Positions 1 to 64,000 of a stretch of DNA of 64,000 nucleotides are shown in pieces; positions within the stretch are counted from its first letter, which is position 1, and each line of letters opens with the position of its first letter. The translations under genes were made by a program, and so were the position numbers. The DNA is from Capillimicrobium parvum (GTDB taxonomy: Bacteria > Actinomycetota > Thermoleophilia > Solirubrobacterales > Solirubrobacteraceae): positions 1,798,001 through 1,862,000 of the forward strand of contig NZ_CP087164.1 of the NCBI RefSeq assembly GCF_021172045.1. Direction: 5' to 3'. The notes beneath the pieces were generated by a model. The model had not been told where the DNA came from and ran no database searches. It saw nothing but the letters and a program-made list of their open reading frames with translations.

Positions 1-515
1 TCGAGCGCGATGTCCGCGAAGCGCAGCGCCGTGAGCGGCGTGAGCTCGGCCGGCTTGAGGACCACGGTGTTGCCGGCGGCGAGCGCGGGCCCGAGCTTCC
101 ACGCCGCGATCGTCAGCGGGAAGTTCCACGGCGTGATGAGCCCGACGACGCCGAGCGGCTCGCGCACGGTGAACGCCTGCCCGCCGGCGACCGGGATGGT
201 GTCGCCCAGCAGACGCTCCGGCGCGCCCGCGTAGTAGCGGAAGACGTCCACCACCATCGCCATCTCGCCGCGCGCGTCGCCGATCGGCTTGCCGGCGTTG
301 CGCGCCTCGAGCAGCGCGAGCTCCTCGAGGCGCGCTTCGAGCGCAGCCGCCAATCGCATCAGCGCCTGCGCCCGATCGGAGGGGGAGAGGTCCCTCCAGG
401 CCGGCAAGGCGGACCTGGCCGCCGCGACGGCGGCGTCGATCTCCTCGACGCCGCCGCGCGGGACCTTCTCGAGCACCCGCTCGGTGGCGGGCTCGATGAC
501 CTCCAGGGTGGCCAT
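1..515 (-). CDS. NAD(P)-dependent aldehyde dehydrogenase, 3' end cut by window edge
   Basis: N-terminal 171 residues of an aldehyde dehydrogenase, which oxidises aldehydes to carboxylates with NAD(P). The cofactor-binding motifs PWNFP and KPAELTP are visible, and the partner region RYYAG before them is typical; the catalytic Cys and Glu lie beyond the window. The start ATG follows the stop of the truncated permease by 3 bases, so it is probably co-transcribed and may depend on re-initiation from that remnant; only a weak GGGGCG lies upstream. Position next to FCD-regulator and glutamine-synthetase remnants suggests an amine-derived aldehyde (for example a gamma-glutamyl-aminobutyraldehyde) as substrate, which is inference. 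Confidence 0.9.
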   Translation of the reverse strand, partial: MATLEVIEPATERVLEKVPRGGVEEIDAAVAAARSALPAWRDLSPSDRAQALMRLAAALEARLEELALLEARNAGKPIGDARGEMAMVVDVFRYYAGAPERLLGDTIPVAGGQAFTVREPLGVVGLITPWNFPLTIAAWKLGPALAAGNTVVLKPAELTPLTALRFADIAL

Positions 516-518
516 CGG

Positions 519-689
519 TCAGACGCCCCGCACGGGCGCGTCCTCGTCGAGCACGGCGAACAGCGAGATGATCGTGAACGAGATGGCGAAGTTTGAGAAG
601 CTGGTCCAGCCGTGGTGCAGGCTCTGCTCGTACCCGAGCTCGGCGAGCCGACGCTCGTCGTGGATCTCCGGCCGCGAAGCGACACCCAT
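519..689 (-). pseudogene. APC-family amino-acid permease, N-terminal remnant
   Basis: A 56-residue reading frame with a good ribosome site (GGGGGAGGGA, about 7 bases before the ATG). It carries the signature N-terminus of APC amino-acid/polyamine permeases: the ELGYEQSLHHGW lead-in followed by the start of membrane helix 1 (SNFAISFTIIS). Homology stops in the middle of helix 1 and the frame runs out after about ten unrelated residues ending in GV. A functional permease has about 500 residues and 12 helices, so over 85% is missing. An internal deletion joining the N-terminus to an out-of-family tail is the simplest explanation. Confidence 0.72.
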
Positions 690-740
690 GCGCTGGTCCC
701 TCCCCCGGGAAAAGGTGTGAAGGTCCGTCCTTCGACCGCG

Positions 741-770
741 ACGGTACAAACGCAGGCGGTCGGATGTCAA
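741..770 (-). promoter_or_regulatory. Candidate sigma70-type promoter upstream of the permease remnant and ALDH
   Basis: On the minus strand a perfect TTGACA (765-770) is followed after 18 bases by TACCGT (741-746), in the gap between the FCD regulator stop and the permease-remnant ATG. It would drive the remnant and the aldehyde dehydrogenase. The -10 match is poor, so this is tentative. Confidence 0.35.
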
Positions 771-835
771 CCGGGGGTGTCCGTCACCCGCTCACGATCC
801 GACCGGGCGCGCCGCGGGGCGGGCGGTGGCGCTGC

Positions 836-1561
836 TCAACGCGGATCCGGCAGCAGGCCCGCGAGCACGTGCTCGGTGCCGTGCAGGTGCTCGGCGATGT
901 GGCGGGCGGCCGCGTCGGCGTCCCCGCGCGAGACCGCGAGCAGCAGCTGGCGGTGCTGCTGGTTGGACCACGCGAGGACCTCCGGCGGGTGCGCGATGTA
1001 GTGGATCAGGTCGGTCATCGCGCCCTGCGCCTCGGTCGCCGCCGTCACGAGCCGCGCGCTGCCGGTCGTCTCGGCGAGCCCGATGTGGAAGCGCACGTCG
1101 AGCTGGCGGTAGGCGGGGAAGTCCTCGAGCAGGTCGTCGAGCTCGGCCAGCGTCTCCTCCAGCGGCTCGAGTGCGGCGGCCGACGCGCGCTCGGCGGCGA
1201 TCACCGCGACGCCGAGCTCGACCGCCAGCCGCCAGTCGCACACGTCGCGCCACTCGGCCACCAGCTCGGGCGACGGCGGGTCGACGGGCGGGAGCCGGTC
1301 GGCGACGAAGGTCCCGCCGCCGCGGCCGCGCACGGCGTGCAGGTGGCCGCTCTGCGCCAGCGCGGTCAGCGCCTGGCGCAGCGTGGAGCGCGCGATGCCG
1401 AGCATGGAGCACAGCTCGCGCTCGGCCGGCAGCCGCGAGCCCGGCGGCAGCAGGCCGAGCTTGATCGCGGTGCCGAGCCGGTCCACGGTCTCCTCGAACG
1501 CCGTCTGCGAGCGGACGGGCGCGAAGACGGCCTCGGCGGAGTCGATGCTCGCGCCGCTCAC
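836..1561 (-). CDS. GntR-family transcriptional regulator, FadR/FCD subfamily
   Basis: 241-residue regulator with an N-terminal winged helix (motif RSTLRQALTALAQSG for the recognition helix) and a C-terminal all-helical FCD ligand domain with the usual metal-binding histidines (DVRFHIGLAE and the later QQHRQLL and AEHLHGTEH segments). FCD regulators sense organic acids or amino-acid-like ligands and usually repress a neighbouring catabolic operon. The GTG start was chosen because it overlaps the upstream stop as GTGA, the usual coupling in this genome. The upstream partner is only a glutamine-synthetase remnant, so the regulator has probably outlived its operon apart from the aldehyde dehydrogenase downstream. 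Confidence 0.88.
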   Translation of the reverse strand: MSGASIDSAEAVFAPVRSQTAFEETVDRLGTAIKLGLLPPGSRLPAERELCSMLGIARSTLRQALTALAQSGHLHAVRGRGGGTFVADRLPPVDPPSPELVAEWRDVCDWRLAVELGVAVIAAERASAAALEPLEETLAELDDLLEDFPAYRQLDVRFHIGLAETTGSARLVTAATEAQGAMTDLIHYIAHPPEVLAWSNQQHRQLLLAVSRGDADAAARHIAEHLHGTEHVLAGLLPDPR

Positions 1562-1800
1562 AACCGCTCGAACCCCCGGTAGCGCTCCCAGTCGGTCACC
1601 ACGGCGTCGTAGGCCTCGATCTCGATCCGCGCGTTGTTGGCGTAGTGCTCGACCATCTCGTCGCCGAACGCGGCGCGCGCGACGGCGCTCGCGACGAACA
1701 GGTCGCGCTCCGCGCGCAGCGTGGCCGGCACGCGCGGCTTGTCGCCGGCCTGCGCGGTCCACCCGCGCTCGGCCGCCCGCCGGAGCTCGTCGAGGGTCAC
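1558..1800 (-). pseudogene. Glutamine synthetase-like (gamma-glutamyl-amine ligase) C-terminal remnant
   Basis: 80-residue frame whose last ~55 residues match the C-terminus of class I/III glutamine synthetases: a LPATLREA-type helix (here VPATLRAER), then ARAAFGDEMVEHY, and the terminal VTDWERYRGFERL motif. The family has about 450 residues, so all substrate- and ATP-binding parts are gone. A GTG at 1800 and an in-frame stop at 1828-1830 bound the fragment. The closing VTDWE-RGFE pattern is usual for gamma-glutamylputrescine synthetase-type enzymes. It ends in a GTGA overlap with the FCD regulator, showing the ancestral operon order. Confidence 0.75.
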
Positions 1801-1853
1801 GGCCGGTGATGGTATGGAGATCGTGCCTTAGTGTTCAACCATGCGCACGGCGG

Positions 1854-2108
1854 GTGGTCGACGCGGGCGGCGTGCGGGTGCTTCCGGCGCTGAGCGGGCT
1901 CGGTGCGTCGTGGTGGAACGCGAGCGCCCGCGGGCTCGTGGCGGGGCTGACCGGTGCCAGGCGTCCCGCGCACATCGCGCGGGCGGCGCTCGACGCGATC
2001 GCGTCGCGCGAGCCGATCCGCCCCCGGCGCGATGCCGGGTGGCGCGCCCGCGAGCACGCCGCCTGGCGACGGTTCGTCGAGGCCGCCTGCGGGGTAGCCA
2101 ACGAGACC
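1854..2108 (+). pseudogene. Glycerol kinase (FGGY family) remnant with internal deletion
   Basis: An 85-codon open stretch matches two separated parts of glycerol kinase. The first part carries the conserved VLPALSGLGASWW, ARGLVAGLTG and HIARAALDAIA blocks of the second FGGY domain. It then jumps directly to a C-terminal-like GWRAREHAAWRRFVEA tail. The N-terminal domain and the nucleotide-binding GG motif region between these parts are absent. It lies on the strand opposite to the glutamine-synthetase remnant and begins about 50 bases from it, so a rearrangement breakpoint sits between 1801 and 1853. Confidence 0.7.
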
Positions 2109-2276
2109 ATGAGCCAGGACACGGACGATCGCGATGACGTCGGCGCCGAGGGCGGCGACAACGAGAACGCCGACACGCTTCCCCCGCTGCCCTCCGAGGA
2201 CGACGACTCGCCGCTGGGCGACACCGACCAGCACTCGAGCGCCCCGCCGACCGAGCACGACATGCCCAAGGACTGA
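2109..2276 (+). CDS. Small acidic hydrophilic protein, 55 aa
   Basis: ATG-started frame encoding a very acidic, low-complexity peptide (runs such as DTDDRDD, SEDDDSPLGDTDQHS) with no hydrophobic segment and no cysteine. It continues in the same frame as the glycerol-kinase remnant, so it could be a 3' extension of that frame rather than a free gene; I favour a separate gene because composition changes sharply at the ATG. No strong ribosome site is present. Function unknown; a short disordered cytosolic protein is all that can be said. Confidence 0.45.
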   Translation: MSQDTDDRDDVGAEGGDNENADTLPPLPSEDDDSPLGDTDQHSSAPPTEHDMPKD

Positions 2277-2307
2277 CGCGGGTCCCGCCCGGCGCGGCTC
2301 GCGCGGA

Positions 2308-2412
2308 TCAGTACCGCGTGCCCACCGGGCCCGGGAGCGCGTCCAGCAGCGCGACGTCGTCGGCGCTCAGCGCGATGCCCGCCGCGCTGATGTCGCTGGA
2401 GCCGAGGCGGCG
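2308..2412 (-). pseudogene. Aldo/keto reductase C-terminal remnant
   Basis: About 34 codons before a TGA read as the end of an aldo/keto reductase: a DISAAGIALSADDVALLDAL segment corresponding to the last helix, then GPVGTRY, a common C-terminal signature in this family. No start or catalytic tetrad remains. With the neighbouring permease, glutamine synthetase and glycerol kinase fragments it belongs to the same zone of decayed genes. Confidence 0.5.
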
Positions 2413-2430
2413 CTGAGGCAGGCGGGAGGA

Positions 2431-2458
2431 GGGCGTCATCCCTCACTGGATGACGCCC
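2431..2458 (-). terminator. Hairpin downstream of the subtilase gene
   Basis: Perfect 11-base inverted repeat (GGGCGTCATCC / GGATGACGCCC) with a 6-base loop, 14 bases beyond the subtilase stop. There is no clear U tract, as is common in high-GC actinobacteria; it could act in both directions. Confidence 0.6.
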
Positions 2459-2471
2459 CCTTCCGGTCGGA

Positions 2472-4208
2472 CTACCGGTCCGGGCGGTGGTGGCCCCGCC
2501 GGCCCGTCACCGCGTCGAGCGCGTTGACGATGCCCTCGCCGTAGAACCCGTTGAACGAGTCGCTGCCCTCGCACAGGGCGGTGTACTCGTCACCGAGGTC
2601 CGGGTCCGGGTAGTCGAACGGGTTCTGCTCGGGGCAGGCGTGGTCGTCCGCCGTCGCCTTGAGCACCTGCTCGACCAGGTCCGGATCGGCCCGCACGCCG
2701 CCGTTCTGGCGATCGCGCCTGCCGTAGCGCGCCACGATGAGCGCCGCGACGCCCACCGCGTGCGGCGCCGCCATCGACGTGCCCTGCAGGTACTGGTAGT
2801 ACGAGCAGGTGCCCGACGTGCAGTCGGCGACCACGAACGGGGTCGTCGGCGTGCCGGTCTCGTCGATGTCGCCGTTGGCCGCGGCCAGCGACGCCGGGTA
2901 CGGCGCCAGGATGAGGTTCGTGGGCGACCGGTAGAGCGACGTCCCGAAGTTGTCGCGGAAGTCGCCGCCGGGCGCCGACACGTCGGCCTGCTCGACCCCG
3001 TAATCGGAGTAGTAGGCCTTGCGCTCGCTCGGCCCGACCGAGGTCACGCCGATCACGCCGTCGGCCTCCGTCGGCATCGACAGGCACGAGTTGTCGATGT
3101 CGCGGTGGTGCGGCGAGCTCTCCTGGTCCGGGTAGTCCGGGCTGGTGTCGTCGACCACGGGCCTGCCGAGGTCGGTGTGCCCGTTGCCCTCCGCGGCGAT
3201 CGTCGTGACGCCGTGGTCGCGGGCGTAGCCGATCGCCCGTTGCGTCGCCGTGACGACCAGTCGCTGCTCGCGCTGCTCGGCCGGCGAGTCCGCCGGGTTC
3301 GAGGAGCAGTTGAACAGCCACGGGTCGATGTAGAACGACATGTTGACCACGTCGACGCCGTGGTCGCCGGCGTAGGTCAGCGCGTCGAGGACCGGGCCCA
3401 GGAAGAAGTAGCCCGAGTCCTGGCCGGCGCGCAGGCTGACGAGGTCGACGCCCGGGGCGACGCCCCCGATGCCGACGCCGTTCAGCGGTGCGCCGATCGT
3501 CCCGGCGACGTGCGTCCCGTGGCCGTCCTCGTCGACGTCCGCCGGGTCCTCGCACGACTGGTCGGCCTCCTCCTCGCACGGCCCGTCGACCACCGGGTCG
3601 TCGACGGTGAAGTTCCGGCTCAGCTCGCGGTCGAAGTTCGGCGCGATGTCCGGATGACTGCCGTCGATGCCCGTGTCGATGATCCCGACGCGTACGTCGT
3701 GCGTGCCCTGCGTGACGGCGTACGAGCCGTCGGGCGTCGCGTCGATCATCCGCATGTCCCACTGCAGCGAGGACAGCGGGTCGCCCGTCACCATGCCCGG
3801 AGCCTGCGCGCCGCGGTCGAAGCGCCGGCCGCGCTGACCGCGCGACGCGTCGCGCTGGCCCTGGACGCGCTCGAGTTCGCGCTGGCCCTTGCGCCGCTGC
3901 TGCGGGACCGACCCGATCGGGTCGTTCTGGGCCGCCCCCTCGAGCGCGCTGCTCGATGCGGCCTTGTCGGCGAAGGCGGCCGACTCCGCCTCGACCGTGG
4001 CGACGCCGATCGCCGTGTTCTCGCGGACGATCCGTCCGCCGGCGCGCGCGATGTCCTCCCGGGCCTGCGCGGCCGATGCGCCGTCCTTGTAGACGACGAC
4101 GTAGGTGCGGGCACCCGACTCGTCGGTGGCGGCCGAAGCCGCCCCGGCTACGGTGCCTGCGCTGCCTGTCGCGGCGACCAGCGCCACGAGCGAAGCGAGC
4201 TTCCTCAT
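2472..4208 (-). CDS. Secreted subtilisin-like serine protease (S8) with I9 propeptide
   Basis: 578-residue exported protease. Residues 1-26 form a signal peptide ending ASA. Residues ~35-80 form an inhibitor-I9-type propeptide (TYVVVYKDG onward). The S8 domain shows the catalytic triad: Asp178 in IIDTGID, His230 in DGHGTHVAG, Ser478 in GTSMAAPH. A Gln/Arg-rich linker (residues ~103-130) separates propeptide and protease and may be a processing site. Cysteine pairs around 211-219 and near the C-terminus suggest disulfides. The start was placed at the ATG with GGAGG a few bases upstream rather than at an earlier in-frame ATG. It likely degrades external protein. It is a single gene with a hairpin terminator. 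Confidence 0.93.
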   Translation of the reverse strand: MRKLASLVALVAATGSAGTVAGAASAATDESGARTYVVVYKDGASAAQAREDIARAGGRIVRENTAIGVATVEAESAAFADKAASSSALEGAAQNDPIGSVPQQRRKGQRELERVQGQRDASRGQRGRRFDRGAQAPGMVTGDPLSSLQWDMRMIDATPDGSYAVTQGTHDVRVGIIDTGIDGSHPDIAPNFDRELSRNFTVDDPVVDGPCEEEADQSCEDPADVDEDGHGTHVAGTIGAPLNGVGIGGVAPGVDLVSLRAGQDSGYFFLGPVLDALTYAGDHGVDVVNMSFYIDPWLFNCSSNPADSPAEQREQRLVVTATQRAIGYARDHGVTTIAAEGNGHTDLGRPVVDDTSPDYPDQESSPHHRDIDNSCLSMPTEADGVIGVTSVGPSERKAYYSDYGVEQADVSAPGGDFRDNFGTSLYRSPTNLILAPYPASLAAANGDIDETGTPTTPFVVADCTSGTCSYYQYLQGTSMAAPHAVGVAALIVARYGRRDRQNGGVRADPDLVEQVLKATADDHACPEQNPFDYPDPDLGDEYTALCEGSDSFNGFYGEGIVNALDAVTGRRGHHRPDR

Positions 4209-4311
4209 GCAACCTCCCCCTCCAGGGTTGTTGATCAGCGAACGGCCTCCCAACCGCTCGCAGCGTGGCGGGCACCTTAGAGGGCGACGCCCTCCGGACG
4301 GCGTGCGACGG

Positions 4312-4929
4312 TCACTCGACTGTCAGCCAGCGGACGTCGAGCCGGCTGCGGAACCGCTGCAGCGCGGTGACGAGCGCCGGGCCGAACGCGAGGTAGAACG
4401 CGACGTTGCCGGCGGCGTGCGCGAGGTTCCAGGGCAGCGACGTGCCCGAGATGACGAGGTACTCGTCGAGCGTGTGCCCGCCGGCGAACGTGGTCCACGT
4501 CGAGAGATCCATGATCGCGCCGAACATGAGCCCGGCCGCGCCGCACCACAGCGCCATCGGGACGCGGCGGGCCCGGCCCCGGCCGGCGCGGGCGAGGACG
4601 GCCCCGAGCAGGCCGACCAGCCCCCACGCGACCATCTGCCATGGCGTCCACGGGCCCTGGCCGAAGAACAGGTTCGACGCCAGCGCGGCGACGGCGCCGA
4701 CGACGAAGCCGGGCGCGCCGCCGAGCGCGAAGCCGGCGATGAGGACGATGTCGGTCGTCGGCTTGACGTTCGGGATGGGGGCGAAGGCGATGCGGCCCAG
4801 CGCGGCCAGTGCGGCCAGGGTCGCGACGAGCGCGATGACCTTCGACGGCGGGTGCGTGCGCTCGTACCAGGCGAACCCGGCGAGCAGGGCGACCGAGAGG
4901 ATCGCCAGCGAGGCGAAGGCCCAGCTCAT
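4312..4929 (-). CDS. ECF transporter substrate-binding (S) component, predicted cobalamin
   Basis: 205-residue integral membrane protein with about five to six helices. The segment IPNVKPTTDIVLIAGFALGG, followed by a conserved FFGQGPWTPWQM loop, is characteristic of a family of ECF S components found next to B12-regulated ATPases and EcfT proteins. In the complex it would bind the vitamin at the outer face and topple in the membrane to release it. Its ATG overlaps the ATPase stop (ATGA). It is the last gene of a six-gene operon starting at a cobalamin riboswitch, which is the main evidence for the substrate. Confidence 0.82.
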   Translation of the reverse strand: MSWAFASLAILSVALLAGFAWYERTHPPSKVIALVATLAALAALGRIAFAPIPNVKPTTDIVLIAGFALGGAPGFVVGAVAALASNLFFGQGPWTPWQMVAWGLVGLLGAVLARAGRGRARRVPMALWCGAAGLMFGAIMDLSTWTTFAGGHTLDEYLVISGTSLPWNLAHAAGNVAFYLAFGPALVTALQRFRSRLDVRWLTVE

Positions 4930-6500
4930 GGCCGCGGCGCCTCCCGCATCCCGGAGCGCAGCAGCTCGGCGCCCTCGGCGGGCGTCAGCGCGCCGCACAC
5001 CCGCGCCGTCTCGGTCGCGAAGTACCAGCCGCCGGTGAGCACCCGGTGCGGGTCGTCGTCGGCGATGACGTCGCCCTCGCCCATCAGGATGACCCGCTGG
5101 GCGAACGCGACCGCGAACTCCGGGTCGTGGGTCGCGACGAGCACCGCCGTGCCGCGCTCGGCGAAGGCCGCGATGTGCGCGGCGAGCTCGCCCTTGTGCG
5201 CGCGGTCCATGCCGCGGGTCGGCTCGTCGAGGCACAGCGCAGCGGGCGGCGTGGCGCCCGCCGTCACGATCGCCAGCGCGAGCCGCTGGCGCTCGCCGCC
5301 CGACAGGTCGCGCGGATGGCGGTCGGCGAGGTGCGCGAGGCAGTTCGCGTGCAGCGTGTCCGCGTCGACCTCGTCGCCCGCGCGCTCGGCGAGCAGGAGG
5401 TCGCCCGGGTTCTGCAGCAGCAGCGCGACCGGCCCGCCCGCGCGCACGCGTCCGCGAGTCGGCTCGAGGAGCCCGTTGGCGTGGCGCAGCAGCGTCGACT
5501 TGCCGGCGCCGTTGCGGCCCATGAGCGCGACCCGCTCGCCGGGCGCCAGCGCGAGGTCGATGCCGCGCAGCACGGCGCGCCCGCCGCGGCGCTCGAACCA
5601 CAGGCGCTCGAAGGCGAGCGCCGGGTGCTTGACCTTCGTGCGGCGCGGCGGCGGGGCGTCGGCCGGCGCGGGCGGCGCGATCGCGTGCTCGCGCAGCGTC
5701 GCGCGCGCCTGCTTGACGCCGCTCGGCAGCGGGCGCAGGCCGGCCAGCGAGAACATCCGCGCGGCCGGGGTGGCCAGCGAGGGCTCGTGGTCGATTGCCC
5801 AGGCGAGGAAGTCGCCGGGCGGCGCGTCGCAGGCGACGGCGCCGTCGACGAGCGCGATGACGCGGTCGGCGGCGGGCAGGCAGCGCTCGAGCCGGTGCTC
5901 GGCGAGGACGATCGCGGTGCCCCACTCCTCGTTGAGCCGGCGCAGCAGCCACACGAGCTCGTCGCCGGCGACGGGATCGAGCTGCGAGGTCGGCTCGTCG
6001 AGCAGCACGAGCTGCGGGCGCCCGGCCAGCGCGGCGCCGAGCGCGACGCGCTGCAGCTCGCCGCCGGAGAGCTCGTTGGTCGGGCGGTCGAGCAGCGAGG
6101 CGATGGCCAGCGCGAGCGCCGCCTCCTCGACGCCGCGCGCGACCGCCGCCGCCGGCCAGCCGCGGTTCTCCAGGCCGAAGCCGAGCTCGGCGCGGACGCT
6201 GCCCATGACCGTCTGGGTCTCCGGATCCTGGAACAGCGTGCCGACGTGCGCGGCGACGTCGCCGGGCCCGTGCTCGCGCGTGTCGAGGCCGGCGACGGTC
6301 ACCCGGCCGCCGAACGTCCCGCCGTGGAAGTGGGGGACCAGGCCGCAGGCGGCGCGCAGCAGCGTCGACTTGCCGGATGCCGAGAGCCCGCAGAGCACGA
6401 CGAACTCGCCGTCCTCGATGCGCAGGTCCACGTCGCGCAGCGAGGGCCGCGTCGCGCCGGCGTGCGTGTACGTGAGGCGCTCGATCTCGAGGACGGTCAT
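4926..6500 (-). CDS. ECF transporter double ATPase (fused EcfA-EcfA')
   Basis: 524-residue fusion of two ABC ATPase domains. The first has Walker A GLSASGKST (residues 38-46), an LSGGE signature and a LLDEPTSQLD Walker B. The second has Walker A GRNGAGKST (about residue 320), LSGGE and a CLDEPTRGMD Walker B. Each half contains the Q-loop context (FQDPETQ; LLQNPGD) typical of energy-coupling-factor ATPases. It hydrolyses ATP to drive the EcfT/S-component membrane complex. The start at MTVLEIERL was preferred over an ATG five codons earlier because it begins the domain directly. EcfT lies 52 bases upstream. Confidence 0.93.
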   Translation of the reverse strand: MTVLEIERLTYTHAGATRPSLRDVDLRIEDGEFVVLCGLSASGKSTLLRAACGLVPHFHGGTFGGRVTVAGLDTREHGPGDVAAHVGTLFQDPETQTVMGSVRAELGFGLENRGWPAAAVARGVEEAALALAIASLLDRPTNELSGGELQRVALGAALAGRPQLVLLDEPTSQLDPVAGDELVWLLRRLNEEWGTAIVLAEHRLERCLPAADRVIALVDGAVACDAPPGDFLAWAIDHEPSLATPAARMFSLAGLRPLPSGVKQARATLREHAIAPPAPADAPPPRRTKVKHPALAFERLWFERRGGRAVLRGIDLALAPGERVALMGRNGAGKSTLLRHANGLLEPTRGRVRAGGPVALLLQNPGDLLLAERAGDEVDADTLHANCLAHLADRHPRDLSGGERQRLALAIVTAGATPPAALCLDEPTRGMDRAHKGELAAHIAAFAERGTAVLVATHDPEFAVAFAQRVILMGEGDVIADDDPHRVLTGGWYFATETARVCGALTPAEGAELLRSGMREAPRP

Positions 6501-6552
6501 CGAGTGGCCTCCCATCGGGTCGTGGCCGGGGTGGATGACGACCCGCGGGGTC

Positions 6553-7419
6553 TCATCGCGCGATCCCGTGGCGGTCGGCGAACGGCGCGAGCGCGGCGGC
6601 GAGGACGACGGCGCCGAGGACGAGCGGGCCGGCGCCGCCGTCGATCCGCGTGAGGGGGTAGGCGTCGACGTTCGCCACGCCGGCGATCGCGCCCCCGGCG
6701 CCGGCCACGAGCAGCACGAGCGCGGAGAGGGCGAAGGCGACGTCGTGGCGCGACCACGGGCGGCGCTCGCTCGGGGGGCGGCGGGCGCCGCCGTAGCCGC
6801 GGACCTCGAGCGTGGCGGCGACGTCGGTGGCGCGGTCCAGCGCGCCCGACGCGACGGCCCTCACGAGCGCCAGCCGCGACGCCTTCGGCCCCGGGCGGCA
6901 GCGCTGCCCGTCGGCCAGGCGCCGTCCGTCCGCCGCCAGGACGCCGACCATCCGCGTGGCCAGCGTGGCGGTCAGGGCGGACCGGAACCCCGCGCGGCGG
7001 AAGAGGCGCAGGACCTGGTCGGGATCGACCGCGGCGGCGTACAGCGAGCAGGCGGCGATGACGGCCAGCGCGCGCAGCCCGAGCACGGCGCCGTAGACCA
7101 GCGCTTCGCGCGTGATGTCGAGCTCGCCCAGCGGCCCGACCCCGCCGAGCCGCAGGACGACCGTGAAGCCCTCGCGCGCGACGAGCGGGTTGATGACGAC
7201 GAACAGGACCGCGAGCGGCAGGCCGACGAGCAGCGTGAAGCGGCCGACCTCGCGCGCGACGCCGGCCGCGGCCGCCGCGCCGACCGTGGCGGCGACGACG
7301 GCGACGAGGACCACAGGGTGGGCGTTGGCGAGCGCGCAGGCCACGAGCGCGGCGCACCACGCGCACGCCACGGACGCACGCGCGGCGTGCAGCGGACTCG
7401 CGCGGCGCTGGTAGGTCAC
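6553..7419 (-). CDS. ECF transporter transmembrane coupling protein EcfT (CbiQ-like)
   Basis: 288-residue membrane protein with about six hydrophobic segments. It carries the EcfT cytosolic coupling motifs: DRATDVAATLEVRGYGG matches the A-R-G consensus that docks on the ATPases. It joins the ATPase pair to the S component. The GTG start overlaps the stop of the upstream lipoprotein gene as GTGA, indicating translational coupling between the surface binding protein and the transporter core. Confidence 0.88.
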   Translation of the reverse strand: MTYQRRASPLHAARASVACAWCAALVACALANAHPVVLVAVVAATVGAAAAAGVAREVGRFTLLVGLPLAVLFVVINPLVAREGFTVVLRLGGVGPLGELDITREALVYGAVLGLRALAVIAACSLYAAAVDPDQVLRLFRRAGFRSALTATLATRMVGVLAADGRRLADGQRCRPGPKASRLALVRAVASGALDRATDVAATLEVRGYGGARRPPSERRPWSRHDVAFALSALVLLVAGAGGAIAGVANVDAYPLTRIDGGAGPLVLGAVVLAAALAPFADRHGIAR

Positions 7420-8336
7420 CGCCCGGCGCCCTCGACGGGCAGCGGCGTGGGCGGCGCGTCGCCCGGGCCCACCGCGACCGCGAAGTGGCGGCGCAGCTTC
7501 TCGGCGTCGAGCGCATCGACCGCCGCGGCGATCCCGTTCGCGTCCGTGCCGGTCACGAACCACGTCGGCGGCTCGTCCTGGTAGCGCGTGGCGGCGATCA
7601 GGCCGGTGCCGGGCCCGAGCGTCCGCGCGGCGTCGCCGCGGTCGTCGAGGAGTTGCAGGGTTCGCCCGCCCTCGGCGAACCGGGCGAACACGCCGGACGC
7701 CCGCGGACCGTCGGCCAGCAGCCCGCCCGCGCGGTCACGGCGCAGCGCGGCCCAGGGGCCGATCAGGACGCGAAGGCGCGGCCCCGCGCTCATCGCGGGC
7801 GCGGCGGTGGCACCGTCGTCGTCGAGGCGTTCGCGCACCTTCGCGCACAGCTTCTCATCCGCGACGTGGCAGGCGACGGAGGTCTCCCAGCCGCGGTGCA
7901 GGCCGTGCACGAACGGCTCCGGGTACGCGCCGACGACGGCGGGCGAGCGCTGGGCGCCGTCCCACCGGTGGTGGTCCCACCAGATGCGGTCGCCGGCCCG
8001 CACGCGGATCCCCGTCGCGCCCTGGCCCGCCTCGACGCCGTTGACGTAGAAGAACCAGTCGACCATCCGCCCGCGGGCGGTCCCGCCGGCCAGGCCGTCG
8101 ATCGCCTGGACGAACCCGCCGCCGTAGCGGGTCTTCACGTCGAAGGCGCGCTGGAGGTAGCGCATGATCGTGTCCTGCCCCTGCGTCGCACCGGTCCGCT
8201 CGCCGAGCTGATGGGCGCCGAAGTCGCGGGTGACGACGAGCGCGACGTCCGGCTCGCTCTCGCCGGCCCCGACGCCGCACCCGGCGAGCGCGAGCGCGCA
8301 GCCCAGCACGGCGGCGAGGCCGGCGAGGCGGCTCAT
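7416..8336 (-). CDS. DUF4430 (transcobalamin beta-domain-like) lipoprotein
   Basis: 306-residue exported protein. Residues 1-20 are a lipoprotein signal with lipobox LAGC (Cys20), so it should be tethered to the outer face of the membrane. Residues ~55-125 form a DUF4430 domain: DTIMRYLQRAFDV, a YGGGFVQAIDGL strand pair, then MVDWFFYVNGVEAGQGATGIRVRAGDRIWW. That domain is related to the C-terminal beta domain of animal transcobalamin and intrinsic factor. The remaining C-terminal ~170 residues are an uncharacterised soluble region. ATGA overlap with the barrel gene upstream and GTGA overlap with ecfT downstream argue it works with the transporter. Confidence 0.85.
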   Translation of the reverse strand: MSRLAGLAAVLGCALALAGCGVGAGESEPDVALVVTRDFGAHQLGERTGATQGQDTIMRYLQRAFDVKTRYGGGFVQAIDGLAGGTARGRMVDWFFYVNGVEAGQGATGIRVRAGDRIWWDHHRWDGAQRSPAVVGAYPEPFVHGLHRGWETSVACHVADEKLCAKVRERLDDDGATAAPAMSAGPRLRVLIGPWAALRRDRAGGLLADGPRASGVFARFAEGGRTLQLLDDRGDAARTLGPGTGLIAATRYQDEPPTWFVTGTDANGIAAAVDALDAEKLRRHFAVAVGPGDAPPTPLPVEGAGR

Positions 8337-9283
8337 CGCAGCGGGAACGCCCGGCGCGCGAAGGCGGTCAGCGCCTGCGCGGTGACCCACACCGGCGTCT
8401 GGCCGCTCGTGCGCGAGTAGCGCACCGAGCCGTCGGCCGCCTGCAGCGAGCGCAGGAACGCGAGCGGGGTGCGGCTGCCGCCGCGGCGCACGCCATCGGG
8501 GTTGCGCCCCGTGGCGACGAACGCCTGCACCGCCCACGCGGTCGACTGGGCGTTGGACGGCCCGCCGGGCTGCAGCGGGAAGCCGCCGTCGGGGCGCTGC
8601 TGGGCGGCGACGAAGCGGGCCCCGCGGCGCACCGGCGCCGAGCCTCGCGACTGCCCGCCCGCGACGAGGCCCTGCAGCGCGGCCGCGGTGTCGTCGATCC
8701 CGCTGCGCCCGCCGCGGCCCTGGAAGTTCCAGCCGCCGTCGCGGTTCTGCTGGCGCAGCAGGAACCGGACGCCGCCGCGCACCGCGCCGTCGCTCGTCGA
8801 GCGCCCGGCGGCACGCAGCGCCATGACGCCGAACGCCGTCCAGTTCACCAGCCCGTCGAACGAGCCGTCGGCGCGGCGGCGCGACAGCAGCCGGCGCACG
8901 AGCCCGCCCGGCACGCGCTGGCGCGATGCGCGCAGCGCGAGGATCGAGCGCTCGACGTCGCCGGTCGAGCGGGCCCGGCCGGCGTCCGCGCGCACGGCGG
9001 CGGCGAGCGAGCGCCCGCCGCGGCGGTGCATCGATGCTGGCGGCCGTCCGGCGGCCGCGACGCCGAGCGCGCCCCATTGGGTGGTCAGTGCGGCGGAGCG
9101 GCCGCCCGGCGCGCCGGGCAGCCCCCCGTCGGCGTTCTGCGCGCGCGCGACGTAGCCCAGCGCGCGCTGCGCCGCGGTCGCGCCCGCCGCGGGGGCGGAT
9201 CCGACGATGGCGCCGGCGGCGGTCGCCACCGCGGCGGTGGCGAGGACGACGCCGACGCGCCGGCGCCGGGCGCTACCGGACAC
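8333..9283 (-). CDS. Secreted alpha/alpha-barrel repeat protein (prenyltransferase/terpene-cyclase-like fold)
   Basis: 316-residue protein with an N-terminal Arg-rich, hydrophobic export signal (residues 1-35). The rest contains at least five QW-like repeats: ARAQNADGGLPG, RRRADGSFDG, RQQNRDGGWNFQ, AAQQRPDGGFPL and SLQAADGSVRYS, spaced about 50-60 residues apart. Such repeats build alpha6/alpha6 barrels as in squalene cyclases, prenyltransferases and the alpha domain of transcobalamin. The DXDD acid motif of cyclases is not seen, so a binding rather than catalytic role is likely. It sits between two DUF4430 genes behind a B12 riboswitch; the GTG start overlaps the upstream gene by 11 bases. 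Confidence 0.82.
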   Translation of the reverse strand: MSGSARRRRVGVVLATAAVATAAGAIVGSAPAAGATAAQRALGYVARAQNADGGLPGAPGGRSAALTTQWGALGVAAAGRPPASMHRRGGRSLAAAVRADAGRARSTGDVERSILALRASRQRVPGGLVRRLLSRRRADGSFDGLVNWTAFGVMALRAAGRSTSDGAVRGGVRFLLRQQNRDGGWNFQGRGGRSGIDDTAAALQGLVAGGQSRGSAPVRRGARFVAAQQRPDGGFPLQPGGPSNAQSTAWAVQAFVATGRNPDGVRRGGSRTPLAFLRSLQAADGSVRYSRTSGQTPVWVTAQALTAFARRAFPLR

Positions 9284-10394
9284 GGAACCGCACGCTCGCG
9301 TTCGTGGACCGGTTGCCGGCGGCGTCGGTCGCGCGCACCTGCAGCTGGTAGAGCCCCCGCCCGAGCCGCTTGGGCAGCAGGTACGACCAGCTCGCGTCGT
9401 CGCCCGCGTCGAACCACGCCGCGCCGCGCCCGCACGAGCGCTTGACGAACCGCTCCCGGTCGGCGCTGAACGACGAGCACCCCTTCCCGCGCTTGCGCTC
9501 GAGGCGCAGCTGCACCTGCTTGACGGCGCCCTGGTCGGCGACCGTGCCGTGCAGCTCGCGCGGGGCCCCGCGCCGCGAGAAGTGCTGGCCGTTGCGCAGG
9601 CCGGCGATGAGCGCGAGCGGCGCGCTGCGGTCGGCCGGGGGCGCTGCGGTCGATGGCTCGGCCGGAGGCGTGGGCTCGCCCGGCGCCGGCGGCGCGGGCG
9701 GGGCGGGACCGGGTTCGGTCACCGGCGCGGCGCTCACCGCGACGGTGGCCAAGGGCGTCGGCACCGATGCGGGCGCCGTGGCCTGCAGCTTCGCCGTGCC
9801 CGGCGTACCCAGGACGAGCGTCGCCGTCCCGTCGGCGCCGGTCGTGGCGGTCGCGCCTGCGCCGTCGGTGACCGTCGCGCCCGCAATGGGCGTGGGCGTC
9901 GTCGTGTTGCCGTCGCTGACGTGGCGGACGACCCGGACCGTGAACGGCGCGCCGGCGGTCACCGCCGCCGGGACGGACGAGAAGTACAGCGGGAAGACCG
10001 TTCCGACGAACCCGGGCCCGTCGCGCTGGACGTAGAACAGGAGCTCGTCGCCGGCCTGCACCGTGTAGTCGCACGCGCCGACCTGGCTGTAGCTGCCGTT
10101 GACCCAGAACGCCCAGTAGTCGCTGTGGGCGTAGGCGTGGCTCTCGCCGAGGATCGTCGACACGAACTCCTGGCGATCCCAGTTGCCGGCGGTCGCGACG
10201 TCGAGCGCGCCCGCGGCGCTGGACCCGGCGCATCTCATCCCGGGAACGTTCGCCGAGGGCGTGTTGACGACGGCCGTGCCGCCGATCGTGTCGCCGGCGA
10301 TCCGCACCGTGGTGGACACCGCGAGGGCCGGCGTGGCCGCCAGGCCGAGGGTCACCAAGGCAACGGCGAAGAGCCGGAGGAACCTGTACCGCAT
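9273..10394 (-). CDS. Secreted DUF4430 protein with Ig-like C-terminal domain
   Basis: 373-residue exported protein and first gene of the B12 operon. Signal peptide residues 1-25 (ends PALA). Residues ~75-125 carry the DUF4430 core (SDYWAFWVNGSYSQVGACDY, then VQAGDELLFYVQ). Residues ~135-235 look like an Ig/bacterial-surface beta domain. A Pro/Ala-rich linker (~237-275) leads to a second beta domain with Cys residues and the closing ATDAAGNRSTNASVRF signature of Ig-like domains. No membrane anchor is seen after the signal. The ATG was chosen with AAAGGGG about 11 bases upstream; an in-frame GTG four codons earlier is possible. It probably captures corrinoid outside the cell. Confidence 0.82.
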   Translation of the reverse strand: MRYRFLRLFAVALVTLGLAATPALAVSTTVRIAGDTIGGTAVVNTPSANVPGMRCAGSSAAGALDVATAGNWDRQEFVSTILGESHAYAHSDYWAFWVNGSYSQVGACDYTVQAGDELLFYVQRDGPGFVGTVFPLYFSSVPAAVTAGAPFTVRVVRHVSDGNTTTPTPIAGATVTDGAGATATTGADGTATLVLGTPGTAKLQATAPASVPTPLATVAVSAAPVTEPGPAPPAPPAPGEPTPPAEPSTAAPPADRSAPLALIAGLRNGQHFSRRGAPRELHGTVADQGAVKQVQLRLERKRGKGCSSFSADRERFVKRSCGRGAAWFDAGDDASWSYLLPKRLGRGLYQLQVRATDAAGNRSTNASVRFRVR

Positions 10395-10439
10395 GTCGTA
10401 CTGCACCCCTTTCCGCGAGGGCGTCGTGACTGATGGCGG

Positions 10440-10598
10440 CCGGAGGCAGGTCTCCTGGCTCCCGGGCCCATCGTTCACGCCTTCCCGGGCTCATGGCCCA
10501 GTGGCTCGCGCGCGGCGCGTGTGCACGACATCCCCGGTCACAGTGGCGGGTCCGCGCCGGATTCGCACCGGCTTCCCTTCACCACCGACCGCTGGGGA
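10440..10598 (-). promoter_or_regulatory. Cobalamin riboswitch (AdoCbl/B12 element)
   Basis: Read on the minus strand, the conserved elements come in order: GGTGGTGAAGGGAA, GCCGGTGCGAATCCGG, the box GACCCGCCACTGTGACC, then GCCACTGGGC with GGGAAGGC, and finally GAGCCAGGAGACCTGCC. This matches the cobalamin riboswitch family closely. The last segment ends about 45 bases before the first ATG, so it probably controls ribosome access or early termination. When B12 is plentiful the operon should be shut down. The 5' edge touches the stop codon of the upstream glycosyltransferase. Confidence 0.95.
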
Positions 10599-10600
10599 AT

Positions 10601-11914
10601 CTAGCGCGCAGGCGCCCCGGAGGGAACGCGGCGGGGCGCGGGGCGCTCGGCCGGGCGGGCGGGCGCGAGCCGGCGCAGGAGGGCCTCCCAGCGCTCGGTG
10701 ACCGCCGCGGGACCCTGACGCGCCGCCCGCACCCGCGCCGCGCGGCCCATGCGCCGCCGCTGCGGCTCGTCCCCGGCGAGGAGGCGCAGCGCCGCCCCGA
10801 GCGCCCGCACGTCGCCGTCGGGGACGAGCAGCCCTTCGCTCCCATTCTCGATGAGCTCGCCCGGCCCGGTGGGGCAGTCGAAGCTCACCACCGGCACCCC
10901 GGCCGCGAAGGCCTCGAGGATGACGAGCGGCATGCCTTCGAAGCGCGAGCTCAGCGCGAGCACCGATGCGCCGGCGAGGACGCCGTGCAGGTCGCGCGTG
11001 CGCCCCATCAGCTGCACGCGGCCGGTGAGCCCGCGGTCGCGGATCATGCGCTCGAGCGCCGGGCGCTGCGGCCCCTCGCCGTAGATGCGCAGCGTCCACC
11101 CCGGGTGGTGCTCGGCGACGATGGCGAACGCGCGGACGAGGCGGCCGAACGCCTTCTGCGCCGTCAGGCGCCCGGCCGCCACGATGACCGGCTCGCTCAG
11201 CTGCGCCGGCGGCTCGGCGACGGGCGGCCCCGCGTTCGGGATGCACACGACCGCCGCCGGATCGCCGAGCGCGGCGGCATGCGCGGCGCGGTCGCGTTCG
11301 GTGAGGGTGACGACGGCGTCCAGGCGCGGATACCAGCGCGTCATCGCCCGCTGCAGCTGCGTCGCGTGGGCCGTGCGGTGCATGTGCTCCTGGCCGACCG
11401 TCGGCAGGCCGGGCCGCGCGACGGCGGCACCGACGAGGTTCAGGCCCGGGCGGGTGGCGATCAGCACGCCGCCGTCGCCCAGCGCCAGCAGCCGCCGTGC
11501 GAGGACCAGGTCCGTCCACAGGCTGCAGGTGGCCGCGCGGCGATCGGCCGGGTGCATGAGGTGGCTGGGGCGGGAGGCGAGCAGCCGCCGCGCGAGCCCG
11601 CCGCGGGGCGGGGCGCCCGGGCGCCGGTCGTCGAGCGCCGTCACGGTCACGCCGGGGGGAAACGCGAAGAACGGCCGCTCGCGCCGGCGCAGGAGGCTGA
11701 TGACCTCGACGTCGTGGTGCTCGGCGAGCCGGCCGGCGAGGTCGAGCGTGGCGCGGATCGTGCCTCCCATGCCCCACGCGTTGAGCAGGAGGAGGTGGAC
11801 CTTCGGAGGACCGGAGCCCTGCGCGCGGCGGCGGGGAAGGTGTGCCGCCGCGCGCAGAAGGCCCATCGCCACCCCATGGCGAAGCAGCTGCGGGCCGGTG
11901 GGCGTCCTGGTCAT
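10601..11914 (-). CDS. Glycosyltransferase, GT4 family
   Basis: 437-residue GT-B glycosyltransferase. The N-terminal half has the LLLNAWGMGGTIRATLDLA acceptor-side glycine motif. The C-terminal half has the donor-binding features VAAGRLTAQKAFGRLVRAF, SSRFEGMPLVILEAFAAGVPVVSFD (the E-x7-E element) and PDGDVRALGAAL. It would transfer a nucleotide-activated sugar onto a cell-surface polymer or lipid; donor and acceptor cannot be told. The ATG chosen begins shortly before the GT domain with no strong ribosome site. Its stop abuts the B12 riboswitch, so either it is co-transcribed into the riboswitch operon or that promoter lies inside this gene. Confidence 0.88.
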   Translation of the reverse strand: MTRTPTGPQLLRHGVAMGLLRAAAHLPRRRAQGSGPPKVHLLLLNAWGMGGTIRATLDLAGRLAEHHDVEVISLLRRRERPFFAFPPGVTVTALDDRRPGAPPRGGLARRLLASRPSHLMHPADRRAATCSLWTDLVLARRLLALGDGGVLIATRPGLNLVGAAVARPGLPTVGQEHMHRTAHATQLQRAMTRWYPRLDAVVTLTERDRAAHAAALGDPAAVVCIPNAGPPVAEPPAQLSEPVIVAAGRLTAQKAFGRLVRAFAIVAEHHPGWTLRIYGEGPQRPALERMIRDRGLTGRVQLMGRTRDLHGVLAGASVLALSSRFEGMPLVILEAFAAGVPVVSFDCPTGPGELIENGSEGLLVPDGDVRALGAALRLLAGDEPQRRRMGRAARVRAARQGPAAVTERWEALLRRLAPARPAERPAPRRVPSGAPAR

Positions 11915-11999
11915 TCGCCGAGCATGGTGCGCCCACCCGCCTGAACGCCGCCTGAGCAGGGCGGCGGGTGGGCTTCCCGCGCCCGCGATACTGAACCGC

Positions 12000-12692
12000 A
12001 TGTCGCATCGCCTGCTGGTCGTCGAGGACGATGCCGACCTGCGGTCGGTCCTGCGCCGCGGGCTCAGCGAGGAGGGCTTCGACGTGACCGCGGTCGCCGA
12101 CGGCGCCGCGGCGCTGGCCGCGTCCGGCGACGAGCCCGACGCGCTCGTGATCGACATCGGCCTGCCCGACGCCGACGGCCGCGACGTCTGCCAGGCGCTG
12201 CGCGCCCGCGGGACGAACGCGCCGGTGCTGTTCCTCACGGCCCGCGACGCGCTGACCGACCGGCTGTCGGGCTTCAGCGCGGGCGGCGACGACTACCTGA
12301 CCAAGCCGTTTCACTTCGCCGAGCTCGTGGCCCGGCTGCGGGCGCTGCTGCGCCGGACCGGCGCCGACGCGAGCGTCGCGGTGCGGGAGGGCCTGCGGCT
12401 CGATCCCACCGCGCACGCCATCCGCAGCGGCGACGCGGAGGTGCTGCTGACACCGACCGAGTTCCGCCTGCTGGCGGCGCTGGCGGCGCGCCCCGGGACG
12501 GTCCTGCGGCGCGCCGAGCTCGTGCGCTCGGCCTGGCCGGACGGCGCGATCGTCCACGACAACACGCTCGACCAGTACCTCGCGCGCCTTCGCCGCAAGC
12601 TGCGCGCGGCCGGCGCCGATGAGGCGATCGCCACGGTGCACGGGGTCGGGTACCGCATGGTGGCCGGCCCCGCAACCCTCGACCCGGGATGA
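12000..12692 (+). CDS. OmpR/PhoB-family response regulator
   Basis: 230-residue response regulator. The receiver domain has the acidic pair Glu9-Asp10/Asp11, phosphoacceptor Asp52 in VIDIGLPD and the TKPF lysine near residue 103. The C-terminal winged helix (about 130-220) ends with the usual RRKL and VHGVGYRM motifs. It is phosphorylated by the histidine kinase encoded 133 bases downstream and binds direct-repeat DNA. It is divergent from the glycosyltransferase, with an 85-base shared upstream region. No strong ribosome site precedes the ATG. Confidence 0.93.
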   Translation: MSHRLLVVEDDADLRSVLRRGLSEEGFDVTAVADGAAALAASGDEPDALVIDIGLPDADGRDVCQALRARGTNAPVLFLTARDALTDRLSGFSAGGDDYLTKPFHFAELVARLRALLRRTGADASVAVREGLRLDPTAHAIRSGDAEVLLTPTEFRLLAALAARPGTVLRRAELVRSAWPDGAIVHDNTLDQYLARLRRKLRAAGADEAIATVHGVGYRMVAGPATLDPG

Positions 12693-12825
12693 CGCCCATC
12701 GATCACCGCCGGGCGGCGTCCTCGACCACGCGACGTCCCGGAGGGATTCCTTCGGGTCGGCCTCCTTGCCCGGCAGCGCCGTTGGACGCCCTTTCGCGCC
12801 GATGGTCACGAGACGAACCACCGCC

Positions 12826-14160
12826 ATGAGGTTCCGCACGCTGCGCGGGCGGTTGACCGCGGTCGCCGTGGTGGCGGCGACCATCGCGGTGGCGCTCGCG
12901 GTCGCCGCGTTCAACGTCCTGCTCGTGGCCAGCGTCAACGGCGACGTGCGCCAGCGCCTGCGCACGCGGGCCGAGGCGGTCGCCACGACCGTCCACGTCC
13001 GCGACGGGCGGCTCGCCGTGCGCGAGGCGCCCGCCGACGCGTCGATCGACGCGCGCGTCTGGGTCTTCGACGGCCGCGATGCGGTGCTGCGCCCGGGCGC
13101 GCCGGCGGCGCTGCAGCGCGCGGCGCAGGCGATGACCGGAGGCGACCGCGTCTTCACCGACGCCGACGACCCGCAGACGCGGCTCTACGCGCTCGCCGTG
13201 CGCCGCGGCGGGCGCGTCGTCGGAACGGTCGTGGCCGCCCAGCCGCTCGAGGGCTACGACCACACCATCGACGCCGCGCTCGTCGGTTCGATCGCGCTGG
13301 GCGCCGCCCTGCTCGCCGCGGTGTTCGCCGCCGCGTGGGTCCTCGCCGGGCGCGCGCTCACGCCGGTGACCGAGATGACGCGCGCGGCCGCGCAGTGGAG
13401 CGAGCACGATCCCGCCCGGCGCTTCGGCGGCAACCCGCGCCCCGATGAGCTCGGCGAGCTGGCGCACACGTTCGACGCCCTGCTCGACCGCCTCGCCGCC
13501 GGGCTGCGGCGCGAGCAACGGCTGTCGGCGGAGCTGTCGCACGAGCTGCGCACGCCGCTCGCGCGCATCACCGCCGAGATGGAGCTGCTGCAGCGCCGCG
13601 ACCGCTCGGCCGAGGAGCGCGGCGAGGCCTACCGCGTCATCTCGCGCAGCGCCGAGCAGATGAACCGCATCCTCGCCACGCTGATGGCCGCCGCACGCGC
13701 GGAGAGCCGTCCCGAGCAGCGGGGGCGCAGCGCGCTCGGCGAGGCGTTCGCCGTGCTCGACGGCGAGTGGCGCCCCGTTCTCGCCGGGCGCGGCGTCGAC
13801 CTCTCCGTCGCCGACACCGCCGAGACGGTGGGCGTCGACGGCGACGTCGTGGAGCGCATCGTCTCGCCGCTGCTCGACAACGCCGCTCGCCACGCCCGCC
13901 GGCGCGTGGCGATCGACGCGTGGCGCGACGATGCCGTCGTGCGCGTGCGCGTCACCGACGACGGCCCGGGCGTGGGCGACGGCGACCGCGAGCGGGTCTT
14001 CGAGCCGGGCGTGCGCGGCGATGACGGCCGCGGCGGCGCCGGCGACGGCGCGGGCCTCGGCCTCGCGCTCGCCCGCCGGCTGGCGCGGGCCGCGGGCGGG
14101 GACGTCACGCTGCAGGACGGCGGCGCCGGAGCGGCCTTCGTCGTCGACCTGCCGACATGA
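12826..14160 (+). CDS. Membrane sensor histidine kinase
   Basis: 444-residue kinase: TM helix 1 at ~10-36, an external sensor loop to ~148, TM helix 2 at ~150-175, HAMP linker (~176-228), HisKA with phospho-His239 in ELSHELRTPL, and a HATPase domain with N box LLDNAARHA, G1 DDGPGVG and G2 GAGLGLALARR. The external loop has no recognised domain. An earlier in-frame ATG at 12802 is possible; neither has a clear ribosome site. The stop overlaps the next start as ATGA, so the phosphoesterase is in the same operon and may be part of the regulated response. Confidence 0.92.
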   Translation: MRFRTLRGRLTAVAVVAATIAVALAVAAFNVLLVASVNGDVRQRLRTRAEAVATTVHVRDGRLAVREAPADASIDARVWVFDGRDAVLRPGAPAALQRAAQAMTGGDRVFTDADDPQTRLYALAVRRGGRVVGTVVAAQPLEGYDHTIDAALVGSIALGAALLAAVFAAAWVLAGRALTPVTEMTRAAAQWSEHDPARRFGGNPRPDELGELAHTFDALLDRLAAGLRREQRLSAELSHELRTPLARITAEMELLQRRDRSAEERGEAYRVISRSAEQMNRILATLMAAARAESRPEQRGRSALGEAFAVLDGEWRPVLAGRGVDLSVADTAETVGVDGDVVERIVSPLLDNAARHARRRVAIDAWRDDAVVRVRVTDDGPGVGDGDRERVFEPGVRGDDGRGGAGDGAGLGLALARRLARAAGGDVTLQDGGAGAAFVVDLPT

Positions 14161-15065
14161 CGCTGCTGCGTCTTCCCAGCCTGCTGCTCGCCCTGCTCGC
14201 CGCCGTGCTCGCGCCGCCGGTCGCGAGCACCGGGCCGGCGGCCCGCGCGAGTGCCGCCCGGTCGCACGTCGTGACGATCGTCCTGGAGAACAAGGAGGAG
14301 GGCCAGGTGATCGGCAGTCGGAGCGCGCCGTACCTGACGTCGCTGGCCCGGCGCGGCGGTCGCGCGATGCGCAGCTATGGCGTGGGCCATCCCTCGCTGC
14401 CCAACTACCTCGCGCTGACGAGCGGCTCCACCCACGGCATCGCGTCGGACTGCACGAGCTGCTCGGTCGACGCCCCGAGCATCGCCGACCAGATCGAGCG
14501 CGCCGGGATGACCTGGAAGGCGTATCTCGAAGGCCTGCCGCGGCCGTGCTTCCTCGGCGCGGGCGAACGGCGCTATGCGAAGAAGCACAACCCCTTCGCC
14601 TACTACGAGCCCGTCGTGCGCGACCGCGCCCGGTGCCGGCGCATGGTGCCGCTCACGCAGCTGGACGGCGATCTGCGCGGCAACCGGCTGCCGGCGTATT
14701 CGCTCGTCGTGCCGGACCTCTGCCACGACATGCACGACTGCAGCGTCGCGACCGGGGACCGCTTCCTGCGCACGCTGGTGCCGCCGATCCTGCGCCGGCT
14801 CGGACCCCGCGGGTTCCTCGTCATCACGTTCGACGAGGGCGCGAGCGACGCCGGCTGCTGCGGCGGCTCGTCCGGCGGGCGGATCGCGACGATCGTGGTC
14901 GGCCCCGGGGTGCGGCGCGGGGCGCGCATGCAGCGCCCGATCGACCAGTACGGCGTGCTGCGCAGCACCCAGCAGGCTCTCGGCCTGCCCCCGCTGGCCG
15001 CGTCAGCCGACCCGCGTCACGGTGGGCTCGAACCGCTCTTCGGCACGAGCCCGCGCATCCGCTGA
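14157..15065 (+). CDS. Secreted acid phosphatase/phospholipase C-family phosphoesterase
   Basis: 302-residue exported enzyme of the alkaline-phosphatase-like phosphoesterase family. Signal peptide about residues 1-33. Metal and active-site motifs are IVLENKEEG near the N-terminus, GVGHPSLPNYLALTSG, and VITFDEGASD near the C-terminus. It hydrolyses phosphate esters outside the cell. Several Cys pairs (CTSC, CHDMHDC, GCCGG) suggest disulfides. It overlaps the kinase stop by 4 bases, and its 3' end overlaps the opposing PAP2 gene by 49 bases. Confidence 0.88.
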   Translation: MTLLRLPSLLLALLAAVLAPPVASTGPAARASAARSHVVTIVLENKEEGQVIGSRSAPYLTSLARRGGRAMRSYGVGHPSLPNYLALTSGSTHGIASDCTSCSVDAPSIADQIERAGMTWKAYLEGLPRPCFLGAGERRYAKKHNPFAYYEPVVRDRARCRRMVPLTQLDGDLRGNRLPAYSLVVPDLCHDMHDCSVATGDRFLRTLVPPILRRLGPRGFLVITFDEGASDAGCCGGSSGGRIATIVVGPGVRRGARMQRPIDQYGVLRSTQQALGLPPLAASADPRHGGLEPLFGTSPRIR

Positions 15066-15601
15066 GCCACGTCGTCCGTCCGGACGCGCGCGGCGGCGAA
15101 GCAGACGAGCGCGGCGCAGCCGAGCCCGAGCACGGCGCCCGCGAGCACGTCGCCGGGGTAGTGCAGGCCGATCATCACGCGCGCGACCGACAGGGCCAGC
15201 GCGGCGAGCAGGACCGGCGCGGCCACCCACCCGAGCCGGATGACGAGGACGCCGCCGATGGCGAACGCGGCGGTCGCGTGGTCGCTCGGGAAGCCGGCGT
15301 CGGCGGCGTGGTGCAGGAAGGCGTGGATCTGCGGGTGGGAGACGAAGGGCCGCGGGCGGTCGACGAGGTGCGACACGACCGCGCCGGCGACGAGGGCGAC
15401 GCCGGCGGCGACGAGCGCGAGGAGCCCGGCGCTCCACCACGCCCGCCGCCGCAGGACGGTGCCCGCCGCGATCAGCGCGACGACGCCGACGAGGAACAGC
15501 GGCTCGGAGATCGACGCGAACGTGCGCGCCGCGTCCTCCCACGCGTCGTGGCGCGTGGCGAAGCGGTTCGCGTGCTCGGCGATCGTCAGGTCGAGGCTCA
15601 T
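15017..15601 (-). CDS. PAP2-family membrane phosphatase (undecaprenyl-diphosphatase-like)
   Basis: 194-residue membrane enzyme with about five helices. The three PAP2 motifs are present: VDRPRPF (motif 1), FPSDHATAAF (motif 2) and ARVMIGLHYPGDV (motif 3, catalytic His). It removes phosphate from lipid pyrophosphates such as undecaprenyl diphosphate, recycling the cell-wall carrier. I placed the start at MSLDLTI, the usual N-terminus of BcrC-like proteins; an ATG 13 codons earlier is the alternative. It converges on the phosphoesterase gene and shares 49 bases with it. Confidence 0.87.
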   Translation of the reverse strand: MSLDLTIAEHANRFATRHDAWEDAARTFASISEPLFLVGVVALIAAGTVLRRRAWWSAGLLALVAAGVALVAGAVVSHLVDRPRPFVSHPQIHAFLHHAADAGFPSDHATAAFAIGGVLVIRLGWVAAPVLLAALALSVARVMIGLHYPGDVLAGAVLGLGCAALVCFAAARVRTDDVAQRMRGLVPKSGSSPP

Positions 15602-15672
15602 GCCGACGGGCCGGGATCCTCGCGCGAAGCACCTGACCATCGCCTGAACGGCCGCGGTCCGAAACGTAGCAA

Positions 15673-15685
15673 GCTAATCATTAGC
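15673..15685. promoter_or_regulatory. Palindromic operator upstream of marR (GCTAATCATTAGC)
   Basis: Perfect 6+1+6 palindrome 34 bases before the MarR start, strikingly AT-rich for this sequence. Its half-site GCTAAT/ATTAGC recurs at 17761-17777, so it is probably the site of one or both MarR proteins of this cluster. Confidence 0.6.
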
Positions 15686-15718
15686 GCACTACGGGAGTCC
15701 GCGCTATGGTCCGGTGCA

Positions 15719-16153
15719 ATGGAGGCCGATCAGTTCTCCGAGGCCATGGAGAAGTTCTTCCGCGCGATGCGGCGCGCACGCACGCGCTGGAGCGGCGACC
15801 TGGAGGCCGGCGGCCTCACCGCCGCGCAGCACATCCTGCTCGTGCCCCTGCTCGACGGGCAGGAGCGCTCCGTGCGCCAGCTGGCCGAGGGGGCCGCGGT
15901 CTCGTCGCCCACGGCGACGCGCATGCTCGACGCCCTCGAGCGCGACGGGACGATCGTGCGGCGCCCGTCGCAGACCGACCGGCGCTGCGTGCTCGTCGCG
16001 CTCACCGACGCGGGGCGCGAGGCCCTGAAGGCGGGCCGGACGGCCGCGCGGGCGCGGCGGCGGGCGATCTACGACCGGCTCGAGCCGTCCGAGCGCGCCG
16101 ACGCCGAGCGGATCCTGCGCCGGCTCGCGGTCCTCACCGACGAGACGCCGTAG
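15719..16153 (+). CDS. MarR-family transcriptional regulator
   Basis: 144-residue winged-helix regulator. The DNA-binding region shows VRQLAEGAAVSSPTATRMLDALERDG, then the wing QTDRRCVLVALTDAG, typical of MarR. Such proteins repress efflux or aromatic-catabolism genes until a small aromatic ligand releases them. The ATG at 15719 begins the domain; there is no ribosome site, so a leaderless transcript is possible. It is convergent with the acyl-CoA synthetase gene, whose own promoter region carries a related operator. Confidence 0.9.
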   Translation: MEADQFSEAMEKFFRAMRRARTRWSGDLEAGGLTAAQHILLVPLLDGQERSVRQLAEGAAVSSPTATRMLDALERDGTIVRRPSQTDRRCVLVALTDAGREALKAGRTAARARRRAIYDRLEPSERADAERILRRLAVLTDETP

Positions 16154-16267
16154 GCGCTCCCCGCCCTCGCGCGGGGAGCGGCTGTGACGCCGGCTCGCCG
16201 TCCCCACCGACGAGACGCCGTAGGCGCGCCCCGCCCTCGCGCCGGAGCCGCTACGACGCCGGCTCGC
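16121..16267. repeat. Tandem duplication, ~70-bp unit, at convergent gene ends
   Basis: The stretch beginning CGGCTCGC at 16121 is repeated from 16191 with about 69-70 bases period and a few mismatches; a third partial CGGCTCGC begins at 16260. The unit contains the last ~30 bases of the marR gene, the terminator hairpin and a copy of the last codons of the acyl-CoA synthetase. The hairpin is perfect in copy 1 and decayed in copy 2. Confidence 0.75.
16155..16180 (+). terminator. Hairpin terminator after marR
   Basis: Perfect 10-base stem (CGCTCCCCGC / GCGGGGAGCG) with a 6-base loop starting 2 bases after the marR stop. A degenerate copy occurs in the second repeat unit. Confidence 0.65.
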
Positions 16268-17705
16268 GCAGCTGGGCCCGGCGGATCTTGCCGCTCGACG
16301 TCTTCGGCAGGTCCTCGGCGAAGTCGATGCGCCGGGGGTACTTGTACGGCGCCGTCGTCTGCTTGACGTGGTCCTGCAGCTCGCGCACGAGCTCGTCGCC
16401 CGGCGCGTGCCCGTCGCGCAGGACCACGACCGCCCGGACGATCGCGCCGCGCTCCTCGTCGGGCGCCGCGACCACGGCCGCCTCGGCCACGGCGGGATGG
16501 GCGACGAGCGCGGACTCGACCTCGAACGGGCCGATGCGGTAGCCCGCCGAGATGATCACGTCGTCGGTGCGGCCCTCGAAGTAGAGGAAGCCGTCCTCGT
16601 CGGCGTGGACGCGGTCGCCGGTGCGCCACGGCGCCGTGAGGTCGGGCGGCGGGTCGCCGAGGTAGCCGTTGAAGAACGTCGGGACGGTGCGCGGGTCGGC
16701 GACGAGCTCGCCGTCGTCGATCCACAGGCGCATGCCGGGCAGCGGCCGCCCCATCGAACCCGGGCGCACCGCCTCGTCGAGCGGCGTGCCGGTCATCTGG
16801 CCGGTCTCCGTCTGCCCGTAGCCGTCGCGGATCCACAGGCCGGTCGCCTCGTGCCAGGCGGCGAGCACCTCGGGGTTCAGCGCCTCGCCGGCGGCGACGG
16901 CGCCCCGCAGCTTCGGCAGGCGGCGCAGCGTCGCGCGCTTGGCGATGACGCGGTACTCGGTCGGCGCCATGCACAGCACGTCCACCTGCTCGCGCTCGAG
17001 GAGGTCAAGGCGCTCGGCGGGGTCGAAGCGGCCGTCGTGCAGGAGCGCGGCGGCGCCGCGGATCCACGGTGCGACGAACACGTTGCGTGCCGACTTCGAC
17101 CAGCCGCTGGCGGCGGTGCACCAGACGAGGTCGCCGGGCTGGGCGGCGAGCCAGTGCCCGGCCTGCACGTGCTGGCCGGCGAGATAGCGCTGGGCGTGCA
17201 CGACGGCCTTGGGCTCGCCCGCCGTGCCGCTCGTGAAGATGATGATCGCCGGGTCGCTCGGCTCCAGCTCGGCGGCGGGGGCGGGGTCGCCCTCGCGCCA
17301 GAGCGCGTCGTCTCCGACGAGCAGCACGGGCGTGCCGTCCGCGCCGGCGCCGGCGGCCTCGAGCTCCGCGCGGTTGCGCTCGTCGGCCACGATGGCGGCG
17401 GGGGCGGCGATGCCCAGCCGTAGAGCGAGGTCCTTGGCGCGCAGCTGCTCGTTGCAGGGCAGGACCATGGCGCCGAGGCGGAAGCAGGCGACCATCGTCA
17501 TGACCCACTGCGGCCGGTTGCCGACGAGCGTGAGGACGACGTCGCCGCGGCCGACGCCGTGGCGGGCGAGGGTGCCGGCCAGCCGGGCCGCGCCGTCGGC
17601 GACCTCGCCGAAGCGCCACTCGCGGCGGGAGCCGTCGCGGGCGAGCTCGACGAGCGCGAGCCGGTCGGCGGGTGCGGCGTCGACGACGTCACGGGCGAAG
17701 TTCAT
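16251..17705 (-). CDS. AMP-dependent acyl-CoA synthetase (acetyl/medium-chain type)
   Basis: 484-residue ANL-family ligase that activates a carboxylate as acyl-AMP and then acyl-CoA. Core motifs: IIIFTSGTAGEPKAVVH (P-loop), GYGQTETG, WRTGDRVHADEDGFLYFEGRTDDVI (hinge Asp) and the C-terminal lysine region LPKTSSGKIRR. At 484 residues it is somewhat short for the family (500-560). The ATG at 17705 has no better alternative. It is divergent from the DHA2 exporter, with an AT-rich operator between them, so it may respond to the same MarR regulators; the substrate could be an aromatic or fatty acid. Confidence 0.9.
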   Translation of the reverse strand: MNFARDVVDAAPADRLALVELARDGSRREWRFGEVADGAARLAGTLARHGVGRGDVVLTLVGNRPQWVMTMVACFRLGAMVLPCNEQLRAKDLALRLGIAAPAAIVADERNRAELEAAGAGADGTPVLLVGDDALWREGDPAPAAELEPSDPAIIIFTSGTAGEPKAVVHAQRYLAGQHVQAGHWLAAQPGDLVWCTAASGWSKSARNVFVAPWIRGAAALLHDGRFDPAERLDLLEREQVDVLCMAPTEYRVIAKRATLRRLPKLRGAVAAGEALNPEVLAAWHEATGLWIRDGYGQTETGQMTGTPLDEAVRPGSMGRPLPGMRLWIDDGELVADPRTVPTFFNGYLGDPPPDLTAPWRTGDRVHADEDGFLYFEGRTDDVIISAGYRIGPFEVESALVAHPAVAEAAVVAAPDEERGAIVRAVVVLRDGHAPGDELVRELQDHVKQTTAPYKYPRRIDFAEDLPKTSSGKIRRAQLREPAS

Positions 17706-17754
17706 GGGCGCGCAGGGTACGGCGCAGCCCACCGGTGGGCCCGCACGGATTAAA

Positions 17755-17777
17755 TAGCTAGCTAATAATTTGTTAGC
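17755..17777. promoter_or_regulatory. TA-rich double palindrome between acyl-CoA synthetase and exporter genes
   Basis: Contains TAGCTAGCTA (17755-17764, perfect palindrome) and GCTAAT-AATTT-GTTAGC (17761-17777, one mismatch). The half-site equals that of the palindrome before the marR gene at 15719. It lies 31 bases before the exporter ATG and within 75 bases of the divergent gene. Confidence 0.55.
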
Positions 17778-17807
17778 ATAGCGACTCGTTCGCCAGTCAG
17801 GAGCTTC

Positions 17808-19304
17808 ATGCGCAAGTCCGTCGCCGGCGGGATCGATCGTCATGTCTGGCTCGTCGCCGCCGTGGTCGCGATGGGCTCCGTCATGTCGATCCTGGCCGTC
17901 ACCATCGTCAACGTCGCCCTCGAGCAGCTCAGCGTGCAGCTGCACAGCCCGCTCAACGACATCCAGTGGGTCGCCACCGGCTACCTGCTCGGCATGGGTG
18001 CCGTCATCCCCCTCAGCGCATGGGCGGCCAAGCGCGTCGGCACGAAGCGCATGTACCTGATCTCGCTCGGCTTCTTCGTCGCCGCGTCGCTGCTGTGCGC
18101 CTTCGCCTGGTCGGCGCCGTCGCTGATCGCGTTCCGCGTCCTGCAGGGCGTCGCCGGCGGCCTGACCCTGCCGCTCGGCCAGATGATGCTCGCGACCGCC
18201 GCCGGCCCGCAGCGCATCGGCCGCGTGATGAGCGTCATCGGCGTCCCGATGGTCCTCGGCCCGATGATCGGCCCGATCGTCGGCGGCCTGCTGATCGAGC
18301 ACCTGAACTGGCACTGGATCTTTGTCATCAACGTCCCCTTCGGCATCGCCGCCCTCGTCGCGGGCTGGCGCCTGCTGCCCGCGTCGGCGCCGGAGCCGGC
18401 CGGCCGCCTCGACGTCCGCGGCCTGGTGCTGCTGTGCACCGGCGTGCCGCTGCTCATCTACGGCCTCTCGCGCACGGCGTCGGCGGGCGGCTTCGCCTCC
18501 GCGTCGGTGCTCGTGCCCGCGATCGCCGGCGTGCTGCTCGTCGCCGCCTTCGCCATCCACGCGGTGCGGGCGAGCGAGCCGCTGCTCGACATCGGCCTGC
18601 TGCGCAACCGCGGCTTCGCGGCCGCCGGCGCGGCGACGTTCGCCGCGGGCGCTGCGCTCTACGGCGCGATGCTGCTCCTGCCCCTCTACTTCCAGACCGT
18701 CCGCGGCGAGGACGCGCTGCACGCCGGGCTGCTGCTCATCCCGCAGGGCGTCGGCGCGGCGCTGTCGATGGGCGTGGCCGGCCGTCTCGCGGACCGCATC
18801 GGCGGCGGGCGCGTGGCGGTCGCCGGCCTGGCGATCATGGCGCTCGCCACGATCCCGCTGGCCGGCGTCACCGCCGACACCTCCTACTGGCTCATCGGCG
18901 CCGTCCTCGTCGTGCGCGGCTTCGGCACCGGCGCGTCGATCATGCCGCTCATGGCCGCCGCGTTCGCGACGCTGCGCACCGAGGACGTCGCGCACGCCAC
19001 GCCGCAGCTCAACGTGCTGCAGCGCGTCGGCGGCTCGATCGGCACCGCGATCCTCACGGTGGTGCTGACGAACGCGCTCGCCGGCGACGGCTCGCGGACG
19101 CCCGAGGCCGCCGCGGCCGCGTTCGGCCACGCGTACTGGTGGGCCGCCGCGGTGACCGCCTTCGCGGTGCTGCCCGCGCTGTACCTCGCCCACGTCGAGC
19201 GGCGCGAGCGCGGGCGGCGCGCGGCCCTGCACGCCGTCGACCGCGAGATCCTGCCCGCCGGCCGCGAGCCGCTCGGCGCGGATCGCGAACCGATAGCCGC
19301 ATAA
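17808..19304 (+). CDS. DHA2-family (14-TMS) MFS drug exporter, EmrB/QacA type
   Basis: 498-residue membrane transporter. Motif D1-like VNVALEQL in helix 1, QWVATGYLLGMGAVIP in helix 2, the charged loop AAKRVGTKRMYL (motif A) and the GVPMVLGPMIGPIVGGLL antiporter motif C in helix 5 identify the proton-drug antiporter family. A good AGGAG site precedes the ATG. The stop overlaps the next MarR start (TAATG), forming an exporter-regulator operon. Likely exports toxic aromatic or cationic compounds. Confidence 0.93.
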   Translation: MRKSVAGGIDRHVWLVAAVVAMGSVMSILAVTIVNVALEQLSVQLHSPLNDIQWVATGYLLGMGAVIPLSAWAAKRVGTKRMYLISLGFFVAASLLCAFAWSAPSLIAFRVLQGVAGGLTLPLGQMMLATAAGPQRIGRVMSVIGVPMVLGPMIGPIVGGLLIEHLNWHWIFVINVPFGIAALVAGWRLLPASAPEPAGRLDVRGLVLLCTGVPLLIYGLSRTASAGGFASASVLVPAIAGVLLVAAFAIHAVRASEPLLDIGLLRNRGFAAAGAATFAAGAALYGAMLLLPLYFQTVRGEDALHAGLLLIPQGVGAALSMGVAGRLADRIGGGRVAVAGLAIMALATIPLAGVTADTSYWLIGAVLVVRGFGTGASIMPLMAAAFATLRTEDVAHATPQLNVLQRVGGSIGTAILTVVLTNALAGDGSRTPEAAAAAFGHAYWWAAAVTAFAVLPALYLAHVERRERGRRAALHAVDREILPAGREPLGADREPIAA

Positions 19305-19759
19305 TGGACGCCGTCATGGTTGCCGGGCGCGAAGAGGCCGTCACCGATGCGCGGCGCGCGCTGCGGGAGTTCCTCGCCGCTCAGCGCCGCCTGCGCGGCC
19401 GCGAGGCGCAGCGCCAGGGGACGCTCAGCTTCTCGCAGTACGCCGTGCTGCGCGTGCTGGTCGACGGTGAGGAGCACCCGATCGGCGAGCTCGCCGTCGC
19501 CGCCGACGTGTCGCCGGCGAGCGCGACGAAGATGATCGACGGGCTCGAGCGGTCCGGCCTCGTCGGCCGGGTGCGCGACTCCGAGGACCGCCGCCGCGTC
19601 GGGGTCATGATCACCGCGTCGGGCCGCGCCGCGCTCGCGCGCAAGGACGGCGAGATCCAGGCGGCCTGGCAGCGAGCGCTGGACGACGCCGAGCCCGCCG
19701 AGATCGAGGCGATCGCAGCGGCGCTGCGCCACGTCGTGGCGATCTACGAACGCCTCTGA
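19304..19759 (+). CDS. MarR-family transcriptional regulator (second)
   Basis: 151-residue winged-helix protein: SFSQYAVLRVLVDG, then IGELAVAADVSPASATKMIDGLERSG as the helix-turn-helix, and SEDRRRVGVMITASG as the wing. It is translationally coupled to the exporter gene through a TAATG overlap, so it is probably the dedicated repressor of that operon, binding the operator at 17755-17777. Confidence 0.9.
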   Translation: MDAVMVAGREEAVTDARRALREFLAAQRRLRGREAQRQGTLSFSQYAVLRVLVDGEEHPIGELAVAADVSPASATKMIDGLERSGLVGRVRDSEDRRRVGVMITASGRAALARKDGEIQAAWQRALDDAEPAEIEAIAAALRHVVAIYERL

Positions 19760-19838
19760 ACGGCGCCACCGGACCCGCGGCCGGCGCGGCGTTCGCCGGA
19801 GGCCCGGGCCGCGTCGTCCACGGCCCGAGCCCATGTGC

Positions 19839-20615
19839 TCACGAGGATGAGCCGGACGCGCCCGGGCTGCGCGTGCGCGATCCCGAGCCGGTCGAGCGAG
19901 ACCGCGTCGAGCGGGTGCCCGTGGCGCTCGCGCCGGAGCCCTTGCGCGAGCTGGCGCTCCCGCTCGACGCGCGCGCCGTGGTGCGCTTGCGCGCCGGGGA
20001 CGCCGATGCGCGCGCCGCCGGCTTGGCGGCGCTGCGACCTGCGCGCGACGCCGGCTTGGCGGCCGCGGGCTTGCGCTCGCGCGCGGGAACCTCCTCGGTC
20101 ACGACCGCCTTGGCGAGCTGCGGGATCAGGCGCTCGAGGAACTTCGCCATGCGCTCCTCCTGACGGCGGAACTCGCGCGCCAGCTTCGCCGTGTCGGCGT
20201 CGTGCAGGGCCGTCGCGAGCGCCTCGATGCCGGTGTAGGTGGCGATCTCCTCATGCTCGTCGGAGAACTCGGTCTTCGCGTTCTTGAGCATCTTCTCGGC
20301 ATCGCCCGCACCGCGGATGGCGTGCATCGGGCCCTTCGCCAGCGAGACGGCCTTGTTGGCCGCGGACGCCACGGTGTCGGCCGCCTCGGCGACGACGCCC
20401 ATCTCCGCCTTGCCCCCGAGCTGCTTGATGCGCCGCTCGAGCCCGCGCGCCTGCGCCTTCGTCTCCTTGAGGTGCTCCTGGAGACGCTTCTTGTACGGCG
20501 CCCGCTTCGTCATCTTGATGTGCGCCTGCAGCGCCGTCTCCAGCTCCTTCTCCTTGCCGTACGCCTCGTTGAGGTACTGGATCAGCTTGCGCTCGCGCGC
20601 CGTCGGATCGGCCAT
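19839..20615 (-). CDS. Ferritin-like DUF892 (YciF-type) protein with basic histone-like tail
   Basis: 258 residues. Residues ~1-160 form the DUF892 four-helix bundle (KLIQYLNEAYGKEKELETAL, FSDEHEEIATYTGIEALA), a stress-associated ferritin-like family. The last ~85 residues are a disordered tail rich in Ala, Ser, Arg and Lys (RKPAAAKPASRAGRSAAKP and similar), resembling histone H1-like C-terminal domains. The tail could bind DNA, making this a Dps-like nucleoid protein by analogy; this is inference. A good AGGGGAG ribosome site precedes the ATG. Divergent from the acyl-CoA dehydrogenase. Confidence 0.85.
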   Translation of the reverse strand: MADPTARERKLIQYLNEAYGKEKELETALQAHIKMTKRAPYKKRLQEHLKETKAQARGLERRIKQLGGKAEMGVVAEAADTVASAANKAVSLAKGPMHAIRGAGDAEKMLKNAKTEFSDEHEEIATYTGIEALATALHDADTAKLAREFRRQEERMAKFLERLIPQLAKAVVTEEVPARERKPAAAKPASRAGRSAAKPAARASASPARKRTTARASSGSASSRKGSGASATGTRSTRSRSTGSGSRTRSPGASGSSS

Positions 20616-20703
20616 GGCTCCCCTGTGATGGACGGTGATGTCGTGCGCTTCCTTACCCGTATCCTCTGCGCCTACCACGAATTCGCGAGTGCAGGAGAAA
20701 CCC

Positions 20704-21903
20704 ATGGCCGTCGCCGTCCCCTTCGAGGAGAAGACCGACGAGCAGAAGGCGATCACCGAGATGGTGCGCCAGTTCGTCGACGAGCAGATCCTCCCCAACG
20801 CGGAGCATTACGACCACGAGGACTCCTTCCCGGAGCCGATCGTGGAGCAGATGAAGGAGCTGGGGCTGTTCGGGGTGACCATCCCCGAGGAGTTCGGCGG
20901 GATGGGCCTCGACCTCACCACGTACGCGATGATCGTCGAGGAGCTCTCGCGGGGCTGGATCTCGATCTCGGGCGTGATCAACACGCACTTCATCGGGTCC
21001 TACCTGCTGATGAAGTTCGGCACCGACGAGCAGAAGCACAAGTACCTGCCCCGGATGGCGACCGGCGAGATCCGCGCGGCCTTCTCGCTGTCGGAGCCGG
21101 AGCTCGGCTCCGACGTGCAGGCGATCAAGACGTCGGCCAAGAAGGTCGACGACGACACGTACGAGATCAACGGCCAGAAGATGTGGGTCACGAACGGCCT
21201 GCGCTCGGGCCTCGTGTTCACGCTCGTCAAGACCGACCCCGACGCCGAGCCGCGTCACCGCGGGTTCACGTGCTTCATCGCCGAGAAGGAGCCGGGCGAG
21301 CCGAACAACCCCGGGCTCACCGTCCCGCCGCAGATCAAGAAGATGGGCTACAAGGGCGTCGAGTCCACGGAGCTCGTCTTCGACGGCTACCGCTGCCCGG
21401 CCGAGAACATCCTCGGCGGCGAGAGCGCGGGCCGGGGCCGCGGGTTCTCGCAGATGATGGACGCGCTCGAGGTCGGCCGCGTGAACGTCGCCGCGCGCGG
21501 CGTCGGCGTGGCCCAGCGCGCGCTCGAGCTCGCGCTGAAGTACAGCCAGGAGCGCAAGGCGTTCGGCAAGCCGATCGCGCAGCACCAGGCGATCACCTTC
21601 AAGCTCGCCGACATGGGCACGCAGACGGAGGCCGCGCGCCTGATGACGATCCGCGCCGCGCGGCTGAAGGACGCGGGGCAGCGCTCGGACATGGAAGCCG
21701 GCATGGCGAAGCTCTTCGCGTCCGAGGCCGCGCGCTTCTGCGCCGAGGAGTGCCTGCGCATCCACGGCGGCTACGGCTACTCGAAGGAGTACGAGATCGA
21801 GCGGCTCTACCGCGACGCGCCGCTGCTGCTCATCGGCGAGGGCACATCCGAGATCCAGAAGATGGTCATCGGGCGCAAGCTGCTCGAGCGGCACAAGATC
21901 TGA
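20704..21903 (+). CDS. Acyl-CoA dehydrogenase
   Basis: 399-residue FAD enzyme with the usual three-part fold: N-terminal helices, the central FAD/substrate signature AFSLSEPELGSDVQAIKT and WVTNG, and the C-terminal helical domain with GKPIAQHQAI and catalytic Glu379 in GEGTSEIQ. It oxidises acyl-CoA to trans-2-enoyl-CoA, passing electrons to ETF. The length and motifs match short/medium or branched-chain enzymes; it is shorter than the methylsuccinyl-CoA dehydrogenases of the ethylmalonyl-CoA pathway I know of, so that role is not claimed. AGGAGA precedes the ATG. Confidence 0.93.
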   Translation: MAVAVPFEEKTDEQKAITEMVRQFVDEQILPNAEHYDHEDSFPEPIVEQMKELGLFGVTIPEEFGGMGLDLTTYAMIVEELSRGWISISGVINTHFIGSYLLMKFGTDEQKHKYLPRMATGEIRAAFSLSEPELGSDVQAIKTSAKKVDDDTYEINGQKMWVTNGLRSGLVFTLVKTDPDAEPRHRGFTCFIAEKEPGEPNNPGLTVPPQIKKMGYKGVESTELVFDGYRCPAENILGGESAGRGRGFSQMMDALEVGRVNVAARGVGVAQRALELALKYSQERKAFGKPIAQHQAITFKLADMGTQTEAARLMTIRAARLKDAGQRSDMEAGMAKLFASEAARFCAEECLRIHGGYGYSKEYEIERLYRDAPLLLIGEGTSEIQKMVIGRKLLERHKI

Positions 21904-21918
21904 GCGACGGGGGCAAGG

Positions 21919-21942
21919 GCGCCGGAGGGTATGCTCCGGCGC
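21919..21942 (+). terminator. Hairpin between acyl-CoA dehydrogenase and SCP2-like gene
   Basis: Perfect 9-base stem (GCGCCGGAG / CTCCGGCGC) with loop GGTATG, 15 bases after the dehydrogenase stop and ending 2 bases before the GTG of the next gene. It could terminate or occlude the downstream start. Confidence 0.5.
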
Positions 21943-21944
21943 TC

Positions 21945-22322
21945 GTGTCCTCCGCCGCCGACACCGCCGCCCTCATCACCACCGCGGTGAACCGGCTGCT
22001 CGATGAGGTGCCGGCGCTCAAGCCCCTCAAGCTCGTCGTGGGCCTGGACCTGCGCGCGCGGGGGGATACGCAGCAGTACCGCGTCGAGATGCCGGGACCG
22101 AAGGTGACGAAGGACATCGCGGCTGACGCGCGCGTTCGCGTCGAGGTTCCGCGCGCGTTCTTCAACGAGATGGCCAAGGACGGGCGCGTCGCCGACTGGC
22201 GCGAGGCGTTCATGTACGGCCAGGCGAAGGCCACGGGGCCGACGCAGATCCTGCAGCTCATCGAGCGCGTGGTCGACAAGCAGGAGGAGCGCCAGCGCAC
22301 CCGCCGCGCGCATCGGCCGTGA
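21945..22322 (+). CDS. SCP2-like sterol/lipid-binding domain protein
   Basis: 125-residue protein resembling the sterol-carrier-protein-2 fold: LKLVVGLDLRARGD, then a RVEVPRAFFNEMAKDGRVADW strand-helix and a FMYGQAKATGP segment, close to the usual small-ligand-binding SCP2 layout. It would bind a lipid or acyl-CoA and fits its position behind an acyl-CoA dehydrogenase. GTG start chosen because the domain begins immediately after; the GGAGGG upstream is part of a hairpin. The stop overlaps the agmatine deiminase start (GTGA). Confidence 0.65.
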   Translation: MSSAADTAALITTAVNRLLDEVPALKPLKLVVGLDLRARGDTQQYRVEMPGPKVTKDIAADARVRVEVPRAFFNEMAKDGRVADWREAFMYGQAKATGPTQILQLIERVVDKQEERQRTRRAHRP

Positions 22323-23272
22323 GCCCGATGCCCCCCGAGTGGGCGCCGCACGAGCGGACCATCATGGGCTGGCCGTGCCGGGCCGAGCTGTGGGAGGACC
22401 GCCTCGAGGAGGCCAAGGAGGAGTACGCGGAGGTCGCCAACGCGATCGCCGCCTTCGAGCCGGTGCTGATGATCGCCCGACCCGGGGACGGGGCGCAGGC
22501 GCGGTCGGTGCTGGCCGGGGCGGTCGAGATCTGGGAGGCGCCGATCGACGACTCCTGGCTGCGCGACAGCGGCCCGATCTTCACCGGCGAGCCGGCGGTC
22601 TGCTTCGGCTTCAACGCGTGGGGCGGCAAGTTCCCGCCGTGGGACGACGACGCGACGATCGCGCCGCGCGTGTGCGAGCACCTCGGCCGGCCGTACGAGC
22701 GCTCACCGATGGTGCTCGAGGGCGGGTCGATCGCGATCGACGACGCGGGCACGCTCATCACCACGGAGCAGTGCCTGCTCAACGCCAACCGCAACCCGTC
22801 CTGGACGCGCGCCGAGATCGAGGACGAGCTGACCGCCCGCCTCGGCGTGACGCGCGTCGTGTGGCTCGGGCAGGGGCTCGTGGAGGACCGCGACACCGAC
22901 GGCCACGTCGACCTCGTCTGCATGCCGACCCCCGGCGGCGACGTGCTGCTGCAGCACGTCGAGGAGGACAACCCGAACTTCGCGGCGATGACCGACAACG
23001 CGCACCGCCTGCAGCGGGCAGGCATCGACGTGACGCTGTTCGACGCCATCGCCTACGACGACGACATCGCGATGAGCTACCTCAACGCCTATGTCTGCAA
23101 CGGAGCGGTGATCGTGCCGCAGGCGGGCGACGCGGATCTCGACGAGCGCGCGCTGGAGATCTACCGGCTGGCGTTCCCCGAGCACGAGCCGATCGGCGTG
23201 CCGGGGCTGACGCTCGCGTTCGGCGGCGGCGGCCCGCACTGCATCACCCAGCAGGTGCCGGCGACGGATTGA
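22319..23272 (+). CDS. aguA: Agmatine deiminase (peptidyl-arginine-deiminase family)
   Basis: 317-residue enzyme converting agmatine to N-carbamoylputrescine and ammonia. Family motifs: HERTIMGWPCR at the N-terminus, DDSWLRDSGPIF, VLEGGSIAIDDAGT, DTDGHVDLVCMP (catalytic Asp/His) and the nucleophile Cys308 in GGGGPHCITQQ. At 317 residues it is shorter than typical AguA (about 340-370). The GTG start is coupled to the SCP2 gene; an ATG three codons in is an alternative. The next enzyme of the route, N-carbamoylputrescine amidase, is at 27867. Confidence 0.9.
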   Translation: MSPMPPEWAPHERTIMGWPCRAELWEDRLEEAKEEYAEVANAIAAFEPVLMIARPGDGAQARSVLAGAVEIWEAPIDDSWLRDSGPIFTGEPAVCFGFNAWGGKFPPWDDDATIAPRVCEHLGRPYERSPMVLEGGSIAIDDAGTLITTEQCLLNANRNPSWTRAEIEDELTARLGVTRVVWLGQGLVEDRDTDGHVDLVCMPTPGGDVLLQHVEEDNPNFAAMTDNAHRLQRAGIDVTLFDAIAYDDDIAMSYLNAYVCNGAVIVPQAGDADLDERALEIYRLAFPEHEPIGVPGLTLAFGGGGPHCITQQVPATD

Positions 23273-23385
23273 GCCGGACGGGGCGGGGGCCGGGGCGGGT
23301 GCGCTTGGATCCGCTGGCCGCCAACGCACAGAACCTCGTCGAGCGCTTCCTCGCCGACGAGCAGCGCGTGCGCCTGCCACGGCGC

Positions 23386-24450
23386 TCAGCCTGACTCGGC
23401 GCCGCCGCCGACGATGCGCGCGTAGTTCGCGGGGTCGGTGACGCCCTCGGTCAGGACGAGCAGGACGGACGTCTCCGGGCCGGCCCGCAGCGCGGCGCGC
23501 GCGCCGGGGTCGGCGAGCAGCGCGCCGGTGGCGCCGGCGGTGCCGCCCGAGACCTCGCCCGCCTCGAGCCCGAGGGCGGCGAGACGGCGCATGCCCGCCT
23601 CCGCGACGTCGTCGGTGACGGCGCACAGGACGTCGAAGCCGTCGCGCATCGCCGGCCAGGCGACGAGCGACGGCAGGCCGGCGTTCAGCCCGGCCATGAT
23701 CGAGGTGTGCGGGCCGGGGACCTCGACGATCTTGCCGGCGGCGATCGACTCGAGGACGCAGGCCGCGCTCTCGGGCTCCACGCCGGCGAGCGTGGCGCCG
23801 GCGCCCAGGTGACGCACGGCGGCGGCGGCGAGCGCGCCGACGCCGATCGGGATGACCGCGAGATCGACGCGCGCGCCGCCGGTCTGCTCGTCGACCTCGC
23901 GGAAGATCGTCGCGTAGCCCTCGATCACCCAGCGCGGGACGTCCTCGTAGCCGGGCCAGGACGTGTCGGAGAGCACGAGCCGGCGCGGGCTCGCGAGCGT
24001 GGCGCTGCGGCGGACGGCGTCGTCGTAGGTGCCGTCGACGACCTCGACGCGGGCGCCCTCGCCGGCGATCGCGTCGATACGCGCCGCGGCGGTGCCGGCG
24101 GGGACCAGGATCGTGGCGCCCAGGCCGGCGAGGCGCGCGACGCGGGCGACCGCGCGACCGTGGTTGCCGTCGGTCGCCGCGACGAGCTCCAGGTCCGGGT
24201 CGTACGGCGGCTCGCCGAGCAGGCGGCGCGCCGCCCACGACGCGCCGAGGAACTTGAAGGCGGGCAGGCCGAAGCGCTCGCGCTCGAACTTCAGCAGGAC
24301 GCGGCCGACGCCCCACTCGCCGGCGAGCTGCGGCGCGTCGACGAGCGGCGATGGCGCGTAGCCGTCCAGCGAGCGGTGGAAGCGCAGGGGCGCGTCGTCG
24401 TCGCCGGGGCGCAGGGCGGGGTCGCGATGCGGGTTGGCCAGCCAGCGCAT
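23386..24450 (-). CDS. Diaminopropionate ammonia-lyase-like PLP enzyme
   Basis: 354-residue fold-type II PLP enzyme. RFHRSLDGYAPSPL and FGLPAFKFLGAS (Schiff-base Lys66) match diaminopropionate ammonia-lyase more closely than threonine dehydratase. DGNHGRAVA and the EVSGGTAGATGAL phosphate loop complete the cofactor site. It would deaminate 2,3-diaminopropionate, or another D/L-amino acid, to pyruvate. It overlaps the M20 peptidase gene by ATGA, a pairing also seen for ygeX/ygeY in enterobacteria. Its stop is within 10 bases of a small unassigned plus-strand frame. Confidence 0.82.
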   Translation of the reverse strand: MRWLANPHRDPALRPGDDDAPLRFHRSLDGYAPSPLVDAPQLAGEWGVGRVLLKFERERFGLPAFKFLGASWAARRLLGEPPYDPDLELVAATDGNHGRAVARVARLAGLGATILVPAGTAAARIDAIAGEGARVEVVDGTYDDAVRRSATLASPRRLVLSDTSWPGYEDVPRWVIEGYATIFREVDEQTGGARVDLAVIPIGVGALAAAAVRHLGAGATLAGVEPESAACVLESIAAGKIVEVPGPHTSIMAGLNAGLPSLVAWPAMRDGFDVLCAVTDDVAEAGMRRLAALGLEAGEVSGGTAGATGALLADPGARAALRAGPETSVLLVLTEGVTDPANYARIVGGGAESG

Positions 24451-25574
24451 CACGCGCACAGCTCGTGGGCGGCGGCGGCGAGGACGGCCGCGCACGTGTC
24501 GACGCTGGCCAGGTCGACCCACTCCTCGGCCGCGTGCGCGCCCTCGCCGGCCGGGCCGAGGACGACCGTCGGGATGCCCGCGGCCTGGATGAGGGCGGCG
24601 TCCATCCAGTACGTCTCGCCGTAGAGCTCGGGCGCGGCACCGGTGATCCGGTGCGCGGCGCGCGACGTCGCGGCGACGACCGCGGCGCCGGGGTCGACCG
24701 CGAACGGCGCGCGCGTCAGGCCGGGCGTTGCGATCGCGCCGTCGACGGCCCGGACGAGCGCGTCGAGCTCGGCCCGCAGGTCGGCCGCGGTCTCGCCGGG
24801 GATGGTGCGGCGCTCGAGCGCGAGACGGCAGCGGGCGGGATAGCTCGACCGCTCCTGGCCACCCTCGATGAGCGAGGCGTGCACGGACGGGGCGCCGACG
24901 AGCGCGTGCGGCGGCCGCTCGCCCAGGTCGCGCTGGAGCGCGGCGAGCCGGCTCAGCACGGGCGCCATCCGGGTGATCGCGTCGATGCCTTCGCCGGGGC
25001 GCGAGCCGTGGGCGGCGCGCCCGGCCGTCTCGACGTCCGCCCACGCGAAGCCCTTGTGCGCGACGCAGACGCGCAGCGCGGTCGGCTCGGTGACGATGGC
25101 GGCGTCCGTGCGGACGTGGGCGAGCACCGCCTGCATGCCGATGCTGGCGTGCTCCTCGTCGGCGACCGCGGTGACGACGACGTCGCCCGCGAGCGGCTCC
25201 CCGCGCGCCAGTTCGGCTGCGGCGATCAGGCACGCGGCGAGGCCGCCCTTCATGTCGTACGCGCCGCGGCCGTGCAGCCGTCCGTCCTCGACGCGGGGCT
25301 GCAGCGGCCGGTCCATCCCGTCGAAGCCGACGGTGTCGAGGTGCGCGTTGAGCATGAGCGACGCCCCGCCGCCGCGGCCGCGGACGGTGCCGACGACGCT
25401 CGGCCGGCCCGGCGCCGCCTCGACCACCTCGACGTCGAGGCCGGCGTCGCGCAGCCAGTCCGCGACCAACGCGGCGATCTCGGCCTCGCCCGCCCCGCCC
25501 GCGACGAGATCGGGGTTGACCGAGTCGATCGCGACCAGCGCGCTGAGGAGCTGCTCGCCGTTCACCGGCGGCAT
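24450..25574 (-). CDS. M20-family metallopeptidase/deacylase (ArgE/DapE/YgeY type)
   Basis: 374-residue zinc-dependent deacylase. Metal ligands and catalytic residues are visible in NAHLDTVGF (first His), RGAYDMKGGLAA (bridging Asp), ADEEHASIG (catalytic Glu pair), VTEPTAL and the C-terminal GEGAHAAEEW (His). The central dimerisation domain starts around GRAAHGSRP. It removes acyl or peptide groups from amino-acid amides. Coupling to the diaminopropionate lyase suggests it releases that enzyme's substrate. Ribosome site GAGGTGG before the ATG. Confidence 0.9.
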   Translation of the reverse strand: MPPVNGEQLLSALVAIDSVNPDLVAGGAGEAEIAALVADWLRDAGLDVEVVEAAPGRPSVVGTVRGRGGGASLMLNAHLDTVGFDGMDRPLQPRVEDGRLHGRGAYDMKGGLAACLIAAAELARGEPLAGDVVVTAVADEEHASIGMQAVLAHVRTDAAIVTEPTALRVCVAHKGFAWADVETAGRAAHGSRPGEGIDAITRMAPVLSRLAALQRDLGERPPHALVGAPSVHASLIEGGQERSSYPARCRLALERRTIPGETAADLRAELDALVRAVDGAIATPGLTRAPFAVDPGAAVVAATSRAAHRITGAAPELYGETYWMDAALIQAAGIPTVVLGPAGEGAHAAEEWVDLASVDTCAAVLAAAAHELCA

Positions 25575-25587
25575 GCTGCCACCTCGC

Positions 25588-25917
25588 TCACCCGCGCGCC
25601 GCCACCAGCACCACGTTGGCCCTGACGGCGCCGACGACGGGGCCCAGGCCGCCGTGGCGGATGGCGGCGAGCTCATGCCATTTGCCGTCGTCGCCGCAGA
25701 TCACCGTGTAGCTGCGCACGATGACGACCTTGCCGCCGACGACCTTCGTCTCGGAGAGGGTCTTCTGGTCGCCGGGCTTGCCGCCGCCGAACTCCGGGCA
25801 CTTGACCTCCGGCGCCGAGCCGGCGTTGTCCTTGGCCTGGGCCTGCTGGACGGCGGGCGCGGCCGCGCCGAAGGCCAGGGCGGCGAGGGCGACGGTGAAC
25901 ACGCGACGGGCGCTCAT
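25588..25917 (-). CDS. Small secreted protein, unknown function
   Basis: 109 residues with a signal peptide (about 1-28, ending AQA). The mature part has two cysteines (KCPEFGGGKPG and VICGDDGKW), probably a disulfide, and a hydrophobic C-terminal stretch. No family recognised. It is coupled by ATGA to a second small secreted protein of similar design (Cys, DDGKW versus ENGKV/NNRWV), so the two may be distant relatives acting together. Confidence 0.7.
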   Translation of the reverse strand: MSARRVFTVALAALAFGAAAPAVQQAQAKDNAGSAPEVKCPEFGGGKPGDQKTLSETKVVGGKVVIVRSYTVICGDDGKWHELAAIRHGGLGPVVGAVRANVVLVAARG

Positions 25918-26183
25918 GATGCGGCCTCCAGGGCGGTCGTCGGGACGGCGGCCAGGACGTGCAGCGGGCCGGTCTCGAGGCGGATGACCTTGACCCAGCG
26001 GTTGTTCTTGTCGCAGACGGCGATGACCTTGCCGTTCTCGTCCTGCCACAGCGCGCCGGGCTTGCACTTCTCCTTGACCGGCATGTATTGCGGCTTGGCC
26101 TGGGCCAGGCCCGGGCCGGCGGCGCCGGCGGTCAGGCCGAGGAGCGTGGCGCCGACGATCAGTCGGCGCGGGACCTTGTGCAT
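25914..26183 (-). CDS. Small secreted protein, unknown function
   Basis: 89 residues, signal peptide about 1-29 (ends AQA). The mature part has the two-cysteine pattern KCKPGALW and AVCDKNNRWVKVIRLETG. Start set at MHKVPRR because GAAAGGA lies 8 bases upstream; an earlier in-frame ATG exists. First of a two-gene unit with the 109-residue protein. No function recognised. Confidence 0.7.
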   Translation of the reverse strand: MHKVPRRLIVGATLLGLTAGAAGPGLAQAKPQYMPVKEKCKPGALWQDENGKVIAVCDKNNRWVKVIRLETGPLHVLAAVPTTALEAAS

Positions 26184-26249
26184 GACGTGTCCTTTCCGGG
26201 ACGGGGAGATCATGGACCTGATGCTCCGCCCACGCCACGCGGGCGTCTG

Positions 26250-27008
26250 TCAACCAGGTGACACGGCGAGCGTGCGATCGGCGACGCCCGGCGGAGCGGG
26301 ATGGGGCTCCGGCACGTCGTCGTTCGCGCTCGAGGTGACGCGCAGGGTCACGCGGTAACGCACCACCCCGCGAAACCCGCCGGCGTGGAAGCGCCGGCGG
26401 CCGGTCGCGCGCACGGTCATCGGGCGGCCGCTGTCGAGGCGCGCCCGCGGGAGCCACCGTGTGCGCGGCAGCGCGCCGCTGCGGGCGAGGTCCACGGTCA
26501 GCGGGCCGCTGCAGCGCGTCGCCAGCGGCTCGGCGCCCGCGACCACCGTGCTCGCCGCGACCGCGAGGAACGTGATCCGCGCGCGGTCGCCGCGGGTCGT
26601 CAGCACGTAGCTGAGCAGCGGCGTGCGCAGCTCGTCGCGGCAGCGCCCGCCGCCGGGCATGAAGACGCTCGCCGCGGTCCGCGCCCGCGTGCTGACGAGC
26701 CCGCCGAAGCCGATCGTGCGCCCGTCGAGCGTGAGCTGCGCCCCGCCCGCCCGGGCGCCGGACGGCACGTGGACGCCGACGACGCCGGCGATCCCGCAGC
26801 GGCCCGACCGGGCGCACGTGCGCGGGTCGCTGGCGTAGGTGACCTCGATGTCCGCCGACCCCCGGCCGCTCAGCACGCGAAGCGCGGACGGCGCGAGCGG
26901 AGTGGGCGGCGCGGGCGGAGCGGGCGGCGCGGCCGCCGCGGCCGGGGCGGCCACCACCGCAGCGCACGCCATGAGGACGGCGGCGATCCCGGCGGCCCGG
27001 CGGCTCAC
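26250..27008 (-). CDS. Secreted beta-rich protein, unknown function
   Basis: 252 residues. Signal peptide about 1-29, then an Ala/Pro stretch and a soluble region with two cysteine pairs (TCARSGRC; RCRDEL with ATRCSG). Alternating polar and hydrophobic segments suggest beta strands; the C-terminal YRVTLRVT repeat is typical of secreted actinobacterial proteins annotated only as hypothetical. GTG start overlaps the upstream small membrane gene as GTGA. Confidence 0.68.
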   Translation of the reverse strand: MSRRAAGIAAVLMACAAVVAAPAAAAAPPAPPAPPTPLAPSALRVLSGRGSADIEVTYASDPRTCARSGRCGIAGVVGVHVPSGARAGGAQLTLDGRTIGFGGLVSTRARTAASVFMPGGGRCRDELRTPLLSYVLTTRGDRARITFLAVAASTVVAGAEPLATRCSGPLTVDLARSGALPRTRWLPRARLDSGRPMTVRATGRRRFHAGGFRGVVRYRVTLRVTSSANDDVPEPHPAPPGVADRTLAVSPG

Positions 27009-27181
27009 CCGTCGCCGTCGCGGTCGCCGTCGACCTCGGCGAGCCGCTGATGCAGCCGCTCGCGCAGCTCGTCGGGCTCGTACTCGCGCTGCGCTCGCTG
27101 CCGGCGCCGCGCGACGACCGCGCCGCCGACGGCCACGCCCGCGAGGCCCGCGAGCCCGATCAGCTTCCAGGGGACGCGCAT
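27005..27181 (-). CDS. Small single-pass membrane protein, 58 aa
   Basis: 58 residues: a basic N-terminus, a helix IGLAGLAGVAVGGAVVA (about 8-24), then a charged cytoplasmic tail with EYEPDELRERLHQRLAEV and an acidic end. The tail looks helical and amphipathic. No family recognised. It is coupled to the 252-residue secreted protein by a GTGA overlap, and starts only 20 bases from the divergent YiiX-like gene. Confidence 0.65.
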   Translation of the reverse strand: MRVPWKLIGLAGLAGVAVGGAVVARRRQRAQREYEPDELRERLHQRLAEVDGDRDGDG

Positions 27182-27201
27182 CGGCTCGTAGGGTACGCCG
27201 C

Positions 27202-27804
27202 GTGCTGTCGCTCGACGAAGCCGTCGCCACCGCCGCCACCGGCGACATCTGGCTCTTCCGGGGCCGGACGGTCGCGGACCTCGCCATCCGGACGGTGACG
27301 AACAGCCCGGTCAACCACGTCGGCATGGCGGTCGCGATCGACGACCTGCCGCCGCTGCTCTGGCATGCCGAGCTCGGCCGCTCGCTGCCCGACGTCTGGA
27401 CGGGCGAGCGCCAGCGCGGCGTGCAGCTGCACCGGCTCGCCGACGCGGTCCGCACCTGGGACGAGCGCTACCACCAGCGCGCCTGGGTGCGCCAGCTGCA
27501 GGGCACGGTGGCGCGCCATCACGAGGACCGGCTCATGCAGACGATCGACCGCTTCGACGGCCACCCGTTCCCGACCACGGTCTCGCTCGCCGGCCGCTGG
27601 CTGCGCGGCCGCTTCCGCCGCCGTCGCGAGGTGTCGCTGGAGACGATCTACTGCGCCGAGCTCGTCGCGAGCAGCTACCAGGCGATGGGCCTGCTGCCCG
27701 CCGACCGGCCGGCGAGCTGGTACGACCCCGGCCGCTTCTGGAGCGGCGACCGCATCGAGCTCGTCGCGCCGTTCTCGCTCGGTCCCGAGATCGAGGTGCG
27801 CTGA
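27202..27804 (+). CDS. YiiX/YebB-like permuted papain-fold hydrolase
   Basis: 200-residue protein of the permuted NlpC/P60 (papain-like) amidase family. TGDIWLFRG and NHVGMAVAID provide the His element; the nucleophile Cys is in ETIYCAELVASSYQAMGLL. These enzymes cleave amide or lipid-linked bonds. No signal peptide, so it appears cytosolic unless the N-terminus is misplaced. GTG start with weak upstream signals; divergent from the small membrane gene with a 20-base gap. Confidence 0.72.
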   Translation: MLSLDEAVATAATGDIWLFRGRTVADLAIRTVTNSPVNHVGMAVAIDDLPPLLWHAELGRSLPDVWTGERQRGVQLHRLADAVRTWDERYHQRAWVRQLQGTVARHHEDRLMQTIDRFDGHPFPTTVSLAGRWLRGRFRRRREVSLETIYCAELVASSYQAMGLLPADRPASWYDPGRFWSGDRIELVAPFSLGPEIEVR

Positions 27805-27866
27805 CGCCCGCGAGCGCCGCCGAGACCCGAAGAACTTGCGGATGGGTGTACTAGCGTGAGCACCCG

Positions 27867-28787
27867 ATGCGGCTGCTGACCGCCTACGACATCCCGCCCT
27901 CGCCCGCGCGCGCCGGCGTCGAGGAGCCCCGTCGCCCGCCGCTGCGCATCGGCGCCGTTCAGCACCGCTGGCATCCCGATCCGGTGCAGCACGAGGCGGC
28001 GCTCGCGGAGGGCATCCGCATGGCCGCCGCCGAGGGCGCCACGCTCGTCTGCCTGCAGGAGCTCACGCTCTCGCCGTACTTCGCCATCACCGCGGACGGT
28101 CCGCGCGACGCCGCCGAGCCGATCCCCGACGGGGCGACGTCGCGCTTCGCGGCCCGGATGGCCCGCGAGACCGGCGCCCACGTGCACGCCTCGCTGTACG
28201 AGCTGGCGCCCGACGACCCCGACGGCCTCGGCTTCAACACCGCGATCGTCATGTCGCCGGACGGGGAGCTCGTCGCGCGCACCCGCAAGCTGCACATCCC
28301 GGTCACCGCCGGCTACCACGAGGACAAGTACTTCCGGCCCGGCCCGCCCGGCGACGGGTTTCCGGTCATCGCGCTCGGCGACGCCCGCTTCGGCTTCCCG
28401 ACGTGCTGGGACCAGTGGTTCCCGGAGCTCGCGCGCGCGTACTCGCTCGGCGGCGCGGAGGTCATCGTCTACCCGACCGCGATCGGCTCCGAGCCCGATC
28501 ACCCGGACTTCGACACCGAGCCGCTCTGGGAGCGCGTGATCGTCGCCAACGGCATCGCGAACGGCACGTTCATGGTCGCCGTGAACCGGATCGGCACGGA
28601 GGCGCCGCTTGAGTTCTACGGCTCGAGCTTCGTCAGCGACCCGTACGGCCGCGTCCTCGTTCAGGCGCCGCGCGACGAGCCGGCGGTGCTCGTCGCCGAC
28701 CTCGACCTCGACCAGCGCCGCGACTGGCTCGAGCTGTTCCCGTTCCTCACCACGCGCCGCCCCGACGCGTACGGGGCTCTGACCTGA
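27867..28787 (+). CDS. aguB: N-carbamoylputrescine amidase (nitrilase superfamily)
   Basis: 306-residue C-N hydrolase that converts N-carbamoylputrescine to putrescine, CO2 and ammonia. Catalytic triad Glu65 (LQELTLSPYF), Lys141 (RTRKLHIP) and Cys180 (PTCWDQWFPELAR) is complete. The blocks GYHEDKYFRPG, CWDQWFPE and YPTAIGSEP are specific to AguB-type enzymes among nitrilases. It completes the agmatine to putrescine route with the deiminase at 22319, although about 4.6 kb of other genes lies between them. Followed after 2 bases by the amidase gene. Confidence 0.88.
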   Translation: MRLLTAYDIPPSPARAGVEEPRRPPLRIGAVQHRWHPDPVQHEAALAEGIRMAAAEGATLVCLQELTLSPYFAITADGPRDAAEPIPDGATSRFAARMARETGAHVHASLYELAPDDPDGLGFNTAIVMSPDGELVARTRKLHIPVTAGYHEDKYFRPGPPGDGFPVIALGDARFGFPTCWDQWFPELARAYSLGGAEVIVYPTAIGSEPDHPDFDTEPLWERVIVANGIANGTFMVAVNRIGTEAPLEFYGSSFVSDPYGRVLVQAPRDEPAVLVADLDLDQRRDWLELFPFLTTRRPDAYGALT

Positions 28788-28789
28788 CG

Positions 28790-29368
28790 ATGTTCGCCGA
28801 CGTCCCGCCACCCGCGATCGTGCAGAGCCCGATCCCGTTCAAGGCCAGGCGCAAGAACGAGATGCGCCGCTACGCGCGCCGGCACTACGGCATCGACTCG
28901 TTTCGCCTGGAGGGCCCGAAGGTGATCGTCGAGCACATCACCGCCAACAACTCTTACAGCGCGACGTGGAACACGTTCTCGGCCGACGTCGCCGATCCCG
29001 AGCTGCACGAGCTCCCGGGCACCTGCGCGCACTTCGTCATCGACCGGGACGGGACGATCCACCAGCTCGTCCCGCTGGGGATCATGTGCCGCCACACGGT
29101 GGGCCTGAACTACACGGCGATCGGCATCGAACACGTCGGCACGACCGACGGCCAGGTGATGGACGACCGCCGCCAGCTGCGCGCGTCGCTGCGGCTGACG
29201 CGCTGGCTGCAGAGCCGCTTCGGCATCTCGACCGAGAACGTCATCGGGCACGCCGAGTCGCTGTCGAGCCCGTATCACCAGGAGCGCGTCCGGCGCCTGC
29301 GCGGCCAGACGCACGGCGACATGAGCGCGAGCACCATGACGCGCTACCGGAAGCTGCTCTCGAAGTAG
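28790..29368 (+). CDS. N-acetylmuramoyl-L-alanine amidase (Amidase_2 family)
   Basis: 192-residue zinc amidase of the T7-lysozyme/PGRP type. Metal and catalytic positions are in VIVEHITANN (first His), TCAHFVIDRDGTIHQLVP and VIGHAESLSSPYH (His near the C-terminus), with the NYTAIGIEHVG core strand. It would cut the amide between muramic acid and the stem peptide. There is no signal peptide, so it may act on recycled muropeptides or be released by lysis. Follows aguB by 2 bases. Confidence 0.82.
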   Translation: MFADVPPPAIVQSPIPFKARRKNEMRRYARRHYGIDSFRLEGPKVIVEHITANNSYSATWNTFSADVADPELHELPGTCAHFVIDRDGTIHQLVPLGIMCRHTVGLNYTAIGIEHVGTTDGQVMDDRRQLRASLRLTRWLQSRFGISTENVIGHAESLSSPYHQERVRRLRGQTHGDMSASTMTRYRKLLSK

Positions 29369-29689
29369 CTACAGCTTGCGCGCGCGCACCGCCGTGCCGT
29401 AGGCGCAGATCTCCGTCCAGGTCGTGCCCAGCTCCGACGTGTCGAACCGGAACGCGACGATCGCGTTGGCGCCCTTGCCCTCGGCCTCCTCGACGAGCCG
29501 CTCCGTCGCGTGCGCGCGGCCCTCCGCGAGCATCTTCGTCATGCCCTTCAGCTCACCGCCGACCATTGACTTCAACGACGCGCCGATCTGCGAGCCGACG
29601 TTGCGCGAGCGGACGGTGAGACCGAAGACCTCGCCGTAGACCTCCTCGATCTCGTAGCCGGGAAGGTCGTTCATGGTGGAGATGAGCAT
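29369..29689 (-). CDS. YbjQ/UPF0145 heavy-metal-binding domain protein
   Basis: 106-residue protein of the YbjQ (DUF74) family: TMNDLPGYEIEEVYGEVFGLTVRSRN, then a long helix and GANAIVAFRFDTSE. These proteins form pentamers; their role is unknown. Its stop is immediately adjacent to the stop of the convergent amidase gene. Confidence 0.88.
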   Translation of the reverse strand: MLISTMNDLPGYEIEEVYGEVFGLTVRSRNVGSQIGASLKSMVGGELKGMTKMLAEGRAHATERLVEEAEGKGANAIVAFRFDTSELGTTWTEICAYGTAVRARKL

Positions 29690-29720
29690 GGCTCGGGACC
29701 CTACCTGTCGAGGCGGAGTC

Positions 29721-30419
29721 CTACGGGCCGTGCCAGCCGACGTGGCGCAGCGCGTCGCGCACGACGTCCTCGCCGACCGCCGCGACGACCGACAGCACCG
29801 CGGTCAGCGCGAGGCACAGCAGCAGCGCGCGGGGCGGGCGGCGCACCAGCACGAACGGCAGGACGAGCCCGACGAGCAGCTCGGCGGTCAGCACGACCCG
29901 CGCCGCGCGCCCGTCCCACGTCGTCTCGAGCAGGACCGCCTCGCCGATCATCGGCGCGGCGACCATCGCGGCCCCGAGCGCGCGGGCGCCGTCGCTGCGC
30001 CCCGACCGCCACAGCGCGCCCGCCGCGCCGAAGATCGCACCCGCGACCGCCGCGGCGGCCGCCCAGCCGATCGACACCGGCACGGCGTAGCCGAGCGACG
30101 CGCGGCCCTCGCTCCAGACCGTGAACGCGTACCAGGCGCCGGTGCCGCCGACGAGGGCGAAGGCGCCCGTCGCCGCGCCGAGATCGCCGCGCCGCGCCAG
30201 CGCGCCCAGCAGCCAGGCGACGGCCAGCCACGGCGCGCCGAGCGCGATGACCCACGCGCCCAGGCGGCTCGCCGGCTCGGCGACGGGGCCGGCGAGGGCG
30301 ATCAGGCCCGAGCCGGCGGCGTACCGGGCGGCGACCCCGAGCCCGAGCGCGGCGACCAGCGCGGCGAGCGCCACGACCGCCACGCGCGAGCCGCGCAGCC
30401 GCTCGCCCTCACCATTCAT
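29721..30419 (-). CDS. Multi-pass membrane protein, unknown function
   Basis: 232 residues with about seven hydrophobic helices and short polar loops, no signal peptide, no catalytic motif recognised. Conserved-looking residues sit in GTGAWYAFTVWSEGRASLGYAVP and the charged GEAVLLETTWDGR segment between helices. Overlaps the murB gene by 11 bases, so it is co-transcribed. An uncharacterised actinobacterial family is likely. Confidence 0.7.
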   Translation of the reverse strand: MNGEGERLRGSRVAVVALAALVAALGLGVAARYAAGSGLIALAGPVAEPASRLGAWVIALGAPWLAVAWLLGALARRGDLGAATGAFALVGGTGAWYAFTVWSEGRASLGYAVPVSIGWAAAAAVAGAIFGAAGALWRSGRSDGARALGAAMVAAPMIGEAVLLETTWDGRAARVVLTAELLVGLVLPFVLVRRPPRALLLCLALTAVLSVVAAVGEDVVRDALRHVGWHGP

Positions 30420-31428
30420 GGCCGACGAAGGCCGGCTCCGGCACCAGCACGACGCCGAAGGCGTCGCGCACCCCGCCGGCGATCTCGCGGGCCAGCGCCA
30501 CGAGGTCGGCGGCGGACGCCCCGCCGCGGTTGACGAGCGCCAGCGTGTGCTTGCTCGAGATCGCCGCGCGCCCGCGGACCATCCCGCGCTCGAACCCGGC
30601 CCGCTGGATGAGCCACGCCGCCGACGTCTTGATCCGGCCGTCGGGCTCGGGGAAGGCCGGCGGCGACTGCGGCGCGGCGCGCCGCCGCAGCTGCGCGAAC
30701 GCCTCCGCGTCGAGGATGGGGTTGGTGAAGAACGAGCCGGCGCTCACGGAGTCCGGGTCCGCGGCGTCGATGACCATGCCCTTCGCGCGGCGCAGCGCCA
30801 GCACCGCCTCGCGGACGTCGCCCAGGGGAGCACGGTCGCCGAGCTCGACGCCCAGCGCCCGTGCGAGCTCCGCGTAGGCGACCGGCTCGCCCTGGTCCGA
30901 CTCGCGCAGCGCGAACGTGACGCCGAGCACGACGTGGTCCGCGCGGCCCTTGAACGCGCTCGACCGGTAGGCGAAGCCGCACGCGCCGGGCGGTAGATCG
31001 GCGACCTCGCCGCTGCGGCGGTCGAGCACCCGGACCGACGCGATCGTCTGGCTGACGTCCTGCCCGTAGGCGCCCACGTTCTGGATGGGCGTCGCGCCCG
31101 TCGAGCCGGGGATGCCCGACAGGCACTCGACGCCCGCCAGGCCGCCCCGGACCGCATGGCGCACGACCGCATCCCACTCCTCGCCCGACTCGACCGTCAG
31201 CGTCGCGCCGTCGCGCTCGATGCCGCGCGTCTCGATCCGGACGACCGTGCCGTCGAAGCCGGCGTCGGACACGACGACGTTGCTGCCGCCGGCCAGCAGC
31301 AGGACGGGCTCGCCGGCGGCGTCGAGCTCGCGCACCGTCGCGACGAGCTCGTCCGCCGTCGCGACGCGCACCAGCCGGCGCGCCGGGCCGCCCAGGCGCA
31401 GGGTCGTCAGCGGCGCGAGGCTCACCAC
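30409..31428 (-). CDS. murB: UDP-N-acetylenolpyruvoylglucosamine reductase
   Basis: 339-residue FAD enzyme of peptidoglycan synthesis reducing enolpyruvyl-UDP-GlcNAc to UDP-MurNAc with NADPH. FAD-binding motifs LLLAGGSNVVVSDAGF and GIPGSTGATPIQNVGAYGQ, the YRSSAFKG loop, the proton donor Ser in SAGSFFTNP and the C-terminal Glu in VPEPAFVG are all present. Start is one of two tandem GTG codons. Followed by a coupled membrane protein. Confidence 0.95.
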   Translation of the reverse strand: MVSLAPLTTLRLGGPARRLVRVATADELVATVRELDAAGEPVLLLAGGSNVVVSDAGFDGTVVRIETRGIERDGATLTVESGEEWDAVVRHAVRGGLAGVECLSGIPGSTGATPIQNVGAYGQDVSQTIASVRVLDRRSGEVADLPPGACGFAYRSSAFKGRADHVVLGVTFALRESDQGEPVAYAELARALGVELGDRAPLGDVREAVLALRRAKGMVIDAADPDSVSAGSFFTNPILDAEAFAQLRRRAAPQSPPAFPEPDGRIKTSAAWLIQRAGFERGMVRGRAAISSKHTLALVNRGGASAADLVALAREIAGGVRDAFGVVLVPEPAFVGHEW

Positions 31429-31438
31429 GCGACGCGGC

Positions 31439-32218
31439 TCACGTCTGCTCCACCGGACACCAGTACGTCGTGCGCCCGCCGACGGTCGCGCGCGCGAGCT
31501 CGGCGCCGCAGCGCGGGCAGTGGCCGCCGCGCACCCGGTGCTCGATCAGCTCGCCCGTGTGGACGCCGCCGAGCCGGATGGCCGAGCGGATCGCGGCGCG
31601 CAGCTCGCGGCGCAGGCGGTCTAGCTCGTCGTCGTCGAGCGAGCCGGCCGGGCGCACGGGGGACAGTCGCGCGCGCCAGAGGGTCTCGTCGGCGAGCAGG
31701 TTGCCGACCCCGGCCAGGACCGCCTGGTCCATGAGCCGCGCCTTGAGCGGCGCGTCGCCCCGGCCGACGCGCTCGCGGAAGGCGTCGCGGGCGATCTCGC
31801 CCGCGTCGGGCCCGAGCGCCTCGATGCGCGGGTCGAGCACCGCGCGGCCGAGGCGGCGCTTGTCGCGCAGCGTGAGCGCGCCGCCGTCCTCGAAGTGCAG
31901 CGTGAAGCGGTCCCACGACGGGTTGCCGTCGGAGGGCGCGGGGTCGCCCTCGGCGTGGTCGTCGACGACGATGCGCCCGGCCATGCCGAGGTGCAGCCCC
32001 AGGATCGGGCCCTCGCCGTCGTCGGTCTCGATCCACATCGCCTTGCCGCGGCGGTTCGCGGCGCTGAGCGTGCGGCCCGTGAACGCTGCGGCGAGCTCGC
32101 CCGGCTGGTGAGGCCGGCAGACGTACGTGTCGGTGTCGTCGACCGCCGCGATCCGCCGGCCGAGCGCGCGCTCGGCGATGAGGGCGCGGGCGCGCTCGAC
32201 CTCGGGCAGCTCGGGCAT
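31439..32218 (-). CDS. Fpg/Nei-family DNA glycosylase
   Basis: 259-residue DNA repair glycosylase/AP lyase. The N-terminal PELPEVE motif provides Pro2/Glu3 catalysis, Lys59 lies in RRGKAMW, and the helix-two-turn-helix reads VLAGVGNLLADETLW. The C-terminal zinc finger begins CPRCGAEL but ends CPVEQT, so the fourth zinc Cys is replaced by Glu. Zinc binding may be lost or altered. It removes oxidised bases. Located 10 bases upstream of murB. Confidence 0.88.
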   Translation of the reverse strand: MPELPEVERARALIAERALGRRIAAVDDTDTYVCRPHQPGELAAAFTGRTLSAANRRGKAMWIETDDGEGPILGLHLGMAGRIVVDDHAEGDPAPSDGNPSWDRFTLHFEDGGALTLRDKRRLGRAVLDPRIEALGPDAGEIARDAFRERVGRGDAPLKARLMDQAVLAGVGNLLADETLWRARLSPVRPAGSLDDDELDRLRRELRAAIRSAIRLGGVHTGELIEHRVRGGHCPRCGAELARATVGGRTTYWCPVEQT

Positions 32219-32263
32219 CGGCCCAGGGTACGTGCTCGGCGGCGCCGCCCTGGGGCGAGGGCG

Positions 32264-33094
32264 TCAGCTGCCCGTGGCCATGCCCGGCTCCGGCCAGGCA
32301 CCGTGGTCGCGCACCCAGTCGCGCCGCTTGTCGAACGGCTGGGCGACGTAGTCGCGCATCGCGTCGATCGCCTCGTCGGTGACGATCGTCTTCAGCCACT
32401 CCTCGGCCTCGACGCGCAGCCCCTCCTGCATCGGCAGGTTCGCGCCGCGCACGACGGAGCGCTTCGCCGCGGTCAGCGCGACCGCTGAGTTCGTCCTCAA
32501 CCGCTCGGCCACCTCGAGCGCCCGCGCCCGCGCATCGTCGGCGAGCTCGTTGACGATCCCCAGCTCGAGCGCGCCCTCGGGGGTCACGTAGCGGCTGCGC
32601 AGCAGGAAGTCGAGGGCCCGGCTGCGGCCGATCGCCCGCTCGAGCAGCTGCGATCCGGTGCCCGTGAGGATCCCGAGGCTCGCCTCGGGGAAGCCGAGCA
32701 GATAGTCGCCGCGCTGCATGATCCGGATGTCGCAGTTCAGCGACAGCTCGAGGCCGCCGCCGCCCGTGTCGCCGGTCATCGCCGCGATGATCGGCTTGTC
32801 GAGGTAGGACAGCGACTGCAGCAGCGTGTGCCAGCCGTAGATGAGGTCGTACGAGCGGCGGATGAGGTCCTCGCGGTCCTCGGCGAGGTCGACGAGCTCC
32901 TCGACGCTGTAGTGGGTGATGTAGCGGTCGGGGATCGCCCCGGTGATGATCACCACCCGCACGTCGGGCTCCCGCCAGCGGGGCAGCATCTCCGCCAGTC
33001 CGGCCGCGCTCGCGCCGATGAAGTAGTTCATCGGCGGGTTGTTGTGGGCGGCGACGATGATCCCGTCGCGCTCCTCGACTTCCCAGACGCTCAT
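32264..33094 (-). CDS. Enoyl-CoA hydratase/isomerase-family (crotonase) protein
   Basis: 276-residue crotonase-fold protein. The CoA-binding and oxyanion-hole elements are NPPMNYFIGASA and MTGDTGGGGLELSLNCDIRI; GFPEASLGILTGTGS is the catalytic-Glu region. The first element differs from the typical A-x-x-x-D-I, and a YITHYSVEEL replaces it, so the reaction is uncertain (hydratase, isomerase or hydrolase). Stands alone between mutM and the ABC exporter genes. Confidence 0.82.
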   Translation of the reverse strand: MSVWEVEERDGIIVAAHNNPPMNYFIGASAAGLAEMLPRWREPDVRVVIITGAIPDRYITHYSVEELVDLAEDREDLIRRSYDLIYGWHTLLQSLSYLDKPIIAAMTGDTGGGGLELSLNCDIRIMQRGDYLLGFPEASLGILTGTGSQLLERAIGRSRALDFLLRSRYVTPEGALELGIVNELADDARARALEVAERLRTNSAVALTAAKRSVVRGANLPMQEGLRVEAEEWLKTIVTDEAIDAMRDYVAQPFDKRRDWVRDHGAWPEPGMATGS

Positions 33095-33169
33095 GGGTGC
33101 ACGCTAGATCGGGCGCCCGCCCGCGGGTGCGCGCGCCGGGCCGTGCCGCTGTGAACCTCCCAACCGGCG

Positions 33170-34768
33170 TCAGGAGGGGTCGCGCGTGTGCCGCAGGACG
33201 GTGCCCAGCAGCGGCGGCACGGCCAGGGCGATGAGCACGGCCACGACGACCGCCGAGGCGCCGGAGTGGGCGAGGAGCACCGCCGGGCCGCCGCCGAGGA
33301 CCGCGGCGCCCACGGGCCACGCGACGAGCCATGCGACGACCAGTCCGCCGCCGCTCGGATCGCCGGCCATCGCGGTGGTGAGCATGCTCGTCGGCAGTCG
33401 TCCCCCGCGGCGCGAGGACAGGGCGGCGCACAGCACGACGGTGGGGACGGCGAGCACCGCGAGCAGCGCGGCGGCCGCACCGTGGGCCGGCAGCTCGCCC
33501 GTCGCGGCGCACCCCGCGACCGCCAGGAGCGCGCCGGCGGCCACCGCGGCCATCGGCAGCGCCACGTGGCCGAGCAGCACCCGGCCGTAGGGCGTCGGCA
33601 GCAGGACGCGCGTGCGGTCGGGCGCGTCGGTCTCGGCGCGCAGCGGCTCCAGCGCCCGCGAAGCGCCCCAGTAGGCCAGCAGCGCGCCGGCGGCGCCGGC
33701 GGCGGGACGGTCGGCGGCGATCAGGCTCAGCGCGGCGCCGCCCAGCGCAAGGGTCGTGGCCTGCAGGACGGGCCGGGGGTCGCCGAGGGCGGCGGTGACG
33801 TCGCGCCAGGGGACGACCCACGCAGGGTGTCGGGGCAGGCGGCTGCGGCGGGCGCGCGCCGACCGCCGGCCCGCATCGCTCGCGCGGCGCAGGCCCAGAC
33901 GCGCGGTGCGTGCGTCGAACGCCCACAGCGACGCGATGGCGCCGGCGCGCGCCTCCGCGCGCCTGGCGTGGCGCTCGGCCGGCCACCGTCCGCACGTGCG
34001 CACGACCTGCGCCGCCGCGACCGCGGCGACGAGCACCACGGCCGCGAGCGCCGGGAGCCAGTGCCTCGCGCTCGCGCCGCTCGCGGGCGCCGCCGCCCAG
34101 CCCCACGGTCCGGACCAGCGCGCGACGGCGCGCCCGTCCGCGCTGCCGTGCGCGGCGACGACGAGCGCGGCCGCCGTGATCGCCACCGGCAGGCCGGCCC
34201 GGCGCGTGATCGCGTCCAGCCGCGCCGACCCCTCGACGGCGCCCGCGAGCGCGACGCCGATGACGCCGCACGCCGCGAAGGCGCCGGTCAGCGCCAGCGC
34301 GCCGTCCAGCGGGAAGCTGCGGCCCTTGCCGGTCAGCGCCACGATCGCGATGCCGGCGAGCACCGCTCCGCCGGCGGCGCCGACCGCGAGGTTGCGCACC
34401 AGGCGCGGGGCGGCGAGGGCGCGGCGGCTCAGCGGCGCCTGCAGGAGGAACGCGACGTCGGCCTGCGCGTAGACCACCGGTCCCTGCACGCCGCCCCAGC
34501 GGGCGGCGAGCCACAGCACGACGAGCAGCACGGAGGGACCCCACACCTCGGCGCTCGACGGGGTGATCCAGCGCGAGAGCACCGTGCTCGTCGTGCCGTA
34601 CGTGAGCGCGCCGACCATGCCCACCGTGATCGCGACCATGTACGCGACGTCCAGGCGGCGGGCGATCGACGGCGGCGGATGGCGCACGCGCCACCAGGCG
34701 CGCACGTCGCGCAGCGCCGCGGCCGCGGGCAGGGCCGCCGAGGGTGGGGCGGTCAGCTCGGCAGCCAC
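33170..34768 (-). CDS. ABC transporter permease, large multi-pass
   Basis: 532-residue membrane protein with about a dozen hydrophobic segments in two blocks, separated by a charged cytoplasmic loop (about 265-310, rich in Arg). Only topology and context identify it: its GTG start overlaps the ATPase gene by 16 bases. Similar ATPase-permease pairs export lipids, peptides or antibiotics. The substrate is unknown. Confidence 0.72.
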   Translation of the reverse strand: MAAELTAPPSAALPAAAALRDVRAWWRVRHPPPSIARRLDVAYMVAITVGMVGALTYGTTSTVLSRWITPSSAEVWGPSVLLVVLWLAARWGGVQGPVVYAQADVAFLLQAPLSRRALAAPRLVRNLAVGAAGGAVLAGIAIVALTGKGRSFPLDGALALTGAFAACGVIGVALAGAVEGSARLDAITRRAGLPVAITAAALVVAAHGSADGRAVARWSGPWGWAAAPASGASARHWLPALAAVVLVAAVAAAQVVRTCGRWPAERHARRAEARAGAIASLWAFDARTARLGLRRASDAGRRSARARRSRLPRHPAWVVPWRDVTAALGDPRPVLQATTLALGGAALSLIAADRPAAGAAGALLAYWGASRALEPLRAETDAPDRTRVLLPTPYGRVLLGHVALPMAAVAAGALLAVAGCAATGELPAHGAAAALLAVLAVPTVVLCAALSSRRGGRLPTSMLTTAMAGDPSGGGLVVAWLVAWPVGAAVLGGGPAVLLAHSGASAVVVAVLIALAVPPLLGTVLRHTRDPS

Positions 34769-35466
34769 CCGCGCTGCTCCGCCCGTTCGGCGACCTCGCC
34801 CCATGGCCCCTGGTCGACGACCTCGCCCTCCTCGAGCATGACCGCCCGGTCGGCGAGGCCCTCGGCGAATGCCATCTGGTGCGTGGTCAGCACGACGGCG
34901 ACCCTCGAGCGCTTGGCCTCGAGCAGCAGCTCGTGCAGCAGCGCCTGCGAGGGCGGGTCGAGCCCGACGACCGGCTCGTCGAGGAGCAGAAGCGCCGCCG
35001 GTCGCACGAGCGCGCAGGCGAGCTGGGTCTTCTGGCGCATGCCCCGCGACAGCTCGGCGGGCAGGAAGTCGGCGCGTTCGGCGAGGCCCAGGCGCTCGAG
35101 CAGGGCGTCGATGCGCGCGGCGGTGCTCTCGCCGTGGACGCCGTGGGCGATGGTGACGAGCTCGGCGTGCTGGCGCACCGTGAGGTCGGCGTAGAGCAGC
35201 GGCGAGTCCGGGACGATCGCCAGCGCGGCGCGCGCCCGCTCGGCCTCGGGCTCGGTGTGAGGGTCGAGCCCGGCGATCCGGATCGTGCCCGACGTGGGGG
35301 TCAGCTGGCCGGCGATGGTGCGCATCGCGGTCGACTTGCCGCTGCCGTTGGCGCCGATGAGCGCGACGCACTCTCCGGCGTGGACGGTGAGCGACAGGTC
35401 CGCGAGCGCGACGAGGCGCCCGTAGCTGCGCGACAGGGAATCGACCTGCAGGGGCGCGGTGGCCAC
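34753..35466 (-). CDS. ABC transporter ATPase
   Basis: 237-residue ATPase: Walker A GANGSGKST, an LSRGMRQK signature (Arg in place of the usual Gly), Walker B LLLLDEPVVGLD, and the H-loop TTHQMAFAE. The LSRGM form is common in CcmA/NatA-like exporters. GTG start. It powers the permease encoded downstream. Confidence 0.93.
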   Translation of the reverse strand: MATAPLQVDSLSRSYGRLVALADLSLTVHAGECVALIGANGSGKSTAMRTIAGQLTPTSGTIRIAGLDPHTEPEAERARAALAIVPDSPLLYADLTVRQHAELVTIAHGVHGESTAARIDALLERLGLAERADFLPAELSRGMRQKTQLACALVRPAALLLLDEPVVGLDPPSQALLHELLLEAKRSRVAVVLTTHQMAFAEGLADRAVMLEEGEVVDQGPWGEVAERAEQRGWLPS

Positions 35467-35541
35467 GCCCACCAGTGTGCCTGACGGCGGCACGGGTACA
35501 CGCGTGCTGAGCCCGCGACCAATATCATTGACGATGCAACT

Positions 35542-36444
35542 ATGACCGACACCGTCTTCAAGCTCGGTGCGGAGGAGGCCGGCGACGGCCGCTTCCGGCG
35601 CCAGCAGAGCAAGTTCCGCGACTGGGCCGATACGACCGAGCCCGGCCGCCACGACCTGTACGTCTCCTACGCGTGCCCGTGGGCGCACCGCACGATCATC
35701 GTGCGGCGCCTGAAGGGGCTCGAGGACGTCGTCGGGATGTCCGTGGTGCACCCGTACCGCGACGAGCGCGGCTGGGCGTTCACGGGCGGCGAGCATCGCG
35801 ACGAGCTGCACGACTGGGACTTCCTGGTCGACGCCTACGACGCGACGGATCCGAGCTTCGAGGGCCGCGTCAGCGTGCCGGTGCTGTGGGACCGTCAGGA
35901 GCACCGCATCGTCAACAACGAGTCGGCCGACATCATCCGCATGCTCAACGCCTGGGGGACCGAGGGGCCGGATCTCTATCCCGAGGACCTGCGCGCCGAG
36001 ATCGACGCGATCAACGAGCCGGTGTACGACAACGTCAACAACGGCGTCTACAAGACCGGGTTCGCCGGCACCCAGGAGGCCTACGAGGAGAGCTTCACCG
36101 CGCTGTTCGACTGGCTGGGCCGGCTCGACGAGCGCCTCGGCGGCCGGCGCTACCTCGCCGGGGACCGCATCACCGAGGCCGACTGGCGCCTGTTCACCAC
36201 CCTGCTGCGCTTCGATGCCGTCTACCACGTGCACTTCAAGTGCAACGGCCACCGGCTGATCGAGTACGCCAATCTCTGGCCGTTCGCGCGCGAGCTCCAT
36301 CAGTGGCCGGGCGTCGCCGAGACCGTCCGCTTCGACGAGATCAAGCGCCACTACTACACCACGCACCCCGAGCTGAATCCACGCCGGATCATCGCCGCCG
36401 GCCCGCTCGACATGGACTGGACCGAACCGCACGGGCGCGGCTGA
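35542..36444 (+). CDS. Glutathionyl-hydroquinone reductase (Xi-class GST, YqjG/PcpF type)
   Basis: 300-residue Xi-class glutathione transferase. The catalytic Cys45 lies in YACPWAHRT, and VVHPYRDERGWAF, SVPVLWD and IVNNESADIIRM are class signatures. The C-terminal helical domain has FAGTQEAYEE, RYLAGDRITEADWRLF and VYHVHFKCN. It reduces glutathionyl-hydroquinones using glutathione; most actinobacteria use mycothiol, so another thiol may serve. No ribosome site; AT-rich leader just before the ATG. The last codons form half of a terminator stem. Confidence 0.92.
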   Translation: MTDTVFKLGAEEAGDGRFRRQQSKFRDWADTTEPGRHDLYVSYACPWAHRTIIVRRLKGLEDVVGMSVVHPYRDERGWAFTGGEHRDELHDWDFLVDAYDATDPSFEGRVSVPVLWDRQEHRIVNNESADIIRMLNAWGTEGPDLYPEDLRAEIDAINEPVYDNVNNGVYKTGFAGTQEAYEESFTALFDWLGRLDERLGGRRYLAGDRITEADWRLFTTLLRFDAVYHVHFKCNGHRLIEYANLWPFARELHQWPGVAETVRFDEIKRHYYTTHPELNPRRIIAAGPLDMDWTEPHGRG

Positions 36445-36458
36445 CCGCGCCCGTGCGG
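36427..36458. terminator. 14-base-pair hairpin with the stop codon in its loop
   Basis: Perfect stem CCGCACGGGCGCGG / CCGCGCCCGTGCGG around loop CTGA, so the reductase TGA stop lies in the loop. It separates the gene from the convergent PASTA protein gene and would act in either direction. Confidence 0.75.
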
Positions 36459-36471
36459 AGCGGCCGGCCGG

Positions 36472-37251
36472 TCAGCGCTTGCGCTTGTGCGTGCGGACCG
36501 TGACGGACACCTTCGTGCCGCCGGCCGCGGTGGTACCGGCCTTGGGCGAGCTGCTGACGATGCGGCCCGCCTTGCCCTTGCCCCGGCGCTTGTGGACGCT
36601 GCCGAGCGCGCAGTGCGCGGCGGTCAGCCGCGCGCGGGCGCGCTTGACCGTCACGCCCTTGAGCGTCGGCACGACGCACCGGACCGGTGGCGGTGGCGGC
36701 GGCGGCGGGGGCGGCGCCTGCACGCTCAAGAGGAGCGGCGCCGCGTCGTCGCGGGTGAACTGGGCGCCCGACTGGCGCTGCGAGAACGGGTAGATCTTCA
36801 TCGTCGCGCCCGGCGCCACGCCGACCATCTCGGCGGGGAACGACACGCCGTACGGGGGCACCCTCGTGACGTCGGTCATCTGGGCGGCTCCGGCCGGGCT
36901 GACGAAGGTGAACACGTCGTCGACCATCACCGCGTCGTAGTCGAGTCCGCTGAACGGTCCGTTGCTGACGCCCGTGGCGGGGTTGTTGTCCGTATCGAGA
37001 TGCCACTGCAGGATGTCGAAGAACCCGAGCGGCGGGCTGCCGGCGATCTGGTCGCTGAGCGTGATAACGCAGTTGGCGTCGACGGACGCCGTCGCGGCGG
37101 TGATGTCGAGCGCGCCGGCCTCGTTGTCGCCCGCCGCGTCGGCGGCGGTCTGCGTGGCCGGCTGGCAGGTCGCGGCCGACGCGCCGGCCGGCAGCGCGAA
37201 CGCCGCAGCGGCGGTGGCGCCCGCCAGCGCGAGCATGGTGCGAGGTTGCAT
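36472..37251 (-). CDS. Secreted protein with proline linker and C-terminal PASTA domain (copy 1)
   Basis: 259 residues. Signal peptide about 1-26. Residues ~27-175 form a beta-rich domain (two Cys, DITAATASVDANCVITLSDQI, then LQWHLDTDNNPATG) resembling a carbohydrate-binding/DOMON-like sandwich. A run of ten prolines leads to a single PASTA domain (VPTLKGVTVKRARARLTAAHC, then VSSSPKAGT) and a basic end. PASTA domains bind peptidoglycan stems or beta-lactams. Good GAGGAGA site. First of the three reading from the right is at 38126; this is the third in transcription order. Confidence 0.82.
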   Translation of the reverse strand: MQPRTMLALAGATAAAAFALPAGASAATCQPATQTAADAAGDNEAGALDITAATASVDANCVITLSDQIAGSPPLGFFDILQWHLDTDNNPATGVSNGPFSGLDYDAVMVDDVFTFVSPAGAAQMTDVTRVPPYGVSFPAEMVGVAPGATMKIYPFSQRQSGAQFTRDDAAPLLLSVQAPPPPPPPPPPVRCVVPTLKGVTVKRARARLTAAHCALGSVHKRRGKGKAGRIVSSSPKAGTTAAGGTKVSVTVRTHKRKR

Positions 37252-37280
37252 GGTGCTTCTCCTCGGTTGGGAAATGGACG

Positions 37281-38096
37281 TCACCGCCGCTTGGCGCGGA
37301 CGATGACCGAGACCTTCGTGTTCTCCGGGGCGGTCGCGCCCGCTCTCGGCGAGTTGGCGACGATGCGGCCGGGCCTGCCCCTGCCGCGGTGGCGGTTGAC
37401 CTTGCCGAGCGTGCAGTGGGCTGCGGTCAGACGGGTGCGGGCGCGCTTGACCGTGAGGCCCTTGAGGTTGGGCACGACGCACTGGACTGCCGGAGGCGGA
37501 GGCGGAGGCGGAGGCGGAGGCGGCGGAGGCGGGGGCGGCGCCTGGAGCGTCAGGACCAGCGGCGCGTCGAGCAGCGCCCGGTCGCCGGCGAACTGGCCCA
37601 TGCCGACGAAGCCGTAGGACAGCGCATAAATCCGGATCGCCGAGCCCGGTCCGGCACCGACGGCCTCCGCTGGAAACGACACGCCATACGGGGGAACCGG
37701 GGCCACGCCGGCGGAGGAGGTCGGTGCCGGAGCGGCGAACGGCGTGAGGCTGCCACGACCGCTCGCGGTGAGCGACGCGAAGAACTCGATGCCAGGGAAC
37801 CCGAAGTTCGTCCTCCCGGTGCCCGGGTTGCTGTCGACATCGAAGTCCCACTGGAAGGCTTGCGTGCCGGTGAGCGGCACGTCGCCCGCGATCTGGTTGC
37901 CGACGGTGAGGACGCAGTTCGCGTCGACCAAGGCGGTCACGCCCGTGATGTCCAGGGCTCCGGGGTCGTTGTCGCCGGGTGGGTCCGCAATGGTCTGTCC
38001 GGCCGGCTCGCAGGTCGCGGCCGACGCGCCGGCCGGGACCGCAGCGACGGTCGCGCCCGCGACGGCCGCCAGGATGAGCATGCTGCGAAGGGACAT
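37281..38096 (-). CDS. Secreted protein with long proline linker and PASTA domain (copy 2)
   Basis: 271 residues with the same plan as its neighbours: signal peptide about 1-26, Cys-containing beta domain (GALDITGVTALVDANCVLTVG, WDFDVDSNPGTG), a pure proline linker of about 16 residues, then PASTA (VPNLKGLTVKRARTRLTAAHC, ANSPRAGATAPENTKVSV). The linker is encoded by a six-base repeat that could change length. Paralogous to the genes on both sides; 29 bases separate it from each. Confidence 0.82.
   Translation of the reverse strand: MSLRSMLILAAVAGATVAAVPAGASAATCEPAGQTIADPPGDNDPGALDITGVTALVDANCVLTVGNQIAGDVPLTGTQAFQWDFDVDSNPGTGRTNFGFPGIEFFASLTASGRGSLTPFAAPAPTSSAGVAPVPPYGVSFPAEAVGAGPGSAIRIYALSYGFVGMGQFAGDRALLDAPLVLTLQAPPPPPPPPPPPPPPPPAVQCVVPNLKGLTVKRARTRLTAAHCTLGKVNRHRGRGRPGRIVANSPRAGATAPENTKVSVIVRAKRR
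37495..37534 (-). repeat. GGAGGC hexanucleotide microsatellite in a proline linker
   Basis: About five consecutive GGAGGC units (plus strand) with degenerate copies after them encode Pro-Pro pairs in the middle PASTA protein. Slippage would change linker length by two residues without frameshift. Confidence 0.7.
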
Positions 38097-38125
38097 GGTG
38101 GTGCTCCCGTCTGGATCGCCTCGGG

Positions 38126-38977
38126 TCACCGCCGCTTGGGACGGACGATGACCGAGACCTTCGTGGCCTCGGGGGCCGTCGCGCCCGCTCTCGGCGAGCT
38201 GGCGACGATGCGGCCGGGCCTGCCCCTGCCGCGGTGGCGGCTGACCTTGCCGAGCGTGCAATGGGCGGCGGTCAGGCTGGTGCGCGCCTTCTTTGCGGTG
38301 AGGCCCTTGAGGTTCGGCACGACGCACTGGACCGTGGGCGTGGGAGCGGGCGTCGGCGTGGGAGCCGGCGCGGGAGCCGGAGTCGAGGCCGTTCCGGGCC
38401 GCAGCTGCAGGACGAACGGCGGCGAGCCGAGGTTGGGCGCGATGTCCTCGTAGACGGTCGTGTTGCCCGCCGTGCGGGTGAGCGCCGCGCCCGCGATGCG
38501 GATCGCGGACGTCTCGGTGGCGCCGACGGCCGCGGCCGGCACGGCGACTGAGAATGGTCCCGCCGCCGGCAGCTGCCCGAGCGGCGGCGCGTTGCGGTTC
38601 GGTCCGTAGAGCGCCGCATTGCCACTGCCGAACAGCACGACGCCGTAGTCCGCCCCCTGCTGCCACGGTGCGTTGCCGAACCCGGTGTAGATGACACCCG
38701 TGTTCGGGTTGTTGTCCGTGTCCAGCCACCACTGCAGCTGGTCGTTGGCGGCCAGCGCAGGCCGGTTGGCGATCTGGTCGCTCAGCGTGATCGTGCAGGC
38801 ATCGTCGACCGTGGCGGTCATGCCGGTGATCTCGGGTGCCTGGAAGAGCTCGCCGTCGACCGCATCGGCGATCGCGCCGGACATGGGCGCGCACGACGCA
38901 GCTGAGGCGCCGGCGGGCAGAGCGAGCGCGCCGGCGGCCAAGGCGGCGCACCCGGCGAGGGCGGGAAACGGTCGCAT
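38126..38977 (-). CDS. Secreted protein with Thr/Ala/Pro linker and PASTA domain (copy 3)
   Basis: 283 residues; first gene of the tandem set with a strong GAGGAGG ribosome site. Signal peptide about 1-26, beta domain with EITGMTATVDDACTITLSDQI and WWLDTDNNPNTG, a linker of alternating Pro, Ala and Thr (about 200-218) instead of pure proline, then PASTA (VPNLKGLTAKKARTSLTAAHC). The DNA of its PASTA region is nearly identical to that of copy 2, pointing to recent duplication or gene conversion. Confidence 0.82.
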   Translation of the reverse strand: MRPFPALAGCAALAAGALALPAGASAASCAPMSGAIADAVDGELFQAPEITGMTATVDDACTITLSDQIANRPALAANDQLQWWLDTDNNPNTGVIYTGFGNAPWQQGADYGVVLFGSGNAALYGPNRNAPPLGQLPAAGPFSVAVPAAAVGATETSAIRIAGAALTRTAGNTTVYEDIAPNLGSPPFVLQLRPGTASTPAPAPAPTPTPAPTPTVQCVVPNLKGLTAKKARTSLTAAHCTLGKVSRHRGRGRPGRIVASSPRAGATAPEATKVSVIVRPKRR

Positions 38978-39119
38978 CTCGGCCTCCTCGGGCCTCGATC
39001 GAATGAGCTTCGACCGTATGGCCCGCTCCAGCGCTCAGGCATCCGCCAGGAATACGCCTCACATGCGGAGAACCATGGAGCGGCCGTCCGTAGTTCGCGC
39101 CGCGGGTTAGCCTTCGCGC

Positions 39120-39626
39120 GTGCTCGCGTACGTCTTCTGGCATCGTCCCGCGCCGGGCGTCGTCGCTGCGGACTACGAGGCCCCCCTCGACGCGTTCCAC
39201 CACTCGATCGGCGTCCCGTCGGCGTGGTTCGCCGTGCGGGGGCTGCCCTGGATCCCGGACGGAGGGGACGGCTACGAGGACTGGTACCTGGTGGACGACT
39301 TCACCGCGCTGGGCGAGCTCAACGAGCGGGCGGTCTCCGGCCCTCGGCAGGTCCCGCACGACGCCGCGGCGGCGGCCGCCGCCTGGGGGATCGCCGGGTT
39401 GTACCTCCTCAAGCGGGGGGAGCCCCGCCTCGACGGCGTGCGCTTCGCCGCCTGGCGCGCCAAGCCCGCGGGCGTGACGTACGACGCGTTCGAGGCGTCG
39501 CTGCCCGGCCGCGCCGCCTGGCAGCGGCAGATGACGCTCGGTCCCACGCCCGAGTACGTGCTGCACGACGACGCGGGCCCGCTGCAGGGCGAGCCGTCCG
39601 TGGCTTACGCTCCCACGGCCGCATGA
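39120..39626 (+). CDS. Conserved protein of unknown function, 168 aa
   Basis: 168 residues, cytosolic, Trp/Tyr-rich. The two ends look related (AYVFWHRPAPGVVAADYEA near the start and FAAWRAKPAGVTYDAFEA in the second half), suggesting an internal duplication like that of two-domain dimeric alpha-beta barrel (EthD-type) proteins. GTG start. Coupled to the aminotransferase by an ATGA overlap. No catalytic motif seen. Confidence 0.65.
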   Translation: MLAYVFWHRPAPGVVAADYEAPLDAFHHSIGVPSAWFAVRGLPWIPDGGDGYEDWYLVDDFTALGELNERAVSGPRQVPHDAAAAAAAWGIAGLYLLKRGEPRLDGVRFAAWRAKPAGVTYDAFEASLPGRAAWQRQMTLGPTPEYVLHDDAGPLQGEPSVAYAPTAA

Positions 39627-40756
39627 CCGCCCCCACCACCACGATCTTCACGACGATGACCGCGCTCGCGGAGGAGACCGGCGCAATCAACCTCGGCCAG
39701 GGCTTCCCGGACGAGGACGGCCCCGCCGAGGTCGCCGACGCGGCCGTCGCGGCGCTACGGTCCGGCACGCGCAACCAGTACGCGCCGCTCGGCGGCGTGC
39801 CGGAACTGCGCGAGGCGATCCTCGAGCACCAGCGCCGGCAGTATGGTCTGGAGCCCGCGGCGGTGCAGGTCACGTTCGGCGCGACGGAGGCGCTCGCATC
39901 GGCGGTTCTCGGCCTCGTGCGGCCCGGCGAGGAGATGGTGATCCTCGACCCGTGCTACGACTCCTACGCGCCGATCGCCCGGATGGCCGGCGCCACGCTG
40001 CGCCGCGTGCCGCTGCACCCGCCCGACTGGCGGCTGGACCTCGACGAGCTCGCCGCCGCGATCACGCCGCGGACGCGTCTGCTGCTGTTCAACAGCCCGC
40101 ACAACCCGACCGGCCGGGTGCTCGACCGCGCCGAGCTCGAGGGCATCGCCGCCCTGTGCCGCGACAACGACGTGATCGCCGTCACCGACGAGGTCTACGA
40201 GCACCTCGTCTTCGAGGGCGAGCACATCCCGCTCGCGACCCTGCCCGGCATGGGCGAGCGCACGGTGACGATCTCGAGCATCGGCAAGACCTTCTCGTTC
40301 ACCGGCTGGAAGATCGGCTGGGCGACGGGCCCGGCGGAGCTCATCGCCGCGCTGCGCGGCGTCAAGCAGTTCCTCTCGTTCGCCGGCGGCACGCCGCTGC
40401 AGGCGGCGGCCGCCGCCGCGCTGGCGCACGACGGCGGCTATCCGGCCCGCCTGCGCGACGAGCTGCACGCCAAGCGCGACCGGCTCGCGGACGGCCTGCG
40501 CGCCGCCGGCTTCGGCGTGCTGGCGTGCCAGGGCACGTACTTCATCTGCGCCGACGCATCGCCGCTCGGCCACCCGGACGCCGAGGCGCTGTCGCTGCGC
40601 CTGCCGCACGAGGCCGGCGTCGTCGTGATCCCCGTCTCGGCGTTCGTCGAGGACCCCGCCGGGCCCACCCGATCGCTCGTGCGCTTCGCGTTCTGCAAGC
40701 GCGAGTCGGTGCTCGACGAGGCGATCGGGCGGCTGCGCGAGTGGGCCGCGGCCTGA
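39623..40756 (+). CDS. Fold-type I PLP aminotransferase (class I/II)
   Basis: 377-residue aminotransferase. LGQGFPDEDGP, the tyrosine-binding NQYAPLGG, FNSPHNPTGRV, VTDEVYEHLVF and the PLP Lys222 in SSIGKTFSFTGWKIGW are present. The sequence style resembles the YbdL/kynurenine or methionine aminotransferase group and DapC; substrate not certain. It is coupled to the 168-residue protein upstream. Confidence 0.93.
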   Translation: MTAPTTTIFTTMTALAEETGAINLGQGFPDEDGPAEVADAAVAALRSGTRNQYAPLGGVPELREAILEHQRRQYGLEPAAVQVTFGATEALASAVLGLVRPGEEMVILDPCYDSYAPIARMAGATLRRVPLHPPDWRLDLDELAAAITPRTRLLLFNSPHNPTGRVLDRAELEGIAALCRDNDVIAVTDEVYEHLVFEGEHIPLATLPGMGERTVTISSIGKTFSFTGWKIGWATGPAELIAALRGVKQFLSFAGGTPLQAAAAAALAHDGGYPARLRDELHAKRDRLADGLRAAGFGVLACQGTYFICADASPLGHPDAEALSLRLPHEAGVVVIPVSAFVEDPAGPTRSLVRFAFCKRESVLDEAIGRLREWAAA

Positions 40757-40770
40757 GCGGAGGCGCCGCC

Positions 40771-41259
40771 TCAGCTGGGCGGCAGGAGGACGCGGTTGAT
40801 GACGTGGATCGTGCCGTTGCTCGCCTTCACGTCGGGCGTCACGACGCGGGCGTTGTTCACCCACACCTTGCCGCTGCGCACGCGGATGCGCACGCGCGAG
40901 CCCTCGGCGGTCTTCGCGGAGCGAAGCTTGACGACCTCCTTGGCGGTCACGTTGCCCGGGACGACGTGGTAGAGCAGGACCTTGCGCAGCATCGCCTTGT
41001 CGCCGGCCAGCGCGTTCAGCGTGCGCTTCGGCACCTTGGCGAACGCCGCGTCGGTGGGAGCGAAGACGGTGTACCTGGTCTTCCCGGTCAGCGTCTTCGC
41101 CAGGCCCGCCTGGGTGACGAGCTTGGTCAGGGTCTTGAACTGGCCGGCGGCCTGCGCGGTCTGCACCAGGTTGCGCTCCGGCGCCTGGGCGATGGCGGCC
41201 GACGGGCCGACGAGGCCGGTGGCGACGATGGCGGTGGCCAGCATGGATCGGGTTCGCAT
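40771..41259 (-). CDS. Secreted fasciclin (FAS1)-domain protein
   Basis: 162 residues: signal peptide about 1-25, then one FAS1 domain with the H1 motif YTVFAPTDAAFAKVP, the YHVVPGNVT H2 region and the closing NGTIHVINRVLLPP. Such proteins mediate adhesion. AAGGAG lies before the ATG. It is divergent from the SigK-like sigma gene, the same neighbourhood as mycobacterial MPT70/MPT83 with SigK, so it is the likely main target of that sigma factor. Confidence 0.92.
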   Translation of the reverse strand: MRTRSMLATAIVATGLVGPSAAIAQAPERNLVQTAQAAGQFKTLTKLVTQAGLAKTLTGKTRYTVFAPTDAAFAKVPKRTLNALAGDKAMLRKVLLYHVVPGNVTAKEVVKLRSAKTAEGSRVRIRVRSGKVWVNNARVVTPDVKASNGTIHVINRVLLPPS

Positions 41260-41299
41260 CGAGGCGGACTCCTTGGGTCGGACGTTGACGCCCGACGGG

Positions 41300-41324
41300 T
41301 ACGCGAACGCGGGCGCGTCCGGTT
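41300..41324 (-). promoter_or_regulatory. Candidate ECF-sigma promoter for the fasciclin gene
   Basis: On the minus strand AACC (41321-41324), 17 bases, then CGTA (41300-41303): the AACC/CGT spacing typical of ECF sigma promoters, about 40 bases before the fasciclin ATG. Short motif, tentative. Confidence 0.3.
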
Positions 41325-41372
41325 GGCGGGTTGCCCATCCGCCGGGATAGCTGGCGCGTAGGAATCAACACG

Positions 41373-41993
41373 ATGAGCTCATTCGCCGCTCCCGCGGCCC
41401 GATCGGTCACGATGGTGCCTCGCGTGCCCGTCCCCGACCGTGGATCCGACCCGGAGGAGCATCGGATCGCCGAGCGCCTGCGCTCCGGCGATCCCGATGC
41501 GTTGCGCGATGCGTACGACCGCTACGGGAGGGCGACGTTCGGGCTCCTGCTCCGGGTGCTGGGCGATCGCGCGCTCGCGGAGGACGTCCAGCAGCAGGTG
41601 TTCCTGGAGGTATGGCAGCGGGCGGGCAGCTACGACCCCGCGCGGTCGGGCCTGCTCACGTGGATCATGATGATCGCCCGCAGCCGGGCGGTCGACCAGC
41701 TGCGCCGCCGCATCCCCGAGCCGCGCGACCCGACAGGTGAGACGGGCGTGCTCGGCGCCGAAGCGTCCGTCGAGGCGGAGGTCGACGCGCTCGCCGAACG
41801 CTGGTACGTCGCGGCGCTGCTGCGCCGGCTGCCCGAGCCCGAGGCCGACGTCCTGCGCCAGCGCTTCTACGGTGGCCTGTCGCAGAGCGAGATCGCCGAG
41901 CGCGGCGGCATCGCGCTCGGCACCGTCAAGTCGCGGATGGTCAGCGGGCTGCGCCGCCTGCGCGCGATGCTCGACGAGGAGGGGGTCCGGTGA
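41373..41993 (+). CDS. ECF sigma factor, SigK-like
   Basis: 206-residue ECF sigma factor. Region 2: AYDRYGRATFGLLLRVLGD, AEDVQQQVFLEVWQRAGSYDPARSGLLTWIMMIARSRAVD. Region 4: LPEPEADVLRQRFYGGLSQSEIAERGGIALGTVKSRM. Start chosen with GTAGGAA nine bases upstream; ATG codons 14 codons earlier and 13 later are possible. The next gene is its membrane anti-sigma factor, overlapping as GTGA. Inactive until the anti-sigma is released. Confidence 0.92.
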   Translation: MSSFAAPAARSVTMVPRVPVPDRGSDPEEHRIAERLRSGDPDALRDAYDRYGRATFGLLLRVLGDRALAEDVQQQVFLEVWQRAGSYDPARSGLLTWIMMIARSRAVDQLRRRIPEPRDPTGETGVLGAEASVEAEVDALAERWYVAALLRRLPEPEADVLRQRFYGGLSQSEIAERGGIALGTVKSRMVSGLRRLRAMLDEEGVR

Positions 41994-42745
41994 ACGCCGA
42001 CGACGCGGTCAGCTACCTGCTCGGTGAGCTCGACGCCGACCAGCGGCGCGCGTTCGAGGACGCGATGGCCGCGGACGCGGACATGCGGGCCGAGGTCGAG
42101 CGCCTGCGACCCGCGGTCGAGGCGCTCGAGAGCCTGCCGCCGGACGCGTGGGACATGCCGGAGCCGCCGCCGCTGCGGATCGCCGCGCTGCCGTCGCGTG
42201 CCCCCGCTGAGCCGCACGCGATCGAGCCGGACGATCGGCCGCCGCCGCCCCCGACCCCCCTGCACCGGGTGCGGCGCATCGAGCTGCGCCCGGCCCTCGC
42301 GGCGCTGGCCGCGGCCGCGCTGCTCATCGTCGGCGTCGGGATCGGCGTGCTCGCCGGGCGCGGGACCGACGATGGCGGCACGACGACCCAGGTCACCACG
42401 GTCGCGGAGCACTCGCTGCAGCCCGTCGGCCCCCGCGACCTCAACGCGAGCGGGCGTGTCTCCATCGCCCAGGCGGGCACCGGCAAGCGGTCGGTGCAGC
42501 TGCACGTCGACGGCCTGCCCCGCACCGGCCGAGATGCGTTCTACGAGCTGTGGCTGCTCGGCGACGACGGCCAGCTCGTTGCGCTCGGCACCTTCCGCGT
42601 CGACGCGGCCGGCAACGCGACCGTCCAGGTGCCGCTCGCCGTCGACCCCTCGAACTTCCGCTGGTTCGACATCTCACGCCAGCCGAACAACGGCGACCCG
42701 AAGCACTCGGGCGACTCCGTGCTGCGCGGCGCGACCCGCAGCTGA
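41990..42745 (+). CDS. RskA-like membrane anti-sigma factor
   Basis: 251 residues. The cytosolic N-terminus has the short anti-sigma helix set (AVSYLLGELDADQRRAFEDAM). One membrane helix at about 101-123, then an extracytoplasmic RskA domain (LHVDGLPRTGRDAFYELWLLGDDGQLVALGTF, ending with WFDISRQPNNGDPKHSG). It holds the sigma factor at the membrane until stepwise proteolysis. GTG start coupled to the sigma gene. Confidence 0.92.
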   Translation: MNADDAVSYLLGELDADQRRAFEDAMAADADMRAEVERLRPAVEALESLPPDAWDMPEPPPLRIAALPSRAPAEPHAIEPDDRPPPPPTPLHRVRRIELRPALAALAAAALLIVGVGIGVLAGRGTDDGGTTTQVTTVAEHSLQPVGPRDLNASGRVSIAQAGTGKRSVQLHVDGLPRTGRDAFYELWLLGDDGQLVALGTFRVDAAGNATVQVPLAVDPSNFRWFDISRQPNNGDPKHSGDSVLRGATRS

Positions 42746-42774
42746 TCAGTCGTCCACGAACCTGGCGCTCGCGC

Positions 42775-43419
42775 CTAGGACCAGGTCTCGCCGCCAGCGA
42801 CGCGCTCGTAGCCGAGCCAGAGCGCGTTCATCGTCGTGGTGACGAGCTGCTCTCTCGGCACGTCGGGGTGGTCGACCCACCAGAGCGCCAGGCCCTGCAT
42901 CGTGGCGCGAAAGACCTCCCAGACGAGCAGCGTCCCGGCGGGCGAGTCCTCCGTCGCCCGCGCGGCGGGCTCGCGGGCGAGCAACGGCAGCAGGCTGTCC
43001 CGGCTCGCGGCGGCCACGGCGCGGTGGACGGCGTCGACCTCGGGATCCCCGGTCGCGTCGCGGAACAGCACCCGCGAGGCGAACGGGTGCTCCTCGACGT
43101 AGGCGAACCACGCGTCGACGGCGCCGCCCAGCCGCACGGCGGTCATCTCGTCGCGGCCGAGGTGCTCGATCCAGATGCGCTGCAGGTCGGCGTAGTGGCG
43201 CTCGAGCAGGCGGCGGTAGAGCGCCGGCTTGGAGTCGAAGTGGTCGTAGACGACGGGGACCGTGACGCCGGCGCGGCGGGCGATCTCGCTCATGGCGGCG
43301 CCGTGATAGCCGCGTTCGGCGACGACCTCGGTGGCGGCATGCTCGATGAGCTCGCGCCGCTCCGGCGCGGTCAGCCGGCGCCGGCGGGGGGTGGGTAGGG
43401 GAGCGTCGGACGTTGACAA
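42775..43419 (-). CDS. TetR-family transcriptional regulator
   Basis: 214 residues. N-terminal helix-turn-helix ATEVVAERGYHGAAMSEIARRAGVTVPVVYDHFDSKPALY; C-terminal ligand domain without recognised type. The best start is a TTG at 43419 that falls inside the first of two palindromic operators, so it should autoregulate tightly. Divergent from the gene at 43475, its probable second target. Confidence 0.9.
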   Translation of the reverse strand: MSTSDAPLPTPRRRRLTAPERRELIEHAATEVVAERGYHGAAMSEIARRAGVTVPVVYDHFDSKPALYRRLLERHYADLQRIWIEHLGRDEMTAVRLGGAVDAWFAYVEEHPFASRVLFRDATGDPEVDAVHRAVAAASRDSLLPLLAREPAARATEDSPAGTLLVWEVFRATMQGLALWWVDHPDVPREQLVTTTMNALWLGYERVAGGETWS

Positions 43420-43437
43420 CCTAGTCGCCGCTAGGTA
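43418..43437. promoter_or_regulatory. TetR operator 1 (AACCTAG-N6-CTAGGTA)
   Basis: Inverted repeat ACCTAG (43419-43424) / CTAGGT (43431-43436) overlapping the TTG start of the TetR gene. It shares its half-site with the operator 32 bases to the right. Confidence 0.7.
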
Positions 43438-43449
43438 CGTTGCGCGAGC

Positions 43450-43469
43450 AACCTAGCGACGAGTAGGTT
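43450..43469. promoter_or_regulatory. TetR operator 2 (AACCTAG-N6-GTAGGTT)
   Basis: Perfect outer arms AACCTA (43450-43455) / TAGGTT (43464-43469), ending 5 bases before the ATG of the divergent gene. A dimer bound here would block both promoter and ribosome site. Confidence 0.7.
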
Positions 43470-43474
43470 AGATC

Positions 43475-44149
43475 ATGCTCCTGACGGTCCATCTCGTTCC
43501 CGCCGGCGCGCCGCAGGCGCTGCGCAGGCTGCGCCGGCGCCCCGCCCCCCGGGACGGGCTGATCTGGTCGGAGACGACGCTCATCGCGCCGCTGCCGGCC
43601 GGCGGCCCGCCACGGGTCGACGGCAACGGCCTCATAGCGGCGTGGCGCGACGGCGAGGCGCTCGACGCGTTCCTGGCCGACGACCCGCTCGCCGGCTGGC
43701 TGGCCACCGGCTGGTCCGTGCGGCTCGAGCCGCTGCGCGCGTACGGCGGACTCCCCGAGCTGCCGGGGCTCGGGCGGCCGGAGCGCGAGGCCGATCCGCG
43801 GGAGCCCGTCGCGGTCCTCACGTTCGGCCGCACCAAGCTGCACCGCCTCGTGCCGTTCCTGCGCGCGAGCGCGGCGGCCGAGCGCCAGGCCCGCCGCGAC
43901 CCCGCGGTGCTGCTCTCCACCGCGATCACCCGGCCGCCGCGGACCGTCGCCACGTTCTCGGTGTGGCGCACGGCCGAGGAGATGCGCGCCTACGCGACGC
44001 AGGCCGGCGCCGCGCACGCCGAGGCCATGCGCCGCAACGCCGAGCGCCCGTTTCACCGCGACCAGCTGTTCGCCCGCTTCCGGCCCTCGGCCGTCGAGGG
44101 CAGCTTCCACCGGTCGGCCGCTCGCCTCCAGGAATCGACGGCTGCCTGA
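43475..44149 (+). CDS. CrtA-like (spheroidene monooxygenase-related) protein, function uncertain
   Basis: 224 residues, cytosolic. The second half (VAVLTFGRTKLHRLVPFLRAS, then TFSVWRTAEEMRAYATQAGAAHAEAMR and FHRDQLFARFRP) resembles the CrtA-like dimeric alpha-beta barrel proteins seen in actinobacteria; these may bind heme. It is not a carotenoid gene by context. It is the only gene divergent from the TetR regulator and sits directly behind its operator, so it is probably the regulated target. Confidence 0.6.
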   Translation: MLLTVHLVPAGAPQALRRLRRRPAPRDGLIWSETTLIAPLPAGGPPRVDGNGLIAAWRDGEALDAFLADDPLAGWLATGWSVRLEPLRAYGGLPELPGLGRPEREADPREPVAVLTFGRTKLHRLVPFLRASAAAERQARRDPAVLLSTAITRPPRTVATFSVWRTAEEMRAYATQAGAAHAEAMRRNAERPFHRDQLFARFRPSAVEGSFHRSAARLQESTAA

Positions 44150-44159
44150 CAGCAACACT

Positions 44160-44183
44160 AGACTTAGTCGGGTGACTAAGTCT
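44160..44183. promoter_or_regulatory. Autoregulatory palindrome of the toxin-antitoxin pair
   Basis: Perfect 10-base arms AGACTTAGTC / GACTAAGTCT with spacer GGGT, overlapping the antitoxin GTG at 44172. Fits an operator bound by the antitoxin or the toxin-antitoxin complex. Confidence 0.7.
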
Positions 44184-44402
44184 GTTGGGGTCCATGAAGC
44201 GAAGACGCATCTCTCCCGCCTCCTGGAGGACGTGGCCGCGGGGAACGAGGTGACGATCACCCGCCGGGGCGCGCCCGTCGCGCGGCTCGTCCCCGCCCGC
44301 GACACGCGTCGCCGCTTCGGGATGGACCACGGCGTGTTCGCCGTCCCCGACGACTTCGACGCGCCGCTTCCCGACCAGCTGCTCGCGGACTTCGAGCGGT
44401 GA
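44172..44402 (+). CDS. Phd/YefM-family antitoxin
   Basis: 76-residue antitoxin: SVGVHEAKTHLSRLLEDVAAGNEVTITRRGAPVARLVP is the DNA-binding Phd/YefM fold, followed by an acidic C-terminal tail (FDAPLPDQLLADFE) that would wrap the toxin. GTG start within the palindromic operator; stop overlaps the toxin start as GTGA, ensuring antitoxin is made first. Confidence 0.92.
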   Translation: MTKSVGVHEAKTHLSRLLEDVAAGNEVTITRRGAPVARLVPARDTRRRFGMDHGVFAVPDDFDAPLPDQLLADFER

Positions 44403-44797
44403 GAGCTCTGCTCGACACGCACGTGTTCCTGTGGCTGCAGACCGTGCCCGAGCGGCTCGGAGCTCACCTCGACATGCTCGCCGACCCGCAGACGGAGCTG
44501 CTGGTCTCGGCGGCGAGCTCGTGGGAGATCGCGGTCAAGTACGCGCTCGGCCGGCTGCCGTTGCCCGAGAGTCCCGAGCGGTGGACGCCCGAGCGCATCC
44601 GGGCGATCGGCGCTCAGCCGATCTCCATCGAGCACGGTCACGTGCTGGCGGTCGCGGCCCTGCCGCGCCTGCATCGGGACCCCTTCGACCGCGTCCTCGT
44701 CGCCCAGGCGCTTGTCCTCGACGCGACGCTGACGACGGCCGATGAGGTCCTGACGCGCTACCCGGCACGGACGCTGCTCGTCGGCGGCCGCGCGTGA
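44399..44797 (+). CDS. vapC: VapC-family PIN-domain ribonuclease toxin
   Basis: 132-residue PIN toxin. Catalytic acidic residues: Asp6 in LLDTHVFLWL, Glu in SAASSWEIAVKYALGRL, Asp in HRDPFDRVLVAQALV, and the late TADE. It cleaves RNA, typically tRNA or rRNA, when freed of antitoxin. GTG start coupled to the antitoxin. The two genes are flanked by unrelated genes, a common pattern for mobile toxin-antitoxin units. Confidence 0.92.
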   Translation: MRALLDTHVFLWLQTVPERLGAHLDMLADPQTELLVSAASSWEIAVKYALGRLPLPESPERWTPERIRAIGAQPISIEHGHVLAVAALPRLHRDPFDRVLVAQALVLDATLTTADEVLTRYPARTLLVGGRA

Positions 44798-44806
44798 GCG
44801 TGAGCG

Positions 44807-45073
44807 TCAGGCGACGGCGGGATCGCTGCTCAGCACCGCGTCCGGGCCGCTGTCGTAGAGCTTGTGCACCTTGACGGTCCCGGGCGGGGTCGCGTCGATG
44901 CACAGCCGGCAGAGCACGCACTCGTCGATGTTCGTGTCGACGATCTGCACCCGCCCGCCGGCGTCGGCGTAGATGTCGACGGGACAGACCTCCTCGAGCC
45001 TGGCGGCCGCGGCCGCGTCGCCCGCGATCTCGTCGGAGACCTCGATGCCGATGAAGATGGCGTCGCTTCTCAT
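44807..45073 (-). CDS. Ferredoxin-like protein with one predicted 4Fe-4S site
   Basis: 88 residues. Cys spacing: VCPVDIY, then DECVLCRLCIDATPPGTV, matching a single four-Cys cluster of the bacterial ferredoxin fold. A glycine-rich strand (DAGGRVQIVDTN) precedes the Cys motif. The gene overlaps the ligase alpha subunit as ATGA, so it is part of that operon; an electron carrier tied to a CoA ligase is unusual and suggests a partner oxidoreductase elsewhere. Confidence 0.75.
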   Translation of the reverse strand: MRSDAIFIGIEVSDEIAGDAAAAARLEEVCPVDIYADAGGRVQIVDTNIDECVLCRLCIDATPPGTVKVHKLYDSGPDAVLSSDPAVA

Positions 45074-45999
45074 GCCGCGGCCCCCTGGCGCTCCTCGATC
45101 TTGCCCTTGATGATCTCCGGGATCTGGGAGATCTCCTCGGCCACCGTGATGCCCGCCTCGGCGAGGCGGGCGATCTTCTCGGTCGCCGTGTCCTCCTTGC
45201 CCTCGACGATCGTGCCGGCGTGGCCGAAGCTCATGCCCGGCATCTCGTCCATGAACCGGCCGGCCATGAACGCCACGACCGGCAGGCGCGAGTCGTTCTC
45301 GGTCACCCACCGCGCGAGCTCGGCCTCCATGCGGCCGCCCGGCTCGGTGTAGATGACGATGCCCTGCGTCTGGTCGTCGGCCTCGAAGAGCGGCATCAGC
45401 TCGGCGTACGTCGAGCCGATGATCGCGTCGCCGCCGATCGAGACGGCGGTCGAGATGCCGAGGCCCGCGGCGCTCAGCGTCGAGGACATCTCGGTCGTCA
45501 TGCCGCCCGAGCGGGAGATCACGCCGATCGCGCCCGGCTTGTACGACTTCGCCGCGTCCTTCGCGGGCCCGCCGATGCCGCCCATCTTGATGACGTCGGG
45601 AACGATGATCCCGAGGCAGTTCGGGCCGATGATCCGCGCGCCGCGCAGGGTCGCCAGCTCGACCATCTCCGCCACGTCCGCCCGCGGGATGCGCTCGGTG
45701 ACGATCACGACGAGCTCGATGCCGTTCTCGATCGCCTCGAACACGGCGTCCTTCGTGAACGCCGGCGGCACGGTCACGACCGAGCCCTTGATCGGCGTGC
45801 CGTGGTGCTCGACCGCCTGGGCGACGGTGTCGAAGACCGGCACGCCGTGGACCTCGCGGCCCTTGCGCCCCGGCGTGACGCCGCCGACGATCTTCGCCCC
45901 GGCGCCGTAGTCCAGGCACTCGCGGGTCAGGTTGACCGCCTCGCGGCCGGTGATGCCCTGGACGATGAAGGTGGTGTCTGCGTCGACGAGGATGCTCAT
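45070..45999 (-). CDS. sucD: Succinyl-CoA synthetase-type ligase, alpha subunit
   Basis: 309-residue alpha subunit. CoA-binding FIVQGITGREAVNLTRECLDYG, PNCLGIIVP, and the phosphohistidine His260 in SFGHAGTIVEG. It forms acyl-CoA from acid, CoA and NTP with the beta subunit. Both succinate and malate thiokinases share these motifs; adjacency to a malyl-CoA lyase makes malate a real possibility. Positioned 15 bases after the beta subunit. Confidence 0.88.
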   Translation of the reverse strand: MSILVDADTTFIVQGITGREAVNLTRECLDYGAGAKIVGGVTPGRKGREVHGVPVFDTVAQAVEHHGTPIKGSVVTVPPAFTKDAVFEAIENGIELVVIVTERIPRADVAEMVELATLRGARIIGPNCLGIIVPDVIKMGGIGGPAKDAAKSYKPGAIGVISRSGGMTTEMSSTLSAAGLGISTAVSIGGDAIIGSTYAELMPLFEADDQTQGIVIYTEPGGRMEAELARWVTENDSRLPVVAFMAGRFMDEMPGMSFGHAGTIVEGKEDTATEKIARLAEAGITVAEEISQIPEIIKGKIEERQGAAA

Positions 46000-46014
46000 T
46001 CGACCACGACCTCC

Positions 46015-47250
46015 TTACTGGCCGGAGGCCGGGTCGTTTGTGTGCGTGGTGCCCGCCAGTGCCTCCACCGCGAGCCGCGATGCCTCGTGCAGCGACACCG
46101 ACCGGTCCGCGTACTTGACGCCGTACTTGTCGAGGATCTTGAACCCCTCCTCTTCCCACGCCCCGGGGATCCGGAAGATCGTGATCTTCTCCGCCGGGTC
46201 GTAGCCCAGCTCCAGGCAGGCCTTGATGACGCCGCGCGCGACGATGTCCACGCGCGTGTTGGAGACGATCGACATCATCACTGCGATCTTGTCCACGCCG
46301 GGCTTGGAGAGCACGAGCTTCGCCAGCCCGCACGCCTTCGCGACCGACGGGTTGCCGCCGATCTCGCAGTAGTTGGCGGGCTGGCCGCCCGCGTTGCGCA
46401 CCGCGTCGAAGAGCGTCAGCGAGCCGCCGCCGGCCCCGATGACGAGGCCGAGGTTGCCGTCGAACTCCGTCACGTTGCCGGCCACGCCGCGGTGGTCCTG
46501 GGCGTCGACCGCCTCGCCGGCGAGCTCGAACTCGGTCGCCTCGCGGGCCTGGCGCGTCTCCTCGTCGCCGACGCCGAGGTCCTTCAGCAGCGCCTTCTGG
46601 CGCGGCCGGGCCTCGTTCTCCATGTCCATGTGCGCGTCGAGGGCGACGAACGAGCCGTCCTCCATCTCGGCCAGCGGGTTGATCTCGGCGAGCGTCATGT
46701 CGTAGTCGACGAACAGCCGTGCCAGCCGCGTGAGGATCGGGACGAGCTTGTTCAGCCGCGAACCGGTCACGCCGGTCTGCGCGATGCACTGCTTCGCCTG
46801 GAACTCGCTGAGCGGGAGGATGTTCGAGAAGTGCCGGCGCCCCACGTGGTCGGGGTGCTGCTCGGCGACCTCCTCGATGTCGATGCCGCCCATGTCGCTG
46901 AACAGCATCACGGGCTGCTTGCGCGTGCCGTCCCACACCACGCCGGCGTAGTACTCCTGCTTGACCGACGCCTTCGGGTCGACGAGCACGCCGCGCGGCA
47001 TGTGCCCGTTGATCTCGAGGGCGAGGACGTCGGCGGCGTCACGCTCGGCCTGCTCGGGCGTATCGGCGAACTTCACGCCGCCCGCCTTCATCCGGCCGCC
47101 CGTCAGCACCTGCGACTTGATGACCACCGGCCCGCCGATCCGCTCGGCGATCGCCTTCGCCTCGCCGGCATCGGTCGTGAAGCCGTAGTCGGTTACCGGG
47201 ATGCCCGCGCGCTTGACCACCTCGCGGGCTTCGTACTCGAAGAAGCGCAT
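46015..47250 (-). CDS. Succinyl-CoA synthetase-type ligase, beta subunit (divergent)
   Basis: 411-residue ATP-grasp subunit. It begins MRFFEYEAREVVKRAGIPV like SucC, with VIKSQVLTGGRMKAGGVKFA and LAEINPLAEMEDGSFVALDAHMD forming the nucleotide site, and GAGGGSLTLFDAVRNAGGQPANYCEIGGNPS for the CoA/phosphate region. The stretch after that (MMSIVSNTRVDIVARGVIKA, then FRIPGAWEEEGFKIL) is less like standard SucC, so the acid substrate may differ from succinate. Co-transcribed with the alpha subunit and ferredoxin-like gene. Confidence 0.85.
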   Translation of the reverse strand: MRFFEYEAREVVKRAGIPVTDYGFTTDAGEAKAIAERIGGPVVIKSQVLTGGRMKAGGVKFADTPEQAERDAADVLALEINGHMPRGVLVDPKASVKQEYYAGVVWDGTRKQPVMLFSDMGGIDIEEVAEQHPDHVGRRHFSNILPLSEFQAKQCIAQTGVTGSRLNKLVPILTRLARLFVDYDMTLAEINPLAEMEDGSFVALDAHMDMENEARPRQKALLKDLGVGDEETRQAREATEFELAGEAVDAQDHRGVAGNVTEFDGNLGLVIGAGGGSLTLFDAVRNAGGQPANYCEIGGNPSVAKACGLAKLVLSKPGVDKIAVMMSIVSNTRVDIVARGVIKACLELGYDPAEKITIFRIPGAWEEEGFKILDKYGVKYADRSVSLHEASRLAVEALAGTTHTNDPASGQ

Positions 47251-47268
47251 GTGGCCGGGAACCTATCG

Positions 47269-47288
47269 CGTTGACTGGCGGGTCAACG
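47269..47288. promoter_or_regulatory. Inverted repeat CGTTGAC-N6-GTCAACG upstream of the ligase operon
   Basis: Perfect 7-base arms in the 39-base gap between the DUF2294 gene stop and the ligase beta-subunit ATG. Could be an operator or a short terminator. Confidence 0.4.
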
Positions 47289-47289
47289 T

Positions 47290-47667
47290 TCAGGCGCCGG
47301 GCGGCCCGTCGAGCAGGAAGATCTCGAAGAGCCGGGAGGGGTGGAAGAGGAGCTGGCTGTGGTAGGTGAGCACCTTGCGCCCGGTGACCTGCTCCACGGC
47401 TGAGGTCAGCTCCCCCGCGACGACCTCCTGGAAGCGCAGGCGGTACTGGCGCACGAGCCGCTCCTCGCCGGCCTCGACCAGGCGCTCCTCGTTCGGCGTC
47501 AGGCCGCCCTCGAGCACGGTGAAGACGTACTCGTCGTTGAAGTACGTCTTCGCCTTCGTCGGACCGCGGCCGTAGAGCTTCGCCATCGCCTGGACGATCG
47601 CCGTCGACACGGCGGCGCGCAGGGCGCCGTGGGGATCGGACGTGGTTCGCTCCGGCATGGCGGCCAT
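47290..47667 (-). CDS. DUF2294 family protein
   Basis: 125 residues. The YGRGPTKAKTYFNDEYVFTVLEGGLTPNEERL block and the later VLTYHSQLLFHPSRLFEIFLLD are characteristic of DUF2294, a family named for Na-translocating-decarboxylase-like neighbours but uncharacterised. The start is one of two ATG codons three residues apart; no ribosome site. It lies between the malyl-CoA lyase and the CoA ligase genes, same strand. Confidence 0.85.
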   Translation of the reverse strand: MAAMPERTTSDPHGALRAAVSTAIVQAMAKLYGRGPTKAKTYFNDEYVFTVLEGGLTPNEERLVEAGEERLVRQYRLRFQEVVAGELTSAVEQVTGRKVLTYHSQLLFHPSRLFEIFLLDGPPGA

Positions 47668-47705
47668 GGCGCGACAGTACCCGGGCCGGGCCGTGCGGCA
47701 ACCCC

Positions 47706-48770
47706 TTACGTGCCGGCCGGCTCGAGCTCGTAGGCCTCGGCCAGCTCGGGATCCTTTCGGGCCAGCATCTCGGCGAGGTCCACCATCACGCGGCACTGCT
47801 TCCAGGTGGCGTCATCCTGCATCTTGCCGTCGATCATGTGCACGCCGCGGCCGTCGGGGATCGCCTCGATGACCTTCTTGGCGAACCTCACCTCATCCGG
47901 GTCGGGCGAGAAGACCTTCTTGGCGATGGCGATCTGCGCTGGATGCAGCGACCAGGCGCCGACGCAGCCGAGCAGGAACGCCGCGCGGAACTGGGTCTCG
48001 CAGCCCTCGAGGTCGCGGATGTCGCCGTAGGGCCCGTAGAACGGCAGCGCGCCGACCGCGGTGCACGCATCCACCATGCGGGCGATCGAGTAGTGCCACG
48101 GGTCCTGCTGGTAGGACGCCCGCGGCGCGTCCGGGTTCTCGGGATCCGGGTCCGCGATCGTCTGGTAGCCGGGGTGCCCGCCGCCCACGCGCGTCGTCTT
48201 CATGCGCCGCGATGCCGCGAGGTCGGCGGGGCCGAAGCTCATGCCCTGGATGCGCGGCGAGGCCGCGGCGATCTCCTCGAGGTTGGCGACGCCCTGTGAC
48301 GTCTCGAGGATCGCGTGCACGAGGATGGGCCGGTCGAGACCGGCCTTGGCCTCGAGCTGGGCGAGCAGCCGATCGACGTAGTGGATGTCCCACGGCCCCT
48401 CGACCTTCGGGACCATGACCACGTCGAGCTTGTGGCCGATCTCGCCGACGAGCGTGGTGAGGTCGTCGAGGACCCAGGGCGACTCGAGCGCGTTGATGCG
48501 GGTCCACAGCTGCGTGTCGCCGAACTCGATGTCGCGGCCGACCTTCACCAGCCCGGCGCGCGCGGCCTCCTTGCGGTCGACCGGCACGGCGTCCTCGAGG
48601 TTGCCGAGCAGGATGTCGACCGTCGGCGCGATGTCGGGCACCTTGGCGACCATCTTCTCGTTGGAGAAGTCCAGGAAGTGGATCATCCGCGACGGCGGGA
48701 ACGGGATCTCACGTACGGGGTCGGGCGCACCGATGGCGAGGGGCTTGAAGAAGTCGCGGGGGTTTCGCAC
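47706..48770 (-). CDS. mcl1: L-malyl-CoA/beta-methylmalyl-CoA lyase (HpcH/citrate lyase beta family)
   Basis: 354-residue aldolase-type lyase. [41 protein letters not shown] matches the Mcl family, with the magnesium ligands in [12 protein letters not shown] (Glu) and [11 protein letters not shown] (Asp), and the [11 protein letters not shown] motif. It splits beta-methylmalyl-CoA to glyoxylate and propionyl-CoA and condenses or splits malyl-CoA. It is longer than the Rhodobacter enzyme (about 318) and close to the Chloroflexus form. GTG start. Confidence 0.9.
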
Positions 48771-48807
48771 GGCTGGTCGCTCCTGGTCTGTCGGAAGGCG
48801 CCGGACG

Positions 48808-49497
48808 TTAGCGGCGGGGCGCGGGCGCCGCCCCGCCCATCCGGGCGAGGACGTCGTCGCGGCCGTAGATCGTCAGCACGTCGCCGGCCTCGATGCGGGT
48901 GTCGAGCGGTGGAGCGCCGACGTACTCGCCGCCCTCGGCCCGCTCGATCCCGAGCAGCACGATCCCGGGGCTCTCGGGGGCGACCTCCGCGAGGGACCGG
49001 CCCGCGAGGATGCCATCGGGCCGGATCGTGATCTGGGTGACCGAGTACTGGTCGTGGATGCGCAGCAGCGCGTCGTAGTCGCGCGTGTCGATGTTGGTGG
49101 CGCGGCGCAGACCCCACGCCACGATGCGCGTCATCAGCCGGTCCAGCGGCTTGACCGACATCGCCGCCCACAGCAGCAGCGTCGCGCCGACCAGTCCCAG
49201 CAGCGGCCCGACGATGCTGTCCTCCTGGCGCGCCAGCGTGAGGATGGACGAGCTCACCACGCCGGAGATGCCGATCGCGCCCGCGACGAGCAGCATCTGC
49301 ACGATCCTGCGCCGCAGCGGGTGGTTGACGATGGTCTCCGCCTCGGCCGTCGTGTAGCCCACGCCGAAGAACGCGGAGCGCACCTGGAAGCGGGCGATGT
49401 CGCGCGAGAGCCCGGTCAGCACGAGCGCCTCGGTTCCGGTGCGCAGGATCAGCCCGAGGACCACGATGGCAGCGAAGATCGCGATGACGCCTTCCAT
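48808..49497 (-). CDS. Membrane protein with C-terminal TrkA-C (RCK-C) domain
   Basis: 229 residues: N-terminal helix ([15 protein letters not shown]), two further helices around residues 65-115, then a cytosolic TrkA-C domain ([49 protein letters not shown]). TrkA-C domains bind small ligands and gate transporters; here no ion channel is visible. Divergent from the MaoC hydratase. Confidence 0.82.
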
Positions 49498-49543
49498 GAC
49501 GTGAGGACGCTACCGGCCGCGGGTGCGGAAGGATGTGGGAACT

Positions 49544-50080
49544 ATGAGCAGCGACTTCACCACCGATCAGGCCGCCCGTGAGTCCAGCGGCGCCCATCCC
49601 TACGGCCGCTACCTCGAGGAGTTCGAGGTCGGCGACGTCTACAAGCACTGGCCCGCGAAGACGGTCACCGAGTCCGATGACCACCTCTTCTGCCTGATCA
49701 CCATGAACCACCACCCTCTGCACATCAACGACGTGTACGCAGGCAAGAGCCAGCAGGGGCGCAACGTGGTCGTGGGGCCGCTCGTCTACTCGCTCGCGCT
49801 GGGGATGAGCGTCTCGGACGTGTCGGGCAAGGCGATCGCCAACCTCGCGACCGAGGAGCTCAGCCACCCCGCGCCCGTGTTCCACGGCGACACGCTGTTC
49901 GTCGAGTCCGAGGTCCTCGAGAAGCGCGAGTCGCGCTCGAAGCAGGACCGCGGGACGGTCAAGGTCCACACCCGCGTCTACAACCAGGACGGCCTGCTCG
50001 TCGCCGAGTTCAAGCGCCTCGTCCTCGTTCCGCGCAAGCAGCCCGGCGAGCCCGCCTCGGGCGAGGGCAACGTGGAGTAG
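49544..50080 (+). CDS. MaoC-type hydratase, probable mesaconyl-CoA hydratase
   Basis: 178-residue single hot-dog domain. YLEEFEVGDVYKHWPAKTVTESDDHLFCLITMNHHPLHIND contains the catalytic Asp/His pair of MaoC (R)-hydratases. It could hydrate mesaconyl-CoA to beta-methylmalyl-CoA, the substrate of the lyase 0.8 kb away; the known Rhodobacter hydratase is about twice as long, so a generic (R)-enoyl-CoA hydratase remains possible. Context with Ccr, Ecm and Mcl favours the pathway role. Confidence 0.75.
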   Translation: MSSDFTTDQAARESSGAHPYGRYLEEFEVGDVYKHWPAKTVTESDDHLFCLITMNHHPLHINDVYAGKSQQGRNVVVGPLVYSLALGMSVSDVSGKAIANLATEELSHPAPVFHGDTLFVESEVLEKRESRSKQDRGTVKVHTRVYNQDGLLVAEFKRLVLVPRKQPGEPASGEGNVE

Positions 50081-50169
50081 CGGCGTGGAGTAGGCCCACC
50101 CCGATTGGGGGTAAGGCAACCTGATGAGGGTCCACGCGGGCAGCGAGGTCGGTTAGTGTCTCCTCACCC

Positions 50170-50194
50170 AGGAGGCGGCGCGAGCCAGCCTCCT
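50170..50194 (+). promoter_or_regulatory. Leader hairpin upstream of pckG
   Basis: Perfect AGGAGGC / GCCTCCT arms with an 11-base loop, 40 bases before the GTG. The left arm resembles a ribosome site, so pairing could hide a decoy or act in leader control. Tentative. Confidence 0.35.
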
Positions 50195-50234
50195 TTGGCA
50201 TTCCATGGCACGGCACCGAGGAGTTGACTCCATC

Positions 50235-52037
50235 GTGAGCAGCGAGACCACAGTCCCGACGACGCACCGGAAACTCGTCCATTGGGTTGAGGAGGTGGCG
50301 GAGCTCACACAGCCGGACGGCGTGCACTGGTGTGACGGGTCGGCGGAGGAGTACGACCGGCTCGCCCAGGTCCTCATCGACGCCGGCACCTTCGAGAAGC
50401 TCTCTGAGGCCAAGCGGCCGAACTCCTACCTGGCGCTGTCGGACCCGGACGACGTCGCGCGCGTCGAGGACCGGACGTTCATCTGCTCCGCCGAGGAGGC
50501 CGACGCCGGCCCGACGAACAACTGGCGCGAGCCGGCCGAGATGCGCGAGACGCTGACCGGTCTCTTCCGGGGCTCGATGAAGGGCCGCACGATGTACGTC
50601 GTGCCGTTCTCCATGGGGCCGCTGGGGTCCGACAAGAGCTACATCGGCGTCCTGCTCACCGACTCCGCGTACGTCGCCGTGTCGATGCGGATCATGACCC
50701 GCATGGGGCAGAAGGCCCTCGACGTGCTCGGGGCCGACGGCGAGTTCGTCCCGTGCCTGCATTCCGTCGGCGCGCCGCTGGCCGAGGGTGCCGAGGACGT
50801 CCCGTGGCCCTGCAACGCGGACAACAAGTACATCGTGCACTTCCCCGAGACGCGCGAGATCTGGTCGTTCGGCTCCGGCTACGGCGGCAACGCGCTGCTG
50901 GGCAAGAAGTGCTTCGCGCTGCGCATCGCGTCCGTCATGGCGCGCGACGAGGGCTGGCTCGCCGAGCACATGCTCATCCTCAAGCTGACGTCGCCCGCGG
51001 GCAAGGTCAAGTACATCGCGGGCGCCTTCCCGAGCGCGTGCGGCAAGACGAACCTCGCGATGCTCATCCCGACGCTCGAGGGCTGGACGGTCGAGACCAT
51101 CGGCGACGACATCGCGTGGATGAAGTTCGGCGACGACGGCCGGCTCTACGCGATCAACCCCGAGGCGGGCTTCTTCGGCGTCGCCCCGGGCACCGGGTTC
51201 GGCACGAACCCGAACGCGATGGACACCATCACGAAGAACACGATCTTCACGAACACGGCGAAGACGCCGGACGGCGACGTGTGGTGGGAGGGCATGACCG
51301 AGGAGCCGCCGGCGCACGCGACCGACTGGCGGGGCAACGACTGGACGCCCGACTCCGAGACGCCCGCGGCGCACCCGAACGCGCGCTTCACGACCCCGGC
51401 CGCCCAGGACCCGGCGATCGCGCCCGAGTGGGAGGACCCGGCGGGCGTGCCGATCGACGCGATGCTCTTCGGCGGGCGCCGCGCGACGGTCGTGCCGCTG
51501 GTCACCGAGGCGTTCGACTGGGAGCACGGCACCTTCCTCGGCTCGATCATGAGCTCGGAGAAGACCGCGGCGGCGGCCGGCACGGTCGGCGAGCTGCGCT
51601 TCGACCCGATGGCGATGCTGCCGTTCTGCGGCTACAACATGGCCGACTACTTCGCGCACTGGCTGGCGATCGGCAGGAAGACCGACGCCGGCAAGCTGCC
51701 GAAGATCTTCTACGTCAACTGGTTCCGCAAGGGTGACGACGGCAAGTTCCTGTGGCCCGGCTTCGGCGAGAACTCGCGCGTGCTGGCCTGGGTCTTCCGC
51801 CGTTGCGACGGCGAGGCGGAGGCGGTCGACACCGCGATCGGGCGGGTCCCCGCGCCCGGCTCGCTCGAGACCGCCGGCCTCGGGCTGTCGGACGCCGACC
51901 TCACCGAGCTGCTGCACGTCGACGAGGAGGGCTGGAAGGCCCAGCTCCCGCAGGTCCACGAGCACTTCGCGCGCTTCGACCGCCTGCCGGACGAGCTGCG
52001 GGAGCAGCTCGACGCGCTGGAGAAGCGGCTGAGCTGA
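50235..52037 (+). CDS. pckG: Phosphoenolpyruvate carboxykinase, GTP-dependent
   Basis: 600-residue PEPCK converting oxaloacetate and GTP to [17 protein letters not shown] at the N-terminus, [15 protein letters not shown], the P-loop [12 protein letters not shown] with its hyper-reactive Cys, [28 protein letters not shown] and [19 protein letters not shown] are all diagnostic of the GTP class. GTG start set by GAGGAG 11 bases upstream and by family length (about 605). It links C4 acids from the ethylmalonyl-CoA route to gluconeogenesis. Confidence 0.96.
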
Positions 52038-52046
52038 CGCGTCAGC
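52033..52046. other. 14-bp perfect palindrome containing both stop codons of convergent genes
   Basis: GCTGACGCGTCAGC includes the pckG TGA (52035-52037) and the ArsR-gene TGA (52042-52044 on the other strand). Confidence 0.7.
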
Positions 52047-52365
52047 GGGCGCGGCGGGCGGTGAGCCGCTGCAGGCGGGCGAGCCGCTCGTCCCACTCGG
52101 CGCCGACGCTGGTCATCCAGTCGATCGCCTCGCCGAACGGGGCCGGGGTGACGCGGTAGCGCGTCTCCCGGCCGCTGCGCCGGGCGCCGACCAGGCCGGC
52201 GCCGGCGAGGATCGCGATGTGCTTCGCCACGGCCTGACGGCTGATCGGCAGGTCCGAGGCGATCTGCGTGGCGGTGGCGCCGCCGCGACGGCCGATCTCG
52301 TCGAGGACCCGGCGGCGGGTGGGGTCGCCGAGGGCGGCGAAGACGGCGTCGACCTGGTCGGTCAC
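52042..52365 (-). CDS. ArsR-family transcriptional regulator
   Basis: 107-residue winged helix: VFAALGDPTRRRVLDEIGRRGGATATQIASDLPISRQAVAKHIAILAGAGLV, wing RRSGRETRYRVT. No metal-binding Cys motif, so it belongs to the SdpR-like ArsR group typically paired with AHSA1 proteins. GTG start overlaps the AHSA1 stop as GTGA. Confidence 0.9.
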   Translation of the reverse strand: MTDQVDAVFAALGDPTRRRVLDEIGRRGGATATQIASDLPISRQAVAKHIAILAGAGLVGARRSGRETRYRVTPAPFGEAIDWMTSVGAEWDERLARLQRLTARRAR

Positions 52366-52748
52366 GCGATGGTCAGCGGGCGCTGCCCGGGGGTTGCCGT
52401 GCGGCGGGGTGCGGCGAGCGGCGCCGCGGCGCTCGCCCACGGACCGACGGGCGCCTCGGTGACGCGCACGGTGGTCCCGCCGATCGCCGGGGCGAGCTCG
52501 ACGGTCACGCGCGAGCCGGGGGCGTCCCCGGTCCACCACCAGAACGACCAGCGTTCGCCGGGGGAGACCTCCTCGACGATCGCGCGGCGCTCCTCGCCGT
52601 CGGGCAGGACGAACGTCGCGCTGCCGCCCTCGCGCAGGTCGAGCTCGACGGCGTCGGCCAGCCACTCCTCGAGCGCCTCGGGCTCGGTCACCGCCTCCCA
52701 GGCGTCGTCGGCCCCGACCGGCAGCAGAACCTCCTTGATGCAACTCAT
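52362..52748 (-). CDS. SRPBCC/AHSA1-family ligand-binding protein
   Basis: 128 residues of the START-like fold: VLLPVGADDAWEAVTEPEALEEWLADAVELDLREGG, then RWSFWWWTGDAPGSRVTVELAP. A large hydrophobic cavity is typical; ligand unknown. The ATG (with a second ATG three codons upstream) lies inside a palindrome that is probably the operator of the coupled ArsR regulator. Confidence 0.88.
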   Translation of the reverse strand: MSCIKEVLLPVGADDAWEAVTEPEALEEWLADAVELDLREGGSATFVLPDGEERRAIVEEVSPGERWSFWWWTGDAPGSRVTVELAPAIGGTTVRVTEAPVGPWASAAAPLAAPRRTATPGQRPLTIA

Positions 52749-52757
52749 GGGTTGCAT
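52738..52757. promoter_or_regulatory. ArsR operator candidate (ATGCAAC-N6-GTTGCAT)
   Basis: Perfect 7-base arms overlapping the start codons of the AHSA1 gene and 14 bases from the divergent clpP ATG. Binding would silence the AHSA1/ArsR operon and could affect clpP. Confidence 0.6.
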
Positions 52758-52771
52758 GATACCGTGGTGTC

Positions 52772-53404
52772 ATGAGCAACCAGACAGTTGCGCAAACCGC
52801 CCAGCACCTGGTCCCGGTCGTCGTCAAGACCGACGGACGCGGCGAGCGCTCGTTCGACATCTTCAGCCGCCTGCTCAACGAGCGGGTGATCTTCCTCGGC
52901 ACGCCGATCGACGACCAGATCGCCAACCTCGTCGTCGCCCAGCTGCTGCACCTCGAGGCCGAGGACCCCGAGAGCGACATCCAGCTCTACGTCAACTCAC
53001 CGGGCGGGGTGGTCTACGCGGGGCTGGCGATCTACGACACGATGCAGTTCATCAAGCCCGACGTGGCGACGATCTGCTGCGGGATCGCCATGTCGGCCGG
53101 CGCCCTCGTCCTCACCGGCGGCGCGCCCGGCAAGCGGTCGTCGCTGCCGAACGGCCGCATCCTCATCCACCAGCCGACCGGCGGCTTCCAGGGCCAGTCC
53201 ACCGACATCGAGATCCACGCGCGGGAGACGCTGGCGCTGCGGGCGCGGCTCGACGAGATCTTCGCCCAGCACACGGGCCAGTCGATCGAGCGCGTGCACG
53301 AGGACAGCGAGCGCGACCGCTTCTTCACCGCGCAGGAGGCCGCGGACTACGGGCTGATCGACCGCGTCGCGAACGGGCGCAAGAACGGCAATGGGGCGAG
53401 CTGA
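52772..53404 (+). CDS. clpP: ATP-dependent Clp protease proteolytic subunit
   Basis: 210-residue serine peptidase. Ser108 (GIAMSAGA), His133 (ILIHQP) and Asp182 (SERDRFF) have exactly the S-H-D spacing of E. coli ClpP. The Ser context is GIAMSAG rather than the usual GQAASMG, marking it as a divergent paralogue. There is no clpX or second clpP beside it. It forms the 14-mer proteolytic chamber with Clp ATPases. Confidence 0.93.
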
Positions 53405-53416
53405 GCCGGCGCTCAG
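53401..53416. other. Hairpin CTGAGC-CGGC-GCTCAG spanning convergent stop codons
   Basis: Six-base perfect arms that contain the clpP TGA (53402-53404) and the TGA of the SIMPL-domain gene (53413-53415 on the other strand). Confidence 0.5.
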
Positions 53417-54114
53417 GCGGGGCCGAGCAGGAACACGACCGCCACGGCCGCGCTGACCTCGACGCGCCCCGTCTCGACCGGGGTCGGCTGCTTGGGCGCC
53501 GCCGCTCCGGCCGAGGCGCTGTCGCTCGCCACGCCCGGCGTCACCACCGAGCTCGGGTCGAGGTTGATCGACTGCACCCCGATCACCCGCATCCCGACCG
53601 CCGCGGCGGCCGCGTCCGCCCGCGCCCGGGCATCGGCGAGCGCCGCCTGCTCGGCCTCGGGCAGCCCGGCCGTCGGGTTCGAGAAGCCGAACGACGGTCC
53701 GGTGACGTCGTCGGCCCGCGCCGCCGTCAGCGCGTCGAAGACCGGTCCCACGAGCGCGACGTTCGTCAGATGCGCGCTCAGCGCGGCGCGCGCCGTGTAG
53801 CGCACGCGGGGCCGGCGCTTGTGGGTGCTGCGCGTGATGGCGATGCTCTGCGTCTGGATGTCCGCGCGCGGCACGCCGAGGCGCTGCAGCGCGGCCAGCA
53901 GGGCCGTGGTCCTGCGCGCGACATCGTCGCGGGCCGCCTCGCGGCTCGTCGCCGTCCGCGCGACGGCGGCCTCGACGTTCGCGGTGTCCGGCGTGGCGAA
54001 CGCGGTGCCTTGGCCGAGCACGGCGAGCGTCGGCGTGGTCGCGTCAGCGGCCGCGGCCACCCCCGGCACCGCCAGGGCGAGCAGCGCGACCGCGATCAGG
54101 AGGAGGCGGTGCAC
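53413..54114 (-). CDS. Secreted SIMPL-domain (DUF541) protein
   Basis: 233 residues: signal peptide about 1-23, then the SIMPL domain (VLGQGTAFATPDTANVEAAVARTATS, RADIQTQSIAITRSTH, ADDVTGPSFGF, ADARARADAAAAAVG). Related to the outer-membrane/periplasmic YggE family linked to oxidative stress. GTG start. Followed upstream by a 191-residue gene with a 4-base gap. Confidence 0.86.
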   Translation of the reverse strand: MHRLLLIAVALLALAVPGVAAAADATTPTLAVLGQGTAFATPDTANVEAAVARTATSREAARDDVARRTTALLAALQRLGVPRADIQTQSIAITRSTHKRRPRVRYTARAALSAHLTNVALVGPVFDALTAARADDVTGPSFGFSNPTAGLPEAEQAALADARARADAAAAAVGMRVIGVQSINLDPSSVVTPGVASDSASAGAAAPKQPTPVETGRVEVSAAVAVVFLLGPA

Positions 54115-54118
54115 GAGG

Positions 54119-54694
54119 TCAGTGCCGGTCGTCGCCGGTCGCCGCCGGGGGCCGGGACTCCTCGGCCAGCGACGTGATCGTCAGCTGCCCGCGGGCGGCC
54201 TCCTCGAGCACCTCGGTCGCCTCGTCGGCCGAGCGGGCGTAGAGCTCGACGAGCAGGTGGACGGTGATGCGGTTGTCGTCCTCGTGCTTGTGGAAGCGGA
54301 CGTGGGTGAAGAACTCGCGGGTGCCGTGCTCGCCGAACGCCGCGTAGGACAGGGCGTCGCCCGCCTCAGGGCCCGAGCACGTCTCGACCTCGTCGGCGTC
54401 GACGGTCACCGTGCAGGAGGCGACCCACGGCGTGCCCGCGATCATCCGCTCCCATCGGTCCTCGATCGGCTCCACGCGCCCGCCGGCGAAGCCCAGGTGC
54501 GGCTGGTCGTGCATGCAGTCCAGGCACTGGACGACCGCCTCCTGCAGCTCGTCGACGACCTCGGCGCGCTCGCCGGTCAAGGGGTCGATCTTGTGGATCC
54601 CCTCGTAGTGGACCTGCACTTCGAGATCCTGCGACCAGCAGCGGTAGCACCGCAGCCAGGACCGGGCTTCCGTCGCGTCCATGCCGTTGAGCAT
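54119..54694 (-). CDS. Conserved protein with CxxC pairs, unknown function
   Basis: 191 residues, cytosolic. N-terminal LRCYRCWSQD and later QCLDCMHDQPHLGF provide two CxxC pairs that could hold zinc. The C-terminal half (THVRFHKHEDDNRITVHLLVELYARSADEATEVLE) resembles a regulatory alpha-beta domain. Start at ATG 54694 or 54682. Co-directional with the SIMPL gene 4 bases away. Confidence 0.68.
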   Translation of the reverse strand: MLNGMDATEARSWLRCYRCWSQDLEVQVHYEGIHKIDPLTGERAEVVDELQEAVVQCLDCMHDQPHLGFAGGRVEPIEDRWERMIAGTPWVASCTVTVDADEVETCSGPEAGDALSYAAFGEHGTREFFTHVRFHKHEDDNRITVHLLVELYARSADEATEVLEEAARGQLTITSLAEESRPPAATGDDRH

Positions 54695-54861
54695 ACGACC
54701 CCGCCAGGTCGCCGCGGCGCCGCGGCGGCGTGGCGGGGGTCGCGCTCAGCCGCGCGCGAGCCGGAAGCGCTCGCCGAGGCTCGAGCACTCGGCGGTGCGC
54801 GCCGGCTCGAGGCCCTGCGCGCCGGGGCCGGCTGAGGAAGTGAGACGGCGGTGGATTCTCT

Positions 54862-55851
54862 CTAGCCGCCGATGGCGCTCATCGAGCGCTCGGGCTGGAT
54901 GAACCCGGGCTCGTTGACGTGGTGCTTGAGCTCCTTGCGCCACACGGCATCGCGCAGGATCGCCTCGAGGTCGTCGTCGGTCGCGCCGTCGCGCATGGGG
55001 CCGCGGAGGTCGGTCTCGTTGAGGCTGAACAGGCAGGTGCGCAGCTTGCCGTCGGCGGTCAGGCGGATGCGGTTGCAGTCGCCGCAGAACGGCTCCGAGA
55101 CCGGGTTGACGAAGCCGATGCGGCCCTGACCGTCGACGAAGCGGTACACACGGGCCGTCGCGTGCGGCTCGCGCGGCTCGGGCTCGAGGGGATACAGCTC
55201 GTGGATCGCGGCGCGGATCTCGTCGCCGGTGAGCACCTGGTCGGGCGACCACGTGCGGTCGGCGTCGAGCGGCATGAACTCGATGAAGCGCACCTCGTAG
55301 GGGTGCGAGCGGGCGAACTGCGCGAACGGCAGCAGTTCGTCCTCGGTGAAGCCGCGCAGCGCGACGGCGTTGACCTTGATCGGATGCGCCTCGGGGAACT
55401 GGGCGAGGTGCTCGAGCCCGGCCAGCACGCGCGGCAGCGCGTCGCGGCGGGTCATCTCGTAGAAGCGGTCGCGCTGCAGCGAGTCGATCGAGACGTTGAA
55501 GCGTGTCGCGCCGGCGGCGACCAGGGCCGCGGCGTCGCGCTCGAGCAGGAACCCGTTCGTCGTGATCGCGAGGTCGTCGACCACCGGGGCCAGCAGGCCG
55601 ACGAGCGTCGGGAAGTCGCGGCGCACGAGCGGCTCGCCGCCGGTCAGGCGCACGTCGCGCACGCCCATCTGCGCCAGCAGCGCCACAAGGCGCTCGATCT
55701 CCTCGAAGCGCAGCACCTCGGCCCGGTCGAGCCACGGCAGGCCCTCGGCCGGCATGCAGTACTGGCAGCGGAAGTTGCAGCGATCGGTGACCGACAGGCG
55801 CAGATCGCCGATCAGGCGGCCGTGCCCGTCGCGTAGCGGTTCACGTCCCAT
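54862..55851 (-). CDS. moaA: GTP 3',8-cyclase (molybdopterin precursor Z synthesis)
   Basis: 329-residue radical-SAM enzyme. The N-terminal cluster motif is CNFRCQYC with the LTGGEP SAM motif; the second cluster is CGDCNRIRLTADGKLRTC. It ends in the essential Gly-Gly (SAIGG). It starts molybdenum-cofactor synthesis from GTP. The ATG at 55851 was chosen; a GTG three codons earlier is equally placed and neither has a clear ribosome site. No other moa gene is adjacent. Confidence 0.95.
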   Translation of the reverse strand: MGREPLRDGHGRLIGDLRLSVTDRCNFRCQYCMPAEGLPWLDRAEVLRFEEIERLVALLAQMGVRDVRLTGGEPLVRRDFPTLVGLLAPVVDDLAITTNGFLLERDAAALVAAGATRFNVSIDSLQRDRFYEMTRRDALPRVLAGLEHLAQFPEAHPIKVNAVALRGFTEDELLPFAQFARSHPYEVRFIEFMPLDADRTWSPDQVLTGDEIRAAIHELYPLEPEPREPHATARVYRFVDGQGRIGFVNPVSEPFCGDCNRIRLTADGKLRTCLFSLNETDLRGPMRDGATDDDLEAILRDAVWRKELKHHVNEPGFIQPERSMSAIGG

Positions 55852-55918
55852 ACGTGACACAGCTTACTGACGGCGCCGAACCGCCCGGCGTCCCTGCCCC
55901 GGAGCGCGCGCCGCGTCC

Positions 55919-56017
55919 CTACAGCAGACCGCTGGCCCCGAGGCCGACGGCGAGGACCACGGCGAGGACGAAGAGCATCAGGGCGCCGTCGAACGATCGC
56001 AGGCGATTCGTGTGCAT
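55919..56017 (-). CDS. Very small predicted membrane protein, 32 aa
   Basis: 32 residues: short basic N-terminus (HTNRLRSFDG), then one helix ALMLFVLAVVLAVGLGASG and a Leu-Leu end. No clear ribosome site; an octamer-like CGGACGTCCG palindrome lies about 45 bases upstream. Similar tiny helices are frequent in actinobacteria. Supported only by composition and open frame. Confidence 0.4.
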   Translation of the reverse strand: MHTNRLRSFDGALMLFVLAVVLAVGLGASGLL

Positions 56018-56142
56018 GGATCCAGAGTGCCGACGCGACAGGCCCCGAACCATCGGACGTCCGTCCGCTTGAGGGCCGTTGGACGAATGTTTGACCGCGC
56101 GCGGCGATCGGCCTCCACGGGGGGCGACGCGATCGACGCGGG

Positions 56143-56307
56143 TCAGCGCTTCACGATCAGGAACATGTAGGTCGCCGCGAACGCGAGCTGCCCGACCGTC
56201 ACCGCGACGCCGAGGTTCGCCGCGCCGAACAGCTCGGCCAGCAGCGTCGCGACCGCGAACACGCCCACCATGAGGGCGAGCTGGGACTGCCAGCTCTCGA
56301 GCTTCAC
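56143..56307 (-). CDS. Small two-helix membrane protein, 54 aa, coupled to meaB
   Basis: 54 residues with two hydrophobic segments (LALMVGVFAVATLLAELFG and LGVAVTVGQLAFAATYMFLIV) and a basic KR end. GTG start overlaps the meaB stop as GTGA, so it is translated with the mutase chaperone. No family recognised. Confidence 0.62.
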   Translation of the reverse strand: MKLESWQSQLALMVGVFAVATLLAELFGAANLGVAVTVGQLAFAATYMFLIVKR

Positions 56308-57284
56308 CGTCCCACCTGCGCTTCCGCCGTCCCGGCCGCGTCCTCGAGCACGCGCACCAGCGTAGGGACGTCGGCCCCCGCCTGCTGCGCGGTGAGCAGC
56401 CGGAGCGCCGCGCGGGCGCCGCCGACCGACCGCAGGCCGCGTTCGCCGTGCTCGACCGTGAAGTCGGTGAGCGCCGCGTCGCGGCGCGCAGCCTGGCGCC
56501 GCGCGGCGACGTCGAGCCGCTCGCGATGGGCGTCGATCGCGGCGATCAGGTCGTCGACGCCCTGGACCGGGGCGATCGACGAGACGGCGACCACCGGCGT
56601 GTCACGCGCGCCGAGCGAGCGCAGCGCGGCGCCCAGGTCGCGCCGCGCGCGATGCGCCACCACGCCGAGGTCCGCCTTCGTCACGACCAGGACGTCCGGC
56701 ACCTCCATGATCCCGCTCTTGAGGAACTGCAGGGCGTCGCCCGATCCCGGCTGGACGATCACCGCGACGGTGTCGGCGACGTGCGCGACCTCGGTCTCGG
56801 ACTGGCCGACGCCGACCGTCTCGATGACGACCACGTCGAACGCGGCGGCCAGCGCGGCGGCCGCGGCGCGCGTCGACGGCGCGATCCCGCCGAGGCGCCC
56901 GCCCGCCGCCGTGGACCGGATGAACACCGCCCGGTCGGCCGGGTCGTGGACGATCCGCGCGCGATCGCCGAGCAGCGACCCGCCGGAGCGCTTCGACGAC
57001 GGGTCGACCGCGAGCACCGCCACGCTGCGACCCGCCGCCCGCCACGCCTTCACGAGCGCCGACAGCAGCGTCGACTTGCCCGCCCCGGGCGGCCCGGTGA
57101 TGCCGACGACGTGGCCGGGGGCCTCGCCGCCGAGCGCGGCGGGGGAGACGCCCTCCAGCAGCGCGTCGACGTCGGCCCGCGCCGCGGGCGATCGGTTCTC
57201 GACCAGGTTGAGGGTGGCCGGAGCGGCCGCGAGGTCGCCGTCGCGCAGCCGCGCGGCCAGCTCGGCGCCCGCTGCGGGACTCAC
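56304..57284 (-). CDS. meaB: MeaB-family GTPase chaperone of a B12-dependent mutase
   Basis: 326-residue G3E GTPase. P-loop GITGPPGAGKST, DPSSKRSGGSLLGDRARI (switch), VVIETVGVGQSE (G3) and VVTKADL (NKxD variant). It loads and protects the adenosylcobalamin cofactor of methylmalonyl- or ethylmalonyl-CoA mutase. GTG start lies at the edge of the first copy of a 56-bp repeat, which separates it from the mutase gene. Downstream is a coupled 54-residue membrane gene. Confidence 0.94.
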   Translation of the reverse strand: MSPAAGAELAARLRDGDLAAAPATLNLVENRSPAARADVDALLEGVSPAALGGEAPGHVVGITGPPGAGKSTLLSALVKAWRAAGRSVAVLAVDPSSKRSGGSLLGDRARIVHDPADRAVFIRSTAAGGRLGGIAPSTRAAAAALAAAFDVVVIETVGVGQSETEVAHVADTVAVIVQPGSGDALQFLKSGIMEVPDVLVVTKADLGVVAHRARRDLGAALRSLGARDTPVVAVSSIAPVQGVDDLIAAIDAHRERLDVAARRQAARRDAALTDFTVEHGERGLRSVGGARAALRLLTAQQAGADVPTLVRVLEDAAGTAEAQVGR

Positions 57285-57448
57285 GATGCGTTGCCTCGCA
57301 GGGTTGCGGCGTCGCGGGGTGAGGGCCCGCAGGGCCTCACGATGCGTTGCCTCGCAGGGTTGCGGCGTCGCGGGGTGAGGGCCCGCAGGGCCTCACGATG
57401 CGTTGCCTCGCAGGGTTGCGGCGTCGCGGGGTGAGGGCCCGCAGGGCC
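57281..57448. repeat. Three tandem copies of a 56-bp repeat between ecm and meaB
   Basis: Copies begin at 57281, 57337 and 57393 and appear identical; the fourth starts with TCACG and breaks off inside the mutase stop. Each unit has an internal dyad (GAGGGCCC / GGGCCTC) and, on the minus strand, begins GTGAGG, repeating the gene-junction signal. Period 56 is not a multiple of three. Confidence 0.92.
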
Positions 57449-59443
57449 TCACGCCTTTGCGGTCACGGGGTCGGGCCGGTGCGCGCGCTCGACCAGCGCC
57501 ACCACCTCGCCCATGATCCGCGTGAACCCGACGTCCTTCGGGGTGTAGACCGCCGCCACCCCGGCCTCCTCGAGGGCGGGGACGTCGGCCGCCGGGATGA
57601 TCCCGCCCACGACGACCGGGACGTCGACGCCCGCGGCCCGCAGCGCCTCCATCACCGCCGGGATCAGCTCGCGGTGCGAGCCGGACAGGATCGACAGCCC
57701 GATGACGTGCACGCCCTCGTCGAGCGCGCTCTTGGCGATCTGTTCGGGCGTCAGCCGGATGCCGTCGTAGACGACGTCCATCCCGACGTCGCGCGCGCGC
57801 ACGGCGAACTGCTCGGCGCCGTTGGAGTGCCCGTCCAGACCGGGCTTGCCGACGAGGATCTTCAGCGTGCGGCCGAGCGACTCCGAGACGCGCTCGACCT
57901 GCTCGCGCACCTGCTCCACCTCCACGGATTGCGGCGCCGCGGTGGCCTCGCCGACGCCGGTGGGCGCCCGGTACTCGCCGAACGCGTCGCGCAGCGTCTG
58001 CGACCACTCGCCGGTGGTGACGCCCGCGCGGGCGGCGGCGATCGTCGCCGGCATGATGTTCTGGGCGTCGTCGGCGGCGACGCGGGCCAGCTCGGCCAGC
58101 GCCGCGTCGACGCCGGCCTGGTCGCGCTCGGCGCGCCACGCCTCGAGCGCCTCGCGCTGGTGGGCCTCGACGCCCGGGTCGACCACGAGGATGCCGCCGT
58201 CCTCGCCGTCGGCCAGCGGCGACGGCTCGGTCTCCGTGTAGCGGTTGATGCCGACCACGGTCAGCTCGCCGGCCTCGATGCGGCGGATGCGCTCGCGGTG
58301 GGAGTCGACGAGCGCCGCCTTCATGTACGACACCGCCTCGACGGCGCCGCCGTGCTCGGCCACGACGGCCATCTCGCGCCGCGCGCCCTCGAGCAGCTCC
58401 TCGACGAGGCCGTCCATGACCTTCGAGCCCTCGAAGATGTCGGGGTACTCGAGCAGGTCGGTCTCGTAGGCGAGGACCTGCTGGATGCGCAGGGACCACT
58501 GCTGGTCCCACGGCCGCGGGAGGCCGAGCGCCTCGTTCCACGCCGGCAGCTGCACGGCGCGCGCACGGGCGCCGCGGCCCAGCGTGACGGCGAGCGCCTC
58601 GAGCACGATGCGCTGCACGTTGTTCTCGGGCTGGGACTCGGTGAGGCCGAGCGAGTTGACCTGCACGCCGTAGCGGAAGCGCAGGGCGCGCTCGTCCTCG
58701 ACGCCGTAGCGCTCGCGGCCGAGCTCCTCCCAGAGGATGCCCATCGTCCGCAGCTTCGCGTGCTCCTCGATGAACCGCACGCCCGCGTTGACGAAGAACG
58801 AGATGCGCGCGAAGACCTTCGGCATGAGGTCCTCGGAGACGCGCTCCCGGACCGCGTCGAGGACCGCGATCGCGTTCGACATCGCGTACGCGATCTCCTG
58901 GACCGGCGTGGCGCCCGCCTCCTGCAGGTGGTAGCTGCAGATGTTGATCGGGTTCCACTTGGGCACCTCGGTGACCGTGTAGGCCACCATGTCGGCGATC
59001 AGGCGCATCGACGGCCCGGGCGGGAACGCGTACGTGCCGCGGGCGAGGAACTCCTTGATGATGTCGTTCTGGGTCGTGCCCTGGAGCGCGGCGGCGTCCA
59101 CGCTCTGCTCCTCGGCGGCCACGATGTAGAGCGCCAGCAGCCACGCCGCCGTCGCGTTGATCGTCATCGACGTGTTCATGTCGCCGAGCGGGATCCCGTC
59201 CATCAGCATGCGCATGTCGCCGAGGTGGGCGACCGGCACCCCGACCTTGCCCACCTCGCCGCGCGCGAGGGCGTGGTCCGGGTCGTAGCCGGTCTGCGTG
59301 GGCAGGTCGAACGCTACGGAGAGGCCCGTCTGTCCCTTCGCCAGGTTCGAGCGATACAGCTCGTTGGACTTCTCCGCCGTGGAATGGCCCGCATACGTGC
59401 GCATCATCCACGGCCGGTCCGGCTCGGGAAGGCGGTGACTCAT
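57449..59443 (-). CDS. ecm: Ethylmalonyl-CoA mutase (B12-dependent, MeaA type)
   Basis: 664-residue single-chain mutase. RTYAGHSTAEKSNELYRSN, FDLPTQTGYDPDHALARGEVGKVGVPVAHLGDM and LGLPRPWDQQWS are specific to MeaA/Ecm rather than methylmalonyl-CoA mutase. The C-terminal cobalamin domain has DGHSNG (Asp537, His539 as lower ligand) and SILSGSH, GGIIP. It converts ethylmalonyl-CoA to methylsuccinyl-CoA. Its chaperone meaB follows. ATG overlaps the ATG of the divergent methyltransferase by 2 bases. Confidence 0.93.
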   Translation of the reverse strand: MSHRLPEPDRPWMMRTYAGHSTAEKSNELYRSNLAKGQTGLSVAFDLPTQTGYDPDHALARGEVGKVGVPVAHLGDMRMLMDGIPLGDMNTSMTINATAAWLLALYIVAAEEQSVDAAALQGTTQNDIIKEFLARGTYAFPPGPSMRLIADMVAYTVTEVPKWNPINICSYHLQEAGATPVQEIAYAMSNAIAVLDAVRERVSEDLMPKVFARISFFVNAGVRFIEEHAKLRTMGILWEELGRERYGVEDERALRFRYGVQVNSLGLTESQPENNVQRIVLEALAVTLGRGARARAVQLPAWNEALGLPRPWDQQWSLRIQQVLAYETDLLEYPDIFEGSKVMDGLVEELLEGARREMAVVAEHGGAVEAVSYMKAALVDSHRERIRRIEAGELTVVGINRYTETEPSPLADGEDGGILVVDPGVEAHQREALEAWRAERDQAGVDAALAELARVAADDAQNIMPATIAAARAGVTTGEWSQTLRDAFGEYRAPTGVGEATAAPQSVEVEQVREQVERVSESLGRTLKILVGKPGLDGHSNGAEQFAVRARDVGMDVVYDGIRLTPEQIAKSALDEGVHVIGLSILSGSHRELIPAVMEALRAAGVDVPVVVGGIIPAADVPALEEAGVAAVYTPKDVGFTRIMGEVVALVERAHRPDPVTAKA

Positions 59444-60239
59444 GGGTCAATTGTATGGTCCGGCCCTCGTGCAGGGCCGCGCCGCCACCTCGCTCAAGCT
59501 CCGCGCCGCCGACGCCCTCGACCGCGTCGCCGGCCGCCACGACCCGCTCGTTCCCCCGCGCCGCCTGCAGTTCGTGGGGGAGGGCGACTTCGTGGCGACG
59601 GGCGACGAGTTCCTGGGCCACCTCGTCGAGCTGGCGGGCCTGGAGCCCGGCAGCGACGTCCTCGACGTCGGCTGCGGCATCGGCCGGATGGCGCGCCCGC
59701 TCGCCGGCTACCTGACGACCGGCGGATACTCCGGCTTCGACGTCAACGAGATGGCGATCCGATGGTGCCGCGAGCACTACCCGGCGGGCTTTCGCTTCGA
59801 GGTCGCCGACCTGCACAACGCGCGCTACCACCCGTCCGGGCGCCAGAGCGCGCGCCAGTACCGCTTCCCGTACGCGGACGACAGCTTCGACGTCGTCCTG
59901 ATGGCGAGCGTCGTCACGCATCTGCTCGAGCCGGAGGCCGACCGCTACCTCGCGGAGGCGCGGCGCGTCCTGCGCCCGGGCGGCCGTCTGCTGGCGACGT
60001 TCTTCCTGCTCGACGGGGGCTCGCGCGCGGCGCTGCAGGCCGGCCGGGCCGCGCTCGCGTTCCGTCCTGGAGGCGGTCCCGTGGCGGTCGCCGATCCCGA
60101 CCTGCCCGAGGAGGCGGTCGCCTACGACGTCGCGTGGGTGCGCGAGCGCGTCGACGTGCGCTCGATCGACCCGGGCGCCTGGCGCGGCGAGCCGTTCGGC
60201 GCGCGTTCCTTCCAAGACCTGGTGGTGGCATGCGCCTGA
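59442..60239 (+). CDS. Class I SAM-dependent methyltransferase
   Basis: 265 residues. SAM motif I DVLDVGCGIGRMARPLAGYL, motif II YSGFDVNEMAI, then DDSFDVVLMASVVTHLL and LRPGGRLLATFF. Substrate unknown. The ATG given shares bases with the divergent mutase ATG; a GTG nine codons later (59469) would leave room for a promoter and may be the real start. The stop overlaps the hydrolase gene by 10 bases. Confidence 0.85.
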   Translation: MGQLYGPALVQGRAATSLKLRAADALDRVAGRHDPLVPPRRLQFVGEGDFVATGDEFLGHLVELAGLEPGSDVLDVGCGIGRMARPLAGYLTTGGYSGFDVNEMAIRWCREHYPAGFRFEVADLHNARYHPSGRQSARQYRFPYADDSFDVVLMASVVTHLLEPEADRYLAEARRVLRPGGRLLATFFLLDGGSRAALQAGRAALAFRPGGGPVAVADPDLPEEAVAYDVAWVRERVDVRSIDPGAWRGEPFGARSFQDLVVACA

Positions 60240-61051
60240 TCGATCTCGAACACCTCGGCCGCGAGCACGTCATCGGCGCCTGGCTGGTCGGCGACGTGCT
60301 GGTCGACCCGGGGCCCGGATCGACGCTCGACACGCTGCTGGCCGGGCTGGACGGGGAGGTGCCGCGGATCATCGCGCTGACCCACATCCATCTCGACCAC
60401 GCCGGCGCGACGGGCGCGCTGTGCGAGCGGTGGCCGGACGCCGAGGTCTGGGTGCACGAGCGCGGCGCGCGGCACCTGATCGACCCCGCGAAGCTCATGG
60501 CCAGCGCCGGGCGCCTGTACGGCGACGACATGGCTCGGCTGTGGGGCGAGATGCGCCCGGTCCCGGCGGACCGGATCCGCATCCTCGGCGAGGGCCGCAC
60601 GGAGGACTTCCGCCACGCCGCGACGCCCGGCCACGCCTCCCACCACCTCGGCTACCTGCACGAGCCGACCGGCACGCTGTTCGCCGGCGACACCGCGGGG
60701 ATCCGGGTGCAGGGCGGCCCGACGCTCGGCGCGACGCCGCCGCCCGACATCGACCTCGAGGCGTGGATGGAGTCGATCGCGCTGTTCCGCTCGTGGGAAC
60801 CGGACCGCGTCGTGCCCACGCACTTCGGGGTCTTCGAGGACGTGGGCGGGCACCTCGACGCGCTCGAGGCGTGGTTCGACACGTGGGGGCGCCCGGCGCG
60901 CGAGCTCGACGAGGCGCAGTGGGTCGCCGAGCACCACACGTGGCTCGCCGCGCGCGCGGAGCCGGCGGTCGTCGACGCGCTGGAGCAGGCGGCGCCGCCC
61001 GAGCAGTGCTATGCGGGCCTCGCGCGGTACTGGTCCAAGCGAGCCGGTTAA
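60230..61051 (+). CDS. Metallo-beta-lactamase-fold hydrolase
   Basis: 273 residues. Zinc motif THIHLDHAG (HxHxDH), then the third His in TPGHASHHLGY, Asp in FAGDTAG, and the late His in PTHFG. Family includes thioesterases, glyoxalase II-like and phosphodiesterase enzymes; substrate unknown. Overlaps the methyltransferase gene, so the two are co-expressed. Confidence 0.9.
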   Translation: MRLIDLEHLGREHVIGAWLVGDVLVDPGPGSTLDTLLAGLDGEVPRIIALTHIHLDHAGATGALCERWPDAEVWVHERGARHLIDPAKLMASAGRLYGDDMARLWGEMRPVPADRIRILGEGRTEDFRHAATPGHASHHLGYLHEPTGTLFAGDTAGIRVQGGPTLGATPPPDIDLEAWMESIALFRSWEPDRVVPTHFGVFEDVGGHLDALEAWFDTWGRPARELDEAQWVAEHHTWLAARAEPAVVDALEQAAPPEQCYAGLARYWSKRAG

Positions 61052-61061
61052 CCTTCAGGCG

Positions 61062-61349
61062 ATGCCGCAGACCATCGAGCGCCCGCGGCTCGGCGGCCCG
61101 GACAGCGGGCTCGGCGGAGCCTGGCGGGTCATCGTCCGCAACGACGACCACAACACGTTCGAGCACGTCGCGCGCACCCTCTCGCGCACCATCCCGGGGG
61201 TCAGCCTGCAGCAGGGCCTGGCGATCGCCGATCGCATCCACAGCACGGGCCAGGCCATCGTCTTCACCGGTCACAAGGAGCTGGCCGAGCACTACTGGGA
61301 CCAGCTCAACGCCGCCGGGCTGACCATGGCCCCGCTCGAGCAGGCGTAG
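61062..61349 (+). CDS. clpS: ClpS adaptor protein
   Basis: 95-residue ClpS: WRVIVRNDDHNTFEHVARTLSRTIPG, ADRIHSTGQAIVFTGHKELAEHYWDQL. The NDDHNTF loop and the hydrophobic N-degron pocket are intact. It delivers N-end-rule substrates to ClpAP/ClpCP. Start at MPQTIERP by family length. Confidence 0.94.
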   Translation: MPQTIERPRLGGPDSGLGGAWRVIVRNDDHNTFEHVARTLSRTIPGVSLQQGLAIADRIHSTGQAIVFTGHKELAEHYWDQLNAAGLTMAPLEQA

Positions 61350-61389
61350 GCGCCAAACCAGCGTGCACGGGACGCCCCGGTCGGGCAAC

Positions 61390-62181
61390 ATGTCGGGCAT
61401 GGCCGATGGGGGGTCCACCACGGCGGCGCAGCGCGCCGCGCGCGAACGCACGCTGCTCGAGCGCTACCACAAGCACGGCGACTCCGCGGCGCGCGACCAG
61501 CTCGCCGAGGAGATGCTGCCGCTCGCGCGCGCGCTCGCGGGCCGCTACGCCGGCCGCGGCGAGCCGCTCGACGACCTCGTCCAGGTCGCCTGCATCGGGA
61601 TCATGAAGGCGATCGACGGCTTCGACACGACGCGCGAGGTCCGCTTCTCCTCCTACGCGACGCCGACCGTCCTCGGCGAGATCAAGCGCCACTTCCGGGA
61701 CCGCACCTGGGCCCTGCACGTCCCGCGCGGCACGCAGGAGCTGCAGCTCAAGGTGGCCAAGGCGCGCGACGAGCTCACCAACCAGCTCGGCCGCTCGCCG
61801 ACCGTCGAGGAGATCGCCGCGGCGGTCGACGCGTCGATGGAGGACACGCTGAGCGCCATCCAGTCGGCCCAGGCGCACCGCACGCGCTCGTTCGACGAGC
61901 CCGCGGGCGAGGACTCGACCCTGGCCGAGTCGCTGGGCGGCGCCGACCCCGAGCTGGGCCGCGCGGAGATCCGCGTGATGCTCGACGACGCGCTCGAGTC
62001 ACTGTCGGACCGCGACCGCGAGATCCTGCGGCTGCGCTTCGAGGAGGACATGACGCAGACGGAGATCTCCAGCCTGATCGGGGTCTCGCAGATGCAGGTG
62101 TCGCGGCTCATCCGCCAGTCGCTCGCGCGGCTGCGGATGGACATCGAGGCGACGAAGCCGACGCGCCGCCCGGCCGCCTAG
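61390..62181 (+). CDS. SigB/SigF/SigG-family stress sigma factor
   Basis: 263 residues. Region 2 (LDDLVQVACIGIMKAIDGFDTTREVRFSSYATPTVLGEIKRHFRDRTWALHVPRGTQEL) and region 4 (LSDRDREILRLRFEEDMTQTEISSLIGVSQMQVSRLIRQ) match the SigF-type general stress sigma factors. No anti-sigma RsbW-like gene is next to it. ATG at 61390 chosen among three in-frame starts; none has a good ribosome site. Confidence 0.92.
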   Translation: MSGMADGGSTTAAQRAARERTLLERYHKHGDSAARDQLAEEMLPLARALAGRYAGRGEPLDDLVQVACIGIMKAIDGFDTTREVRFSSYATPTVLGEIKRHFRDRTWALHVPRGTQELQLKVAKARDELTNQLGRSPTVEEIAAAVDASMEDTLSAIQSAQAHRTRSFDEPAGEDSTLAESLGGADPELGRAEIRVMLDDALESLSDRDREILRLRFEEDMTQTEISSLIGVSQMQVSRLIRQSLARLRMDIEATKPTRRPAA

Positions 62182-62185
62182 CGGC

Positions 62186-62785
62186 TCAGGTCGCCGAGCC
62201 GGTCTGGCGGTCGACCCACTCCCCCGCCGCGCCGGCGACGCTGGCGACCCGGTGCGCGGCGCGCCCGACCGGCGAGCCGTCGGCCGGCGCGATCGCCTGG
62301 TCGGGGTCCTCGGCCGCGGCGATCGCCAGTCCGCGGGCGGCGTTCTCGTGGGCCCACAGGCGCTCCTGCCAGCCGGCACAGGCGTCCGCGAGCTCGTCGT
62401 CGCCGTCGTTGCGCACGAGTGCCTCGACGTAGGCGAGCAGGGTCGTGACGTGCTGGACGTCGAGCACGGCCGCGCGCAGGGCCTGGTTGCGCTCCAGGAA
62501 GCGGTCGGCCAGGCGGCCGCGGACGCCGCCGAGCGCCGCGCCGAGCGCGTCCGCGGCCGGTTCGAGCGGCACGTCGCGCGCCGCGCCCATCGGGTAGAGC
62601 TCGGTGAGCATGCCCGCCGCGCTGTCGGCACCGGCGCGCAGGACGACCGATTCGGGGCCGGCGAGGCGCCCGGCGAGCACGCTCCAGTGCTCGGTCAGGT
62701 GCCGGCCGGCCGCCGACAGCTCTCGAAGGGCGTGATGGGCGGCGGGATGCATGGCTCGGGGCATACCCGTCTCATTCGCGACCAT
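62186..62785 (-). CDS. Helical protein of unknown function, 199 aa
   Basis: 199 residues, almost all predicted helix, Ala/Leu/Arg-rich, no membrane segment or Cys pair pattern. Blocks such as LRELSAAGRHLTEHWSVLAGRLAG and HVTTLLAYVEALVRNDGDDELAD suggest a four-helix bundle. Its stop is 5 bases from the sigma factor's stop (convergent). No family recognised. Confidence 0.65.
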   Translation of the reverse strand: MVANETGMPRAMHPAAHHALRELSAAGRHLTEHWSVLAGRLAGPESVVLRAGADSAAGMLTELYPMGAARDVPLEPAADALGAALGGVRGRLADRFLERNQALRAAVLDVQHVTTLLAYVEALVRNDGDDELADACAGWQERLWAHENAARGLAIAAAEDPDQAIAPADGSPVGRAAHRVASVAGAAGEWVDRQTGSAT

Positions 62786-62832
62786 GCCCCAAAAGGGTGA
62801 CTATCGCGTGAAACCGGGACCTGGCGCAGGCG

Positions 62833-63183
62833 CTACTGCGCCTGCGCGTCGCCGACCTCGACTCCGGCGGTGATCGGCTCCGGCTGCAGCCCGCCCGACA
62901 CCACGAGGTCCTGCCACGAGTACAGGACCGGTACCTGGTACCAACCCTGGTGGTTGACACGGAAGGCGATGAACTCCTCGCCCTCCCAGTAGCGCTCCCA
63001 CTCGAGCTTCGTCTCGAACGTCGCCGTCTGCAGGAACTTGTACCGGTCGTCGCGGCTGCGGTAGACGCGGTAGTCGGTCGCCCCGTAGCGCATCGACACC
63101 GGCGCGATCCGCGCCAGCGCGTCCGAGAGCCGGTCGGACCGCATGCCCGTCGCGTACCAGGGGATGTGAACGATGCCCGCCAT
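62833..63183 (-). CDS. Small protein, ferredoxin-like/ABM-type fold, downstream of ccr
   Basis: 116 residues. A Trp/Tyr-rich alpha-beta pattern (HIPWYATGMRSDRL, DYRVYRSRDDRYKFLQTATFETKLEWERYWEGEEFIAFR, WYQVPVLYSWQDLV) recalls dimeric antibiotic-biosynthesis-monooxygenase-like folds. The start overlaps the ccr stop (TGATG), so it is co-translated with crotonyl-CoA carboxylase/reductase; a role near that pathway is inferred only from this. Confidence 0.72.
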   Translation of the reverse strand: MAGIVHIPWYATGMRSDRLSDALARIAPVSMRYGATDYRVYRSRDDRYKFLQTATFETKLEWERYWEGEEFIAFRVNHQGWYQVPVLYSWQDLVVSGGLQPEPITAGVEVGDAQAQ

Positions 63184-64000
63184 CAGCTTCCGACCTCCGC
63201 CCGGATCGCTCCGGGACCCTCCTCGGTCTGGCCCAGACCCTCCTCGGCGGCGCCGACGAGGATCGAGATCTTCCCGAGGTGCTTGTTCTCATGCATCAAC
63301 TGGTGCGCCTCCGCCACCTTGTCGAAGCCCATCGTCTGCCAGAGCACCGGGCGTATCTTCGACTGCTCGATGAGCTCGTTGGCCTTCTTGCACTCCCACG
63401 CGTTGGCGAAGTGCGAGCCGATGATCTGCTTCTGGCGCATCCACAGGTAGCGCACGTCGAAGTCGAGTTGGTAGCCCGACGTCGCGCCGCAGATCACGAC
63501 CTTGCCGAACGGCTTGACGGTCAGCACCGACGTGGGGAACGTCGCCTTGCCGACGTGCTCGAACACGATGTCGGGCGGCTCGCCGAGCAGATCCCCGACG
63601 CGCTTGGAGAACGCGCGCGACACCTTGAAGCGCGCCTTCTCCTCATCGGGCGTCTCGCCGCCCTTGCGCATCATCCCCGCGAACTCGTTGCGGTTGATGT
63701 AGTCCGTCGCCCCGAGGCGCTTGATCAGCTCGCCCTTCTCGTCGGACGAGACGACGCCGACGCACTCGGCGCCGGACGCCTTGCAGAGCTGGGTGGCGAA
63801 GACGCCGAGCCCGCCCGCGGCGCCCCAGATCAGGACGCGGTGGCCCGCCTGCAGCTTCACCTGGTCGATGAGCATGCGGTAGGCGGTGAAGTACGTCAGC
63901 CCGTAGGACGCCGCCTCCTCCCACGTCAGGTTCCGGGGGCGGGGCAGGAGCTGCTGGGCCTGGACCTTCGTGAACTGGGCGAACGAGCCCCACGTCGTCT
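63183..64000 (-). CDS. ccr: Crotonyl-CoA carboxylase/reductase, 5' end cut by window edge
   Basis: C-terminal about 272 residues of an MDR-fold enzyme that reductively carboxylates crotonyl-CoA to ethylmalonyl-CoA with NADPH and CO2. TWGSFAQFTKVQAQQLLPRP, NLTWEEAASYGLTYFTAYRML, WGAAGGLGVFATQLCKASGAE, FEHVGKATFPTSVL and VICGATSGYQLDFDVRYLWMRQKQIIGSHFAN match Ccr. It is the entry enzyme of the ethylmalonyl-CoA pathway. The frame remains open to the edge. Confidence 0.94.
   Translation of the reverse strand, partial: TTWGSFAQFTKVQAQQLLPRPRNLTWEEAASYGLTYFTAYRMLIDQVKLQAGHRVLIWGAAGGLGVFATQLCKASGAECVGVVSSDEKGELIKRLGATDYINRNEFAGMMRKGGETPDEEKARFKVSRAFSKRVGDLLGEPPDIVFEHVGKATFPTSVLTVKPFGKVVICGATSGYQLDFDVRYLWMRQKQIIGSHFANAWECKKANELIEQSKIRPVLWQTMGFDKVAEAHQLMHENKHLGKISILVGAAEEGLGQTEEGPGAIRAEVGS

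Follow-up and report, generated by a model that had tools for sequence, protein, structure and literature searches.

ECF transporters are usually described as catching their substrate by the S component alone. For ECF-CbrT (PDB 6FNP), import of both cobalamin and cobinamide has been proven experimentally, and CbrT binds and moves B12 without an extracellular partner (PMC5997447). Bacterial β-grasp proteins of the transcobalamin type have been predicted to scavenge B12; in the sections of that study (Burroughs et al., 2007; PMC1796856) cited here, such proteins are often fused to α/α toroids, and their genes lie in operons with CbiO and CbiQ that often encode a further extracellular paralogue.

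Here, we describe an operon in a stretch of 64,000 nucleotides of Capillimicrobium parvum DNA (the window) in which features of both systems meet (Table 1). With a probability of roughly 0.73, we read it as a CbrT-type ECF importer under riboswitch control, which carries cobalamin or other corrinoids, comes with a dedicated ECF module and captures its substrate outside the membrane by a device built from the two folds of transcobalamin. The host is described as a soil-type actinobacterium.

Table 1. Features of the operon in the window, listed from the riboswitch downstream
Feature	Coordinates	Strand	Evidence and remarks
Cobalamin riboswitch aptamer RF00174	10428..10601	-	Operon head; cmscan 93.2 bits, full-length model match
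Secreted DUF4430 protein, signal peptide, 373 aa	9273..10394	-	Pfam DUF4430 2.5e-10, Big_13 1.8e-7
Secreted α6/α6 barrel, QW/prenyltransferase-repeat toroid, 316 aa	8333..9283	-	Pfam SQHop_cyclase_C 2.3e-11, AlphaFold2, PDB folds
DUF4430 lipoprotein, 306 aa	7416..8336	-	Pfam DUF4430 4.6e-13; model; haptocorrin/transcobalamin/intrinsic factor matches
EcfT, CbiQ-type transmembrane coupling protein	6553..7419	-	Pfam CbiQ 4.6e-15
Fused EcfA-EcfA′ ATPase	4926..6515	-	Two ABC_tran stretches 1.4e-42; NCBIfam ECF_ATPase_1 2.8e-77
CbrT-type S component	4312..4929	-	Pfam ECF_trnsprt; profile match to PDB 6FNP_A

The aptamer at the head of the operon aligns with the whole RF00174 model (positions 1–189 of 189) with 93.2 bits (E = 7e-22; gathering score, 31.5) and is the single cobalamin riboswitch that a search of the 5.95-Mb genome detects; the genome's two DUF4430 domains, likewise from a whole-genome search, are both in the operon. 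The genes behind it are tightly packed. The secreted DUF4430 gene comes first, and the barrel gene begins at a GTG inside its 3′ end, with an overlap of 11 bases. The barrel gene and the DUF4430 lipoprotein gene overlap by 4 bases (ATGA), as do the lipoprotein and EcfT genes (GTGA); a 37-base gap then leads to EcfA-EcfA′, which overlaps the S-component gene by another 4 bases (ATGA). Scans for promoters and terminators found nothing. All six gene assignments lie above the curated Pfam cut-offs. The riboswitch heads the same operon in 19 of the 19 relatives covered by the first scans and is also present at operon loci of further, more distant families. Since the gene order is kept in relatives, the grouping is not a matter of chance, and the riboswitch-headed six-gene operon proposed in a preliminary description of this DNA, made from the sequence alone, is confirmed.

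The S component clears the Pfam ECF_trnsprt cut-off (31.5 bits against 30.7), carries an extra N-terminal membrane helix and is without the C-terminal barrel seen in relatives. When a profile built from 21 S components was searched against the PDB sequences, its sole match was 6FNP_A (ECF-CbrT; E = 2e-28, positions 25–197), and no other solved sequence in that search reached an E value of 1, which places it closer to CbrT than to other S components; from chain length and alignment, we read chain A of 6FNP as the CbrT subunit. EcfT and two ATPase domains supply the ECF module of a CbrT-type transporter. A sample of 200 Thermoleophilia genomes contains the S component in 125.

The genome encodes six B12-binding domains and an adenosyltransferase. 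B12 biosynthesis was probed by two families, CbiC and CobS, and neither has a match in the assembly, which is rated 96% complete. Since B12-binding domains and adenosyltransferase are present but CbiC and CobS matches are absent, the gene content suggests an organism that uses B12 but does not synthesize it. In relatives, genes across the riboswitch look, by reading of their sequences, like PduO-type cobalamin adenosyltransferases and, in one case, like CobT and CobS. As four independent lines (riboswitch, CbrT-type S component, gene neighbours in relatives and genome context) agree, B12 as the probable substrate is well supported, in line with the preliminary description. The source of the demand for B12 had been given there as an ethylmalonyl-CoA mutase. 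A mutase is indeed encoded in the window, at 59443–57449 (minus strand) with MeaB adjoining, and the link to B12 demand is a fair one, but NCBIfam places the protein in the methylmalonyl-CoA mutase family without singling out ethylmalonyl-CoA mutase, and it holds just one of the six B12-binding domains.

Both DUF4430 proteins exceed the cut-off of PF14478 (41.1 and 49.8 bits against 23.8). The secreted one has CarboxypepD_reg/Ig-like parts at its C terminus. The lipoprotein has a lipobox, LAGC, with Cys20, and its structural model consists of a DUF4430 domain (residues 28–126) and an α/β C-terminal domain (130–292) that resembles BcsB and the N-terminal domains of sugar enzymes (Z 7–10). In this model, residues 28–126 match haptocorrin best (Z 12.9, rmsd 2.0 over 93 residues), followed by the Ruminococcus gnavus protein 3u7z and then by transcobalamin (Z 12.2) and intrinsic factor (Z 12.0), all four of which score above the next unrelated structures. 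The similarity is seen through the model alone; a sequence profile of the lipoprotein finds no relative in the PDB. In the lipoprotein, the protein in which this feature was assessed, a helix (57–64) is followed by the β-grasp hairpin (strands 67–70 and 75–79), and a nearly invariant tyrosine, Y71, sits in this hairpin. In transcobalamin, the hairpin after the helix touches B12, according to the cited sections of Burroughs et al. (2007; PMC1796856). Those sections also place DUF4430 domains in contexts with no clear link to B12, which counts against our reading. Coriobacteriia-like DUF4430 proteins, of about 2300 amino acids, have by Pfam no fused barrel and carry β-propeller and Ig-like parts instead. 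At another related locus, a 761-residue open reading frame adjoining a second riboswitch was considered as a barrel-DUF4430 fusion and rejected, as Pfam shows collagen repeats only.

The protein encoded between the two DUF4430 genes is predicted by AlphaFold2 to be an α6/α6 barrel of 12 helices (pLDDT 87.9, most residues above 90). Its N terminus, RRRRVGVVLATAAVATAAGAIVGSAPAAGA, looks like a signal peptide and is equivalent to the helix that links S component and barrel in the fused proteins described below. The profile searches suggested in the preliminary description find DUF4430 in both proteins and SQHop_cyclase_C and Prenyltrans in the barrel, all above cut-off, and its proposal that the operon encodes the two folds of transcobalamin holds for the models. 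An NCBIfam model, SCO2321 family membrane protein, also matches the barrel (4.8e-24, below the family cut-off). Transcobalamin (2v3n) is among the Foldseek matches of the barrel model (E = 8.5e-6) and is absent from the best 60 sequence matches of the barrel profile.

The barrel is a homologue of a domain that relatives fuse to their S component. Gene calling finds 24 related loci at which a single open frame encodes both the S component and the barrel, for example at L039:12001-13767 and, in the named complete genome of Conexibacter sp. S30A1, at L024:11355-12908. In all 24 fused proteins, a hydrophobic helix joins the S component, which ends in basic residues (RFRxR...), to the barrel, and 19 of them have a second, C-terminal helix, in many cases with basic residues after it. 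The residues at the end of the S component are expected to lie inside the cell, and the positive-inside rule predicts that the fused barrel lies on the outer side, kept at the membrane next to the S component. Other families have the barrel gene immediately behind the S-component gene. Barrel and DUF4430 domain do not share a chain in any of the operons examined, including that of the window; what is separated in the window is the barrel from the S component, not the barrel from DUF4430. The gene-order survey that the preliminary description had suggested finds the order conserved, with the barrel often fused, and overturns its view of the split as the basic design: the free barrel of the window appears to be a derived exception.

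How could the split have arisen? Among the 45 S components of a maximum-likelihood tree, in which the bootstrap was not settled, that of the window pairs with a fused one of the same genus (96/96) and sits in a part of the tree made up mostly of fused forms. Another genome of the genus has a free S component and, as in the window, a barrel gene directly behind the secreted DUF4430 gene. Since the S component of the window is sister to a fused form and lies among mostly fused forms, the split is most simply explained by a barrel that detached from the S component within the genus and became a secreted protein. Nine relatives without an S-component match have no barrel match either. Two observations on barrels elsewhere count against our explanation. 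In G005, a fragmentary assembly, part of a barrel lies at the end of a contig and no S component is matched; in five genomes of one family, the nearest barrel is a weaker match at another locus without a riboswitch. Since the match is weaker, the locus separate and the riboswitch missing, the barrels of these five genomes may not be orthologous to that of the operon.

Is the barrel an enzyme? The solved structures closest to its model are squalene-hopene cyclases (Z 28.6), and in sequence as well as fold it is nearer to these than to transcobalamin, which counts against our reading and would favour a squalene-hopene or class II terpene cyclase family enzyme that lies in the operon by chance. 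A DXDD-like motif is even kept at the expected place in 9 of 26 barrel homologues. However, the protein of the window has GIDD at the DXDD site and so lacks the cyclase motif, most homologues have lost DXDD, and an enzymatic role is unlikely for these reasons. The signal peptide, the single toroid and the fusion to the S component in relatives, downstream of B12 riboswitches, also speak against a cyclase, and we rejected this reading as highly improbable. Slightly less improbable, but still very unlikely, is import of a B12 precursor, another corrinoid such as cobinamide, or cobalt in place of B12. The resemblance of EcfT and the ATPase to Cbi-type cobalt importers would fit this, as would the fact that CbrT carries cobinamide as well (PMC5997447), whereas CbrT is the one solved S component that ours matches. 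Since CbiC and CobS have no match in the genome, this organism would gain little from cobalt or cobinamide; cobalt-only transport was rejected because of the CbrT-like S component and the missing CbiC and CobS matches.

The alternative that deserves the most weight, although we consider it unlikely, accepts a B12 importer and takes barrel and DUF4430 proteins to be surface scaffolds that do not bind B12, or binders of a cobalamin carrier or wall polysaccharide. That CbrT binds and moves B12 with no help from outside the cell (PMC5997447) counts against our explanation and fits this alternative, as do the Ig-like and wall-type domains on the DUF4430 proteins. Yet scaffolding alone would hardly explain why both transcobalamin folds are paired behind a B12 riboswitch, or why the barrel is fused to a B12 S component. 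Our preferred reading remains the corrinoid importer with a two-fold capture device.

With the operon, its riboswitch and conservation, the CbrT homology, both folds, and the fusion with its predicted topology established by computation, how might this importer work? Upon B12 shortage, the riboswitch would permit expression of the operon and, when B12 is plentiful, would switch it off. Outside the cell, the β-domains of the secreted and lipid-anchored DUF4430 proteins, together with the barrel, would bind a corrinoid and sandwich it in the manner of the α and β domains of transcobalamin. These proteins would then hand the corrinoid to the CbrT-type S component, with the barrel, tethered in most relatives, acting as presenter. 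The S component would topple and release its cargo inside, driven by EcfA-EcfA′-EcfT. In most Solirubrobacterales, the extra membrane helix, often joined by a second, C-terminal one, would tether the barrel over the outer face of the S component; in the window, this tether would have been lost, leaving a separate secreted protein whose gene lies between two DUF4430 genes. We lean modestly toward this more specific form of our reading, a binding-protein-assisted ECF transporter in which a B12 S component has a tethered barrel of the transcobalamin type, DUF4430 lipoproteins are the other half of the clamp, and the tether has been cut in the window.

If so, ECF importers can employ extracytoplasmic binding parts, and the two folds that are joined in animals for the movement of B12 would have a bacterial setting. 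The prediction made in 2007 would become a concrete machine, in which a transporter subunit of a type proven to carry B12 has a carrier barrel attached. Sister genomes with fused and split forms would be a natural experiment on the importance of tethering. The preliminary description knew of no characterised example of the split design. This stands for experiments in the literature found but not for the concept, which is not new since scavenging of B12 by such proteins is already predicted in the cited sections of Burroughs et al. (2007; PMC1796856). We found no earlier description of a barrel fused to a CbrT-type S component, although an ECF survey may mention these genes, nor of a fused and split pair inside one genus.

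The proteins closest in concept are the SLBB proteins of Burroughs et al. (2007). As in the cited sections of that work, secreted DUF4430/SLBB proteins, often two per operon, occur here with a toroid and CbiO/CbiQ genes; there, however, SLBB domain and toroid share one chain, whereas in the present operons the toroid either stands alone or is joined to the S component. Neither this joining to the S component nor the riboswitch appears in those sections (PMC1796856). The SCO2321 family of Streptomyces is a further relative, by way of the NCBIfam model that the barrel matches, although the name of the model carries no function, and a large-genome actinobacterium has a related cluster of ECF, S-component, barrel and DUF4430 genes. 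With animal transcobalamin, intrinsic factor and haptocorrin, the operon has both folds in common, the DUF4430 domain matching their β domain at Z 11–13. In animals, however, the two domains form one soluble chain taken up by a receptor, whereas in the window they are separate proteins encoded next to an ECF transporter, and in sequence the barrel is nearer to cyclases than to the animal carriers. The transporter itself compares most directly with ECF-CbrT of Lactobacillus delbrueckii (6FNP), with which it shares an S-component core that is homologous throughout, an ECF module and the B12 context. CbrT draws on an ECF module that also serves other S components, and it lacks both an extracellular partner and a fused barrel (PMC5997447); the operon in the window, in contrast, has an ECF module of its own, in which EcfA and EcfA′ are fused, and proteins of the transcobalamin folds adjoin it.

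DUF4430 genes also occur in other arrangements. At L025 and L028, two loci of relatives, a DUF4430 lipoprotein gene stands alone between apparent cobalamin adenosyltransferase and NAD(P) transhydrogenase genes, and neither ECF genes nor a riboswitch was found on these stretches; it is possible that such loci represent a reduced form of the system. At L093 and L094, the ECF genes adjoin a gene for a protein of ~2300 amino acids with two to three DUF4430 domains together with Ig-like and other surface domains.

Additional cobalamin riboswitches were seen at two loci. In the divergent, back-to-back pair of L053, one heads the ECF operon and the other a gene whose 761-amino-acid product contains collagen-like repeats and matches the barrel weakly. 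The riboswitch adjoining the ECF/barrel cluster of L092, on the opposite strand, seems to stand at the start of genes for an ABC importer of the peptide or metal type, including a binding lipoprotein. Just 3′ of the S-component gene in the window, and in the same orientation, comes a gene whose product looks like a secreted, subtilisin-like protease; we saw no link between it and B12.

Coordinates of neighboring and variant features (L, loci of relatives)
Feature	Locus	Positions	Strand
Subtilisin-like protease	window	2472-4253	-
Lone DUF4430 lipoprotein	L025	5646-6557	
Lone DUF4430 lipoprotein	L028	7917-8837	
~2300-aa DUF4430 protein	L093	7817-14749	
~2300-aa DUF4430 protein	L094	5516-12361	
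Riboswitch pair	L053	10635-11023	
Riboswitch	L092	2594-2787	
PQQ-type beta-propeller	L101	7160-9751	
PQQ-type beta-propeller	L098	10909-13458	
PQQ-type beta-propeller	L096	10927-12990	

In other actinobacterial families (L101, L098 and L096), the cobalamin riboswitch is followed first by a gene for a large, secreted protein with a PQQ-type beta-propeller. BtuG of Bacteroides is a B12 lipoprotein with a beta-propeller, which these proteins would seem to resemble.

What the first reader, a model, noticed from the sequence alone, without database searches (positions are those of the whole stretch)
57281..57448. Perfect triple 56-bp repeat separates the mutase from its chaperone gene
Three apparently identical copies, each re-creating the GTGAG gene-junction motif and a hairpin-forming dyad, lie in the only gap of the ecm-meaB unit. 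The number of copies sets the distance, offers several alternative GTG starts in different frames, and could tune the mutase:chaperone ratio. Identical copies suggest recent or ongoing expansion.
Basis: seen in the sequence. Interest (0 to 1): 0.58.

Follow-up and report, generated by a model that had tools for sequence, protein, structure and literature searches.

The report
Start-codon-hopping mini-repeats in soil bacterium
The triple repeat is one array of a family of tiny 56-letter elements that sit exactly where one bacterial gene ends and the next begins, at more than forty places in this genome, in essential operons too, and that seem built to keep the two genes translationally linked.

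Summary
In detail: three perfect 56-bp copies separate a methylmalonyl-CoA-mutase-type gene from meaB. It is not a private tandem repeat. The same kind of unit occurs at 53 places in this 5.95-Mb Solirubrobacteraceae genome; 43 end on a downstream start of the form DTGA and 40 keep an exact 56-bp period. Each unit runs from one DTGA (stop overlapping start) to the next and holds a 19-codon mini-ORF, prolonging a chain of -4 overlaps. Congeners show the empty site: plain GTGA at mutase-meaB (3 of 3) and DTGA at 44 of 52 other scorable junctions. Sites include dnaN-recF, nuoJ-K, rplF-rplR and trpB-trpA. The layout is that of mycobacterial MIRUs, but the sequence is unrelated. New feature: a hairpin plus a 5-nt arm complementary to the 3' end of the unit, whose last paired base lies in the host gene. 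This holds locus by locus (44 of 53; shuffled 16), even where the 3' end is no start codon. I read it as target pairing by a mobile element; start-codon masking is the rival. Divergent families occur in other Solirubrobacterales. Copy-number tuning of mutase:MeaB is untested. No mobilising enzyme was found.

The parts
57397..57452 (-). Unit 1 (56 bp): starts on the mutase stop/start overlap GTGA, 19-codon mini-ORF VRPCGPSPRDAATLRGNAS
57341..57396 (-). Unit 2, identical to unit 1
57285..57340 (-). Unit 3, identical; its stop TGA overlaps the meaB GTG start
57436..57448 (-). Hairpin H1 of unit 1 (unit positions 5-9 pair with 13-17)
   Evidence: covariation in 49 units; repeated in units 2 and 3
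57319..57323 (-). 5-nt arm (CTCAC) of unit 3, complementary to the downstream GTGAG (H2)
57280..57284 (-). GTGAG at the meaB start: partner of the arm; its fifth base lies in the host gene
57294..57297 (-). GAGG, weak Shine-Dalgarno-like stretch before the next GTG (family consensus GGGAGG)
57449..59443 (-). Upstream gene: methylmalonyl-CoA-mutase-type mutase
56304..57284 (-). Downstream gene: MeaB-type GTPase
6501..6556 (-). Second place in the window: single ATGA-type unit between two co-directional genes (arm GTCAT, 3' end ATGAC)

Best explanation
The triple repeat is an array of a dispersed, MIRU-like coupling element. SHOWN: a 56-bp unit runs from DTGA to DTGA, holds a 19-codon mini-ORF and a short hairpin, occurs at dozens of same-strand gene junctions of this genome, and sits at sites that are plain DTGA overlaps in congeners. 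FOLLOWS FROM THE GEOMETRY: because 56 = 2 mod 3, a ribosome that ends the upstream gene can restart at the mini-ORF and then at the next start, so the unit extends the overlap chain rather than breaking it. SHOWN: a 5-nt arm beside the hairpin is complementary, locus by locus, to the last bases of the unit plus one base of the host gene. INFERRED: this pairing is how the unit (as single-stranded DNA or RNA) finds or joins its target; the insert is tolerated in essential operons because coupling survives; later unequal exchange or slippage multiplies units, which gave the three perfect copies at mutase-meaB.
For: Own-genome census: 67 matches at E<=0.01. I carried 72 matches forward (all 79 but the 7 weakest), forming 53 arrays; 43 of 53 have DTGA at the 3' end and 40 of 53 also keep exact multiples of 56; all 19 internal spacings are 56. 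In the 43, GC3 shows the downstream gene starting in frame at the DTGA in 43 and the upstream gene ending there in 35 (read by eye). Mini-ORF intact in 58 of 59 units. Empty sites: GTGA in 3 of 3 congeners at mutase-meaB; DTGA in 44 of 52 scorable congener junctions. Pairing: 97.1% of cells paired, 31 double changes against 5.9 in shuffles; perfect 5-mer in 44 of 53 arrays against 16.2 shuffled. Other Solirubrobacterales carry divergent 56-bp units.
Against: No enzyme that could move the unit was identified; Y1 (IS200/IS605) transposases are absent from G000, G002 and G058. No insertion was seen to happen; no strain pair of one species was available. Coupling itself was not measured. Related subfamilies inflate the pairing statistics, though locus-specific arms reduce that worry. 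In G012 (3 units) and 2 G058 units the arm fits the 3' end poorly. Four of 53 arrays (L166, L169, L170, L173) do not fit the arm rule; at least L169 and L170 look like chance hits.
Confidence: 0.72

Rival explanations
1. RNA gate: the arm pairs with the downstream start codon in the mRNA (H2) and hides it, so the next gene is read only when ribosomes arrive through the mini-ORF; the pairing is kept by selection after insertion.
For: The arm's last base matches the downstream D in 40 of 40 clean arrays; minimum-energy folds of two rplF-rplR units show H1 plus H2; mean H2 pair probability 0.21 falls to 0.11 when downstream sequences are swapped; rplF-rplR units in G000 and G002 differ by a matching change on both sides (GTCAT/ATGAC and CTCAT/ATGAG).
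Against: The complementarity persists at five loci where the mini-ORF is fused in frame to the next gene and the 3' end is no start codon (L007, L151, L158, L167, L171). Predicted H2 probability exceeds 0.5 in only 11 of 48 units. Two arrays (dnaN-recF and the nuoH one) match the terminal host site, not the internal junctions. Empty rplF-rplR sites in congeners carry both ATGAC and ATGAG, so separate insertions explain the difference too.
Confidence: 0.3
2. The array tunes the mutase:MeaB ratio by copy number.
For: Perfect copies suggest recent change of number; copy number varies from 1 to 4 between loci.
Against: The same unit sits at functionally unrelated junctions, so nothing is special to the mutase pair; congeners manage with no unit. 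No strain data.
Confidence: 0.12
3. A non-autonomous relative of IS200/IS605 or REP elements moved by a Y1 transposase.
For: A short hairpin with an adjacent guide complementary to a short flank is how those elements are recalled to work.
Against: No Y1_Tnp domain in G000, G002 or G058 (G328, G369, G012 not tested). Clean -4 start/stop targeting is not a feature I know of that group.
Confidence: 0.12
4. The mini-ORF makes a functional micropeptide.
For: Frame intact in 58 of 59 units; recurrent start MRPCGSS or MRPRGSS.
Against: Codon third positions are not more variable, and the synonymous fraction in frame (0.317) lies between those of the other frames (0.339, 0.269); G328 units read VRPCVALTH instead.
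Confidence: 0.04
5. Ordinary local tandem duplication or an assembly error at one locus.
For: Copies are identical.
Against: 53 arrays genome-wide and units in other genera.
Confidence: 0.02

Closest known systems
Mycobacterial interspersed repetitive units (MIRUs; Supply et al. 1997, not read; described in PMC12548453 and PMC4213456, passages read)
   Same: Short tandem units at many gene junctions, bounded by DTGA, carrying a mini-ORF with a -4 overlap to the next gene, GGAGG-type stretch just before the next start; identical tandem copies.
   Different: No sequence similarity; 56-bp period fixed here against 52-54 in the mycobacterial arrays examined; hairpin plus 3'-complementary arm described here only; host is Solirubrobacterales, not mycobacteria.
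REP/REPIN elements with RAYT transposases and IS200/IS605 ends (PMC3733652, PMC6006769: search listing only; mechanism recalled)
   Same: Small hairpin with an adjacent short guide; many dispersed copies.
   Different: No GTAG/CGTC tag seen in the consensus; no Y1 transposase in G000, G002, G058; sits at start/stop overlaps and encodes a coupling frame.
Staphylococcal STAR and other intergenic tandem repeats (PMC3532100, listing only)
   Same: Dispersed intergenic direct repeats.
   Different: No start/stop overlap geometry known to me for them.

Membership tests
MIRU | Short direct repeats in variable tandem number at many junctions | tested here: met
   40 clean arrays of 1-4 units
MIRU | Bounded by DTGA so that the internal ORF overlaps both neighbours by -4 | tested here: met
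   empty DTGA sites in congeners
MIRU | Sequence homology to the mycobacterial unit | tested here: not met
   No model match below E 0.18; consensus alignment no better than shuffles, 656 of 1000; blastn hits only short scattered words
MIRU | Occurs in mycobacteria | tested here: not met
   A looser hairpin pattern found it in 2 of 396 phylum genomes: this one and one match without the unit's layout
MIRU | Mobile | not testable with these tools
   Only indirect: occupied against empty sites
REP/RAYT or IS200/IS605-derived element | Cognate Y1 (HUH) transposase in the genome | tested here: not met
   PF01797 absent in G000, G002, G058
REP/RAYT or IS200/IS605-derived element | Hairpin with guide complementary to the flanking site | tested here: met
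   (resemblance in layout only)
Known structured RNA family (Rfam 15) | Match above gathering score | tested here: not met

The most novel reading that the evidence does not exclude
A new kind of micro-mobile element: each unit carries beside its hairpin a 5-nt arm that is complementary to its landing site (or is rewritten to it on arrival), mostly the start/stop overlap DTGAN, so that it inserts at translational coupling sites of essential operons and builds a relay mini-gene; now and then it lands in fused form and adds an N-terminal tail to the host protein.
Probability: 0.3. Interest if true: 0.82.

Novelty: new variant of a known kind. Interest (0 to 1): 0.62.

Why it matters
MIRUs underlie tuberculosis strain typing (recalled), yet how they spread is, as far as I know, unsolved. 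A second, unrelated family with the same geometry in a distant actinobacterial order suggests that start/stop overlaps are a general safe harbour for tiny elements. The arm-to-target complementarity gives the first concrete handle I know of on how such a unit might choose its site, and 53 natural loci with congener empty sites make it testable. It also warns gene annotators: dozens of real operon junctions here contain a coupled 19-codon ORF, and at five loci an N-terminal extension.

Tried and rejected
Rejected: (1) one long hairpin 1-9/13-22 as the structure (my first model, R1). It has 10 unpaired cells of 49 at pair 1-22 and 15 at 5-18, against 0 at 5-17, 2 at 18-61 and 0 at 22-57 for the two-helix model. 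(2) Peptide-level selection on the mini-ORF; note that frame 2 is also stop-free in 54 of 59 units, so openness alone says little. (3) A Y1 transposase. (4) Phage or plasmid carriage: no exact match in viral contigs, no plasmid match. (5) G003's dnaN-recF insertion as a large family of its own: no dispersed copies found; it looks like a shortened relative of the unit (model match 2.0e-5). (6) Single matches in 14 other order genomes at E 3e-5 to 2.4e-4: none of the 14 printed shows DTGA at both ends 56 apart by eye. G188 and G487 pattern matches do not show the layout either.

Rows dropped before counts: the 7 weakest of the 79 model matches; 13 of 53 arrays set aside for the 40-array statistics (8 lacking DTGA at the 3' end, 5 with another length) and then examined on their own. 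In one search, 15 of 67 printed rows were not scored (10 without an aligned upstream flank, 5 with the upstream gene in another frame); two of the 44 (L143/G001, L003/G003) were read by eye from the printed context. One search scored 150 of 9323 first-look candidates and only 23 per genome, so counts are lower bounds.

Literature: eight paper searches listed no report of such elements in Solirubrobacterales or Thermoleophilia; this covers only the held open-licence library.

Full report
What is there. On the minus strand the operon runs mutase - three identical 56-bp units - meaB. The mutase ends ...GCG TGA; that TGA overlaps a GTG which opens GTG AGG CCC TGC GGG CCC TCA CCC CGC GAC GCC GCA ACC CTG CGA GGC AAC GCA TCG TGA, and this TGA overlaps the next unit's GTG; the third unit's TGA overlaps the meaB GTG. 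The unit is therefore a 19-codon ORF chained by -4 overlaps. In the three congeners held (G001, G002, G003) mutase and meaB overlap directly as GTGA. Neither gene was fully classified: the mutase passes the methylmalonyl-CoA mutase domain cut-offs but not the equivalog, and MeaB falls just below its model's cut-off.

It is a dispersed family. A DNA search of the own genome found six further places. A covariance model from nine units found 67 matches at E<=0.01, and 72 matches carried forward form 53 arrays. In 43 of 53 the 3' end is DTGA; 40 of 53 also have exact multiples of 56. GC3 profiles, read by eye, show the downstream gene starting in frame there in 43 of 43 and the upstream gene ending at the unit's first DTGA in 35 of 43; in the other eight the unit appears to sit at the start codon only, for example before rplA. 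Named junctions: dnaN-recF (3 units), nuoJ-nuoK (3), nuoC-nuoD, rplF-rplR, pyrH-frr, trpB-trpA, dapA-RNase J; named downstream genes: nuoH (2 units), ftsW-like, asd, hisS (3), ispF, rplA, hemA, guaA, carA, rsmD (3), flgK, flgL, fliM-like. Copies inside an array are nearly identical (mean 0.949; 10 of 19 neighbours identical); copies in different arrays are not (mean 0.672).

Empty sites. A joined query of 24 downstream N-termini gave 67 orthologous rows in the three congeners. Of 52 rows scorable on both sides, 44 are plain DTGA overlaps, one (rplF-rplR in G002) holds a unit, three in G003 hold other insertions (77, 44 and 65 nt, all 2 mod 3, as coupling requires), and four have another spacing. 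At asd the congeners read ATGAGG, while here ATGA-unit-GTGAGG is found: the host's ATGA stays upstream and the gene now starts with the unit's GTG. Among the 30 best rplR loci of the family (118 of 131 genomes had a match), units occur at rplF-rplR in G000, G002 and G012; by my reading of the printed junctions 24 of the other 27 are plain -4 overlaps. Since G001 and G003 are empty, this is a recurrent target or a site of clean loss.

Structure. Across 49 units (40 here, 2 of G002, 7 of G058; alignment without gaps) two helices are supported: H1, positions 5-9 with 13-17, and H2, positions 18-22 with 57-61. 97.1% of cells pair; 31 cells have changes on both sides against 5.9 in shuffles, and slid versions drop to 31-45%. 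Pair 5-17 occurs as GC, AU, CG and UA, 49 of 49 paired; pair 22-57 as CG 37 and UA 12, 49 of 49; pair 18-61 pairs in 47 of 49. Position 61 lies outside the unit, in the downstream gene. The rival long hairpin is weaker. The model that found the own-genome units (R1) did not contain H2, so that search was not biased towards it.

The strongest point came from the 13 arrays I had set aside. In nine of them the arm, unusual in most, is a perfect 5-mer complement of its own 3' end: CACCC/GGGTG, ATCGCC/GGCGAT, GACATC/GATGTC, CCTCC/GGAGG, CTCAG/CTGAG and others. With partners shuffled the expectation is 1.05 of 13 (0 of 5000 shuffles reach 9); over all 53 arrays it is 44 observed against 16.2. At five of these loci the mini-ORF has no stop and runs in frame into the next gene (CheR, an SRP54/FlhF-like GTPase, a glutamine amidotransferase, a methylpurine-DNA glycosylase, a class-V aminotransferase I take to be SufS), giving an N-terminal tail; their Pfam domains begin after the tail. 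There the 3' end is no start codon, yet the complementarity holds. That argues that the pairing belongs to the element (target choice or joining) rather than only to masking a start codon. I cannot exclude RNA-level selection: folding shows H2 in some units, and swapping downstream sequence halves its mean probability (0.21 to 0.11).

The mini-ORF keeps length and frame (58 of 59) but shows no amino-acid constraint. In G328 the hairpin is one base longer, yet the total is still 56 in 11 of 11 complete units; length appears to be what is held.

Distribution. The strict hairpin pattern hits 4 of 399 class genomes (52 sites here, 2 in G002, 6 in G058, 1 chance-like in G188). A looser exact pattern hits 2 of 396 phylum genomes. 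The second model over 232 order genomes reveals divergent versions: G328 (12), G369 (3), G012 (3), more in G058, and a shortened one in G003; checked by eye. In G012 and in two G058 units the arm fits the 3' end poorly, which is evidence against a universal rule. The record titles of MeaB relatives place the host among Solirubrobacteraceae; the family held as f1 was not named by the tool.

Comparison with the known. A 2025 review (PMC12548453, passage read) describes MIRUs as apparently mobile, inserting at start codons so that an internal ORF is coupled with -4 spacing. A MIRU sequence recalled from memory matched 163 of 297 genomes of a genus that I take to be Mycobacterium. In 15 fetched loci, 32 of 42 cores have DTGA near each end, 40 of 42 have GGAGGAG before the next start, and the period is 52-54, mostly 53. 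The Solirubrobacterales unit works like a MIRU but shows no homology to it. I therefore file it as a new variant of that kind, not as a MIRU.

Verdict. Observation confirmed; interpretation partly right. The interest lies in the family and in its arm-target rule, not in this one array.

Noticed in passing
L171:1501-2760, L007:637-1575, L151:1501-2142, L158:1501-2220, L167:1501-2814 (own genome): Fusion form of the unit: the stop codon is replaced (mostly by a Gly codon) and the mini-ORF runs in frame into the next gene (class-V aminotransferase, CheR, MPG glycosylase, GATase, SRP54/FlhF-like), adding an N-terminal tail. Congener N-termini not checked.
   Followed up: partly
L261 (G003 dnaN-recF), L254 and L242 (G003): G003 has other inserts of 77, 44 and 65 nt at DTGA junctions, all 2 mod 3; the first looks like two shortened units fused into one 26-codon coupled ORF, the others share no obvious sequence with the unit.
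   Followed up: partly
rplF-rplR junction: L373, L374, L388: The same ribosomal-protein junction is occupied in G000, G002 and another genus (G012) but empty in G001 and G003: hotspot, or clean loss.
   Followed up: partly
window 16118-16268: Another tandem repeat, 70-bp period, 2.2 copies, 89% match, second-highest score in the window.
   Followed up: no
L007:1430-1575: At cheR two further degenerate units with GGGTGG ends follow the first, all in frame, so the protein seems to begin with three fused units.
   Followed up: partly
L365 (G369): A unit whose 3' end is CTGA with arm TCAG: a possible CTG start, still complementary over four bases.
   Followed up: no
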